Below, one piece after another: positions 1 through 64,000 of a DNA stretch of 64,000 bases. The notes under the pieces are model-generated. The model made no database searches. It was not told the origin of the DNA and saw nothing but the letters and a program-made list of their open reading frames with translations. The DNA lies in the NCBI GenBank assembly GCA_030737835.1, contig CM060849.1, positions 26,284,311 through 26,348,310 of the forward strand, written 5' to 3'. Numbering within the stretch: position 1 is the stretch's first letter; every line of letters starts with the position of its first letter. The position numbers and the translations under genes were made by a program. This DNA comes from Acorus gramineus. Lineage: Eukaryota; Streptophyta; Magnoliopsida; Acorales; Acoraceae.

Positions 1-882
1 CGTAAATGGTATGGATTCGATCTCCCTTGCATTGAAACAACCAACTGGTTCATCGCATCCTCGTTTGGATTGGTTTGCTTCATGGACAACGATAATCGGA
101 CCCGCTTGTTTGTTTGCAACCCCATCACTAAGGACTGGACGCAACTTAGGCCACCCTCGGATGTCATATCGCCTGACTACAGTGCCCTCTCAGTGTCCGT
201 GGACCGGAGATCACATGACTATACTGTCACCCTCATCAAAACGAAGCAGGTACCTGGTGATTTCCAAAGGTGGGACCTTTCAATTCATATCTATGATTCT
301 GATACGAGGTCATGGGTGAGCCCTACAGAGGAGGTCTTGGTGGGTTGGAGGGGCGGTGATGAGAGCATCATCTGTGATGGTGTCTTGTATTGCTTGATTT
401 ACTCCACCGGTGTCATGAACAGTTCCGAGACTCGCCATGCTTTGATCATGTATGATCTCAATAGCCAGTCCTCCCACATGTCACTCTTTCGGACTTCGAT
501 ACCTGTTCCATGCTCCCTCACTTGTGGGCGTCTGATGAATCTCAATGAGAAGCTGGTGATGGTTGGAGGAATTGGGAAGCCGGACCGTCCGGACATTATC
601 AAGGGGATCGGTATCTGGGAGCTTCATAAGAGGGAGTGGCGGGAGGTCTCCCGGATGCCACATCGTTACTTTCAAGGATTTGGGGAGTTTGATGATGTCT
701 TTGCGAGCAGTGGAACTGATGATCTCATATACATCCAGAGCTATGGAGCCCCGGCTCTGCTGGTCTTCGACATGAACCAGAAACAGTGGAAGTGGGCGCT
801 CAAGTGTCCTGTCACCAAAAGGTTTCCTCTCCAGCTCTTCACTGGTTTCAGCTTTGAGCCCAGGCTCGAGGTCAATCCCTGA
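1..882 (+). CDS. F-box/kelch-repeat protein, 3' part (5' end outside window)
   Basis: The frame is open from base 1 to the TGA at 880-882, giving the last 293 residues of a protein whose start lies before the window. The sequence has the weave of a kelch-type beta-propeller: repeated blocks ending in aromatic or Trp positions, such as LFVCNPITKDWTQL, HIYDSDTRSWV, GIWELHKREWREV and LLVFDMNQKQWKW, with an MVGGIG turn. Overall it resembles the conserved plant F-box/kelch family of Arabidopsis At5g15710. Proteins of that family join SCF ubiquitin ligases through an N-terminal F-box, which is not visible here, and use the propeller to bind a substrate. No intron or frame break is seen. The exact orthology is inferred from memory of the family; the kelch assignment is firmer. 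Confidence 0.85.
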   Translation, partial: RKWYGFDLPCIETTNWFIASSFGLVCFMDNDNRTRLFVCNPITKDWTQLRPPSDVISPDYSALSVSVDRRSHDYTVTLIKTKQVPGDFQRWDLSIHIYDSDTRSWVSPTEEVLVGWRGGDESIICDGVLYCLIYSTGVMNSSETRHALIMYDLNSQSSHMSLFRTSIPVPCSLTCGRLMNLNEKLVMVGGIGKPDRPDIIKGIGIWELHKREWREVSRMPHRYFQGFGEFDDVFASSGTDDLIYIQSYGAPALLVFDMNQKQWKWALKCPVTKRFPLQLFTGFSFEPRLEVNP

Positions 883-3800
883 TATCTGATTTTGGTTTCA
901 TCCAAGTTTGAACATGGCATGATTAGATCAATTCGTGCTGCGGAGATTGGCTCTTTTACAAAACTGTTGGAATGGACTTTTTTGCTTTCATATATTGATG
1001 GGAGATTTAACTGGAAGAGCATGATATCTGTGAGTTGGTCGAAGATGAGACTAGGTTATGCCTTAAAAGCCAAGAAGACGATGATTGGTGTAAGATCTGG
1101 ATTTTTTTTTCCATTCAACTTAAAGAGTCATGTTTCACTTTTTCTAGTCAAATGATTTGTTGGTTTAATTGATCAAAGAGAATTCTGGTTTTTCATTTCT
1201 TTATTTTCTATGAATTCCTAAATGATATAGATGAACTTTCTTTGTCATCTGATCACTTTTGGTATGGTAAATGTCTCTTTTTTAGTTTTCTTAGTTGGCA
1301 TGTGGATTTTGGAAGAGAATGAGCCAAGTTCTTTGATACATGAAATACTGAGCAGGTTTGGAACAATATGTTATGCATGTTGTGTTTTCTGTGGAAGCTT
1401 GAATTCCTTGGTATGTAAATCTGCCATGAACTTTACCAAACTTCATTCTGGTTTCTGGACTCAGATTGGCTCCACAACCTCAGCTCATCATGATTATCAT
1501 TGTCAACGATTAGTTTGACTTAATTAATTTGACATGTTGGTACTGCAGGATTATCTTGTCATATCTGATGTGCTTCTCAATTAAGTAATATGTTGATTAT
1601 AAAGAGATATAGTAGGATACATTGCTGATACTTACATTGAATTACATGTCATAGTTGTCAACCATTGTTACTTTCATTTCTTTATATAATTGTTGTGATT
1701 AAATGAGTAGAATTGTTTTAAGCAACATTGATTGAGAACAGAGGACCACCATGGTGTTATTTATTTTATTTTATATAGGATATCAGTGCATCACAACCGA
1801 TCTGGATTTCTTGGTGTTTATCAATGCGTCTGCAGCTTGGACTTCCAACCTGAATCTAGTCTCGATGGTGGTTATGTTCTTTGCGAGTGGGGAAGACGAG
1901 ACAGCTGTATTTTGTGATTTTTCTTATGACAGCAGAGACTGATTTTTTGTTTTCAGGCGTTTTGTTTTGCTTGGACATGAGAGGATACCAAGTCATGTTC
2001 AGTTACTCCATGCACTATTCATGGCATGGGACTTGGATAAGTTTTGATACATACATGCTTGTGGGAGAGGAAGAAGGTGGAAGTGAATCTTGGGTAAAGG
2101 CAACTCTTTCACTTAATAGGTGAGCTAAAGCTGACTTGCTTGGGAGGGAAAATTCTCTCTATGTTTAAAACTAAATATCAGGTACAAAGTGCAGGGCCCT
2201 CTGTCTATTTGTATGTAAAACAATCCTTTGTGATGGTATGGTGGGCTTTTTATTTTCCTATGGAGTGGTCCTTTGGCCATGTCATTAACAGTGATGTTTA
2301 ACGAAAACGACATCATTGTAGCATCAGTTGGATAATCCTGTGAAGCTGAATCAACTTGAACTGGAGAATGATAAAGCATGGTGGTGCGGCGGAGGCCCCA
2401 CTGATCGCTTTCAAATGCTTGATTTTGGCTCTGTGGGGGCTCATGAACTGATTCGCACACAATATTCCCAGAGGTCCCTTTTACTTCTGTTATAGCTCTT
2501 CATGTATGCCGACATCAAATACCCTTTTAAACAAGACAGTTTATTTATATTATATTGTCTTCTATTTCATTTACTTTGCAGCCCCAGTTAATTTAGGGAT
2601 GTCTCTTTTGATTTGAGACTAACTAACCCATATCACATGAATAAACCATTTCAATCTGTTCTGTACCTAAAATAATTCCATCACCGCCATTCTTTTAGGA
2701 GAGTGGGGAGAATCCAACAAAAGGTTCTCATCAATGACAAAAATATCTACACAATCTCAATCCAAGTTATCTTTATTGCCTAAGTAACAATATAAACACA
2801 AGGTAAATGAAGGAAGGATTAAATGGAGATAGTATGGTTGGCTTGTGACAAAACTTTATGTTTTACATGTTCAGCGTTAGATGCTGATCAGATCTGATAA
2901 GATACAATCAGCTGAATCTTATCTCATGTAAATAAACGTGAAAATGAGATATCCCATCATATGATCAACGGGATAATTGTACATGTGAAACACATGAGAT
3001 TTGTGATAGTTTTATTTTAATTTTTATCACCCAAATAAGATCATATCACTATTGTTCCACTTCTCTGCATATGAGAGTACATGATGCCACCTTGGCAGCA
3101 ACCACTTGGTTAAAAAAAAGCAAAGAGAAAACATCACTTGCCAACTCAGGCTGACACGGATGCAAATCAATGTGAGGTCCATTGGAATATACCACTAATA
3201 AGTTAGTGGTTGATCTACTAACAATCATATAAAAGAAGAGAACTACTAATGTGGGTGTGGGACCTGCCATTGGCTCATCAGTTGGACCTTCCATTTAGTG
3301 TCTCTCACTCATGCCTAATGTGTGGACCTTCATTATTGTGTACTTTCAAGTTTCAAGTAAGAAGATGACCTACCTTTTTTTATTATTCGATCATTTGAAT
3401 CCTGGTTTTGTAAGGAAGAGAATCTCATATAAAAAATAAATATATAAGGATAAATCTTAAATAAACCTAAAAATTAAATTTATTTGAGGTGAGCATAAAA
3501 AACTTTATTAGTAAAAAGATTTTATATTGCTTATATTGTTTATATACATGTGATCACTCTATTTGTCTTCTATTTTCATCCATAAAAATATGCAATACTC
3601 ATCAAATTTATTAAGTTACAAAATTAGATTCAAGTAAGATAATTATTTTATTTATTTGTTCTAATAAATAATAATAAGGAACCTACATGGAATGACGCAC
3701 GCAATCATGTGCATTAGATAAACATGAGGGATTCAATCATAAGACCTGTACAATGCAACTTTTGCTATTCTAAAGCTCTTCTTTCAAACTTGATTAAGCC

Positions 3801-4383
3801 TGATAAAGATTAATCATCAGTTAAATACAAATAATAAATTGGGAGATAAAACTAGACAAAACTAACATGCCAATTTTAATTCATTCTTTTCCCCACACGT
3901 TATAGCGTGTGGTACCCAACCTTAGGCATGAGCTTGATTCCTGCAAATCAAAGAAAAAATTAGCTTAGTCCCTTATGACTAATGATTACAGTCCTCTGGA
4001 CTGGTTATTGAAAGGGTCTAGTAGTCTTATTCCTCTCTCAATTATGCATATAGGGCCCTTCCCACAAAAAAATATATATATATATATAATTCATTCTTAC
4101 AACCAACTGAACAAAACCAACAGAATAGCTATTCCTATTTGGAAGGCCGTCCTTATCCCCGGAGTCCAAAATTGGATCAAATGGGAGGTTTTTTTTTTTC
4201 TTTTTTTTTTTTGAGATACACGTCCAATGGACGGTCAAGAATGAACGTCTCCCCACCCCACTCTCTCTCTCAACATGTCACGTGATCGGTTGGTTCATTA
4301 AACCGCGTCGGTTACTGTCGCTCGTCGACTCGGTTTCAAAAAGATTGACCACTGACAGACCATCGGATCCTTAACCGGCTATA
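883..4383. other. 3' flank of F-box gene and AT-rich intergenic region
   Basis: Begins with the probable 3' UTR of the F-box gene; its extent is not defined. Short open frames here have no recognisable protein character. A short TA run lies at about 4073-4088 and a poly-T stretch at 4190-4212. No RNA gene or element with clear ends was seen. Confidence 0.5.
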
Positions 4384-4395
4384 TTTGGCGCGAAA
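4384..4395. promoter_or_regulatory. E2F-type binding site TTTGGCGCGAAA
   Basis: The 12-mer TTTGGCGCGAAA is a perfect match to the canonical E2F/DP site. It lies just upstream of a CT-rich stretch with the look of a transcription start and 5' UTR (about 4400-4487), ending in CAG|GTACCC, a good splice donor. This suggests the promoter of the PIP5K-type gene downstream, with a long 5' intron. Function is inferred. Confidence 0.45.
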
Positions 4396-4399
4396 ATCG

Positions 4400-4487
4400 A
4401 GTCTTCCCTTCATCAATCCGTCCCTTTCGAAGGGACAATCGAAACCCATTTCGTCTCTTCATCTCTCTGTGTGAAGGGCACTGACAG
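4400..4487 (+). other. Possible non-coding first exon of the PIP5K gene
   Basis: A pyrimidine-rich leader-like stretch follows the E2F-like site and ends in CAG|GT at 4487/4488. The next recognisable coding exon on this strand is at 6794, which would imply a 5' intron of about 2.3 kb. No coding frame continues from here, so a UTR exon is the simplest reading. A transcript is needed to confirm it. Confidence 0.3.
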
Positions 4488-6793
4488 GTACCCAACTTCA
4501 ATCGTGAGGCTTTAATGGTACTTCTTTCAAACATTAGTTTTTAAGAGATCTTTGCAGAGTTTTTTTCTCTTCTCTTCAATGGATTGAATATGAGCAACCC
4601 ATTTGTTGAAAAGCTGCAATAAAAATTTGATCTTTATTGCTCTCACGGAACCCAAGTAGGAGGACATGCTTCTTTGGATTGGTGTGGTTGAATCTGGTGC
4701 CATATTAGCAATGACCCATGTCAGAAAATCGCATTTATTTTTTGGGTTTTGATTGAGGTCACTTCATGTTTGATGTGGATTCAAGTGGTTGGTCTGCGAA
4801 CATTTATGTGGAAGAACTGGGTTTTGGAGTAAATTTTGAACTGCTGCGCATAAAAGCTTGAAATTGTGAAACGAATTAAAGAATGTCAAATGTGGGTACA
4901 ATAGTTTTTTTTTGACAGTCATCTTCTGGTACTGGTGAAATGGGTGGTTGTATTTTGTCATAAATGTTTGGAGAGTTTTCTAATGTTATTATAAGGTCTA
5001 TGGAATACTTGGCATTGTAGGTAGGAGAAATGTATATATATTCACCAGATTATAATAAAAAAAAGTGAAATATAGATGGGGTTTGACTGTCATGTCTTAC
5101 AATCACATTAGCTCTGTAAATGATGTGGTTGAATTTTAGGGTGGATGATTGAGATGTAGGGACGTGTGATATTCTGGATCCTCTGGTGTTCTCTCCATGT
5201 TGTGTTTCAACACCAAAATTGCATCTTTCAATTTGGAAGTTTTAATTCATATGTTAAAGTGGGGATCTTTAAGAGAGCTCTTGATCAGTTATAATGGTGG
5301 TTATTTGATAAAAACTGAATTTTACTGTCCTGCAGTGCATTAAGAAGATACGGGACGTGAGGATAAGTCACGAATTTGTACTGTAGGAGTCATTAAATAG
5401 TTCATTGTTTTCCACATGGCATTAGTTTCATCCACTATCCTCTTTGCCATCTTCAATAAAAAGTCTAATTCATAGTCACAAGTTTGTGTATGACAAATAG
5501 TGGGTAACTTTATGTTTAATGTGGTAAGTGTACATTCATAAATCAAACGTGATAATAAAGAAAAAAATACAGAGATAATTAAATTAGTTTTTGGATTTGT
5601 TATTTTCATTAGTATGAGAAATGGGCATAAAAACTTCTACATCAGGTGTGAAGGCGGCAACGACAATTAGAGTTAGTTTTTAAAATTATGAAGAATGTGG
5701 TAAACCGTTTAAACTAAATAGATATCTAGATTTTAAAGTTTAAAACGCTAGTTTGACGAATAGAAGTATGTTTGGGCAAGTCATAAGAGAGGTATTCAAT
5801 CGCTGATCTTCCGAACATTCAGATAAGTTCGTAGTACTTTTTGCATATGGTCCAAGACTTTAAACTTTACCTGTTGGTGGAACCATGTTAGATTGGAAGT
5901 GTGTTTTGAGTTGACTGGAGTTGTTTTGTTTTTCTGGTTAAATGTATTGGTTGACTTGGTATTTGGATTTTACAAAATTGTTTGCATTTCCTACCATTGA
6001 ATTTCATTACAAGTGTATATCTATATTACTATATATGTTTCTAATGGCTGTTATATGTCATACCAATTATGTCATTATTAAAGTTAAGATTATCTTCAAA
6101 TTAGCTGCAGAGAAAGAAAAATAAAGGAAAAAGGCTAACTAGTTGGGGGATGATTCTCCATATTACTTGCATTCAGATCTTTTATTTTGAACGAGGGAAA
6201 TGATCATGATGCCTTAAAACGGAAGAAAATTTTATGATGGTTTTACATTGTATAATCGCCAAATAACTGCATTGCACTTATTAAAATTTCTCATGTGAAT
6301 AGTGGGGATTCATAACCAGGTAGACATGTAATTTGAATTTTGATATGCATCAGATACATTTGTTTGCAGACACACTGATATATGTATTGCATGGATGGGA
6401 CTCTCATAAAGTTTACTAATTTTCTTGTCTAGCACAGATTTTCTTTAATATTGACTGGTTGATAGGCTCTTTTTTCTTTAAATGATGTTCTTGGTATGGT
6501 TTCTAACAGAATTGAAGGCAGTAAATCAACTCTAAGTTCGGTCACTTAACTGGCATAAATGGTTATTTTGAAGTGTTTTTTATCCATGCAATATTGACAT
6601 ACATGATACAAACAATTTTTTTAAATGGTTAAACGAATTGCCTTAACAAAGTTATTTTTTGTTCTTTTACTATGTATATTTCGCATCTATACTATGGAAA
6701 TTTGAAGCAAATGCTTCTAATGTTGTTTATGTTAAATGTTGTTTATGTTCTTTTTCCTTCCATTTGTTGGATGTAGATACTGTGACGAGCAGA

Positions 6794-9700
6794 ATGGTGT
6801 TGCAGCATGAATTCTCGATTCTTGATTTTAGATCAACCGCAAAAACATATATACGTATGTCTCCAAAACGTTCAGGGCTGTCTGCAGTCCAATTTACTGA
6901 ATTTGAATGGAAAGATTACTGTCCAGAAGTTTTCAGGTTCTTGCTTATCTTGTGTATTTTGCCGATTATGCTAACAAATTAGAATTTTTGTTATATATTT
7001 TTCTGTGGATTGTTTTTATGATAAAATACATGAATCATGATAGGTTAATTAATAACAATCTCCTTGTTATTAATAGCAAACATAAATCAAAAGAACATCT
7101 TGGTATTGGTTAACATATCATTTTTCATGTAATTTATTTGAAGTCAATATTTGCCTTAATCTATACGATGTTCCAGCTTAGCTGTGGTGATCTTAAAATA
7201 AGTCATTCTGTTCTCTGAGCAAGTTTCTGTCATTGGTGAGGTAATTTCATAGATTTGTCCAAACAGATGATAATCTTTATTTTAATTTTCTAGCAAACTA
7301 AGGAGAATTCATGCCCGAAGTACTGAATGAATGGTTATATTCGTTTTCATCTCAAGTTCAAAATGAATTAATTGTATTTAATGATTATCCTCATCTTCAT
7401 CCAATGCTAGAAGAATTAATTGTGCCATAGTGAACAAATGTTGATGCATTGGAAACATATTTTCTTTATAGTGGATGCAATGTTTTCAATCTTTGGTTCT
7501 ATTATCAGATTAAGGTAAAAGAAGTATTCTTGTTTATATCACTCTCGCACTGTTAATATTAATGAATTTGCAGGCGTCTTAGGGAGCTTGGAAAGGTTGA
7601 TGTGGCCAATTACATGCTCTCAATATGTTGCAACGAGACATTGACTGAGCTAACCTCATCGGGAAAAACTGATTGCCTGATATATTTGTCGAATGATGAT
7701 AGATTTGTTGTCAAAACCGTAAGCAAGTCTGAGATGAAGGTATCAAAATCTTTTGTTTACTCAAATGTAGATAGATATATTTTGTGACAGTGCCTTGCCT
7801 ATTCCCTTTATAAGTTGATTATTTTCATTTCTTTTCTTAAATGTTCTTCTGATATATATGTATGTATATTGAACAATATTGTGTTCTTGTTGCTTCCTGC
7901 TCATTCACTTGCATCCATTCATATTAAGAGCCATCCATGTTATTTATAAGTAAAGTCAAGATAATTCCTTATAAGTAAAATTAGCTAATTCTAATATTCG
8001 ACTTGACAACTTGTCTGACTTTGAGAATATCTCTTCTGTAAAGGCTGATAATGTGAAAGCTTTTTTTTTTTGCAAATGGTTATATATTTACTCTTGATGC
8101 AAGGTTTCTCTGGTGTTGATTGATTGGCATGCCTAAATATTTTCTTCATATTCTTGCATTGTTGACTTGTTCTCCTTGAATTTGTTTTTGATGTTTTAAT
8201 TCACTTGGATTGTCTTAATGAACAATCCGTCAATTTTGGCAAGAGATATGTCATCCATAATCATACCGAAAATTATCATGATAGGCAAACTTACTGATTT
8301 ATGACTTTTATTGGTTTTGTTTGCTAGCATTAGCTATTCAATATCCCAGAGACATTATGTATATGTGCTTCTCGACATCTACTGAGTGATTATTAAAAAA
8401 TTCGTTTTAAGAACAATGAAAACATTATAAACTGAACATGTGATGATAATTGTTTCTCATATAGGTACTTTTGGAAATACTACCATGTTATTGTCATCAT
8501 GTACGGAAACACGAGAGAACTTTGCTGACTAGATTTTATGGGCTTCATGTTCTGAAGCCCTCTGGAGGTCGAAAGGTGAGATATAAGAAACTTGCATCTT
8601 CTCATAGTGTGTTGGAGCATTTGTATGTGCCATCAAGGCATGCCTTAAGAAACTGACACTTACATTTTGATATGAATCTTGAACTGCATAGAGTTTGCAT
8701 GTCTTTCACCTAATTAAATCCAAGATATCTCCAAATAGATCAATTCCTTGTTATCGATTAAATTTGTTCACCATGAACAGATTCGCTTTGTCGCTATGGG
8801 AAACATATTTCAGTCTGGCCTGTCCATACATAAGCTGTTCGATCTCAAAGGTTCACCGCAAGGTCGTTGTGTCAGCAAATCAAGGGTCGAAGAGAGCACC
8901 GTATTCAAGGATCCTGATCTAGACCTTGTGTTTCACCTCGATCCACTAACGCGACATCAGTTTCTAACGTAACAATCCATAATAAGTTTTTCTTTTTAAT
9001 TCAATTCTGAGGTTGTACAACCTCTCAATTCACTAACTAATTTGATTTAATTGGTTGAAATGTTATATCAGGCAAATCAAGCATGACTGCAAGTTTTTGG
9101 AACAACTAGGCTTCATGGATTATAGTCTTCTGTTGGGGGTTCATGTTCTGTCTGCAAAACATCGCCAGGCACTCACCAAAGGTCTCTTACAACTTCTAAT
9201 TTGTTACATGTAACCAATGGTTGAACTCAAATGCACATCTTTTCATTAAATATGCCAAAAATGCAGGATCAGTTGAAAACAGAATTCTTGCTAATAAGAT
9301 CTCCCTCCCACGCAATTTTTTACAAAAGCAACTCGAACGAGACCGAGCTTCATCTGTGTAAGAAATCTAATGATCTCTCTCTCATGACTTCTTACTTCTT
9401 AGGGACCATTTGGAACCAAATGTCAAAATCAGATAATCGATTTCAAACGGGTATTTTTAATCTCCAGTTTTTCGTTTCAGAATTTGGGTTTATATGTTGT
9501 AAGAAAAGCTGGTAGAGAATAGCTTTTATGGGGAAAAAAAAATCATTTCAAAGTAGCTTTTATGAAAAAATGTTTATCCAGCATTGGTTCCAAATAGGAC
9601 CTTAGTGTGACAACATGTAAACCATGCATCCTAATTACAACTCGAATTCCCAATGCAGGATCAATGAAAATCTCCCCACAAGGATGCCAGCGCGTGCGGT

Positions 9701-10013
9701 CCGCATCACGCGTAGTGAAAGCGAAGGCAGCACCTCATCATCACAAGGCAAAGCCCGGACCGACGAAGGCAGCATCGCATCATCGTCATTGTCACGACGT
9801 AAATCTCGGACCAATGAAGGTCACGAAGTGTTATTGTTTGTGGGGATAATCGACTTCCTTCAGGGATACAACATGGTGAAGCGAGTGGAACATGTGTACA
9901 AATCTTTGCAGTTCGATCCACAGTCAATCTCAGCTGTGAATCCTCACTTCTACTCAACAAGGTTTCAGGAATTCATAGCTAAAGTGTTCACTGTGAGAGA
10001 TGTCAATGCATGA
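6794..10013 (+). CDS. Phosphatidylinositol-4-phosphate 5-kinase-like, MORN-less
   Basis: Seven coding exons join in frame into 387 aa: 6794-6936, 7574-7739, 8465-8575, 8781-8968, 9072-9181, 9267-9357, 9659-10013. All introns are GT-AG and every phase matches. The product should phosphorylate PI4P to PI(4,5)P2 at membranes. Landmarks of the PIPK fold: [11 protein letters not shown] at 38-47, ATP-binding Lys95 in [17 protein letters not shown] at 161-169, catalytic Asp219 in MDYSLLLG, the metal-binding Asp335 in VGIID, and the activation-loop KRVEHVYKS just after it. The MORN repeats of most plant PIP5Ks are absent, as in the short subfamily A (PIP5K10/11 type), whose length also fits. Odd point: the glycine-rich loop reads [10 protein letters not shown] where canonical plant enzymes read like SPGKSGSFFY. 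The start is the first in-frame ATG of exon 1; an upstream coding exon cannot be excluded. Intron 6 holds a MITE. Confidence 0.88.
9402..9601. mobile_element. PIF/Harbinger-type (Tourist-like) MITE in intron 6 of PIP5K gene
   Basis: A 200-bp element with imperfect terminal inverted repeats: left GGGACCATTTGGAACCAA, right end TTGGTTCCAAATAGGACC. It is flanked by the 3-bp duplication TTA (9399-9401 and 9602-9604), the hallmark of PIF/Harbinger insertions. It lies wholly in the intron between exons 6 and 7 and leaves both splice sites intact. Confidence 0.75.
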
Positions 10014-11766
10014 CAAAACACTGTGATTATATTTCTTGTTTCCTATGATGGGTGCCTATAATTTTAATTTCTCTGTGAAGAAAACATTATAATTGATAAG
10101 AACATCACAACCCATCTTGTATATTGAGAGGGTTTGGTTCTTGGATTCGAAGCAGAAAGACTATACATGATTGAATGAGGACTTCCTGATTTTGATTGCT
10201 GAGTTGCCTAAAACAGACTAAGTACCCCTTTTGAAAGTGAATTCAATGAAAAGTACGAATATGATCTAATTGAGGTTCCTAATTGGATCTAATTGAGTCT
10301 TGATTATCTTTTTTTTTTATTATCAATAATAGAGTTTCTTCTTAGTTTTATTCCCTTTTGAGACCGCTATCGTGATAGATTAACATTTATTTATCGTTCT
10401 TCCACTGTGTTAAAACTATTGTGTTTTTAGATATATAAAAAACAGTTAGTCGATATGGGCCCTTTATAAAAGTTTTCATTAATTTTGCTGACTTAAGAGG
10501 ACTTGCATTGTTGATTTGTTGGACAGACTTTCGTGTTTCTTTTTTATCAGACATTATAGTTGGGCAGCTTACCTATTTTTGTTTTATCACTGATAACGCC
10601 AAAATTTGCAATTCTAAATCCAGCAAAAACTGTATTAGCCGGCCATTTTTCATACTGTTTTTGTTAGTTATTAGTCACCAAAAATTCTATTTCAGTAATA
10701 CCTGTTTTTTCAATTCTATGCATCAGACATAATGGACATTGCAAATGGTTGTGTCACAATTCATAAATCCATCTACAATAAATGCTTATTTCTTGTGCTG
10801 CATTTTTTAGTCCCACTAGCATTTCATTCAAGAACACCAAAGATGTGAAGCTTTCCCAGTAGAATCCATTACTACACACAAAACCACTGGTCCACATTCT
10901 CTGCTACCAACTGAAACCTCAATAAAGTTAATTTTTTATTGGTGTTTTTCAAAATGTAAAATGTAATTTTGTTTGTCTTATAAGTTTGGGTCTCATGTTT
11001 AACTTTGTGTGTTGGATTTTAGACCCACATCAGTTAAAGAGAGAAATATTGTGCATTGTATAAAGTAATGTTTGCTTTATAAATGATAAGGTGTGTGTGT
11101 GTGCAATAGGCGCAATGTGGTGCTTTGTTGGCACATTTGACAAGTGCACATCCTTGCTAGGAGCTTAGAGCATTTTCTTTTTTGTTAATCGAACGGTGGA
11201 AATCGTTTTCATCAAATGTAATCTGGACCGTTCAAATGGTAGAGTTGTCAGATGCAATGTGCACTGTTGGATTGATCCGTTGCACTGATCAAAAGGTGCA
11301 TCTGATGGTGATCGATCTAAACCGTCAATCTTGTAACTGAAAATCCAACGTCCAGATTTGAGGCAATTGGGCCTCATAAAATGCCTTGAAAGGGTGTTCC
11401 AGTGTTTATGAATAGACATGGATTTCAACAATTGAAAACACGTTGAAAATCATAAAAATTTTCTCTTTTTTCTTAAAAGTCTGTTCTAGTATTAAGTTTA
11501 TGCAAAACTTGATACTGAGATCTTAGTTCACCTGAGTTCCTCTATAATAATCTGTCTACCATCAACAGTGCAAATACTGATGAAATTCTTTTTTGAGTTA
11601 TCCTGTGGATAGAATTATAGTACCTCGTATTTATTATCTGATGGAACAAATATTGTCTTGAAAAAAATGGCATAGAAACGCCACCCAAAAATTATTATTC
11701 TATTAAAGTATCGGACTTATTCTCCAAAGAAAAAAAATTACCTGTGTCAAATTGTGTCTCTTTCTG

Positions 11767-11919
11767 TGAATGTTCACCAACTATCTTTTTCAGTACACAC
11801 TGCACGTGATGGTTCACATTGAAATCATGGTTTGAGTTGATCACTGAATGTTCACCAACTATCTTTTTCAGTAAACACTGCACATGATGGTTCACATTGA
11901 AATCACGGCTTGAGTTGAT
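11767..11919. repeat. Direct tandem duplication, 78-bp unit, two copies
   Basis: A unit beginning TGAATGTTCACCAACTATC starts at 11767 and again at 11845. The copies differ at only a few positions, for example GTACACACTGCACGTG against GTAAACACTGCACATG. No coding role is seen. Confidence 0.85.
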
Positions 11920-12312
11920 TGGAAAATGACTGATCACTGATATGCCACGTTACATACTTAACATATAAGTTTTTACATATAAAAAAAAATTTGATAGAAA
12001 TTGAGTACCGACCTGATCGGATCTCCTAAGATCAAGCCATGTGTGTTATTTTGTGAGCCCAATCCTACACCATAAAAAGGTTATCTGACGAACACACAGA
12101 TCAATTACTAATAATAATAATAATAATATCACTGAAAAGTGAAAATCTTTCTTCCCGTTATATATAAAAAAAAACTTCAATCTTAACGTGAGTATAAAAG
12201 ATACACAAGATATATAATATTAATAAGATAATATGAAAAGGGAAAAAACTTTATGACATCACCCAAAAAAAAAAAAAAAAGTCAAGATTCAGCAAAGTCT
12301 CGTCCCATCAAA

Positions 12313-12865
12313 TACAGTTCGATTCATAGATAGTAACGGTTGATATTGTGAAAATACTCAACCCTGACTGGATCCAGACAAAAGAAAGTTCAATACAATA
12401 GTAGGTGGCTCTCTCAGGATGTCACACACACTATAAAAATACAGTTTAATTTATAGGTTGTGCAGTTCGATACTGATGATATTGTGATAGTACATAGGTT
12501 TGATTGAATTCGGACAACAAAATGTAAGTGCTGTTAGACTCAGTTTTTTTCTCAGTTTAAAATACAGTTCTATATATTACGTTAGAAATCCAGTGAAATA
12601 TATACTTCGTTAATGTTGTAATACTTAATTAAATATTTTCTTATATTTATTAAAAATATGTTTATTCAATTCAAAATGGAGCGATATATATGTACTTTTT
12701 TTTTTATCAAAACCTATATCTCATTAAATGAGGTTTATTAGTTTTTAAAAAATAAAAACATGTAAATAGTGAATTTTAATGGATGTATGTGACTTATTAT
12801 AACATTTTTCAAAAAAATTCAATACAATTAATAGGTGGCTTTCTCAGGATGTCACACACACCACA
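12313..12865. repeat. Degenerate direct repeats upstream of the ELO gene
   Basis: The block TAGGTGGCT..CTCAGGATGTCACACACAC occurs at about 12402-12432 and again at about 12831-12861, preceded in both cases by TCAATACAAT. A second motif, AAATACAGTT followed by GATATTGTGA, recurs at about 12311, 12437 and in part at 12561. This looks like old local duplication of promoter-proximal DNA. Confidence 0.6.
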
Positions 12866-12970
12866 CACACAGAACACACAGCCGCCCTGACAAACAAGCC
12901 TCTCTCTATCCACCCCTCTCACGCACCCCCTCACCCTGCATTGTTCAGATACAGAGAGAAAGAGAAGACT

Positions 12971-12992
12971 GTGCGCGCGCGCGCGCGCACAC
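12971..12992. repeat. (GC)n/(CA)n microsatellite in ELO 5' leader
   Basis: A run of alternating GC followed by CA repeats ends 13 bases before the ELO start codon. The alternating purine-pyrimidine pattern could adopt Z-DNA in principle; no function is claimed. Confidence 0.8.
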
Positions 12993-13004
12993 ACAACAAC
13001 AACA

Positions 13005-13799
13005 ATGGCGTCGGTCCTTCACCACTACCTCGTCAACCACCAAACAATCCAGACCTTCCATTGGGACTCCTCCACCACATTCGCCTCATCCAAGCCGTTC
13101 ATCGCCTCCGCCGTCCTCTCCTACCTCACCCTCACCCTCCTCTTCCACCACCACCTCCTACCCCTCCCCCGCCCCTCCCCCTCCCTCCTCCGCCTCGCCT
13201 CCGCCTCCCACAACCTCCTCCTCCTCCTCCTCTCCCTCACAATGGCCGTCGGCTGCTCCCTCTCCGCCCTCTCCCAGATGCCCAACCCTTCCTGGCTCCT
13301 CTGCTTCCCCCCCTCCACCACCCCCTCCTCCGCCGGTCCCGTCTTCTTTTGGGTCTACGTCTTCTACCTCTCCAAGCTCCTCGAATTCGTCGACACGCTC
13401 TTCATCTTGTTGGGTCGTCGGAAACTCACGTTCTTGCACGTGTACCACCACGCGTCGGTGGTGGTGATGTGTTACGTGTGGATGTCGACGCGGCAGTCGA
13501 TGGTGGTGGTGGCGCTGGTGACGAACGCGTGCGTGCACACGCTCATGTATGGGTACTACTTCATGTGTAGTTTGGGGAGGAGGCCGTGGTGGAAGAGGGC
13601 GGTGACCGACGTGCAGATTCTGCAGTTCTTGTTCAGCTTCGCCGTGTCCGGGCCGTTTCTGTGGTACCATTTCACTAGGGAGGGTGGGTGCTCGGGTTTC
13701 AATGGGTGGGTCTTCAATGCCTTCTTCAATGCTTCCCTGCTCGCTCTGTTCCTTGATTTTCATTCCTTGAATTACGCTTCGAAGGAGAAGAAGGGATAG
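13005..13799 (+). CDS. ELO-family very-long-chain fatty acid elongase (HOS3-like)
   Basis: An intronless 264-aa frame, normal for the plant ELO family. ELO proteins are ER membrane condensing enzymes that add two carbons from malonyl-CoA to long acyl-CoAs. Conserved blocks occur in the right order: KLLEFVDTLF at 124-133 (KxxExxDT), the histidine box HVYHH at 145-149, HTLMYGYYF at 178-186, and TDVQILQF at 201-208 (TxxQxxQF). Several hydrophobic segments fit a multi-pass protein (about 33-48, 69-86, 113-130, 150-173, 205-222, 236-252). The ATG at 13005 follows ACAACAACA and is the first in frame after the repeat-rich leader. The C-terminus NYASKEKKG is lysine-rich, consistent with ER retention. 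The first half is C-rich, so long antisense and alternative frames also stay open; these are shadows. Confidence 0.92.
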   Translation: MASVLHHYLVNHQTIQTFHWDSSTTFASSKPFIASAVLSYLTLTLLFHHHLLPLPRPSPSLLRLASASHNLLLLLLSLTMAVGCSLSALSQMPNPSWLLCFPPSTTPSSAGPVFFWVYVFYLSKLLEFVDTLFILLGRRKLTFLHVYHHASVVVMCYVWMSTRQSMVVVALVTNACVHTLMYGYYFMCSLGRRPWWKRAVTDVQILQFLFSFAVSGPFLWYHFTREGGCSGFNGWVFNAFFNASLLALFLDFHSLNYASKEKKG

Positions 13800-13854
13800 A
13801 TGGGTTTGGAAGGGAAGGTATGTTTGGGTTGGTTTTTTTTTTTTCTGAATTGAA

Positions 13855-13880
13855 TTGTTGTTGTTGTTGTTGTTGTTGCT
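13855..13880. repeat. (TTG)n microsatellite in ELO 3' UTR
   Basis: About eight consecutive TTG units follow the ELO stop codon by roughly 60 bases, after a short poly-T. Confidence 0.85.
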
Positions 13881-14944
13881 GATGTTACTGTTATTGTAGT
13901 AGAGAGGATTGGATTTGTTTTACTCTCTGTTTTGATATGAAATTGGAAACTATGATTTAGTTCACATTCCTGCATTATTTTATGCACATTTAGGTTTCTG
14001 TTGTAGTGCTCTACAAATTTGACAACATTTCTAAAGGTCTCGTTATAAGCCACTTTAAATAATAAGATGTGGCCCTTCTCAGTGGTAAATGTCTTTATGC
14101 CCTTTGAATAGGCCATGTTAGACATGAAAAGAAAAGGATGTAGATTCACTTCCTAACTAGACCAAATAATGTGTGTGTGTGATATCAAGGAGAACTAATA
14201 GCATTGTATGAGCATGTCGGTGATTCTTGGTCACCAATACCAGTGCAAATCTATAGTATAGTTTCTCTTGTGAAATTCAATAATTATTGTATGTTTAAAC
14301 ATAATATTTGTGTTCTTTCTTTTTGAGAAGATTGATTTCATAATGGGTATTTTGTATGACATGAAGTTCATCAATTTTCATAGGCAAATTAAGAGGATCT
14401 AACATAAAATTTGTGTAAAGCATCTTTCATGACTGGATCTAAACAGGTTCCACAATCAAATTGTATTTATATATAATTTTGTAATCAAGAATATTTGATT
14501 AGTCAGATTCAGTTTTTGGAGCCCACTTGGGGTCAATTCTCCTTTGAAATCCATACCTAGTACAAGATTTTCAAAACCTAAATGGGTGCAATATATGACA
14601 GACCTAGTTTTATCAGACCCATTCAACCCTGCAACTCCACAACTTCCGTGGCATCTTATTCAATCCAGATCATCTTGAACGTCCAACTACTATGACATCC
14701 AACTAAATTGATTTAATTTTATTGCTCAAAGATGATTAGGCCTTTAAGTATTCTACTAACAACCAGGTCATCCAAAATGATTCATATATTATAATCAGAT
14801 TGAAAAAGTTGATGGTTGAAGTATATTAGGGCATGAGTTACAATTAACTACCAATACTGAAGCTAAGAAACAATCAAACCCCTTTAAACCTTAAGTATTT
14901 CCTCTTATTCGCTATATCTAACAGAACAAGACTTGGTCATCTAC
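13881..14944. other. Intergenic, no gene seen
   Basis: Ordinary AT-rich sequence between the ELO gene and the SINE insertion. No open frame of protein-like composition, tRNA or element end was recognised. Confidence 0.5.
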
Positions 14945-14956
14945 AACAAAAGGTGG

Positions 14957-15083
14957 TGGATCGGTCCCCAGTGGTCATAGGACAACAGGGCTTACCTGTG
15001 TTAAGGGTAGGTCTTGAGTTCCAACTGTAAGGTCAGCCACGAGAGGTCCCTCCGATATAAAAAAAAAAAAACAAAAAAAAAAA
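14957..15083 (+). mobile_element. SINE insertion with A-rich tail and target-site duplication
   Basis: A 127-bp body, TGGATCGGTCCCCAGTGG.. to ..CCCTCCGATAT, ends in a long A-rich tail broken by single Cs. It is bracketed by the 12-bp direct repeat AACAAAAGGTGG (14945-14956 and 15084-15095), so the insertion boundaries are clear. Near its 5' end CCCAGTGGTCATAGG resembles a Pol III A box, and GAGTTCCAAC about 55 bases on resembles a weak B box. This fits a tRNA-derived plant SINE. The box assignments are inference; the tail and the duplication are seen directly. Confidence 0.75.
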
Positions 15084-15260
15084 AACAAAAGGTGGATCCT
15101 GCATATTGAAATCAGACTCCATCATGGAAAAAATTTGTTTGTTACACCTCTCAAGTCTGCAACTACTAATATAAATGAATGTGTGTGACAATGACTTAGG
15201 TACATGTTAATCAATACAATTATGACCAAGTCCTGAATATATTTATCCAACCAACCTGAT

Positions 15261-15874
15261 TTACTAACCAAATATGACATTAGCAGAGTTGGGGAGTCCA
15301 TCAAGTTAACATCAGGTATTCTTGTCAGTGCTAGGTCAACTTGGAGCGGTTACTGCATGTGGGGGAGGCAAAGAACTCAATTTCGCTAAAATAAATCAAA
15401 ATGGATGAACAAATGATCTGCATGAATTGCACTTTTAGATCAAAAGCAGTTGACTTAGATACTACAGGCCCACTTTTCTGATATATGCAAATGTAAAAAA
15501 TTTGGGAAGACCCAGTTCATGACACAATAGCTAGTAAATATGATCTCAGTATCCATAACCCAATTTTTACTAACCAAATATGACATTAGCAGAGCTGGGG
15601 AGTCCATCAAGTTAACATCAGGTATTCTTGTTGGTGCTACATCAACTTGGAGCGGTTACTGCATGTGGGGGAGGCAAAGAACCCAATTGCGCTAAAATAA
15701 ATCAAAATAGATGAACAAATGATCTGCATGAATTGCACTTTCAGATCAAAAGCAGTTGACTTGGATACTACAGGCCCACTTTGCTGATATAAACAAACGT
15801 AGAAAATTTGAGAAGACCAAGTTCATGACACGATAGCTAGTAAATATGATCTCAGTATCCATAACCCAATTTTT
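15261..15874. repeat. 306-bp tandem direct repeat, two copies
   Basis: Copy 1 starts at 15261 and copy 2 at 15567, both opening TTACTAACCAAATATGACAT. They are nearly identical. A diverged third version sits ahead of the second receptor kinase gene (22119-22319), and a partial one lies at about 16105-16215. The repeat therefore belongs to the duplicated promoter region of the receptor kinase pair. Confidence 0.9.
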
Positions 15875-16381
15875 AAACAATTAGTACCCTTATTTTTCTA
15901 AGTTGCATTTTCACTAAGATAAACCAAGCAAATGAGCAATACAATATTTTACATGTTTTCCCTTGTGCGCTTCATAGAGGCTGGAGGTTCCTCAATGGTC
16001 CATACCTGATTTCAGAGAAGAAAAGGAGGTCAGTTGTGATGTTCTGTTTGTAAAACTTATATGATTGATTGATCAGGCATAAATTATGCAAAGTTAAACA
16101 AATGTTGAAATTTTGGGATGACCAGGTCCATGAGAACTACCTTTGCTGAGGAAATTTTCCCACGCCCTTGTGACACAATAGCTAGTAAATATGATATCAT
16201 TACCCAAATTTTATGCAATTAATAAATTTATGAATCTTAATTTTTTTAAATGGGCATTGCTTTCAGATGTGTGGCATCGTTTTCAGATGTGAGCCATTTC
16301 TGTCACGTCTGCATAGAGCATGCATGAATCACTGACAGGAGCAGAAATGTTCATTTCACCAAACACTGAAGTTTTGGTCTC

Positions 16382-16387
16382 TATAAA
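16382..16387 (+). promoter_or_regulatory. TATA box of receptor kinase gene 1
   Basis: CTCTATAAA lies 88 bases before the start codon. The same CTCTATAAA context occurs before the second copy of the gene at 22488, which supports a conserved core promoter. Confidence 0.6.
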
Positions 16388-16469
16388 CACTGAAGGGTAA
16401 CCTCAATTTTTATGCACACCCATTTGGTCACACAAATCCCAACCCCCTTCACAAGTGTTTTATGATAAC

Positions 16470-19400
16470 ATGATGGTGAATAACAAGAAACATCTACTCC
16501 TGATCTTATGGGACATCTTGTTGATCTCGCTTTGTCCATTGTTGGTTGCATCTTCAACACGTGATAACTCCACCGACCTGTCAGCCTTGCTCGCCTTCAA
16601 ATCTCACATCACAGCTGATCCTCGCAGCATCTTAGCTAATACATGGAACCTCAACACCTCCTTCTGTGCTTGGTCTGGTATCTCATGCAGTCCTCAAAGG
16701 CAGCGTGTCACTACTTTGTCACTCCCTGGCTTGTCGCTTGAAGGTGATATTGCTCCTCACATAGGTAACCTCTCCTTCTTATCCATGCTTGATCTCTCAA
16801 GAAGCAAATTGGGTGGTCAAGTGCCGGAGAGTCTGGGAAGTCTGCATCGCCTCAGGTATCTTAACCTATCATTCAACCAGTTATCTGGAAAAATACCACA
16901 CTCTCTCTTTAACATCTCTTCTTTGCAAGTTGTTCGCATGGAACAAAATAACTTGTCTGGACCTATCCCGGCAAACCTCTGCCAAAGCCGGCCTCAACTT
17001 CAAGATCTTACACTCTTTGACAATCAAATTACAGGAAGCATTCCACCCAACATAAAACAATGCCAACACCTTCAGAGGTTATCCCTTTTAAAGAACAAAA
17101 TAACAGGAGAGATACCAAAAGAAATCGGGGAATTAACTGAACTCACATTCCTATCCCTTAGTAGAAACAATCTCACAGGAAGAATACCACCATCTCTAGG
17201 AAACCTTACACTGCTTCAAAATTTCGGCCTTGCATTTAACAACTTGCAGGGAGACATCCCTGACTTGGGTGGTCTCCTTAATCTGCGCAGGTTTGACTTG
17301 GCAGTTAATGAGCTATCAGGCAACCTTCCACCTGAAATTTTCAACCTATCCTTATTAGTGTTTCTACAAGTAGCCAACAATCTACTCTCCGGTCGATTGC
17401 CTGGAGATTCCAGTATCAAGTTACCAAACCTACATGCCCTTCACCTCCAATACAACTTTTTCAATGGAGAGATCCCACCAGCTCTCTTCAACTCTTCAAG
17501 CATAGATCTCATACATCTATGCGACAATCATTTCACCGGGCCTATCCCCACAGGGTTAGGCAGCCTGTCTCTCCTCACTGATTTGAATATTGCACACAAC
17601 AGATTAACCGGAAATATCCCAGCCCATCTCCTGTCAGGTAACTTGACTAGTTTGCTGTCTTTGGAACTGAACGATAACCAACTAACCGGGACCATTCCAC
17701 CTGAAATCATAAGGCTACAGAACCTCCAGGGATTGGATCTTTCACAAAACAAACTCCAAGGAACCATTCCTCATGAACTTCTCCAGATAAAGAACTTGGG
17801 AACACTCCTACTCCATGAAAACATGCTTACAGGATCCATACCCGACCACATCGGGAATATGAGCAGGTTGCGAGTCCTTTCCCTGGCCAGCAATGCTTTA
17901 TCGTCTACAATACCTTTCAGTGTTTGGAGCCTTAAAGATCTCTTGCACCTAAACTTGTCATGGAATTATTTAACAGGGGTACTACCCCGAGAGGTTGGAA
18001 ACCTCAAAGTTTTGGTTAATTTGAGTGTCTCTTCAAACCAGTTATCAGGTGACATTCCAGGGAGTCTAGGGGGACTCGAAATGCTCGCTATTCTTGATTT
18101 ATCAAACAATTCATTCTCCGGAGCCATTCCACAATCGTTCGGTGGACTAATGTCCATGGAGGACATGGATCTCTCTTTCAATGCCCTCTCCGGTGCCATT
18201 CCCAAGTCCTTGGAACTACTTCGGTACGTAAAGCACCTGAATTTTTCCTTCAATAGGTTGGAAGGTCAGATTCCTGCTGGAGCGATATTTGGAAATCTGA
18301 CTGGCCAATCCTTTCTGGGGAACCCTAGTCTATGTGGAGCAACCAAACTGGGTGTTCATCCATGCAAAGCTGATCAGACATCAAGGCGTAGAATGCTTGT
18401 TTTCAAATACATTATTCCTGTCATTTCTTCCATTGTGGTTTTGGCTGTAGTCCTCTTCTTTGTCATGAAGTGCAAGAAGGGGTTCTTTGGTGTCCCCGTG
18501 TTTGCTGATGCCTCAGCAGAGATGACTCAATGCATGCTATCACACCAAGAAATTTTATGTGCCACCGACAACTTCAACGAAGAAAACTTACTTGGCATGG
18601 GGAGCTCTGGTTCTGTCTACAAAGCACGGTTTGATGACGGGACACTCGCAGCCATAAAAGTTCTGAATTTGCAGTCGGAGAGAGCTTCAAAGACGTTCGA
18701 TGCAGAACTCAAAGTTATGCGCATGATTCGCCACAGAAATCTCGTGAAGATCATCAACAGTTGCTCTAGACCAGATTTCAAGGCCCTGATCCTCCAGTTC
18801 ATGCCAAATGGAAGCCTTGAGAAATGGCTGTACTCTGACTCTCATCATTTGTCTCTCCTACAAATATTAAACATAATGTTGGATGTCGCTTCGGCGTTGG
18901 AGTACCTCCACCATGACTGCGTGAAGGCTGTCGTGCACTGTGACCTCAAGCCAAGCAATGTCCTTTTGGATGAAGACATGACGGCACATGTGGGTGACTT
19001 TGGCATCGCAAAACTACTTCATGGGGATAATAAATCCATAACACCCACCAACACTCCTGGAACAATTGGATATGTCGCTCCTGGTACGTATTTACTGATC
19101 TTCACATTATTTTATTATATTGTCACACAGTATGAGAAGATCTAGCTTAAGATTTAATACCTTGTGTTTACTGACGCCTCCTAGAGATCAACCTTAGCAC
19201 CTGTAGATCAATGATGAAAACAAAAATAATAAAAACACTAAATAGAACAAGAGATTTACGTAAATTGACAAATTTGCCTACATCCATGGATATCCTCAAC
19301 CACCCTCACCATGACCACCCTTTTCTCTCAAACCAATCCATATGATTTCATTGCAACACATCACCACATATTTGGTTATTTTGGTTCTTTATGTTTTAAA

Positions 19401-20146
19401 GGTCATCAAAAACAGCTTTACGGAAAAAGCTAGGTGAGAGCGGTCCTTCTAGAATCGATTATTGTAATCAATTTAAGGCATGAGTAGTTTTTGAAAATTG
19501 GGTTAAATAGTAGATTGGCGGGGTTAACAAGGAAAAAAACAATGAAAAAATTAAAAAACACTTCAAAAATAAAAACAGGCCCCTGGACCCAGCGGGTCGG
19601 TTGGCCCTATTCCCTCTAGCACTTTGGATGAGACTGTGTCCCATGTGAGCCTTTGGGAATATGCTCTCATGTTCAAAATGCAAGATATCTCACAACAAAT
19701 TTTCTTATCGCCCTTCATATTAGATAAGCTAACTGATTTTTTTTTCCTCTTTTTTTCTAGAATATGGATTGATGGGAAAATTGTCAGCAAGGGGTGATGT
19801 CTACAGCTATGGGATATTGTTGCTTGAGACACTGACAGGGAAGAAGCCTACAGATGCAATGTTCACTGGGGGATTAAGCTTGAGGAAATGGGTGGATGAA
19901 TCATGTCCTGAAGGTATAAGAGGGGTTGTAGATGAATTCCTTGTGATGGGTGGAGGGGAGAATGGGGACTGTCATAATGGTAATGGAAAGGATGCAGAGA
20001 ACAAATGCTTGTTGTCCCTACTGGAGTTGGGATTGCTTTGTTCAAAGGAGTCCCCTAAAGAGAGGATGACTATGAGGCAGGTGGTGGTGAGATTGACCAA
20101 GATCAGGGTGGACTTCGGCCTTCATTTTCCAAATGGCAGTGTGTGA
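16470..20146 (+). CDS. LRR receptor-like kinase, subfamily XII type, copy 1
   Basis: Two exons, 16470-19083 and 19761-20146, join through a GT-AG intron to give 999 aa. The start ATG matches copy 2 (MM..NKKH). Order of parts: signal peptide (about 1-25), LRRNT with paired cysteines, about 21 plant-type leucine-rich repeats with many N-glycosylation sites, a transmembrane helix near 648-669, then a Ser/Thr kinase. Kinase landmarks: GMGSSGSVYKA loop, Lys730 in AAIK, HCDLKPSN at 823-830, DFG at 843-845, GTIGYVAPEYG across the splice junction. Cysteine replaces the usual Arg before the catalytic Asp825, so this is a non-RD kinase, typical of immune pattern receptors such as XA21, FLS2 and EFR. 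The protein probably sits in the plasma membrane and senses an extracellular ligand, which is unknown. The second half of exon 1 is almost identical to copy 2. Confidence 0.93.
17458..18965 (+). repeat. Near-identical tract shared with receptor kinase 2
   Basis: This 1508-bp stretch aligns without gaps to 23541-25048. I count 11 mismatches (about 99.3% identity). The preceding 988 bp of coding sequence and the following 118 bp are clearly more diverged; the latter shows 15 mismatches by my count. Sharp edges on both sides fit a gene-conversion tract. Confidence 0.85.
19084..19760 (+). other. Intron of receptor kinase 1 with repeat remnants
   Basis: The intron holds AACAAGAGATTTACGTAAATT.. 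followed by TGCCTACATCCATGG, a motif pair familiar from old plant LTR-element debris. It recurs in the intron of copy 2 at about 25328-25371. A poly-pyrimidine tract precedes the TAG acceptor. Confidence 0.6.
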
Positions 20147-21634
20147 GGAGGAAGTGCTTTCTCCTGCATGTCATGTTTTGTATATGCTTGTTCGGCCACT
20201 TTGTTTAATTTCTTCTAAAGTCCTGCAGGATGTATATTACTTAACTTTCTATGTCAAATGTGTTGCTAGTACAAAAGGTTTATATCCTATGTTTTGGATG
20301 CTCGTGTAGCTTTATTTTTTATTTACTTTTGGTTGGTAAGAACCCCTTCATTGGGGATTAGTTAGTAACAAAATCCTGCTGTACAGCCCTCCCCAGTTCA
20401 GTGATCACTGCCTGTATATTCTCAAAGAACAGCTCCTATAGCCGCCCAGGGAACTTTTAATCCCCTGATCTGTGTTCCCGCCTGACGGACTTCCTCTACC
20501 AAATCCTGGAACTACTGTAAGTGACACGAGCCGTGCATTCGGTGTCGATAATCGGCATCAGTTGCAAAGATTCAGCAACAGAGGGTGAGTGTTGGATGGA
20601 TTAATCCGTGTAGTGAACCCCCGGTTGGGATTTCTCTTGGAGAAGACAGAGCCCACGAGCGTGCCCAACTATTGAGGTTAGAGCATTTCAAATTATATTT
20701 AAAAAATCAAAACATTGTTTTAGAGTCTCACTGTTCATTTATTAACTCACCCACAACCTCTATTTTCATTACTATTCTTATTTTATATACTATTATTTTT
20801 ATACAACTTCAATTTATAATATCTCTCTTCTTCTTTTTTATGTAGTACATATAATTAAGTAATATCAAGAAATTTAAAATCAGTAAAGGTTAATATTATT
20901 AGTTCCAAGCAAGGTGACCAAGTAAACTTATCATATATTCCAAAATTATATCTATATCCAAAAAAACATATATTCATGTTTAATTAAAATATTTATATTC
21001 GAAAAATCTGTATTCGTATCTAATTAAAATATTTGTATTCAAAAAACCTGTATTCATATCTGATTAAAATAATATTATAATATTATTTATTATTAATAAT
21101 ACATTTATATTTATATTCCATACCCCACTCATTTTCCCTCCAAAATACACTTTCTCAATCAATTTCTAATGTAGCAATTCATCTATTTCAAGAGGGATCT
21201 AGATGTTGTTTATTTTGTGTTGTTGTGTTTGGTTGCTGTGTTTTATTTAATTTTTCATGTACTTTATCAAAATAAATAATATTTTAGTACATAAGTGCAA
21301 AAAATAATTAATAGAATAAAATCAATATTAATGTTAAAAAATAAAAAATATTATTAAATATATTTTTTAAAAACATATGTTAAAAATATTCAATATTAGA
21401 CTCATTTGAATCTTATCGAAGACAGCTATCCAATGATACCAATTTTATAGAAATTGAAATTATGTAGTAGAAGTTATCAAATTTTTTTTAAAGAAAAAAA
21501 AAACAACCTCCATATTTTGAGGGCTCAAAACCGGTCCACTAGAATGGCCCTTTATTTTGGCGGACGGTTGGAGGGGCAATGTGGTCAGACCTTGCTCCAT
21601 TTTGAAGAAGTGGAATACGGTTGAAGAAGCTGTT
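20147..21634. other. 3' flank of receptor kinase 1 and intergenic DNA
   Basis: 20147-20330 is the likely 3' UTR, similar to the region after copy 2. 20330-20680 is a moderately GC-rich stretch of repeat-like character with no recognisable frame. Very AT-rich DNA follows, with the diverged repeat TATTCATATCTGATTAAAAT at about 20960-21070. No gene is seen. Confidence 0.5.
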
Positions 21635-22076
21635 AGACCATCTTCAACCCAAATCGGTGTTGGGCTCCGACTATCACCCTCTATTTTTTCTTATCATTTT
21701 TTAAATTATATAATCTTATATGAAAGCTTATTAATAAATATTATTATTATTAATCTATTTATAAAAAAATTATACTATTGAAAAGATCTCATTAATAACT
21801 TTTAAAATGTGTCTAATATTAAATGATTTTGAAGTTATTTTTAATTAATATTTTTTTATTAAATAAATAAATAATTCTTGGATAATCAAACGTATGAGAT
21901 TTATTTAAAATCAATTCTAAAATAATTTAATATTAGTATCATTTTGAAGGTCTTGATGGGATCTTTCCAACTATAATACTTTTATTAAAAATGGATTAGC
22001 GGATCTAAATATTCATTAGGTTGAATTAATTAGTGTATGAAATAAAAAATAAAAATGTGAAATATAGAGATGGTCT
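21635..22076. mobile_element. Candidate MITE with short inverted ends
   Basis: AGACCATCT at 21635-21643 and its exact complement AGATGGTCT at 22068-22076 bound an AT-rich, non-coding 442-bp segment. The motif family (..ACCATCTTCAACCC../..GATGGTCTCCAA..) is common in plant MITEs. The target duplication is not clear, so this is tentative. Confidence 0.4.
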
Positions 22077-22118
22077 CCAAATTTGGAGGGTCAAATCAAA
22101 ATCTACAAATTAAAATCA

Positions 22119-22400
22119 GGTCCTCCTGTCAATGCAAGCTTAGAGCATTTACTGCTTGTGGGGGAGGCGAAGAAAATTTGACCAAGATGAACCAAAACAA
22201 ATGAACTAATGATCTGCGTGAATTACACTCTCAGATACAAAAGCAGCTGAATTAGATAGCAGCCCCACTTTGCTGATATGAAATACATCTAGATACTTGG
22301 GAAGACCTAGTCCATGAGAACTACCACTGCAAGGAAATTTTGAACACTAGAAATTTGGGAAGACCCAGTCCATGAGAACTATCACTTCAAGGAAATTTTC
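22119..22400. repeat. Diverged third copy of the promoter repeat plus a short tandem duplication
   Basis: 22119-22319 aligns with the 306-bp repeats before copy 1 through GTGGGGGAGGC, AATGATCTGC and CCCACTTTGCTGATAT. The segment from TTGGGAAGACC to CAAGGAAATTTT is then repeated once more (about 22297-22400, unit near 57 bp). Confidence 0.75.
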
Positions 22401-22487
22401 AACACCTCTGTAGCACAATAGGCATTGTTTTGAATCTTCCATCACCACTACATAGAGCATGCACAAATCAAGAAACCTTATGGCCTC

Positions 22488-22493
22488 TATAAA
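22488..22493 (+). promoter_or_regulatory. TATA box of receptor kinase gene 2
   Basis: CTCTATAAA 65 bases before the start codon, matching the arrangement before copy 1. Confidence 0.6.
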
Positions 22494-22552
22494 TGCAGAA
22501 GGGCGACCTCTGTCTATAGGCACACTCATTTGCTTGCACACTTTGGGTTAAC

Positions 22553-25500
22553 ATGATGGGTAACAAGAAACATTGTTTCTTACTCCTATGGTGCATCTTG
22601 TACATCTCACTTTGTCCATGGTTGGTAGCATCTTTAAGACATGATAACTCCACCGACCTGTCAGCCTTGCTCACCTTCAAATCCCACATCACATCCGATC
22701 CACGCAGTATCTTAGCCAACACATGGAACCTAAGCACATCCTTCTGTGCTTGGACAGGCATCTTGTGCAGTCATGGAAGGCAACGTGTCACTGCTTTGAC
22801 ACTGCGTGGCTTATCTCTTGAAGGCGATATTGCTCCTCACATTGGTAACCTCTCCTTCTTATACACACTTGATCTCTCAAGCTGCAGATTGGGTGGCCAA
22901 TTGCCGGAGAGTCTGGGAAGTCTGCACCGCCTCAGGTACCTTAACATATCATTCAACAAGTTATCTGGACAAATACCACTCTCTCTCTTTAACATCTCTT
23001 CTTTGCGATTTGTTCACATGGAACAAAATAACTTGTCTGGACCTATCCCGGCAAACCTCTGCCAAAGCCGGCCTCAACTTCAAGACCTTTCACTCGATGC
23101 CAATCAAATTACAGGAAGCATTCCACCCAACATAAAACAATGCCAACACCTTCAGTGGTTATCTCTTTCACAGAACAAAATCATAGGGGAGATACCAATA
23201 GAAATCGGAGAATTGACCGAGCTCATAGTTTTAGCTCTTGATGAAAACAATCTCACAGGTAGCATACCACCATCTCTAGGCAATCTTACAATGCTCAATT
23301 TTTTCGACCTTGGGTATAACAACTTGCAAGGAAGCATCCCTCAAGAGTTAGGTGGCCACCTTAATTTGCAAGTGTTTAGCTTGGAGTCTAACAAACTATC
23401 AGGCAGCATTCCACCTGAAATTTTCAACCTCTCCTCAATAGTTTTTCTACAAGTAGCCAACAATCTACTCTCCGGTCCATTGCCCGGAGATTCCAGTATC
23501 AAGTTACCGAACCTGCAAGACCTTCTTCTCCAATACAATTTTTTCAATGGAGAGATCCCACCAGCTCTCTTCAACTCTTCAAGCATAGATCTCATACATC
23601 TATGCGATAATCATTTCACCGGGCCTATCCCCACAGGGTTAGGCAGCCTGTCTCTCCTCACTGATTTGAATATTGCAAACAACAGATTAACCGGAAATAT
23701 CCCAGCCCATCTCCTGTCAGGTAACTTGACTAGTTTGTTGTCTTTGGAACTGAACGATAACCAACTAACTGGGACCATTCCACCTGAAATCATAAGGCTA
23801 CAGAACCTCCAGGGATTGGATCTTTCACAAAACAAACTCCAAGGAACCATTCCTCATGAACTTCTCCAGATAAAGAACTTGGGAACACTCCTACTCCATG
23901 AAAACATGCTTACAGGATCCATACCCGACCACATCGGGAATATGAGCGGGTTGCGAGTCCTTTCCCTGGCCAGCAATGCTTTATCGTCCACAATACCTTT
24001 CAGTGTTTGGAGCCTTAAAGATCTCTTGCACCTAAACTTGTCATGGAATTATTTAACAGGGGTACTACCCCGAGAGGTTGGGAACCTCAAAGTCTTGGTT
24101 AATTTGAGTGTCTCTTCAAACCAGTTATCAGGTGACATTCCAGGGAGTCTAGGGGGACTTGAAATGCTCGCTATTCTTGATTTATCAAACAATTCATTCT
24201 CCGGAGCCATTCCACAATCGTTCGGTGGACTAATGTCCATGGAGGACATGGATCTCTCTTTCAATGCCCTCTCCGGTGCCATTCCCAAGTCCTTGGAACT
24301 ACTTCGGTACGTAAAGCACCTGAATTTTTCCTTCAATAGGTTGGAAGGTCAGATTCCTGCTGGAGGGATATTTGGAAATCTGACTGGCCAATCCTTTCTG
24401 GGGAACCCTAGTCTATGTGGAGCAACCAAACTGGGTGTTCATCCATGCAAAGCTGATCAGACATCAAGGCGTAGAATGCTTGTTTTCAAATACATTATTC
24501 CTGTCATTTCTTCCATTGTGGTTTTGGCTGTAGTCCTCTTCTTTGTCATGAAGTGCAAGAAGGGGTTCTTTGGTGTCCCCGTGTTTGCTGATGCCTCAGC
24601 AGAGATGACTCAATGCATGCTATCACACCAAGAAATTTTATGTGCCACCGACAACTTCAACGAAGAAAACTTACTTGGCATGGGGAGCTCTGGTTCTGTC
24701 TACAAAGCACGGTTTGATGACGGGACACTCGCAGCCATAAAAGTTCTGAATTTGCAGTCGGAGAGAGCTTCAAAGACGTTCGATGCAGAACTCAAAGTTA
24801 TGCGCATGATTCGCCACAGAAATCTCGTGAAGATCATCAACAGTTGCTCTAGACCAGATTTCAAGGCCCTGGTCCTCCAGTTCATGCCAAATGGAAGCCT
24901 TGAGAAATGGCTGTACTCTGACTCTCATCATTTGTCTCTCCTACAAATATTAAACATAATGTTGGATGTCGCTTCGGCGTTGGAGTACCTCCACCATGAC
25001 TGCGTGAAGGCTGTCGTGCACTGTGACCTCAAGCCAAGCAATGTCCTTCTTGATGAAGACATGACAGCGCATGTGGGCGACTTCGGCATAGCAAAACTTC
25101 TTCATTGGGACAACAAGTCCATGACACCCACCAACACTCCTGGAACAATTGGGTATGTCGCTCCTGGTATGTATTTACTGGTCTTCACATTATCCACTCT
25201 ATAGTCACACAGTATGAGAAGATCTAGCCTAAGATTTAATACCTTCACTTGCAGACGCCTCCTAGAGATCAACCTTATCAGCTTGTACATCAATGACGGA
25301 AAATAAAACTGATAGACACATCAATAGGACAAGAGATTTACGTGATTTGATAAATTTGTCTACATCCATGGATTCCCGCAACCCCCATTTGGAATCAATT
25401 AAAACGTTTGTTTTTGCAATATCAGTTTTTAAATAATTGGTTCTAACTTCTAAATGAGTAGCTTGAATTTGAACTTTTATTAGTTTCATATTTAGATTTT

Positions 25501-26175
25501 TATGTTATCAAAGTCATAAAAACAACTTTATGAAAAAGCTATGGGTGAGTGGCTTTTCCAAGAATCAATTATTCCGATCAATTTAAAGAATGCGTAGTAA
25601 GATACAAGAAGGAAAAAAATAATATAAAAAAATAATTACCAACAAAAAAAAAAAACTAGGCCCTGAACCCCCACCGCATCCATGTGGATATGTGGGAATA
25701 TGTCCTGTTCGAAATGCAAGACATCTCGCAACAAATTCACTTGCTGCGCTTCATAACAGTTAAGCTAACTGATTTTTTTTCCCTCTTTTTTCTAGAATAT
25801 GGATTGATGGGAAAATTGTCAGCAAGGGGTGATGTCTACAGCTATGGGATATTGTTGCTTGAGACACTGACAAGGAAGAAACCTACAGATGCAATGTTTA
25901 CTGGGGGATTAAACTTGAGGAGATGGGTGGATGAATCATGTCCTGAAGGTGTAAGAGGGGTTGTAGATGAATTCCTTGTGATGGGTGGAGGGGAGAATGG
26001 GGACTATCATGATGGTAATGGAAAGGATGCAGAGAACAAATGCTTGTTGTCACTACTGGAGTTGGGATTGCTTTGTTCAAAGGAGTCCCCTAAAGAGAGG
26101 ATGACTATGAGGCAGGTGGTGGTGAGATTGACCAAGATCAGGATGGATTTCAGCCTCCATTCTCCCAGAGTGTGA
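22553..26175 (+). CDS. LRR receptor-like kinase, subfamily XII type, copy 2
   Basis: Exons 22553-25166 and 25796-26175 give 997 aa; exon 1 is exactly as long as in copy 1 (2614 nt). The architecture is the same: signal peptide, cysteine-paired LRRNT, about 21 LRRs, transmembrane helix near 648-669, and a non-RD kinase with Lys730, HCDLKPSN at 823-830 and DFG at 843-845. The first 330 residues of the ectodomain differ from copy 1 at many LRR surface positions. Residues about 330-832 are nearly identical. The kinase C-terminal lobe in exon 2 again shows scattered changes (TRKKP for TGKKP, ending HSPRV rather than HFPNGSV). A paralogous immune-type receptor is the best reading; the ligand is unknown. 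Divergence focused on the N-terminal LRRs suggests different recognition by the two receptors. Confidence 0.93.
23541..25048 (+). repeat. Near-identical tract shared with receptor kinase 1
   Basis: Partner of 17458-18965 at a constant offset of 6083 bases. It covers LRRs from the middle of the ectodomain through the transmembrane helix to the kinase subdomain VI motif. Confidence 0.85.
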
Positions 26176-27325
26176 GGAGGAAGTGCTTTCTCCTGCATGT
26201 GTTGTTTGTGAATGCTTGTTCTGCCACTTATTTTAATTTCTTCATCGGGTCTGCAGGATGTATATCACCTTGCTTTCTATGAGAAATGTGTTGCCGGTGC
26301 ATAAGTTTAAGTTCCTTCATTGTATGTATCATGTGTTTTGGATGATAATTTTAAAAGAACTGAAATAATGTATCTGTATCCATGGATTGAAATACCTGAT
26401 TGTGAATGAGTATATTTGATATAATAAATCATGTTACTCTAATGAATGAATTTTATGTACTTATTTATGTATACAAAAAAAAATCATGTCACGCAACATT
26501 GTTTAAAAGAGTCAAAGTTTACTGGAAGAATATGTGGGAGCTTTTCTGTGGATACGTTTGAGATTGGAGACGTTTTGTCACAGACGCGAGGAAGGTTAAT
26601 TTTCACAATGGACTCCTAAGCATCACACTTTGAAAGAGAGGTGGTCCTTCCAGTAGCGCAAACTTGGTTAAATAGCTCTTCTAACCGGTTTTGCATCGTC
26701 GAGATGATTGTTTCATTTCCCATCTCTTTTTTTTTTTTTACTGTTTTATTTATTTCCTTTCATCTCTTTCAAAGTTGTACTTCGAAATCTTTAATTAAAT
26801 CGTTGTAGCAACATCTACCTTTTTCTTAAAAAAAAATTAATAAAATATATTTTATTAAAAAAATAAAAAACTTCATATGAGATTATACATGATTTTGTGT
26901 GCATCATCCTAATGAAACAAATATTTAGGGAAAACATTTCCCTGTACTATCCGGGTGCTTTGATTTTTTTTAACGGTATGATTGATGTAATATACACTTT
27001 CATAAATAATAAAATATATATTTCAATGAAGCAAACCCAAGTGCTAGTTCATTATGGAATGAAAAATTACATGTTTTCTATTGCAAAAATCAGTGCTCTG
27101 TGTCTAGTGATGACTTGTGGGCCTAAGTTATGGGCCTAGTTGGGGATGAAAAATCATATACCCACCCAAACAGCCATTCCTTAATTATGATACACTCAAT
27201 CATTTTACAACCCCATCTACGGTCTAAAAAAAGTGTCTCGGTCATCTATGCAGTATGCACTCTCACTGATGCAGTGTACAAAAATTTAAATTTTTTAAAT
27301 TTTTTTAAAGAGAAAAAGATATGCT

Positions 27326-27356
<31 letters not shown>

Positions 27357-28148
27357 TTTATGACAATACAAATATATATTGTTTTTAAAAAAATAGTAAG
27401 GACTGAGATAAGGCTGCACATAAAGTTGGATATATCATTTTTTTGAAATCCCTCATTTTAGTCTTGTCTATAGTTTTCAACCATTTTAATATTTTGTTAA
27501 AAATCTACATACTCATCTAATGAACTTTATACTATTATAAAAACTAAAATCTAGATAAATCAGTACATATTTTTATTTTCTAAAAAAACAAAAAAAAAAT
27601 GTAATTGAACATACACTGCATTAGTGTAATATATACTACACTAGGATAGTATATAATCGAGTGTATAATCGATTGAGAATTGTTTCTAAACTACAAACAC
27701 GACAAATGGGATTGAGCCCTGTTTGTGGCATCAATTGTAACCGGCGCATATTTTGATTTTTTTTTTCTTGAAATATACACTTAACTATATAAGTATTTTT
27801 GACAATGGATTTATGAGCATTGATACACTTAGTCTATTTTGCAGCTCAGTCTGCAGTCTCATACACTATGATAATATAGATATTAAGTTATCGTAGTTTA
27901 TGAGGATTTATTATATGACATAAAAAACAAATTTTATTTTTTTAAAATAAAAAAAATACGTTAACATATTTCAGTATATATTTTATTTTATATAACAATC
28001 AGTCTGGACATATCATTTTACTGTATTTATATCGACACAGTGGAGCGAGCACACACTGTTCATCATAAAATACTAGTGTTCTTTTATTCAAAATCTCAAA
28101 CACCTTGTATACAGAAGGAACCGGAGAAGGAGAGGGAGAGGGAGAGAG
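26176..28148. other. Intergenic, AT-rich, no gene seen
   Basis: The 3' flank of receptor kinase 2, then low-complexity AT-rich DNA with an (AT)n run at 27331-27356. The GA-rich leader GGAGAAGGAGAGGGAGAG immediately precedes the glyoxalase start codon. Confidence 0.5.
27331..27356. repeat. (AT)13 microsatellite
   Basis: An uninterrupted AT dinucleotide run in intergenic DNA. Confidence 0.95.
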
Positions 28149-29883
28149 ATGGCTTCGTTGAGATGGGTACTGCAACTGCACAGGGACGTACCGAGAGCAG
28201 CGAAGTTCTACTCCGAAGGGCTCGACTTCACTGTCAACGTTTGCACCCTCCGATGGGCCGAGCTCCAATCCGGTCCGTTCAAGCTCGCACTCATGCAGTC
28301 CCCCAAGAGGTATGCATTAGGGTTCCATTCTCACACAACTGTTTGTGGTTAGTTTTCGTAAGAGCAACATCGAATTTTGAATCTAATTATTCTGAATTCC
28401 TCAATCACTCACTACATTGGTATACGGTGATCGATGAATTGCGGGGATCCTGCAAGATATCAACTTGCAATGATCAATGTGCAATCACGAGTCCCAAAAG
28501 CTTGAAATGTTAATGTCTTTGGAGATTGATCTTTTGGGTGTTGAATTTTTTTTCCGGTGGAGATGTTATTCTCTTGTTCTGAAGCTGATAGTACCCGTGC
28601 CTTATCCTTTGCCCTCGTTATAGGCCCCATTTAACCAATTATTGGTTTTCAAATAATCGATTCCAAATGTTTTTTAAAATTTTATTTTAGCCTTGATTTC
28701 AGGTTTTGGATTTTTTTTTTTTTTTAATTTGATCAAACAATAGGCGTCCTGCCTTGATTTATTAAACTCAAAGAGAATGCCCATGGTATTGACATGAACA
28801 TACACTAGATTTGAGTAATCTGGTTACCCTTAATGGGATCTGGTGCATGAGTGCTGGTATGATCGCACCCTGGTTTTCATGTGTTAAGAAGTCAACAAAA
28901 CAGGTTTTATGAAAAAAATTTAGTGGGGAGTAGTCCAAGGTGGTTTGGTTGTATTGTTAAGTCAAAATGTGTTGTTGGAGGAGAAGGTGGTTTGGTTACT
29001 TAGGCAAGGTTTGTGATCAATCGTTAAGTCGAGGTTAGGCTTCTCAAGTATGACGGCTAGGATGTCAGCTGGATCAAGATATTAGCATGTAAATTGCAGT
29101 ATTATGAGTGTTATAAGAGGAAAGGAAAATGCAGTCCCTGCTGAATGAGTCTGCAGTGGTACTCTTGTTTTTAACAGATTATGGAAAGGAAAATGCATGT
29201 TGCCTCTTTTCCATTTTGTGGGAAGACCTATAATTTTCTTTTGTGGACTCTACTATTAGTGAGCATCTTTGCTTCCCAAGTAAAAGAAGAAAATGATAAA
29301 GTCGTATCTGAGTTTCAATGCATCAGTATGAATGATATATACCAAGTAACTTGATGGAGTTTATTGGTTTGAGTAATCATGTTAAAAATAAGCATGCCAC
29401 ATCAATCTGGTTTCCAAATTTGAAGTACGATAATTTGCCTTTTCTAAATTTTGACAGGGTACTTTAACTTTTTTAACTCCTCAGATCAATGATCTTAATA
29501 TATATAATTTCCTACATAACATGGGGAGAATTTTATTGCAAACTCAATTGTCTCATTTCTAACACAAAATTGCCAACTCTGGCTTCACAGTGACATTATC
29601 ACACCAAAGGGATACTCTTCAATGCTATCTTTCACGGTGACAGACATAAATAGCACGGTAACAAAGCTAATGGCATTGGGAGCAGAGTTAGATGGTTCAA
29701 TCAAATATGAAATACATGGCAAGGTAAGCTAGCCTACATTAGCTTCACTCAAAAACTTGTCAATGGTCATGTCTCGATTTTGCTTAATATGACTGGCTCG
29801 GTTGAATATTTTGGATGACTTTGCAGGTCGCAGCCATGCGTTGCATCGATGGGCACATGTTGGGTTTGTATGAACCTGCGTGA
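28149..29883 (+). CDS. VOC-superfamily / glyoxalase-like small protein
   Basis: Three exons, 28149-28309, 29591-29723 and 29827-29883, join in phase to 116 aa. The product is a single vicinal-oxygen-chelate domain: strand LRWVLQLHRDVPRAAKFY, then LRWAELQSGPFKLALM, SMLSFTVTDINSTV, LGAELDGSIKYEIHGK, and the closing CIDGHMLGLYEPA. These are the two babbab halves of the glyoxalase I/bleomycin-resistance fold. Candidate metal ligands are His in QLH, Glu in AELQ and Glu in LYEP. It matches the plant family annotated as lactoylglutathione lyase/glyoxalase I family protein, but the single short domain makes methylglyoxal detoxification unproven. No targeting peptide is evident, so it is probably cytosolic. 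Exon 1 is GC-rich compared with its flanks. Its stop codon lies 117 bp from that of the next gene, on the other strand. Confidence 0.87.
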
Positions 29884-29999
29884 CAAGAGACCAAAGATGC
29901 CAAAGCTTAAGTCAGCCACATTTGCTTACATATAGTCAGAACCAGCTCTATTTAAATTTCACCTGTCAGACTGGAATTTTTTTTGTTATCCATAATTTT

Positions 30000-31717
30000 C
30001 TAGTACATTTGGAGTAAATGTGAAACTTCTCCATTCTTTGGGTTCCCTTCAATTATGGACAATGTTTGCTTATCCAGATCTATCAGAGCAGTGCACAGTG
30101 TGTAGAGTGTTGGCCCTGAAGGCTCCTCTCAAAACAATCAGAACATTAGTTTAAAAATTCTGTTGAAGGGTGTGCATAGGAGATGAAAATTGCAAGTTAC
30201 ATTTACAATGGGGTTTATGTGTTACCTGACATGTAGATTGGATATTTTTCATTGTCAGTGTCTCCAAGAATTGAAAGAATTTCTGCTTCTGAATGTGCTG
30301 ATAGTTGAGCTGCTCTCTTATGTCTGCAGATGGAGTTCTCATCTTGTACCTTCACAATGAAAAATGTTCTCAACTTGGGCTAGAAGAGTTGTCCACACTT
30401 AAATTGGTACTCTATTCATCCTTATATTACCTGTTCTACTTGGAGATGCATATACATATTTGCATGGAAGAAAGGTGTTGATCCAACCTCTCGAACTGAA
30501 ATGTGGTTCCTTGAGGCGGTTTCTACATTCATGATCTTGCGGCCTCTCACATCCACCAGATTGTAGCTATGCCCGACAGACACACTGCATGAACGGATCC
30601 TCTGAAAATTGGAGTTCCACATAATCATCAACAATTTGGAGATTAGTCAACTTTAACCATGAGAGTGGGAACATTGCCCAAGGGATTAGTCGACTTTCAG
30701 ACAGTTTCGTACACTCATTGCGTCGCCAATGTCTGTTGCTTCAAGAAGGCTTCTTGAGATGAAGTTCCTGCCGATGCCACCCGCAAAGATCTCATCTTGG
30801 ATGGGTGGTACTGAATTGAGAGTATATGCCTGTGAAAATAATGTGGTGGGCATGTCTTCTGAGATATCAGTGCATAAGTTGAAATCAACAGGATTATAAC
30901 AGGGGACAATACAGTACCATCCCATAACTGTTGAAGCCAAATGCACAGCTGGGAAGCTCTCCTGCGTATGTATAAGCTGTGAAAGAAAATCCGCCGGGCA
31001 GAGTAGCTTTGATCAGGTAACTGCATTTCAGAAAAGAAGACACTAGTGAAAAGGTTTCTGTTAATGATTTTCTCAATTCCAGTGAGACAGAGCATTACGT
31101 GTGGCCGACCAAAGCAACATTGGCATCCTCATTGTGCGCTGCGATAGCCATGGCTTTATTTACAACAAGAACATCTGAGCAATCATCCTCCCCAGTGACT
31201 GGTGATTCTTGAACTGCTGCCGTCTTCGGAAGGAAAGGTAGAATTTCCTTCCTGAAGTTTAGCAGTACTAACTGTCCAGTGAAATAATCAAAATGAGACT
31301 CATATACATGCATGGTCACAAGTTAGCACATGTATACATTTGAAAGCATTACTTGGAGAGCGGACACGCCACTCCCACCCGCCATCCCCGACAGTTCATC
31401 CCAGTATCTTGGGAACATTTCCCTGCATGCGAAGAAAGGGGACCCAATCACGTGCTAGTCTTTTATTGGAGGTTGACAAAACCTGATGAAATATAACCTT
31501 GATTAACTAGAGAGAGGACTGACCTGTTCGCAGTGGAGAGAGACTGAATGAGGGGCTGAGCCTCCGGGGATCGAGCGAAAGGGAGGAGCTGGTGTTGGAG
31601 GATGAGGTCGTTGTCAACTCTACTCCTTATGAGGTGGGAGAACCTCTGTCCGATGAGGTATCCCATCTCGTAGGCCTCCTCGCATGGCCCGACTTCGAAG
31701 GTCTCCAGCCCTGCCAT
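30000..31717 (-). CDS. Acyl-CoA:6-aminopenicillanate acyltransferase-like (peptidase C45) protein
   Basis: Eight exons on the minus strand, in coding order 31717-31524, 31422-31353, 31271-31099, 31020-30918, 30829-30713, 30601-30431, 30349-30226, 30115-30000, join with matching phases to 355 aa. The family is an Ntn-hydrolase group related to fungal isopenicillin-N acyltransferase and conserved in plants. Visible landmarks: LETFEVGPCEEAYEMGYLIG at the N-terminus, LVLLNFRKEILPF, then EDDCSDVLV, in which Cys119 is the expected autoprocessing nucleophile. AIAAHNEDAN, GELPSCAFGFNSYGM, GGIGRNFISR, SVGHSYNLVDV and EKYPIYMSGPTLYTLCTAL follow. In the known enzymes cleavage before the Cys exposes it as the catalytic N-terminus; for plant members the substrate is unknown. 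The start is the ATG before AGLETF. The gene is complete and shows no break. Confidence 0.88.
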
Positions 31718-33295
31718 GGCCGCCTTGTTCTTGCACAACAGGTGCCTTATCCTCGGCTTATTCGCATTTGGAATTCGGCAGTTCTTTTGCTGTATGTATG
31801 TATGTGTGCATTCACAAAATAGCAAACGTCACCCAAGAAGATTAGTTGTGTTTGTGGGCCTCTGATCACCTGGCCCACCTTGTGCCGTGATGTGGGCTCC
31901 AATCGAGGATTGTTATTTTGATGGGCTTGGATTTTCTGAGAATTCCATACTCACTTTATGGTGATCTTTTTTTCGGCACAACTTTTTGGATAGGGTGAAC
32001 CACTCAATTATTCTTGCAATCCTAACTAAGTGCATGAAAATCTCAAATTCTCGTTTGTTTTAAGAATTAGAGAGTGGATAAGGTGAGAATAAGCATATCC
32101 CTAAAAAAACATTTTTTTTTAATTTGTACAAGTTGTAATAGTTATTTTTGAATAAGTTAAAATAAATTCTGATAATTATATGTGGAGAGGTAGATATAGC
32201 TCATTCTTATTTATCTATTTAAGATTATAACTATTGACTAATAAGATAAACTTAAAATAAATGGAGTAGTAAAATAGACTTGAGTATAATAGTGTTATTA
32301 TATTATATTGATTTTCAATCATCCTAATCATTGCATCTATTCAAAATCACAAAAAAAAAAAAAAAAAGGTATGCGAAAAACCACCAAGATCAATAAATTC
32401 ATGATGTATTAGTCTTCCACCCATGCAGGAATATTAGGTCTGTCTTGACCATTTAAAAATTAATTTTCAATTATTTAAATTTAGTGAACCATTAGATTTT
32501 AAAACCAGTACTTGTCCAAACGTGTGGCACTGTTACTTGGAATTCAAATTTGTGAAGGCGCGCACCAACCAAAGCTTAAAAAAATTTGTTCACGGGCTTT
32601 TTTGGTTTAACAAACATAAAAAAATGGAAAATCTTCCATGAGGATCTGGTGGGGTCTAATTAAATCTCTAATATCTGCTTTGTCAGTTACAAAATCATGC
32701 ATAGAGGAGCTGTAACTGACAGGGTGACTACTGTAGATTAGATTCCTCCTGTTTAGGCCAGACACTCCGGTCTTAAGCCAACATATCACATATATTTTAT
32801 ATTACTTTATCAAAAATGTTAAAATATATGAATTTAATTCGTTTATAAAACATGTAAAAGGTACGCATGCATTCTAATCATTTAAGTATATACTTTTATT
32901 GAAAGGTATATATTTAATTAGATAAATATATACTTTTAAATAATTTAAAATATGTTAGAACCGTTAAAATAACTTTAGGAAAAATGTCCTAAGATTTTAT
33001 TTAAAATGCATATTAAAAACTGAAGTGAAAAAAAATAAAATAAATAAGGGAGCAAGAAATTGACCTTCGGATTGAGACCGATGCTTTTCCTACATTTCTT
33101 TTTGTCACATTTCAGATCTAATTAAAAGCTCTTGAGACTTATTCCTCACATGTTTTATGTATATATAGATATTCTCTTAACTTAATTTGCATTAACAACA
33201 AATATGAATTGGTATTGTTTGGTGTTAACACTTTAATCAAGGAAACTCAAACTCATATCAACGCCTATGATCGAGTGAAAATGACACAAACTTTA
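31718..33295. other. Intergenic, AT-rich, no gene seen
   Basis: Upstream region of the minus-strand acyltransferase-like gene, with a short TGTA run at 31791-31805. The rest is AT-rich with poly-A and poly-T runs and no supportable feature. Confidence 0.5.
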
Positions 33296-33690
33296 GCCCC
33301 AATTTGATTTGAAAATAGGGCCTGGAATAAGTGAGAATTAGATAGAATAGTCTCAAATGGGTGTTTGAAAAGCTAGAATAAATGAGAATCTGTATATTAG
33401 AATTAACCGATCTAAAGTGGTATATAAATTACAGCCAACCTCTAGAATTAGATTTAACCTAAAAGAATATGTGGGCCCAGTCACTGATTTGTCATCATCT
33501 CTTATTAATCTCTTATTATCATTTTTTTTACATTTCATAAATTCTTATCCACATTTTATTTAAATAACAAAAATTTTATTATCAACTAGAATAATTTAAA
33601 ACACAATCAAATAAAAAAATCACTTTATCCATATTTATATTTAAATAATCATAAATTTTATAATAACTTAATTATATGTTCAAACGGGGT
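33296..33690. mobile_element. MITE, family A copy 1
   Basis: The ends read GCCCCAATTTGATTTG and ..ATGTTCAAACGGGG, imperfect inverted repeats. The interior, read in reverse, matches the element at 43039-43491 over TTGTGTTTTRAATTATTCTA and the following AT-rich stretch, so the two belong to one family in opposite orientation. Non-coding. Confidence 0.6.
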
Positions 33691-33985
33691 TCAAAGTCTC
33701 ACTTGATTTTAAAACACGCGGACAACCGTGTTGGATTGGTTCCAGTGAATTTTAAACCACAGATTGTTGTGGATCTATGTTGATCCATGTGTTCCTTTTT
33801 AAAGTTTTTTTATACATAAAAAATACCAAGCTCCAGAGTTTGTGGTACTGGTAAGAAAAAAGAGCCAAATTAAAGATTGGGAGAATCAAACATAGTGCAT
33901 TAGACGCACGTGCGCCAGTAGGGAGGTAACTCGTCAGTAGGCTCAAAAAAAAAAAAAAAAAAACATAGAAATTGGGAAAAGTGTT

Positions 33986-34407
33986 TAACGCAGCGTAAAA
34001 CGGATATAAAGATTCAATCAGCGTTGAGATCTCATAAGCTCCTTGATTCACAAGTAAGAAAACTCAAAAGGAAGATAATTGTATTAATTAATCAAAAAAA
34101 AAATTACAAAGATGGTGGTACTCCTTATATAGGTCACAAATATTAAAAATGCATACTCAAAATGTCAATTATGACTCTATTAAAAATAGCAAAGACACAA
34201 TTACAATGATAATTATTAAAATCTAATAAAATAAAATATTATATCCTACAAATCCTAAAATCACAATTCATAAAGAAAAAAGTGATTATTATGATTTAAA
34301 TAATGAGAATTGTCTACAAATGACAAAATCTCATAAAATTTTATTTTGAGAACAATTTTGAAATCAAATATTCTGCATTGATTTCTTTCCAAATCTGTCC
34401 TACATCA
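33986..34407 (-). repeat. 3' LTR of the gag-only element
   Basis: 422 bp, reading TGATGTAGGACAG.. to ..CTGCGTTA on the minus strand. It matches the other LTR along its full length with scattered substitutions and small indels. Confidence 0.85.
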
Positions 34408-34442
34408 GTCCCCTCTTCTTCAAAATAAACTCATTATCGAGT

Positions 34443-35480
34443 TTAAGATGAATCAAATATACCAATATGAAAGATTAAAATCTTTTTCCCCTTCTTATTT
34501 GATGCATTTTTGTATTTGACATTTGGCAATAGGAGAGACATCTTCTTTATTTTAAATTCATTCTCAATAAAATCGATCATTGTGGTAGTCGCAATGTCTC
34601 CATCATTATTGTTGCCAACGTTGGCACAAAAAATGCTCTTGTTGATGGTGGATAGAGTCTGTAATACGAATTTTTGTAGTGGCTCTTCTATCTTTGGGGT
34701 CACCACTAAAGAAAACGACTCATGTTGTTCTTCTCCAATAACCTCTTCAAAAATAACGGGGGAAACAACATGCTCCATTTCTTCGTTTGTCATGTCCTGA
34801 TCAATATCTAGTTCAACCAACGGTTGATCATGGGGGTCGGTCGTTGGACTATCTTGATTTTCAGGAGGACTTTCTTCAATCGTTTCCATCGATCCATCAA
34901 CCATATCTTGACTTAATGCAGCATGTAACGAGTTGATCATGGAAGAGTCTTTAGACACCACGTCCACCCTTGATCTCTCCAACTGTGATTCCACTCTTAC
35001 GGCCGCCGAGATTGCTTCTGTCAAACTGTAAATCTCTTGTGAAGCGATACAATCTCGAACTAATGGCCTCAACCCACTAAGATAATGGGCCACTCGTCGC
35101 CACTTAGCCTCTACAAGGTTATATCAGCCCAAAATTTTTAAAAATTCAGTAGTGTAATCAGAAACGGATTGATCACCTTGATTGCAATTTTGGTATAGTT
35201 GGAACAGGTACTGTTCGTAGTCTGGTGGAAGGAATCGACCCATGGGGAGTTGCTTCATCCTCCTCCACGTACAAATAGGAGCCTTTCATTTGCGTTGTCT
35301 GGTCCTTTGAAGGTTGTCCCACCAAACGGCGCCATTCTTTAAACGGAAGGCCACCAACTTGACCATCCTCTCCCGGGGACCTCCATCATCTCGAAGAAGC
35401 GCTCGATCTCAGAGATCCAGTCGAGAAAATCCTCGATGTGTAGATTACCATTGAAGAAGGAGATATCCACCTTCAATCGA
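34443..35480 (-). pseudogene. Degenerate Gypsy-type gag
   Basis: Minus-strand translation shows the retrotransposon capsid signature: [20 protein letters not shown], then [40 protein letters not shown], and HYLSGLRPLVRDCI followed by an acidic C-terminal region. The frame is broken by two in-frame TGA codons (35286-35288 and 35124-35126) and an apparent one-base frameshift near 35375. This copy therefore cannot make full-length Gag. The longest intact part is 34443-35093. Confidence 0.85.
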
Positions 35481-35869
35481 TAATTACTACTCTCTTGTTG
35501 TCGCCGCTTCGGCTGATAGTCGTTTATTCCATTAACTTCGTCATCCGAATCATCCTCGTTGTCAGGTTGAAAACGAAGAGGTTGTCAGACAACATTGTGG
35601 ACAATAGGTTGGCTTTGGGCGAATCCCTCGGCTCGCACCCCGTCCCTTCCAGGTCATCTGATATCGGTGTGAAGATTTACACCAACCAACATCTCACGAA
35701 TCTCTTGCAGTTGTCGTTGAACGACAAGAAATTGTTGTTGATGTTATTGTTGTCCATCTTGCAACTTCCAACACAACTCCTGCACTCCACGATCACCGTC
35801 AATAGGATGGTTGTATCCCGCACGGCTATGTGTCATCGAAGCCAAGCGAATCCTTGCTGTGATACCACC

Positions 35870-36294
35870 TAATGCAACGTGAAACGGATATAAAGATCCA
35901 ACCAGCGTTGAGATCTCATAAGCTTCTTGAATCCACAAGGAAGAAAACTCAAAAGGGAGATAATTGTATTAATTAATCAAAAGTTTTTTTTTTTTTACAA
36001 AGATGGTGGCACTCCTTATATAAGCCACAAATATTAAAAATACATACTCATAATGTCAATTATGACTACTAAAAATAGCAAAAACATAATTACAATGACA
36101 ATTATTAAAATCTAATAAAATAAAATATTATATCATACAAATCTTAAAATCGCAATTCACAAACAAAAGTGATTATTATGATTTAAATAATGAGAATTGT
36201 CTACAAATGACAAAATCTCATAAAATTTTATTTTGAGATAAATTTTGAAATCAAATATTCTGCATTGATTTCTTTCCAAATATGTCATACATCA
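35870..36294 (-). repeat. 5' LTR of the gag-only element
   Basis: 425 bp, partner of 33986-34407. The primer-binding site follows it immediately on the minus strand. Confidence 0.85.
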
Positions 36295-38077
36295 GTGTTT
36301 GTGTCAAGAAAGCAATGAAAAATGAAATTTTTTTATTTGATTATTCAAAAATCTAGTGTCTGGTGTCAAATAATGAAAAAAAATTTTACCATTTTTCTTC
36401 TCCTATTTTATCTTATTAGAAAAATGAAATTTTTTTTCAATTTTTCATAGGTGAGAATTTGAGATAAAGTAATAAAAAAAATTTACCAAGCAAAAAAAAT
36501 TCCATATTGGCTTTAGTTAATCATATAGGATAAATATATATGATGACAGATAGGCTCTATTTGGTACAAAATGTGTACATTTGTAGAGTATAAATGTTAT
36601 AAAAATCCAGAGATTTAAAAAAATTATCAATTAAATTAGCATCTAGATCATGAAGGTGATAAATGCATAATTCTACTTTAGTTTGTAACCATATATTGTG
36701 ATACCAACAGATTTGTTAAACTAATTATGTCAACCTTTAATTGATAAATTGTCAAAATCATATCAGTGAAATGAAATATATTAGGTTCACCTGGAACAAC
36801 CCTTATTGAGCTTCAACATTCGATCACGATATTTTAATCCAAACAGATTTCACAGTTCAAATGCTTAGGCACAGAAATAGCTTGAGAAAGAATGAAACAA
36901 GATAACAGGTAAGTAGTCCTGAATTGGGTTAGGGTTCCAAGTGGAAATATGCCATAAAACACCTCGAGTTGTGAAAAGACAACCATGACTAACCATACAA
37001 ACTGTATGCCCCGGCATTACAATGAACTGAAAGTGCAAACATGAACAGCTCGACCTTCATGTGTTCTACAACCATGACAAGAAATCATATTAATTGTTCA
37101 TCAAACACTGGCCCAACACATCCAAGCTCTTCCACATCACAATAAAACGTTTTATAAACATATGTCAGATCCATACATATGAAAAATATAGCTAGCTAGC
37201 TATGGTATGTCCTAATAAGAGGCAACCCTAAAAGGGACAGAAGAGTAAAATTGCAGCACTGCCTGGGAACTTGGTCTTGGTGCAGATGAACAAGCCCCAA
37301 AAAGTCATCGTCGAAGATTGTGAGATTCACTTGGCCTGTCCCGCGTGACATTTTAAACAGTCTTCAATTCCCAGCTCCAAATCAGCTTTGAACAACCAGA
37401 GCTTATGATAGATGTTAGGGACTGTGTTTGAACTTATTTTCTTTCGTGTGTTACATACATGTATAATATGATACCATTATCAGATGCCTCTAGTTCATGT
37501 TGAGATTTCATGAGGGTGTTCTTGGTGGGGTGTGCAAGGCTTGGCATAGTAAACCAAGAACCCAAAAAAGAGATCCAAAGAGAACCAATGTTTGATTAAA
37601 CGCCCGATTGCAGGACCTGAACAAGAACCACAAAATAGAGATGAATTTGAAATGGATTAGATAAGTTAATGATGCAGTTGCTTTACTTGAAAGTGATTTT
37701 CTTGATAACATAAAATGAAAAATAGAATGTTATGCATTGCTTCAGAAATTTGGATGACCTAAAATCACATAACATATCTAGACATGGTATTGAAACACGA
37801 AAATGAATAAGAACACAGACAAACTGAGAAACCAACAGCTGATTTAAATGTCAAAGAATCCGATTGAAAAAATACATATAGGAATCAAAATATTGCCAGG
37901 TTTGATGAATTAATTTAATTAAATAGTATACATAATAACAAGTGTTATACATTTTATGCCATGAAATAAGTACAGAACCTCAAAAGAAAAGATTTATATA
38001 ACCTTCAAGAGAGAAGATCCTTGAACATTATAGATTTTCAACAATTGATGGAGAGCAGCACCTACCCTTGAGCTATG

Positions 38078-38114
38078 GATCACATGATTGTCCCCCTGAG
38101 TGCATCATGTGATC
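38078..38114. other. Perfect 11-bp inverted repeat with 15-nt loop
   Basis: GATCACATGAT (38078-38088) and its exact complement ATCATGTGATC (38104-38114) enclose TGTCCCCCTGAGTGC. It lies about 230 bp from the MIR319 foldback on the downstream side. Its role is unknown. Confidence 0.7.
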
Positions 38115-38294
38115 ACCCACAGAATCTCCCTGCAGGATGGATTAATTGTATCATGAAAAGCAAATTAGTATAGACTATAGAGGCAAAAGCATACATCATG
38201 AGGCTTCCACAGACTAAAATGTGGTATGAAAGTTTGAGACCCTTAAAAAAGGTAACTTCATGTAGTCATCTTACTTGTACATCTAAAAGATGAG

Positions 38295-38297
<3 letters not shown>

Positions 38298-38327
<30 letters not shown>
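38298..38327. repeat. (AG)n microsatellite next to MIR319
   Basis: About 15 AG units directly beside the base of the MIR319 stem. CT-rich runs near MIR319 foldbacks are common. Confidence 0.9.
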
Positions 38328-38328
<1 letters not shown>

Positions 38329-38334
38329 AAACCC

Positions 38335-38547
38335 TAGATGGAGAAGGGAGCTCCCTTCAGTCCAAGAACAGGAAGCATAGGATCAATTTATCTCCCGCTT
38401 CATTCACTCATTTACCAAGCAAAGCACTCTCTATCAATTCATTAATTCCTTATGTCTCTCTCACTTGGTATTTGAATGAATGAGTCGACAGCTAATTCAA
38501 CCCTATAACCTCCCGTGAGTGGACTGAAGAAAGCTCTCTTTACGTTT
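38335..38547 (-). ncRNA. MIR319: MIR319 precursor
   Basis: The minus strand at 38365-38346 reads TTGGACTGAAGGGAGCTCCC, the exact conserved miR319 sequence, on the 3' arm. The 5' arm at 38536-38517 reads GAGCTTTCTTCAGTCCACTC, the matching miR319 star with a 2-nt offset. The intervening foldback of about 150 nt keeps the second conserved duplex of MIR319 genes (GACTCATTCATTCAAATACC on the 5' side; AAATGAGTGAATGAAGCGGG on the 3' side), which is cut first during loop-to-base processing. miR319 directs cleavage of TCP transcription factor mRNAs and so controls leaf growth and shape. A possible TATA element on this strand lies at about 38668-38684. The transcript ends are not defined. Confidence 0.95.
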
Positions 38548-40655
38548 CAACTTCCGAAACCTCTACATGGAAAAAATCAAATAACAAAATACATCAGTAT
38601 AGACTCACAAATAATTAGATAACACAATCATCCAGAAAATTATTTGTGTGGTTAAAAAACACTCGTTTTATATATATATATAGAAGCCATACAAGGTCGT
38701 CCAAGAATAGTATGTTTGAGTATCTACTCACCCAAAGCAAGAAAATAAATCTGAAAAAAAATTAGGGTTAGAAAAGGATAGTAAAGCTGTAAACCATGAT
38801 AAGATTATTAAGAAGCTAATTTTTGGAACCAAGAGAAATTAAGGAGCTAGAGAAATGGTGAAAAGACACCATGTTCCATAGGTGATACAAAGATAAGGAG
38901 TTTAAGAGATTGAACAACAACAACAACAGAAAATCTAACAAAATTTTTGAAGTAGAGATGAAGAGAGCTTCTCCACTCTCATATGCACAAGAAGGCAGGC
39001 ATATGGATATGAGAATCGATGATGGTCATTATATAGCAAAAGAGAGTGTGAAAGAAAGAGTGGGAGAAGGTGACATAAGGTCTGGCAGTATATCTGGCAG
39101 AAAAGAGAAGAAAAGAATGAAAAAGAAAAGAAGAAGAGAGAGAGAGAGAATGAGAGGTGAAAAACATGACAGAAAGGCAGGGTATTTCTCTTTAAGAAAT
39201 ACTTAACAAACATGAGCATTTATTCAAAGTTCTGTGTCACATACACACATTGCGGGGCATTGGCTAGTCTGCCGGTCTCTCGTTTTATTCCCACTAAAAC
39301 AGTTTAATTAATAATTAATATGAGTTGGTTGGTTTGTTCAGTTTTTGGTTTTTTATTCCCATCCACAAACCATTTGGTTGGGGAAGTTATTCCGGATTAG
39401 CTTTAATTTGACACATATGGGAAGCTTGCTTTAAATGTTATGTTCTCATTAATTGGCTTTTTTTATGACACTTTTTCCTTATTTGGACAAGAGATTCTCT
39501 ATGGTCTCTTGTTCTGTGAAAGCACAAGATTAATTGATTTTTTTGCAATTAGTGGATGCATGAGACAATAAATAAAGTGTTGGACTTAAGGACTTGATTC
39601 CATTTAAGTGTAATTAATCTCCATAAAAAAAATATCAAATTCTTCAATATACAGTGGACTAAACTATTAATAATTTGTTTATTTGGAATACATACAAGAG
39701 TTTTTCAAGGCGAACTTATTATATATATGGCTAACAAGAAATTGTGCGAACCGAGTTTTATTTAAATCGGCAATCACATCTCATCTCTGTGAAAGATGTC
39801 AAGGGATTAAATGCTACAGAATATCATTCCTTTAAAAAAAAAAAACAAGACACTCGACTCCAACTACTGAAGCAAGAAAGATAAATGTATTTAACAGGTT
39901 TTAAAAGCAAATTTTCAGGAAACACATTTTTCTTTGATCTCATAATGTTTTTTTATAACTAAAACTAAAATTATTTCATCTTTCATCAAAAAAATTGGAA
40001 CAATTAGAGATCAGAATTTGAAAATGAGTTTGGATCCTACAAAATTAAAATATTCAAAAGTTGCATTTTCTAAATTTTGTTTTCAAATGCTACTTAAGTA
40101 TGTGTTTGATGAGAAGTTTGGCAAGACTTTAATTGAAAACGTAATAATAAAAAAAAAATTTCAATTTGAGAATATGTGCGAAATCAATTGAGTTCATATC
40201 ATTATGTGGTTCATCTCCTATGACTATCCACTGAGAAATGAATATATTATAACACAATGCATGGAGAGTTAATTGTGTACGTCGCACAATTTGATACACA
40301 ATGTATACATCTTTTTAAGTGATACATTGTATTATTTTGAAATAACTGTGTTTATTTAACTTATTGTATAAGTTGCCGTTGGATTGTGAAGGTTCATCGT
40401 TTTTTATATTTTCAACATCCTTTGTTGCATACATTTCCAACTCCATTTAGTAGACATATTTAATTTTTCAATGAGGTTTAAGAATCTAATTTATGATTGA
40501 GTAAGAGAGGGTTCTCATTCTCTATCTATAAAAGAAGTGGGATCACATTTAATTCATTTCTTATTTCTCACAATTGCTTAGTTTGCACAATGAAGTAATA
40601 TATCCTGTAGAGAGAGATAAGAGAGGAAAGAATCATTAATTTTAAATATCAGGAT
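38548..40655. other. Upstream region of MIR319 and intergenic DNA
   Basis: Likely promoter DNA of MIR319 in its left part, then AT-rich sequence. Several GA-rich frames at 38910-39206 are low-complexity and unconvincing. No gene is supported. Confidence 0.45.
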
Positions 40656-41512
40656 TGTGGGGGATGAAATCTTGCATTCCCCTCTTGGGTCGGATTTTCG
40701 CTGATTCAGGCTTTGAATGTAGATCCGAGATGATGTGGGCTCGTCCTCTTCCTCGCGTCAATCCACTACAAGCATTCGATGTCTGTCGGCGTCTTCCTCT
40801 TCCTCTTTTTTCTTCCGTCTTCGGGTACCTGAAACTCACACCAGTGTGATGTCGGCTAACGCCCATTCGACGCTCAAATTAGTCACCTCTTCGTATCAAA
40901 AAGAAGAACTTAGAATTCTTGACTTTGAGTAGGAGAGAGAGTCAGTGTTCGCATACCCTGAGAGGGAGGTGAAGTCCTCATTTTATATTAAACAGGGGCG
41001 TGCCGAGCTTGGCCTTACGAAGTGATCATATCATGATATGGAATCTCTACGTGGCCTCAGGATCTGTGAACATATGGCACCTAGGGAACATCACTATCCT
41101 ATAACTGTTTTTCTAACATTCTATCATTTTCTAGTGTCAAGGAATATTCCATTTGTAAACCATATTCTTGCAGGGGAAGGCCTTATAGCCAACCTGCTTT
41201 TTAGTTCAGGCATTGCCCTCTGGACGGCCTAACCTTAAGATCGGGCAATGTTTGGTACTCGTCCTTAGACCTACAGTGCATGGTCGTCTTATCCTGGTCG
41301 GGCATAATCTTTGTCTAACTTGGCTAGGTCGGCCATAATCGTTTGCCCAATCTTCGAGGAAAGCGGGCTTGTTTAGGCCGTAATAGAATTTTTGACCTAT
41401 GGGTTTTCCTTCCTCTAGCTCATATTTTTATCAACATAGACTAATCATTGTTTAATACTTGCACTTATACAATCTTATCCTCATTCGATTTTGATTAATT
41501 TGATCTCCCACA
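40656..41512. mobile_element. Candidate solo LTR or repeat fragment, higher GC than flanks
   Basis: This 857-bp block starts TGTGGGGGAT and ends ATCTCCCACA, short inverted ends of the TG..CA type. It is clearly less AT-rich than its surroundings and contains direct motif echoes of promoter-type LTR DNA. No matching target duplication was found, so the ends and the class are uncertain. Confidence 0.35.
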
Positions 41513-41570
41513 AGTATGTTCGATTCCTCGATCCAACATCAAATCTTCGTAAAAGAAACAACGTGGGAAA

Positions 41571-41720
41571 TGTTAGTCATGATTATTGTAATTTTCATGA
41601 TAATAGTCATAGACACGTTAATCAAGATCATTAAGCATTATCTAAATATTGTATGTTAATTAATTACTGTCATCCAAAGTAAAGCATGTTATATATATTA
41701 ACATGTGGTATCAGCGCAAG
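41571..41720 (+). mobile_element. Relic LTR end with primer-binding site
   Basis: TGTTAGTCATGATT.. to ..TATTAACA (41571-41703) has Copia-type TGTT/AACA ends. It is followed after two bases by TGGTATCAGCGC, which resembles the initiator Met-tRNA primer-binding site. No coding region or second LTR follows. Confidence 0.4.
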
Positions 41721-43038
41721 TTGTGATTATCTCGACTTTTCATATTCTAAATATCAAAATATTTTAGAAATGTTTAAGCATGTCTTTCAATTCTTCCTAT
41801 TTGGCATATTAATTTTTTTATCAACCTAATATCAGTGATCATCCATGTTTCTTATACGCTATTAATTAATAAATTGTATGAATGAATAACAATTATGTAA
41901 ATTTTGAAATGAAAGTGGATAAGTTACTTATTTTAAAATTTAAATACATAACTCATGTATGTCATTCTTATTTTTTATATTTCAAATACCTTTCTTGATA
42001 GTTTTTATTTCATCAATGAGAAACTATTGCAGTGGACCTACTATATGTGTTTTATAAATTGCCATTATGTGTTTATAAAATGGACTGGCTTGGCGGTCAC
42101 TTTACGCAGCTATGTGATTTTATGAACATATATATTATTTGGTATGAATATGAAAAGACAATTTAAAATTAGGAAGAAGTTATGGATTAGCCCAAACCTG
42201 GAATTATTTTCAAATAATTAGAGATTGAAATGGGACAATTTGATGCCTGTGCATTCATAATTAGATTTGATCTTTGTTGCCCCAAGGTCATAAGCATCGC
42301 ATTATAGTTGATGTCATCAACTAATCTTATTCTCTATGTGATATTAAAAAAATTGATGGAAAGTTTCATATATCATGACTTGGTCCAAAGGAGTAGACCA
42401 GGACAATGCAATTTGTTCATCATTAGAACTCGTACAAACTAATTATTGAGTATTTTAATAATTTTCAAAACATGTAACTCTTTTATTTTATTTTTTTTCT
42501 CGCACATGCTTTGTCAGTTATTGTTTAACTAGTCTTATCTAAAAATGAAAAAATATTAATGATTATGTGAAATATTTTTAATAATTTAAAAAAATTAAAA
42601 AGTTAAATCATATAAAGCAGTAATTAAAAAAATTTAAAGAAACACATGATTCATACTTATAATATTTGAAAAAGTCAAATTTCAAAATAAATATCAGACA
42701 TAACAAACTGAGAACAAATGTATATATTTCGAGTTTCACTCTTAATTTTGATTCTTTACATGTCCATTTGCTTACTTCTTCGAAATCCTAGAATAAATGA
42801 ATAACATTTCATAATAAATCAAATATCATAATAATAACTAAGGTAAAATTAAAAATAAAAATGTCGAAAAGGAACAAAAGTGAAAATTCACATTTGCAGT
42901 TAACATATAGATCGATTTGAATCTAGATTTGGTTCATCATATTGAAAAGCCCAGTAAACTTCTTTGTTCAGTTTTTTTTTAAAATTCATTTATTTTTTTT
43001 CTCAATCCTCTTACATGAAAATTTTAGCTACACCTTTA
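41721..43038. other. AT-rich intergenic DNA
   Basis: No gene, RNA or element with recognisable ends. Confidence 0.5.
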
Positions 43039-43491
43039 GCCCCGTTTAGTTACTGAATATGACTTATTCTTAGGTATACAATTATTCTAGCATAAATGAG
43101 AATAAACAAGGATAAAATAATTTTATGTTTGGTTGTGTTTTGAATTATTCTAATTAAAAAACGGAATAATAAAAATTTTGTTGTTTGGATAAAATATAAA
43201 TAAAGTGTGAATAAAGATTTATAAAATGTGAAAAAATGATGATTGTTGATTTGACAGGTGATTTATAAAAGGTAATAACAGTTAATTTGACAGGAGGTCA
43301 ACATATTATTTGGGTGGAATAACCTAGAATAACTTTCATTCCAGAGGTGAACTAGAATCCATATACCATTTTATATCAGTTTATCCATGCATACATTATC
43401 TCTGAGTATTCTAGGCATCTAAACGCTTTATTTAAAATATTCCACCTTATTCCAGAATTTATCCGAGGTTATTCCACATCCAAACAGGGGC
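43039..43491. mobile_element. MITE, family A copy 2
   Basis: The ends GCCCCGTTTAGTTACTGAAT and ..CACATCCAAACAGGGGC form imperfect inverted repeats flanked by TA on both sides (TTA left, TAA right). The interior is related to 33296-33690 in inverted orientation. Non-coding, about 450 bp. Confidence 0.65.
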
Positions 43492-43680
43492 TAATAGGGC
43501 GGAGAGAATTTCGAGTATGGATAGAGCAGAGTGAAATAAAAAAAAGATTTGGATCAGTATATATATCTGCGTTTTTAATGATGTCAAACAATTTATTTAA
43601 AATGTGTTATTTAGAATATAACATGCAGATCATTCCCAGGAATAATTTATTCACTAATGTCAAAATACATAGTTTTTTTT

Positions 43681-44152
43681 AAGGGTAAAATGTATTTGGA
43701 CCCCCTAAATTTTCTAAACCTACAGAAACACCCCCTCAAGTTTAAAAACATGCACTTACACCCCTACCATTATATTTTTTCATTAAGATGTGACAGGAGT
43801 AATTTAAAATTACTATCTTACCCATTACTATATAAATATCTATAGAAAAAATCAATTAATTAATTATAGATAGTTTTATGAATATTAACTTATACAATAA
43901 TTAATTCTTCAAATACATCTAAATGCATTTTTTTGAGAATTAAATCACATAATAATTAATTAAAAGGTGAAAATAACCCACCAAAAAAAGTGAAAACATG
44001 ATAAAGATTTAATTTAAAGGGTAAAATCATATTTTTATCTCATCTTAATAGAAAACCAAATTGCAGGGGGTGTGATTGTATATTTTTGTACTATAAAGGG
44101 TGTTTCTGCTGGTTTAGAAAACTTCATGGGGTTCAAACGCATTTTACCCTTT
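43681..44152. mobile_element. MITE with long (about 56 bp) inverted repeats
   Basis: The left end AAGGGTAAAATGTATTTGGA.. and the complement of the right end, AAGGGTAAAATGCGTTTGAA.., stay alignable to CAGAAACACCC, about 56 bp in. The element is 472 bp, non-coding and AT-rich inside. The long terminal repeats suggest a Mutator-like or foldback MITE. It is flanked by T-runs that hide the target duplication. Confidence 0.7.
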
Positions 44153-44260
44153 TTTTAACAGTATGTTGATTACCATTTGTGAGGTAGACAGTGAGTTTAG
44201 TATACCGTCATATATAAAATCTCATGTTCCACTGCTACGATCTAAGGTACTATGTATAAT

Positions 44261-44503
44261 GGGGTTTTTGCATATATACCCTTTTAAAAAAATTATATTA
44301 TTAAAATATCCTCATTGAAATTCTATCACCACTAATATCCTTAAAAAGGGTTAAATTCTACATTAATGTCCATCTGAAGAGTATTATTGATAATATAAAT
44401 ATTCTATGTGATATACATTTTTGTTGAGTATTGATGTTAATAGTAATTCACTAGGGGTATTATGATAAAACGTGATTTGTTGTGGGTATATAAGAAATAA
44501 CCC
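44261..44503. mobile_element. Small MITE with long imperfect inverted repeats
   Basis: The left end GGGGTTTTTGCATATATACCC and the complement of the right end, GGGTTATTTCTTATATACCC, continue as matching AT-rich sequence for about 50 bp. The element is 243 bp and non-coding. Confidence 0.55.
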
Positions 44504-46014
44504 ATATATGATTAAATAACAGCGACCAATAAAAAAAATTATACTGTTAAAAATAAAAGTAACAATATATCTAAAATATCCTCTAATTACAGTAATTAAT
44601 TAATACAATATATAAAATCATTTAACACAGTATTTATATCATAAATCTTTGTATACATATTTTCTTAAAATAAATATTATAATTTTGATTAAAAGTATAT
44701 TTTTTATTAACTGATTATATATTTTTTAAAATAATAAAAAATGTGATTACAAACAAGCTAATCTAACCCTTTACAACCAAACTTTCATAAGTGCTTAGCC
44801 CTAATGGCACGTGAGATGAAGAACCACTCACGCAAGATTCTCCAACAACCTAACATAAGCTGTCTTGTCAACACACAAAATTAAAGCTGGTCCCTGAGAC
44901 CCTCCCAAATGTTGCCCTTGTTTTTCCTTATTCAAGGTCTCAACCCTAGCCCTTCTTTCTTCTCTTTCATCATCTCTTCACACACCCCCTGTCAAATCAC
45001 AGTATGTATATGTTTGTTTTCTCTAATTTTCAGCATGGTTTGAACTTATGGAATGGAGTACGTCTCATGCATGTGCAATAAAAATAGACAAGTAAAAATG
45101 AGTGCACCCTCAGTCTAGCTTTCTTATAATAATGATAAAAAAAAGCTTTTAAAAATACTATATATGTTCTCATGAGTCATGAGTGTTGGAGTTGATATTC
45201 AACTTGCTGCATTGGAGAATGTAAATGGCAGGTTTTGTTCACAAATTAATACCACGTTCACTATAAACAGCTCTCAAAAGTTTTCATGCGTGGTGAGTAA
45301 ATTTTTTCTTCACAAACAAAGAGAATCCACCACCGTAAATAAGAGATAACAAGTAGTCAAGTACCAATAAATAGGGTTTGAAATGTCCTACAGCTAGCTA
45401 TTCCGGCCTTCTCCCCTACCTGTAGAATCATTTATTTTTAAAAAATGATTGTTGTCATGTCATCTTCAGTTCTTGCCAGGATTTTCTCACTCAGCTTCAC
45501 ATGCCACTGCCCTTGCCCCGGATCTATCTCAGCTGCCTCTTCAAACACACAATCACTGAATCACACACGCTTGGGTGTGGTCTGAATACAGATCTTTCAG
45601 TCAAAACGTAGAGACATAGAGTACCTGGAACAACCACAACAACAGAAAGGTAGAAATGCACCAATAAACTATATATAAATAAGATCAGAGAGACCCATGT
45701 GACCATAACTGGCTGAGATGGTCAAACAATACAAATTTTCTACTGACTGAGCTGTTATTTCATGGCTCATCTCCAATGGCCAAACTTGAAAAAGGTTCCT
45801 CATTTTGGTCAGGACTGTGATCCTGTCTCCCGATCCAGTCAAATCTACATGCTATTAACACTATTTTTTTATCTAACTATAAAGTTTATTAATCGAATTG
45901 TATAGCATACGAATTAAATTGCTCATGGATACAACAATTCATGAGTTATTCAATTCAATAATAATTATACTTATTGTATCAAACCTGACTAGATCCTATA
46001 GCAAAAATAACTAA
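44504..46014. other. Intergenic, no gene seen
   Basis: Contains CT-rich leader-like stretches near 44940-45000 and 45480-45550, but no convincing coding frame or foldback. Confidence 0.45.
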
Positions 46015-46921
46015 GGCAGTGTTTGGCATCAAGGTTTGGGGCGCGGTTGTGATTTGAAATCTCAATAGGGTTTAAATATAAACCAAACAACATTTTTTCC
46101 TCGAGTTTTCAAAACGAGCCACTTGTGATTGTGTGCTAAATTTCCCTCAAAAACCTGGTTTTGAAAAGCTCTCCAGATGAGCTTCCACGAATCGCTGGAT
46201 TGAAAACCCCGGAAAACCATGAGGTGAAATGACTAGTATACCCATCTCCTTTCACCAAAATTTCAAACATATAAATATCAATCACCCCAAAATTTGTCCT
46301 CTCTCTCTCCTCAAAAACAGGCGCCGCACGTCTCTCTCATATCTCCATCGCACAAATGAAACCCTAACTGCAACTCCCTCTCTCTCTCTCTCTCACTTCT
46401 CCCTCTCTCTCTCTCGTCTCCCTCTCGCACATGCATCTCTCTTGTCTCTCGTTCGCACAAATGAAAACCCCCAAATCGAGGTGAAGCTGGGTGTCGGTAA
46501 AGGCGACGCGAGCAGCGCGTTTAGTGGGGTCGAAGTCCACCACCTCCGACGCGATCGAGTTCATCTCCTCTGTCGCACTGTCGACCCACCTCTTCTTCAC
46601 GGCAGCGGCGACGATCCTCATCGGATGGCCGGGATTGAGTGCTCTCATGTGTAGGATCGCCCTCGACCGTTCGATCGTTGTGTCAAACCTAATGGGAAGT
46701 GGAGATGGGTGAGGGTGGGGGGATTTAGGACATTTTAGGTTTTGAGTAGCTTCCTTTCCAAACAAAACATTGGGTTTGAAGGGCTGATTTAAAAAATTGC
46801 ATTTTGCATTACTTCACCAAACACGATTCCTAAAAGCTTGCTATAGTACTTGGTGACTGAAAACATATTCCAATCGCAGCTTAATCGCAGATTTACAAAT
46901 CCATTACTAAACGTTGTCTAA
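46015..46921. mobile_element. Candidate TIR element carrying a GC-rich gene-like fragment
   Basis: The left end AGGCAGTGTTTGGCATCAAGG and the complement of the right end, TTAGACAACGTTTAGTAATGG, match imperfectly (hAT-like). Inside is a CT-rich leader and a GC-rich core (46440-46700) unlike the AT-rich flanks. On the minus strand the core translates to protein-like sequence including RALNPGHPMRIVAAAVKK and SIASEVVDFDPTKRAARV, which I do not recognise. It may be a captured exon (Pack-type element). No clear target duplication. Confidence 0.4.
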
Positions 46922-48538
46922 GTAAATAAATCACATTTTTTTTAATGTAATACATTTTAAACTATAAAAAAGAGATATTTGTGTAAGATTTCAAAAGATA
47001 AATTGTATTTTTTTATTACTTTAAATTAATATTTGAAAAATGTTATACTTAGGTTAAATATAAGGTCAGTACACATTTTTTTTATATAAATATTACATTT
47101 TATTCAATGAGTTATTTAATTTTTTTATTAAAATAAATAATCAAATAAATTAACTCATCCGTATTTATCCAATAAGTTATATGTTATTTTTAAAATATAT
47201 ATATATTCTAATAAAAGATATGAAATAATTCGTAAAAGATATAATTTTTTTAATAAAATATATATATTTTATTAAAATATAATAATTAACAAAAACATAT
47301 GAGATTGTGACTAGATTATAAAATTATAAGGATATAAGAACACACCCTTTCTTTTTTTTTTTTTTTTTCGAAAATTTAATAGGGGCAAGCACGGGCCACG
47401 CAAGGTGGTACAAGAAGATTCCGGGTCTTCGTTTGATTCAATATTGATCTTGAAAAAAAAAAAAAAAAGGAAAAGAAATCTGTGTTTGATGTCAAAGTGT
47501 CAAGTGTGAGTGAGTGATGGACATGAAATGAAACCCTGAAAAACAGCACAAGAGGGAGAGAGCCCTAGAAAACAATGGAAATGAAGCCCCGCGAGAGACA
47601 TGGGTCTCCCTCTCACACTCTGTCTCTCTCATGTCAACTCAGAAGTCACATCTCTGCCATTATATTCAATCTATGAAACACGACAAAAAGGTCCTCCATT
47701 AAAACTCTGGTCACTCACTCACATGGTCAAAAAGACTTTCAATCACTCTGTACTTCAAAGAATACTACGTAGATACGCTTGATGATCTAAAGATTCCCAC
47801 TTTGGCTTGAGGTGACCTGAATAGGAAAAACGAAAAGAGAAAATGAAGTTTGGTTCGATTGAATCTGATAATCAAAGATGGAGGGAATGCCTGCCTGAAT
47901 AGGGAAATTTGAGGGGGGATAGGTTTGGGGCTGATGATAAATAAAGGATATGCATCTAGACCTGAATGGGAAATCAAAAGTTTTGTTTGATTGAATAAAG
48001 TCCGATGAATAAACTGAATAACATTGGTATCTACTCAAAACTCGGTCCCATCAGATTCAATTTTTGAATTGATTATTGCATACCATTTAATTACATTATT
48101 GTACAACTTTTTATTATTACATCAAATTATGTTTTATAATCGTGTAATCAAACAGAAAAATTAGAACAACTTTCTGTAGACATATTTTAGTATATTTCAG
48201 ACAAATAATATTCAAAAGTTATTTTATTTTATTTTTTTAATCGCGTAACCAAACGCACCTTATATATAATTTCTACAACATTTTTAAAATTTAATTACAA
48301 TATATGATAATTAATGTTCCGGTGGTGATATATACAGTCCCACGTATAGTTTTCACATAAAATATTTTTAAAAAAATTATTATTTCTTATTTATATGAAT
48401 TTAAAGTATTTCATCATACATAAAAAGTAAAAAATTATATTGTTATCAAATCACTTATATAACTCACTATATATAAGAGATTGAACGGGGTTTCATATAA
48501 AACCTTCGACTTGACTTTGTTACATTTCACATACCTAA
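46922..48538. other. AT-rich intergenic DNA
   Basis: Poly-T at 47350-47369 and poly-A at 47453-47468; no gene or element with clear ends. Confidence 0.5.
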
Positions 48539-48749
48539 GGATCCGTTTGGATGAGAAAAATGAGAGTGGCGCACGAATGCACACCCAAACAATACTTTTG
48601 ACGTTCGCGTCGACAACCAAAAATGCCTTATTGTTTGTGTTTTTTCCCGTGTTCCTCAACTCTATGAAACAACGCTTCGTCCACCATAGCCTCTCCCCCC
48701 TGAGTTTGATAAACACCGAGGTCCCCACCTCACGCCCAAACGGGCCTCA
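48539..48749. mobile_element. MITE, family B copy 1
   Basis: The ends AGGATCCGTTTGGATGAG and ..CACGCCCAAACGGGCCTC are imperfect inverted repeats. The interior, with ACAACGCTTYRTCCACC and GGTCCCCACCTCACG, is shared in diverged form with 57480-57717. Non-coding and GC-richer than its flanks. Confidence 0.5.
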
Positions 48750-49324
48750 AGGCCAAGTTTAGGTTGGACGTGGGGATAGGTGGGGGACCTTGGCTGTGAC
48801 TAAACACATGGGAGGGGACCCCACAACTCATGTTTATCTATTGGAATTTAATTCGCTCAGTTTTATTTTTAATGTTATTTTTTATTTTTTTTTTATATAA
48901 GGCTATATAATATCATATGTTTTCAAAATAGAAATATATGATATAAATTTAAATAAAAGTAGATAAATGTGATTATTTATTTATCGTTGTTCTCATATTT
49001 TACATTTTTAATACAAACTCAGCTCTACAACAAAAACGAACATAATGAAGCAAAATAACTGCATTATATTTCTCTCCTCCATGAGAATCAGATAATGGCA
49101 GCCTTTTCTCTTCCCCATATTATATATTACCACGACAACATTATCAACTCCTTCGCTTTCCTAATTTTTTTTTACATAACAAATTAGTCTTTGGAGAGAC
49201 TAGAAAATAATAAAAAAGTGAATACCTATTTAATATAGTACATATTTTTTTTGAAAAATGATTTGTTTATAATTTTACATACGTTAAGCTAATGGAGTGT
49301 ATAAGCGGCTGACCGGCCAAGAGA
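48750..49324. other. Intergenic, no gene seen
   Basis: AT-rich sequence without a supportable feature. Confidence 0.5.
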
Positions 49325-50280
49325 CCACTACAACACCCTAAATTTTAATGGATAATGTTACGTATAACTCATTTTTCAGCTTCAATTCTAACTTACACAT
49401 TTTATTTATTTTTTAAATAGATTACCTTATCTAGTAGATGAGTAGATTAAGTACATCCTTTTATAAATAAAAAAAAAATGAAGTCTATATTTCCATGAAT
49501 TACGCGGATGTATTTATAATAGTTGTAAAAAAAATTATCGTGATATATAGTTAGTTAATGTAAGCATATGTCTTTAATGAAATATATGATACTAGAATTA
49601 GGATCGGAAAATGGACTGTCTAACAACACTCAAATTTAATGGAAAATGTTAGATTCTGTCAAATTTATCAAACAAAACTCAAGCCACACATGTTTTAATT
49701 TTTTTAAAATAGTAAACATCATCAAATCAACGATATGTTATAATAAAAAGCGTATATCACTCTATTTCAAGTTGAATAAATCCATTTTTAATAAGTGTAA
49801 AAAAAAATTAATAAGCTATATACATTGTCTAAGAAGTTATATGCTTAATTAGATTTCTAATGAGATATATAAAACTATATTTTAAACTGTAAAAAAAATT
49901 GAATGTAACAGCACCCAAATTTAATTGATTCCCGCTTATGATGTTTTGGTGATTTGAGTTCGTCATCTGGAGAAGGCCCACGGAATGTTTTCTGGGTATG
50001 GGTATGTGGACGAAAGATTTGGATCTCTTCGTGCCCATTGTGCACATAAGGTAACATTCATTTGCCAACATGTTTTTATTTTTTTTAAAATAATATACTT
50101 TCTTCTAAAGATGTAATTAGGTAATGATTTTATAATAAATGAGATATATATTCTAATGAATCGTATAAATGTATTATAGAAAATGTAAAAAAATTCCAAC
50201 GAAACATGTACCTCTTTAATGTAAGTGTATAATGATATCCAGATATGTGATATTGGAAATAGGACTGAAAAAAAAGCCAT
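49325..50280. repeat. Degenerate tandem repeat, about 290-bp unit, three copies
   Basis: Units open with CAACACCCTAAATTTTAATGG (about 49331), CAACACTCAAATTTAATGG (about 49624) and CAGCACCCAAATTTAATTG (about 49909). Each continues through a poly-T/AAATA stretch, an ATAAATR..TGTAAAAAAA motif and ATATGTGATAYTRGAA-like sequence. The copies are old and diverged. Confidence 0.65.
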
Positions 50281-50925
50281 GTATAACAAAGCTCTTTATA
50301 ATGCCATAGAAAATGTTCTCAGCAATTCCAATATGCTTTTGGAACCGTTTTTTACGGGTATAAATTTGTTTAATAAAATATACACATTTACAAAATAAAA
50401 TAAAATTATACACTCAAATTAATTGAGTTTGCTTTTTTTTGTACTTTTTTTACCAATGTATAACATAATTATACATGACAGAGAAGAATAATACATGTTC
50501 GTTAAGAGAAATCCTATTTAGATCAGTATCACATAAATGATTATAAAAATGAGTGTATCAGCTATCCTATAGTGCAATTGATGGTTCAATATAAACCAGA
50601 ATTTTACCTTCAATAAAATTTCCAATGACCAGAATCATTTTATCAAAACCTTATTTTGAACCACATACCAAAAAAAAGAAAAAAAAATTGGGATAGATTT
50701 TTTGGTCTGAAAAATAAAAAGAACATAGAAAACGATGTCTATTTCTTTGTGCAGCCTCAATTACAACTCACACCGGTTCTCTTTCTTTTTAAATTTAAAA
50801 ATTATACATTCTCTTATTGAAGTACATGTTATTATATGAAATAAAGTATATATATATATATATATTGAGATGCATTAGTATATTTTTTTCGTTTTATAAA
50901 AATATTTATTTTTTACGTTATACAC
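50281..50925. other. AT-rich intergenic DNA
   Basis: An (AT)n run at about 50846-50866; nothing else is supportable. Confidence 0.5.
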
Positions 50926-51115
50926 TGTTAAAGAATCATTATTAGGATAATATTATATCTTTATTATTATTATTGTGATATTATTAGTTATTATTAGTTT
51001 CCTAGATTTCCTAGATTCCTTATCTTGTATTTAGGGTTTCCTCTATGTATCTATAAATAGAGCCCTTTGACTCCTCTAATATAATAACAATAATTCCATT
51101 TTCTTTATTCTAACA
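50926..51115 (+). repeat. 5' LTR of the cargo-carrying element
   Basis: 190 bp with TGTT..AACA ends. It contains TATAAATAG (about 51051-51059), a likely TATA box that falls within the part lost from the right LTR. Confidence 0.85.
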
Positions 51116-51296
51116 TGGTATCAGAACCACCTTAGAAACCCTAGATCTATAAAAGTTTTTCTTCCTTCTTCCTGGCTCCAATTGAGATGTCTTCAATCGG
51201 AGCGGGGGAAGACTTTTATTCGCGAGTTCGCCGTCCGTCGCTTTGACTGTATCGCCTCCGCGCCCCTGTGCCGCTGCACCTGTCGCAGCCCCACCG

Positions 51297-51533
51297 CTGC
51301 CTTGTGGGCTTCATCAATAAATCTGTGTGCTCCTGGAATGGTGACTTAGAGAAGCGCATCTCCGTCCAAAGACCCGGAGTCAGGAAGCCATAAGTCTTCA
51401 TGAGGCAGTCAAACGTAGCCTTCACAAAGTTCCCAAGTGCCTTGGTCGACCCACGCGAAGAAGTGAACACGTCCTCGATCCCTGCGGACTGCAGCACCTT
51501 CTTTGGCACCCTCGCCGCCACGATCCCAGATCC
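51297..51533 (-). pseudogene. RPS2: Captured fragment of ribosomal protein uS5 (RPS2) gene, antisense
   Basis: Minus-strand translation gives about 79 residues that align without a gap to the C-terminal region of eukaryotic 40S ribosomal protein S2 (uS5): [40 protein letters not shown] and [13 protein letters not shown], then [12 protein letters not shown]. The normal protein sits at the small-subunit mRNA entry and decoding area. Here only the C-terminal part is present, without the uS5 N-terminal domain or native start, so it is not a working gene. It lies inside the LTR element, opposite to the element's own direction. Transduplication is the simplest explanation. Confidence 0.88.
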
Positions 51534-51537
51534 ACGC

Positions 51538-51631
51538 CGATCTGGAAGACGTAGTCGTCGCCGAAGTTGGTCTTGATGGTATTCTTGATTGCGAGGTGCT
51601 TCGTGGACGGCGGGGACGACTCCGTCTCCAT
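51538..51631 (-). pseudogene. Second captured gene-like fragment, unidentified
   Basis: Directly upstream of the uS5 piece on the same strand but in another frame, the translation reads [18 protein letters not shown] followed by YVFQI. It has the composition of a conserved protein and a sharp junction with the uS5 piece at about 51535. I do not recognise the source gene; it may be an exon from a second host locus. Confidence 0.4.
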
Positions 51632-52267
51632 CCGACGATCGAAGGATCTCGTCCTTCACGGCTTCCGCGCAGAGTCCACAGATCCAACAGCCGAGCCTTG
51701 ATGCACCTCCGCGCATCTCTGCGCCCTCCTCGTGCCTCTGCGTGTCTACTTGTGCCAGCTGCCCACACGATCCCCACATCCGTGCGATCTGCCATTGCTC
51801 CTCCATGCGCGTAGCGTCAACCCGCGCACATGATCTCGTGATCTCTGCAAGCTCTGTCTCCGTGGTCGCCGTGCCTCCGCATGCGATGCTCCTGCTTTCT
51901 GTTGAACTCGACGCCGCAATCGAACGCGTGACTTCCGCCTTCATATCCCAACATTAGCGCTTCAACCTCAGCCCATTCGAGCGCTTCAAGCCCTCTGCGT
52001 CTTCCGGTCGACTACCATGCGTGCATGCCATGCGAATCTCGGCATAAATCACACGCCCGTCTCCGCAATGTCCATATTTCTTGTTTGCCAACTCACGCAA
52101 GATCAGCTAGATCTATGCTTGCACCACGACCGTGCCTCTTGCCTCCTCCACGACTCGACACACGAGCATCATCCACCGCACGCGCAGAACCACAAACTAC
52201 TCCTCCGCGGGCACCGACATGTCCGATTCAATTCATGGACTTCCTGCAGAGCATCATGTACATAGGC

Positions 52268-53137
52268 CTTTGCCGTCGTGCCCTTGCCGTCGTCGTCATG
52301 CCCTTACCGTCGTGCCCTTGCCGTCGCGCGTCGTGCCCTTGCCGTCGCCGTCGTGCCCTTGCCGCCGTCGTCGTGCCCTTGCCGTCGTCGTGCCCGTGTC
52401 TTTGCCGTCGTCGTCGTGCCCTTGCCGTCGCTGTTGCCGTCGTGCCCTTGCGTCGCCGTCGTGCCCTTGCCGTCGCTGTTGTCGTCGTGCTCTTGCCGCC
52501 GCCGTCGTGCCCTTGCCGTCGCCGTCGTGCCCTTGCCGTCGCCGTCGTGCCCTTTGCCGTCGTCGTCGCCGTCGTGCCCTTGCCGTCGCCGTCGTGCCCT
52601 TTGCCGTCGTCGTCGCCGTCGTGCCCTTGCCGTCGCCGTCATGCCTTTGCCGTCGTGCCCTTGCCGTCACCGTCGTCGTCGTGCCCTTGCCGTCGCTGTT
52701 GCCGTCGTGCCCTTGCCGTCGTCGTCGTCGTCGTGCCCTTGTCGTCGTGTCCGTGTCTTTGCCGTCGCCGTCGCCGTCGCCGTCGTGCCCTTGCCGTCGT
52801 CGTGCCCTTGCCGTCGTCGTCGCCGTCGTGCCCTTGCCGTCGCTGTTGTCGTCGTGCTCTTGCCGTCGCTGTTGTCGTCGTGCCCTTGCCGTCGCCGTCG
52901 TGCCCTTTGCCGTCGCTGTTGTCGTCGTGCCCTTGCCGTCGCCGTCGTGCCCTTTGCCGTCGTCGTGCCCTTGCCGTCGCTGTTGTCGTCGTGCCCTTGC
53001 CGTCGCTGTTGTCGTCGTGCCCTTGCCGTCGCCGTCGTGCCCTTGCCGTCGTCGTCGCCGTCGTGCCCTTGCCGTCGTCGTGCCCGTGTCTTTGCCGTCG
53101 TCGTGCCCTTGCCGTCGCCGTCGCCGTCGTCGTCGTA
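52268..53137. repeat. GC-rich minisatellite of CCCTTGCCGTCG-based units
   Basis: About 870 bp are built from CCCTTGCCGTCG plus variable numbers of CCGTCG, TCGTCG or CTGTTG hexamers and GTG. Typical spacings from CCCTT to CCCTT are 17, 20, 23 and 26 bp, all leaving remainder 2 when divided by 3. Each unit therefore shifts frame, and all three forward frames and some reverse ones stay open. The long frames here are artefacts of composition, not proteins. Confidence 0.9.
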
Positions 53138-53320
53138 CCCTACCGACAGACGTGCCTCTATTGCGCCCCTGCTGCGCATGCACGCACCCCTGCCGCTTGC
53201 AGCACCCTTGCCGTGTTGTGCCATGCACCACCCTGTCGCCCGTAGCTGTCGCAAGCCTCTGCCACCTTCTCATTTTTGTGCAAACTCTAAGGGTTCTACC
53301 TTTCAGAGTTTGGGAGGGGG

Positions 53321-53462
53321 TGTTAAAGAATCATTATTAGGATAATATTATATCTTTATTATCATTATTGTGATATTATTAGTTATTATTAGTTTCCTAG
53401 ATTTCCTAGATTCCTTATCTTGTATTTTAGGGTTTCCTCTATGTATCTATAATAAAATCCCA
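53321..53462 (+). repeat. 3' LTR of the cargo-carrying element, internally shortened
   Basis: Matches the left LTR from TGTTAAAGAATC to CTATGTATCTATAA, then ends TAAAATCCCA, missing about 50 bases including the TATAAATAG region. Confidence 0.75.
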
Positions 53463-53948
53463 TACACTATGATATAATGATAGCGTTGTAGTGTAATGTA
53501 TAGAACTACAGACTAAGCTACAAAACGAAGTGTATGTATCAACGCTAAAAGAACATATATTAACAATACATTTCTCCATTTGAAGTAAAATAGCTATTCG
53601 GTTTGCCTTTTAATGTGAAGCGTCAACGGATGGAACTAGGATTATATATACATTCATTATTTCAAATCTTTTGGAGATTCAATATAATACAAATAAAATT
53701 AGAGGACCAAAAAAATAATTTAGAGGAGGAATTCGACCGTTGGCCCAATTTTGTTATGATCGATGTTTCCAAAAAGACAAAAACACAAAAAGATTCTCAT
53801 ATTCAAAACATTAAATATTAAAAGATACCCATAAGTGTCACTAACTTCAATAACCTTCACGCGCCTAAAATAGAAGAAAAAAAAATCCATTCAAAATCTT
53901 TCCTTCATTTCACATCAATTTTTTTTTGCAATTTATAGCCTGTCACGC
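53463..53948. other. Intergenic, no gene seen
   Basis: AT-rich; the 60 bases before the TATA box below may be promoter. Confidence 0.5.
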
Positions 53949-53958
53949 CTATAAAAAG
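53949..53958 (+). promoter_or_regulatory. TATA box upstream of the miRNA-like hairpin
   Basis: CTATAAAAAG in a GC-richer context, about 80 bases before the foldback at 54036. It fits a Pol II start at about 53985, followed by a CT-rich leader. Confidence 0.45.
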
Positions 53959-54035
53959 ATGGCCTCCTCCTCTTCTTCTCCATCCAGACATCTCCACATT
54001 TCTCTATTATATATATATATAGAGCAATGGAGGTT

Positions 54036-54140
54036 TGGATCAATTGGGGCACCCTTTATTCCAACTGAGGATGTGAAAGAAGGTTTTGTTCCCTTCTCTC
54101 CTTCCTTGTTTGGAGTGAAGGGGGCTCCAATGAGATCTCT
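54036..54140 (+). ncRNA. Candidate miRNA precursor, 3' arm resembling miR319/miR159
   Basis: The 5' arm (54036-54067, core TTGGGGCACCCTTTATTCCA) pairs with the 3' arm (54108-54140, core TTGGAGTGAAGGGGGCTCC). The duplex has one A-G mismatch and a few G-U pairs over about 22 bp, and GATC/GATC pairing lies further out. A loop of about 40 nt contains a second short stem (AGAAGG/CCTTCT). The 3' core differs from miR319 (TTGGACTGAAGGGAGCTCC) at two positions. Single-loop geometry, duplex length and an upstream TATA box fit a MIRNA gene, but the foldback is much shorter than MIR319/MIR159 precursors. I do not recognise it as a known family. Confidence 0.5.
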
Positions 54141-57100
54141 CTCTCTCTCTTTCTACATATCTCTCTTTCTCTATCTATTTTGTGCTTGCATGTAATCTAT
54201 ATGTTATTTTTATGTGTATCATTGGAATGCCAGTGATGTGTTGGTAGCATGAAGTTTTTCCTACTCCCATCGATCTTGATGTCATCCTTTCATGAAGAGA
54301 TAGTCAGATTAAGGTCTGATTAGTCCTCAATGTGAGATTCAAAGACCAGATTCTATTGTTGCAAACACATAAGAGATCTGTGTGATCCAATGAGAGTCTG
54401 TCACATAAGCAGAAAAAAATATTTTATGAAAATACCATCATTTTTTGTTATTTATCAAAAAAATCAATGCATGCACATTGTAAAGTTATTTTTATGTCAT
54501 CTATGTTACATTTTCTAGTTGGTCAATCCGTGTATTTGTCATGTAGAGTGCACATACAAAATTCAATAAATATATAGAGTTTAAGGTGATTTGCTTCTCT
54601 AATATTCACTGACTTTGCAGTCCTCATGTGTGTAGTTTAGCTCAAGGAGGTGCCAAATATGGAGGTTATAAACTTCTCCTCTTTACATGGGATGTAGGAG
54701 GCGGGGAAGAATTTGAAGGCCAGAGGTGACAAGCTCTAAAGATAAGATCATGCAGTCATTCATCCTTGCAATAGTATAGGCCTTGTGGCTATTGCGGAAT
54801 CACTTCTTTTTTTTTTCACAGGAGCAAGAGTCTATGTTGAAAATATTTAAGAGATGTTGTACATTACATTACGATTGGGGAAACTCAGGCGCAGGTGCGT
54901 GGAGTGTGGTTCTACTCAAAAATTAAATTTATCATCAAAGAATAGGTGATGTGATCTAGCAGCCAAAACCACAATGTTTTGGTGGCTTTGTCCTAATGTT
55001 GTATTCATTGTGCTTCGGGCATTCGCTTTATGCCTATTATTTTATCAAAAATAAAAATATTCAATTATTGTAGTGTTTATTTATATCAAATGAGTGGTTT
55101 GAGGGATGAAAAAAGTATATACTAAAATCCGAGAATACATATGTATAAAAAGATGTATGAGTTTAACAAGGGTTTCAATATGGTTTTATTAGATTTTGAG
55201 ATTATTAAAAGAACTCAAATCATTTTAGTCATCTCCATGGTTCTTATTATAGACCATCACATTTTCTTATTCAATAAAATTATACCTTGTTTATATTTTG
55301 AAACCTAATGAGTTCTCCAACACAAGTTGTTTCACCTCATTCACAATCTATGGTCTGTAATTTACTTTATTAATTAAAAAAGAACATATTCATGAATTTT
55401 TATTGACCTATAAAATTGAGGTCAATAAAAATTGAGGAACCTGCATCTGAAACTCGAGTTTGGTGCATTGTGGGGCATCAATTTAGCACACCTTTTCTAC
55501 AGTGTAATAATCATTGGAAACTTAATTTCTAATCCATTTTAATTAATCTTGAAACCAGCTCTTATCCCAGTCAACGCCTAGGGCTCCTACTGAGACTCTC
55601 AGGGGGCCTCTACATCATTTTATGTAGATATTATATAAAAAAATGTGCATTATTTTTTTATGCGAACATGTACCACAATTCGATGCATTCACTCGTGACA
55701 TAATATAACATATCGGCGTTGTTACATCCAATTAATTTTGTAGTTTCATTTACAATCATTACGTCACAAACAGAGTATATGAAATTGTATGATATTTTTT
55801 TTATAAAAAGCATAAAAATATATATATTCAATTCATATAAATATATATTTTAATTTTTTATAAAATGATGTACTTCAATAGTTAAACATATAATTCAAAA
55901 AATTAAAACACATGTGATCAACAAATTGGAACAAAATGTAATAATTTTTTATTGTTAGATGGCAAACTCTCTTGCTTTGACCCAACTTCCTAAAGTAGCC
56001 CACAGAAACCCCTCCAACTCCAACAATTGATAATGAAGACCTATGTCATGTGTTTAAGTGAACAGACTATTATAAGCTTGATTAGTTGGTAACAAAAGGT
56101 TCTTAATCTCAATAACTCTAATAGGCCAATACACCATTGCCGCCAATAATCCTTTTAGCACCAGCATTTTATCAAGGATGAAATAGTCCATTAAAGAACC
56201 TAATGAAAGCCAAAACTCTAAGTTTTAATTTGACAATGGAAGAAATAGTGAAATAAGAGGATAAGTGAAGAAAAACTTCTGTTAAAAAAAATTAAGATAA
56301 ATTCTTGCTATTGTCACTTTTATAATAGAAGCGTAATTAGAAATCTGAATGGGGGTGTAAGGAGATGAAAAACAAAGTGCATAAAACAAAAAACAAAGAA
56401 AAAAGGGAGGGCGACCCTCACTTATAAGGAGCAAGCTGATGGCAGTTGATGAGGAACTGTTGAAGAACAACTTATTCAATTTGTTGTTATAAAATCTGGA
56501 TAAATTTTGGACAATTAACCCAATTTTTTTTATTGTTCTACTGAATGATAGAATAACATTTATCTTTTTTTTTGTTTTGATTTTGACAAATGTCAATATA
56601 GACAAAATAATGACCTTTTATTTTCAAATTCAAAATAACTTATTATCAAAATTTTATCCTCTTAGAAATCAAGCCTAAACTCCTACTATTGTTATCATAC
56701 GCGAGATGAATAAGGTAGCATTTGGAGCCATGTTTGAAAAATAATTTTTTACTTAAAGTTGTTTTTAAAAGTGTATTTTTAAAATATTCTTATTAATTAG
56801 ATTCTTGAAAACCTTTTTTTTACTATGTATGACCCATTAATAGGTGTGATAGAGAGTTTCACATTTCTTTTTAGGTTTTGTACTTGAGTTTCACAAATAA
56901 CAATATGACAATATACCCCCTGTAGTACTATACATTACATATTTATCTCATGTGAGTCCCTTTGAAGGGGTCACTTTCCACGTATAAACGTTTTTGTTGT
57001 CATGTCTGTGGTTGTTTCAGATACCGGGGAGGTTGAAATGTCCTTTTAAAATGGTCCTTCTTGTTCAATTTGTGTGGCTTGTGTCTTTGTGAGCTTCCAT

Positions 57101-57479
57101 TATTTGAATATTTGAGTTGGTGGATAACTATTCTTATTCTAATTTCTAACAGGTTTTTAGGTATTAAAGTACATATTTCAAATATTCCAACTTTTATATC
57201 TGTCTTTTAATTTATTTATTTTTTGAAAACAGATAGCTAGACAATTGTTATCCTAGTATATTTAATATCAAAGTTGCAAAGATCTTAAAAGGATTATATA
57301 CGAGGATAGAAAAAAAAAAAAAAGACATAAAACAGGAGGTAGAAACAAAGCACGTGTCAGCAAGGGATGTGAATAGAAAAGAGTTTTACTCATTCCCCGC
57401 CCAAAAAAAGTGTTTAAAAAAATTAAATCGTTCATTGAGCAGAAAAATGATCGGGTTAAAGATCACTAATTCAACTGTT
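54141..57479. other. Long intergenic stretch, no gene seen
   Basis: CT-rich DNA just after the hairpin, then AT-rich sequence. No coding frame of convincing length or composition and no element with clear ends. Confidence 0.45.
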
Positions 57480-57717
57480 AAGTTAACTGGGATCAAACAG
57501 TGACGTTATCATTGGTTTTATCCCCGCACACAAACAACGCTTTTCATGCATCAATAACCCAAAAGACCTTGTCGTATATGTTTTATCCTCGTTTTCCTCT
57601 GCGTTTCCCAACTCCACAAAATAGCTCTTCACCCACTGCCTGTCCCACCTCCCCCACCCCCCCCCCCCCTCCATTTAGGCACCGCGGAGGGCCCCACCTC
57701 AAACACAAACGGATCCT
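57480..57717. mobile_element. MITE, family B copy 2
   Basis: The right end ..CACAAACGGATCCT is the complement of the left end of the family B element at 48539. The shared interior includes CACACAAACAACGCTTTTC and CTTCACCCACTGCCTGTCCC, followed by a C-run. The left end is degraded. Confidence 0.45.
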
Positions 57718-57839
57718 AAATCTTTTAAAAGCTCCATCCAAATAAATTTTAGAAAGACTCTTTTTACATTTTTGGTAATTAAATTATTCTTTTTACATTG
57801 ATTTTAAGATATTTTAAAAAATTGACCGATTCATCCAAT

Positions 57840-57985
57840 CTGATACCAGTTTTTAAAACCTGGCTGTTCAACCGGCGAACTAAACGGTTTTTTAATGTGG
57901 GCCGGTTTTTAATGTGGGCCGGTTTTGATAGGTTAATCAGATCGAAATCTGGGCCAGTCGTCAGTTCAATCGGTTGAACCGGTTG
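57840..57985. repeat. ACCGGTT-rich repeat with small tandem duplication
   Basis: A segment with CCGGTTTTTAATGTGGG repeated twice (about 57885-57919) and CAATCGGTTGAACCGGTTGG. This motif style is common in plant TIR element ends. The borders are not clear. Confidence 0.4.
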
Positions 57986-60900
57986 GTCCCAAAGGTTCTC
58001 CACGTAAAAAAGTTGAACACGGAAAATCAAGAGCCCACAGGCCGGCCTTTTAATTCCGAGTTGATCTTACCTGTTCAACAAATGTACTTTGGCGACCATC
58101 AAATCCAAAAAAGCCATCTCAAACTTTGGTCTTCCCTTTGATGGTCAAAAAAGTTCCATAGAGAAATATTTGTTTCTTCTGGCATGTAAAATGTTGATCT
58201 CAATGAATTTCAAATGACCAGATCAATGGTTACTTTAATCAACTGTACTGGTGCTGATAAGATATGAGTCAATGGTTGAGTGTTCAATTTGAGTTTTTGC
58301 AATATAAAAAAATTATCAAAGATAGAAGGGTAAGGATGAATAAAGATTGTATTTGTTACTTGTTAGTTGCGTTTGAGTAAACGACAGATCAGATACAAAC
58401 AAACCAAAAGAGTCGTAGTTATATTTGGTTTTTAATGTACTTAAAAGCCCCTCCATGATTTTAATGGAAAAAATGATATCTCTACACAACTCTGGTACTA
58501 TCTTTTTATTTGGGGGTATATGCATTTTACGAGATCTCTTTCATTATTATATATGTTTTAAATGGATGCATATGATTCAAAAATTAAAACAGAACAAAAA
58601 AATAGATTTGACATAAAAATAATTTTTTAAAATGTTTGATGAATCTTTACATGATCTATAATAATTTTGCCTAGATTTGTTGCCTAACCATCTCTATTTG
58701 TACTCAGGATGATAGAGTTACAAATTTAATGATCTGAACTTTAACTTTAATGTATAATCTAAAGATAAAGGAGATCGACCAAAATCCAATCCAGTGAGGT
58801 TAATGTAAACCCAACCCCACAAAGGAAGGAGGTCAACACAAATCTAACTCATCCTAATTTTTAAATTTGATAAGTTTAATCTAAAACAAACTCTTTATGT
58901 TTAATTTGGATTTGGTGTAGATTAAATTGAGATGATAGAAGCATAATGAAAAATAACTATACAAAAGAACCTAATAGATTTTTATAGAGTACAAATAAAT
59001 CTCACGATTCAGATTTCATTTTACATGTAAATATGAATTGAACTTTTAAAGTTATCACTCAATCTATCGACTTTAGATTGAATCCATATAACATCTTAAC
59101 GCAAACTTGACTCAAATGTGTTAGTTGTGTTCAATAAAATTATAAAATAAACAAATACAAACAAGCCAAAAATAGTCCTAGTTTTAATATTTAAAGTACC
59201 AGAGAAAATTCTCCTTTAATTTATCTTCCAATTCCAAAATGCTACCCTTTTATTTAACAGATTTTGTGTGATCTTTGATAACATATGTTCGTATTTATAA
59301 CATGTTAGACATGTTTTTAGCATACATTGGGTGATTACGGGTTTGGATCATCTGTTTGTTTTTTTATATTTGTTTTGTGATTTGATCAATTAGACGGTCA
59401 TAAATTCATCATATAAAATGGATTCATTTATCCATTCATGATTTGATATATTAATAACCGTTTGATTTTAATTGTGATAATGTGATAATTCTACAATAAA
59501 AATCAAATAAGATATAAACAAGAAAAAACAAATAGAGGATCCAAACCTGGATGATTACGTGCTAAAATCACCAATGTTGACCAATTATATAGAGTATGAG
59601 TCACTTGGTCACCTCTAAATAAGTGGTAGATTGACTCGTGCAACAATGATATAAAGTTGTATTGATATTGTAATATCATTTAAACAAAAAAAAATAATCA
59701 TTTAAAAAATATCTGAAATATTATTACACAAAAAATATAATTTTTTTATTTTAAACACTGATTCAACCAAATCAATATATTTAAGATGATACGACAATCA
59801 TTCATATATAGTCTTATGTACATTTTTTTGTTTTGATAAAAAAATATATATATATAAAGTTTACATTTATAAAAAATTAATTCAAAGTATTTTTATTTGT
59901 CCCTAATGTTTCTAGGTTCATTTTTTATATACAGATATAACAATTTATAGGCCACATAATATTATATAGACATTATTAGGGTCGACCTTAAGATCAATGA
60001 ATTTATATGAGCCTTAAGCTAACTTATAAAATGGGGCTCTAGTGCATTTACATTAAAAAAAATTAAATGTAAAAAAACATTTTCCATAAGGTTAAAATAA
60101 AAATGTCTAATAAAAAATGTATAATAACAAACTTAAAAAACTTATGTTTCAGAAAAATAAAAATTCTATTTAGAAAAAGAATTAAAAAATCCTTAAATCA
60201 AAGGATTTGTTATTAAAAAAATCATTTTTTTACAAACACATAAATAAATCATATAAAATAGGAATAAAAAAATAGGGATAAGATTTTAAAAAATTAAAAA
60301 AAATTAAGTAGATGATGGATATGTTTAAATTTGAAAAAAATTAAATTTATATCAAAATGCTTAACATACAAAAAAAAATCCAGATTTTGGAGTTCTTTTT
60401 AGAAGAGGGTCCTAGGCAACTGCCTTTATGGCCTCCGTTTATGGCCGACCTTCAACATCATTACAGTATAAACATCATAAAAATTAATATTATATCTAAA
60501 CACATAATAATATATGTGTTTACATATAAATGTGTATTCGTGTAACAGTTCAAGTATTCAAGAAATTGGTTTATTAAATAACACAGATAAAAATAAATTC
60601 AAAATTTAAAATAACATAAACAATGAAAATGAGACAAAATAAATAAAAAATAAAAACGCACAAGGCTGTGGTATTTTTATTTTTTTTATGCGAAAAAGTG
60701 ATAAAAAAATATTTAAAATTAATGTGCCGTTGAATTCTTCGTAACAAAAAAAAAACAGACTGTTTTTTCAAAAAAGTAAATAAATAAATAAAAAATAAAT
60801 AAACAGACTGTTTTACCCATTCACAACGGACGAATAAGGGTAACATAGTAATTTCACCATACAGAATTCCTGGTCGCGAAGGTAAATACGTGGAAACGAC
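57986..60900. other. AT-rich intergenic DNA
   Basis: No gene seen. Many poly-A and poly-T runs; the right end leads into the promoter of the BTB gene. Confidence 0.5.
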
Positions 60901-60975
60901 GAGGGCATTTGAGGAGGGACGGCGCGGATGTCTTTTCTTTTGGGGGGGACAATAAAAAAGAGATGAAATGCGGTC

Positions 60976-61044
60976 TCTCTCTCGCTCTGTCTCTCTCTCT
61001 CTCTCTCTCTCACACATTTACATTTGTGCTCTCTCTCTCTCTCT
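60976..61044. repeat. (CT)n tracts in the promoter/5' leader of the BTB gene
   Basis: Two CT-dinucleotide runs separated by CACACATTTACATTTGTG. CT-rich leaders are usual in plant genes. Confidence 0.85.
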
Positions 61045-61062
61045 CGACCTCCCCAAAACAAA

Positions 61063-61077
61063 TTAGGGTTAGGGTTT
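61063..61077. promoter_or_regulatory. Telo-box in BTB gene leader
   Basis: TTAGGGTTAGGGTTT contains the plant telo-box (AAACCCTAA on the opposite strand), a motif known from 5' regions of growth- and translation-related genes. It lies 49 bases before the start codon. Confidence 0.55.
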
Positions 61078-61125
61078 CCTCTCCAAAAATCTCCTGCGAC
61101 GCGACAAGGTTTCTGGGCTCTCACG

Positions 61126-62978
61126 ATGAAAGAATCGGGAGGGGACCTCTTCAACCACCAATTTCATCCCCACCACCTCCACCACCAACAGCTGCAGCAG
61201 CACAACGTCTCTGTCGGAGGAGGGGAAGTGCTGGCGGGAATGGATGCGGCTGCGGCCGGCGATCGGAACTTCGAGTTCGCCTTTAATCAGCCGAATTTCT
61301 CGGACCGGATACTCCGGATCGAGATCGTGACTTCGGGGCTCCCGGAGAACAAATCCGACGGGGAGGGGTGCAGCAGCATCGCTGAGTGGGCTAGGAATCG
61401 GAAACGGAGGAGGGAGGATATCAAGAAGGATAAGGGTTTGTGGATCTCTCTCTCTCTCTCTCTCTCTTTCTGTGGATCTGTTAATTTTTGTTGCCTTGCG
61501 TTTTGTTTTGATTGATCATGTCAGATTTCCCATTCTATGTTCAAGAATGTATAGTAGATTGGATTTGTTAGATTTTAATTAGTTAGGCATTCACAAGGAC
61601 TCTTGGTAATGGTTGTATTGCAATTTATTTGCGGAGTTGGAATGAAAAGCGGGGGTGCCAAATGGATAAACAGTCTTTTCACTGGGGTGAATGTGGTGAT
61701 AGAAAAAGAGGATTGGAGGAGATGTGTGGCTGAGGGGTTGTTCCAGAATATGTTTGTTGTATTAAATGGTTGTGTTTACAGTGGTGTTGATCTGAATTGG
61801 ACTTTGTTTGGATGGAATGTGGAAAATGAAGAACTATGGGTCTATTTGGTTGCTTGTAATTTGGGGCATGGGAACTGGAAGGATTCTTGGAAGTTAAATT
61901 TCCTTTGCTCGAGTTCATCAAGTTGGGTTATTTTGATCAGTGAAATTCAAACAAGAAAGTAAATTTCTTTTGATGGTCTGGCAGGGTCACAGTCAAGAGC
62001 ATTGCGGATCTGAATGGGTATTCATATGGTTATGGGTACATGACTACATGTCATTCCTCACATCCAATTAAACGGAACTTATATGAAAATCAATGATGCA
62101 GTGACTTTTCTTGGTCCCTGACTTATGTTGTTCACTAACTGGGTCTTATATCTCCAATGATGTATATGGGCATTATGTTTTACACTATTATTTCAAAAAA
62201 AAAAAAAAACACGATATTGATTCTTGAGTGTGTTACTATTAAATATTAACTGTCATAATCATGGAACAATTTAGTTATAGGAATTTGCAATCATCATACA
62301 ATAAATGTGTTTAATTTTTTTAAAATGAATTCTGCATTCCAAAATGCTTTTAACTTTTTTATATAAGTGCAGTTTGGTTGTCATGATTTGATTTGATGGT
62401 TTCTATTCTGAAGGCAACTTCAGTTGGAACCAATGACATGTTGGAGTACAAAATGGTTTCTCGATGAGTTGACTATAATATTATATTCTTCTAATTACCA
62501 ATATTCTTTTGCATAATCCCCTATTAGGATTGTGTAAAAATTTAATCTTATGTTGAATTTTAGTTGTATGAGAGAAAAACTTTTAATATAAAAAAAAAAC
62601 TTTTGCATGGGATTTTGTGCTTTCATCATTCTTTCTCTTCAGTGACAGCCTAATAAATTCCAATGGACAATGGGTGTTGTGATGCAAGAAGTCAATGATA
62701 TTTGCTTAGCTGAACTACCTTTCTAGAGTTACTTATATGTTGATATTATCATTTGCATTTTAGATAACACATCCATTGTTTTGATTGGTGATGTTGTTGA
62801 ACAAGGGGCTGTGTTTGCTGCATACCTTTTACAAGATAAATTAATATATAGTTGGATATTTCTTGTCAGATTGTCGTGGATTTAGGTAATTTACCTTCCA
62901 AGTCATTCATTAATTTCGTTATATTTTTGTGATGCACAGACGTGGATATGTACTTGGAGATTGATGCAAGTAATGTGG
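61126..62978 (+). CDS. POB1: BTB/POZ protein POB1/LRB-like, N-terminal exons (3' end outside window)
   Basis: Exon 1 (61126-61435) encodes about 103 residues: a His/Gln-rich start, then the conserved N-terminal block of plant POB1/LIGHT-RESPONSE BTB proteins, [20 protein letters not shown] and [20 protein letters not shown]. These proteins are substrate adaptors of CUL3 ubiquitin ligases; LRB1/2 act on phytochromes and PIF3. Their BTB and BACK domains follow downstream and are not in this window. The basic RKRRRED stretch looks like a nuclear signal. A likely second exon, 62940-62978, is 39 nt, has consensus splice sites and keeps phase 1 on both sides, adding [13 protein letters not shown]. 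The start is the first in-frame ATG after the leader. Exon 1 is firm; the small exon is tentative. Confidence 0.85.
61436..62939 (+). other. Intron 1 of the BTB gene
   Basis: Starts GTTTGTGG after AAGG and includes an early (CT)n run. Open frames at 61603-61962 show no family character and lie within the intron. Confidence 0.6.
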
Positions 62979-63432
62979 GTAAGATGTGACAGTTTTATAT
63001 ACTACAATTATGACATAATGGTATACGATAACTGCATGAAATAAATGTAACAGAGAAAGCTCGTATTTCATTACACTCTATTATCTGACAGTGTCAAGAA
63101 TTAATGATCTCTATTAAATGATATCTGGAATGCATTTCATATAGCAGAGGGCATACATGAACCATGTCCCACAAGTATCTAGGAATCGGATGGAATTTCA
63201 TATATATATTAACTGATCAACGTGGCGGCAATGCAGTGGACATGTTTACATAATAAAATCGGTTGTATATTCCCCAATATCATTCTTATTTGGAATGGCA
63301 GCAAAGAGTAAATTTTGATGCATTTGGATAGATAATGAATTAATAGATAATGTATGAACTAAGTGACAGTAGTTTCACCTGTTTTCTGATAGTACAAAGA
63401 GATGAGTATTTCTATTTTCTTTACTATTTAAA

Positions 63433-63722
63433 GTTTTTTTTTTAGATAAAAGGTAGGCGATCACCCTTATATTAATAGAAGGTGAAAGCCCAATTCAAAA
63501 GTACAAAGATGCAAATGAAAGAAAACAAAGTCACTACAAAAGGATCCAGGGGAAACTGGCCACAAGTAGCCCACAAGTAGAAGAGACATCTACTGGTGAC
63601 CACTGTTCCATCCCTTAATCACACCCCCCCCCCCCCCCACGCGAAATTTACTAATCATTACACCCCCCACTATGACCCTGATCATCCACGCCCCTATACA
63701 AAATCTGCCCCACTTCGTGGCA
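63433..63722 (-). mobile_element. 5'-truncated LINE tail, antisense
   Basis: On the minus strand the segment ends ..CGCCTACCTTTTATCTAAAAAAAA, the usual look of a plant LINE 3' terminus. It is bracketed by TTACTATTTAAA (63421-63432) and TTACTGTTTAAA (63723-63734), an 11-of-12 target-site duplication. A C-run lies at 63626-63639. No reverse transcriptase sequence remains. It sits downstream of the proposed small exon of the BTB gene. Confidence 0.6.
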
Positions 63723-63734
63723 TTACTGTTTAAA

Positions 63735-64000
63735 TTGCATAAATAATCTGGAATTACTGGCTTGAACTCCTTGGCATTAGATTCATCTTCAATATCTGTT
63801 CTTCGTAACTGTAGAAATTAAATAAATTTATGTTCTAGCCATGCAGTAGAGCTATGCTTCCTCTAAGGAAAGAGAAGTGCAAAGAAATGTTATCCATAAG
63901 TGTGCAGTGCCATTAAATTTATTCAACTTTTCTGGAAATCTTCGGTGAAGTTTTGCTTTCATGCATGATGATTATAGACATGGACACTTGTATGAAATGA
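63735..64000 (+). other. Continuing intron of the BTB gene
   Basis: No exon with POB1 BTB-domain character was found before the window ends. Confidence 0.4.

What the first reader, a model, noticed from the sequence alone, without database searches (positions are those of the whole stretch)
50926..53462. Copia-like element carrying an antisense piece of a ribosomal protein gene
The LTRs, a Met-tRNA-type primer-binding site, a polypurine tract and a TACAC target duplication define a 2.5-kb retroelement with no recognisable gag or pol. Its interior holds the C-terminal part of 40S protein uS5 (RPS2) in reverse orientation. If transcribed from the LTR, the RNA would be antisense to a host ribosomal mRNA, so small-RNA or antisense effects are conceivable. 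Presence of the parts is seen directly; any regulatory effect is inference.
Basis: partly seen in the sequence, partly recalled or inferred. Interest (0 to 1): 0.85.

Follow-up and report, generated by a model that had tools for sequence, protein, structure and literature searches.

The report
mRNA-capturing retroelement in Acorus gramineus
A small jumping element in the plant Acorus carries pieces of three of the plant's own genes, at least one copied from a spliced message, and related copies elsewhere in the genome carry pieces of other genes in either direction, so it belongs to a family that repeatedly picks up host messages.

Summary
Window 50926-53462 is a 2,537-nt LTR retroelement of Acorus gramineus with an antisense piece of the 40S protein uS5 (RPS2) gene.

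The tools add four things. (1) Two further host-gene pieces lie beside it, also antisense: 94 nt of a WD40-protein gene and 64 nt of a DUF1677 gene. (2) The RPS2 piece matches one host gene at 228 of 234 nt and lacks that gene's 3,038-bp intron, so it came from spliced RNA. (3) The element is one copy of a large non-autonomous family (973 first-look candidates, 40 scored); its interior joins segments found in different relatives. (4) Relatives carry other host-gene pieces in both orientations; all five donors that could be tested had lost their introns, nine in all.

Most likely: mRNAs are captured by template switching during reverse transcription, then amplified as passengers. Antisense is not a family rule (9 antisense, 3 sense, p = 0.15), so an evolved antisense function is unlikely. 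No RNA data were available.

Gene-transducing LTR elements are known (maize Bs1, soybean GmaRetroS15); repeated multi-gene, two-way capture by one family looks like a new variant.

The parts
50921..50925 (.). possible target-site duplication TACAC, left copy (right copy 53463-53467)
   Evidence: chance 1-4% for this copy alone
50926..51115 (+). 5' LTR, 190 nt, TGTTA...TAACA
   Evidence: family ends
51116..51128 (+). primer-binding site TGGTATCAGAACC (initiator tRNA-Met type, recalled)
51129..51218 (+). leader shared by the family; most copies scored stop matching here
51302..51537 (-). antisense piece of the host RPS2 (uS5) gene, intron removed
51538..51631 (-). antisense piece of exon 1 of a host WD40-protein gene
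51632..51695 (-). antisense piece of a host DUF1677 gene
51216..51944 (-). 242-residue open frame through the DUF1677 and RPS2 pieces; its last 166 residues are database protein P0001
51694..52269 (+). module shared at 94-98% with four copies that show no RPS2 match
52274..53141 (+). GC-rich minisatellite, 20/26-nt units
53307..53320 (+). polypurine tract AGTTTGGGAGGGGG
53321..53452 (+). 3' LTR, cut short: R-U5 end missing
53453..53462 (+). 10 nt that matched no locus held
53463..53467 (.). possible target-site duplication TACAC, right copy

Best explanation
It is a copy of a large, non-autonomous LTR retroelement family of Acorus gramineus whose interiors contain host mRNA copies. Shown: LTRs, PBS and PPT; three antisense host-gene pieces in this copy; absence of a host intron from the RPS2 piece; relatives with other spliced host pieces in both orientations; an interior that joins segments found in different relatives; nearly identical chimeric cargo at three places in the genome. 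Inferred: enzymes are supplied in trans by an autonomous element; host mRNAs enter the particle; reverse transcriptase jumps between element RNA, other element copies and host mRNAs. A jump onto mRNA during minus-strand synthesis gives a sense piece; a jump onto mRNA during plus-strand synthesis, or use of a host cDNA as template, gives an antisense piece. The cargo then spreads as a passenger. In this lineage RPS2 and DUF1677 came first, and the WD40 piece was added later on the line to the window copy, replacing the DUF1677-RPS2 joint.
For: RPS2 piece 228 of 234 nt identical to gene C7:3844663-3848522 with its 3,038-bp intron absent. Other spliced donors: HSP70 (674-bp intron absent) and H2A (73 bp), antisense; Bax-inhibitor gene, five exons with four introns absent, sense; RNA-cyclase gene, introns of 522 and 81 bp absent, sense; lengths. 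The four RPS2-bearing copies found (16 of 16 candidates scored) share 179C>T against the host gene, and three share the leader-side joint. The only WD40 match above 80% identity outside the host gene is the window copy. Mosaic: element 294-611 closest to the C10 and C7 copies, 614-706 only to the WD40 gene, 707-768 to the C7 and C2 copies, 769-1344 to L057-L060, 2151-2527 to the common subfamily (against loci held). HSP70-H2A cargo: 1,304 bp printed as 100% identical at two places and 1,085 bp at a third (rounded; bit scores show a few differences).
Against: Antisense pieces are the majority of those counted (9 of 12), which simple minus-strand switching does not predict. No autonomous partner was found, and none was searched for directly. 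No transcript, particle or small-RNA data. Some joints show little or no microhomology, which also fits end-joining of cDNA pieces into genomic copies. The WD40 and DUF1677 pieces lie within single exons and say nothing about splicing. 9 of 16 copies scored have no exact 5-bp duplication.
Confidence: 0.7

Rival explanations
1. Break-repair filler: cDNA pieces of host mRNAs were joined into breaks in integrated copies of the element by end-joining, and the altered copies were then transcribed and amplified.
For: Explains both orientations, blunt or short-overlap joints and spliced donors.
Against: Needs many independent break events in one family; segments swapped between copies are more simply explained by jumps between co-packaged RNAs.
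Confidence: 0.2
2. LINE-type retropseudogenes: processed gene copies were inserted into the element by LINE machinery and later amplified with it.
For: Spliced donors; a T14 tract beside one RPS2 piece in L047.
Against: RPS2, WD40 and DUF1677 pieces are internal or 5' fragments without 3' ends or poly(A) at the joints seen in the window copy; two or three genes per element in at least six copies.
Confidence: 0.07
3. One reading: the LTR transcript makes antisense or small RNA that controls RPS2.
For: 234 nt at 97.4% identity in antisense could base-pair with the mRNA.
Against: No RNA data; relatives carry sense pieces too; WD40 is present in one copy only; no sign of constraint.
Confidence: 0.03
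4. A DNA transposon such as a Pack-MULE or Helitron carrying gene pieces landed in the element.
For: GC-rich gene pieces clustered in one place.
Against: Introns absent in all five donors tested; no terminal inverted repeat pair around the pieces.
Confidence: 0.01

Closest known systems
GmaRetroS15 and other gene-bearing TRIMs of soybean and Medicago (PMC4717578, section 13 read)
   Same: Small non-autonomous LTR elements with host exon pieces and no introns; GmaRetroS15 holds pieces of three genes; 5-bp target duplications.
   Different: Those are 1.2-1.4 kb, 30 elements in seven subfamilies. The Acorus copies measured are 1.2-3.2 kb, with a GC-rich minisatellite and several different cargos in one family.
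Bs1 of maize (review PMC13317346, passages; original papers not read)
   Same: LTR element carrying pieces of three host genes that form a chimeric frame.
   Different: One gene combination rather than many. A gag-related part, recalled for Bs1, was not found here.
Gene-fragment-bearing LTR retrotransposons of maize B73 (PMC2774510, passages)
   Same: 425 intact elements with gene pieces from at least 189 captures.
   Different: That survey found no single element with pieces of more than one standard nuclear gene; here at least six copies carry pieces of two or three.
Template-switch complexes, VejuL and BARE2 of Triticeae (PMC1950507, passages)
   Same: Jumps between RNAs during reverse transcription create chimeric elements.
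   Different: The complexes described join two element RNAs; here host mRNAs appear to be joined as well.
Antisense additional ORFs such as in maize Grande or Silene Retand (PMC7264820, passages)
   Same: Reading frame antisense to the LTR.
   Different: Those ORFs have no clear match to other proteins; the same paper says transduced genes are usually in the sense of gag-pol.

Membership tests
LTR retrotransposon (non-autonomous) | paired direct LTRs with TG...CA ends | tested here: met
   132 columns at 98.5%; 5' LTR TGTTA...TAACA; the 3' LTR of this copy is cut short; 15 of 16 copies scored have TGTTA...TAACA
LTR retrotransposon (non-autonomous) | PBS after the 5' LTR and PPT before the 3' LTR | tested here: met
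   PBS TGGTATCAGAGCC in 14 of 16 copies scored
LTR retrotransposon (non-autonomous) | target-site duplication | tested here: inconclusive
   this copy TACAC, chance 1-4%; family 7 of 16 exact
Ty1/copia superfamily | copia-order pol, or an autonomous partner with the same LTR | not tested
   no pol domain in the frames scanned; no search for a partner was made; PBS, LTR ends and duplication size only suggest copia
TRIM | very short element without coding region (gene-bearing TRIMs in PMC4717578 are 1.2-1.4 kb) | tested here: not met
   LTR size fits, but this copy is 2,537 nt; copies scored 1,193-3,195 nt
Bs1-type gene-transducing LTR element | host exon pieces without introns between LTRs | tested here: met
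Bs1-type gene-transducing LTR element | retained gag-related region (recalled) | tested here: not met
   no gag or pol family among hits of 247 interior ORFs or 12 window frames
Pack-MULE | terminal inverted repeats; genomic pieces with introns | tested here: not met
   no matching inverted pair; introns absent

The most novel reading that the evidence does not exclude
The family is a standing sampler of the host transcriptome. Its particles take up host mRNAs so readily, and its replication jumps templates so freely on both DNA strands, that its copies become shuffled libraries of spliced host exons in either orientation; exons are inserted, swapped between copies by recombination and spread within the last one or two million years. 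Antisense pieces would be a direct trace of plus-strand synthesis on mRNA templates, a route not described in the passages read here.
Probability: 0.3. Interest if true: 0.8.

Novelty: new variant of a known kind. Interest (0 to 1): 0.62.

Why it matters
How LTR elements pick up host genes is known from few worked cases, and transduced genes are said to be usually in sense (PMC7264820, passages). One young family with several different spliced cargos, shared joints and nested stages would let the steps of capture (entry, jump point, orientation, swapping between copies) be read from sequence. It also warns annotators: one copy is in the databases as '40S ribosomal protein S2-4' (P0002).

Tried and rejected
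Rejected: a nested Pack-MULE or Helitron (spliced donors; no matching inverted repeats). Rejected: antisense orientation as a family rule (9 antisense and 3 sense among 12 donor pieces with inside support, binomial p = 0.146). Dropped before that count: a kinase hit in L064 (not shown to lie inside the element); Serinc and a reductase-like piece in L021 (far LTR not held); Nop52 (not placed); PF10712 (taken, from recall, as an antisense artefact of HSP70); FGGY_C (weak, same frame as HSP70). H2B in L037 was kept although its Pfam score, 22.7, is below the cut-off of 26.4. I first read an 8-nt overlap at the WD40-RPS2 joint as microhomology (note); the host sequences show essentially none. ORF sets were thinned before the Pfam scan: 151 to 110 antisense and 185 to 137 sense; some ORFs in loci whose far LTR was not held may lie outside the element. 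Rfam gave one match in the element, below its gathering score, E 0.062. Copy number is not known: two pattern counts of LTR joints did not complete.

Full report
Where it lies. The window is G000:C3:26284311-26348310 of a 398.6-Mb assembly. Contig lengths of 24,737,384, 13,876,118 and 32,950,433 equal those of the contigs of database proteins labelled Acorus gramineus (P0002 and P0005; P0122), so the organism is A. gramineus. A published assembly of that species has 399.8 Mb (PMC10281966, passages).

The element. The 5' LTR is 50926-51115, followed by a PBS, a leader to about 51218, a GC-rich interior, a minisatellite of 20/26-nt units at 52274-53141, a PPT at 53307-53320 and a 3' LTR at 53321-53452 that lacks its R-U5 end and is followed by 10 nt that matched no locus held. 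One substitution and one indel separate the shared 130 LTR positions. At 1.3e-8 per site per year (recalled rate) this is about 0.3 My, 95% range 0.01-1.6 My, for the shared part only. The 3' LTR part is identical over 132 nt to 5' LTRs of at least five other copies (L010, L011, L012, L017, L021).

Host pieces in the window copy. On the minus strand, in the order DUF1677, WD40, RPS2: (a) 51632-51695, 62 of 64 nt identical to the DUF1677 gene at C1:6457603, which matches without a break; (b) 51538-51631, 91 of the 93 nt compared identical to exon 1 of a WD40-protein gene at C2:19774000, related to A. calamus P0121; (c) 51302-51537, RPS2, 228 of the 234 nt compared identical to the gene at C7:3844663-3848522. 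The host reads GTGAAG, then a 3,038-bp intron starting GTATAATG and ending TTTCAG, then GCTACG; the element reads through without it. The six differences are four nonsynonymous and two synonymous. Under assumed rates (1.3e-8 for the element, half that for the gene, both recalled or assumed) the three pieces give 1.1-1.6 My; the error is large.

Relatives with RPS2. A protein search (16 of 16 candidates scored) found three further copies: C7:18494k (L049, the contig and match of annotated protein P0002), C10:9363k (L050) and C2:2734k (L047). All four share 179C>T; window, L049 and L050 share 135G>C and the leader-side joint; L047 ends its RPS2 piece earlier. L047 has the longest DUF1677 and RPS2 pieces, separated by short filler and a T14 tract; L049 joins DUF1677 to RPS2 within a GCGGCG overlap; L050 lacks DUF1677; the window copy alone has WD40 at that place. 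L047, L049 and L050 also carry an aldolase piece in sense orientation. Sites 97 and 144 of the RPS2 piece show all four combinations among the four copies, which suggests recombination or recurrent change.

Mosaic. In 110-nt steps against the loci held, the closest copies change along the element: the common subfamily for LTR and leader, L050/L049 for 294-611, the host WD40 gene for 614-706, L049/L047 for 707-768, L057-L060 for 769-1344, and L002-L008 and other common copies for 2151-2527 (best 96-100%); the minisatellite was not profiled. The module 769-1344 occurs at 94-98% in four copies without an RPS2 match in the DNA held.

The family. A search with LTR and leader gave 973 first-look candidates, of which 40 were scored (41 match rows), so the copy number is not known. 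Of 23 copies examined, both full LTRs could be placed in 16: 7 of 16 have an exact 5-bp duplication, 15 have TGTTA...TAACA ends, 14 have the PBS TGGTATCAGAGCC; lengths are 1,193-3,195 nt. ORFs of at least 60 residues from interiors of 41 loci (40 distinct copies, since L034 picked up the copy of L013) were scanned with Pfam: 110 antisense ORFs gave 16 families, 137 sense ORFs gave six. Checked one by one: HSP70 E 2.9e-75 and histone (H2A by eye) in L010, I29 propeptide in L015, EF-hand in L012 and L021, F-box in L018, histone (H2B by eye, below the cut-off) in L037, all antisense; Bax1-inhibitor E 1.8e-31 in L011, sense; two of the ten frames, L015:832-1413 and L021:238-660, had no family. An RNA-cyclase piece in L017 and the aldolase piece in L049 are sense; I assigned these two Pfam hits to their loci by reading the translations, and one search confirmed the cyclase donor. 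With tblastn to relatives, at least 11 of the 41 loci hold a recognisable host piece between family landmarks: L010, L011, L012, L015, L017, L018, L022, L023, L028, L037, L049. The share may be higher, because Pfam misses pieces without a domain. At least six copies (window, L047, L049, L050, L010, L017) carry pieces of two or three genes.

Splicing test. All five donors with an informative intron had lost it: RPS2 (1 intron), HSP70 (1), H2A (1), Bax-inhibitor (4), RNA-cyclase (2), nine in all (lengths). Three of these pieces are antisense and two sense. The HSP70-H2A cargo is printed as 100% identical over 1,304 bp at two places and over 1,085 bp at a third; the bit scores show a few differences. 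Chimeric elements have therefore moved recently as units.

Mechanism. Spliced donors require an RNA stage. Two or three pieces per element, direct joints and mixing among copies fit template switching inside particles, as proposed for Triticeae elements (PMC1950507, passages). A jump during minus-strand synthesis yields sense cargo; antisense cargo needs a jump in plus-strand synthesis, an antisense template, or end-joining of cDNA. The present data do not separate these.

Prior work. Gene-bearing TRIMs with exon-only pieces, including a three-gene case, are described in soybean (PMC4717578, section 13 read). The maize survey found no element with more than one standard nuclear gene (PMC2774510, passages); rice and sorghum LTR elements with captured genes are counted in PMC3726574 (passages). 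Transduced genes are said to be usually in sense (PMC7264820, passages). Searches of the held library with Acorus, LTR retrotransposon and gene-capture terms and with general capture terms listed no report of this family; passages of the two Acorus genome papers mention LTR elements only in general. Most subscription papers are not held.

Noticed in passing
window 38334-38548, minus strand: MIR159 microRNA precursor, Rfam RF00638, 147.9 bits.
   Followed up: no
window 16455-19145 and 22553-25204: Two long, closely similar leucine-rich-repeat receptor-kinase reading frames in tandem; a kinase end lies at 25684-26175 (read by eye).
   Followed up: no
L010 3-1306 (G000:C32:8261056-8262359); also C5:21935343-21936646 and C11:983577-984661: A spliced HSP70-H2A chimera, nearly identical at three places (full length at two), with a further 110-nt piece matching C3:19105415 at 96% between the two genes.
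   Followed up: partly
L011 2440-3200 (G000:C9:4320968-4321728) and C66:214039-214790: Sense copy of a Bax-inhibitor gene covering five exons, 97-99% identical to the host gene; its first 143 nt also match just upstream at C9:4320804 and at C32:5856752.
   Followed up: partly
L047 about 1488-1502: A T tract between the DUF1677 and RPS2 pieces, that is poly(A) in LTR sense; possibly a trace of a poly(A) tail.
   Followed up: no
window 51216-51716, minus strand; G000:C7:18494k: Reading frames inside these elements are in the protein database; P0002 is named 40S ribosomal protein S2-4 and has the same Pfam pair as P0001 from the window, probably annotation artefacts.
   Followed up: yes
window 51694-52269: Module of unknown origin; parts of it recur in other family copies at 78-95% identity.
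   Followed up: partly
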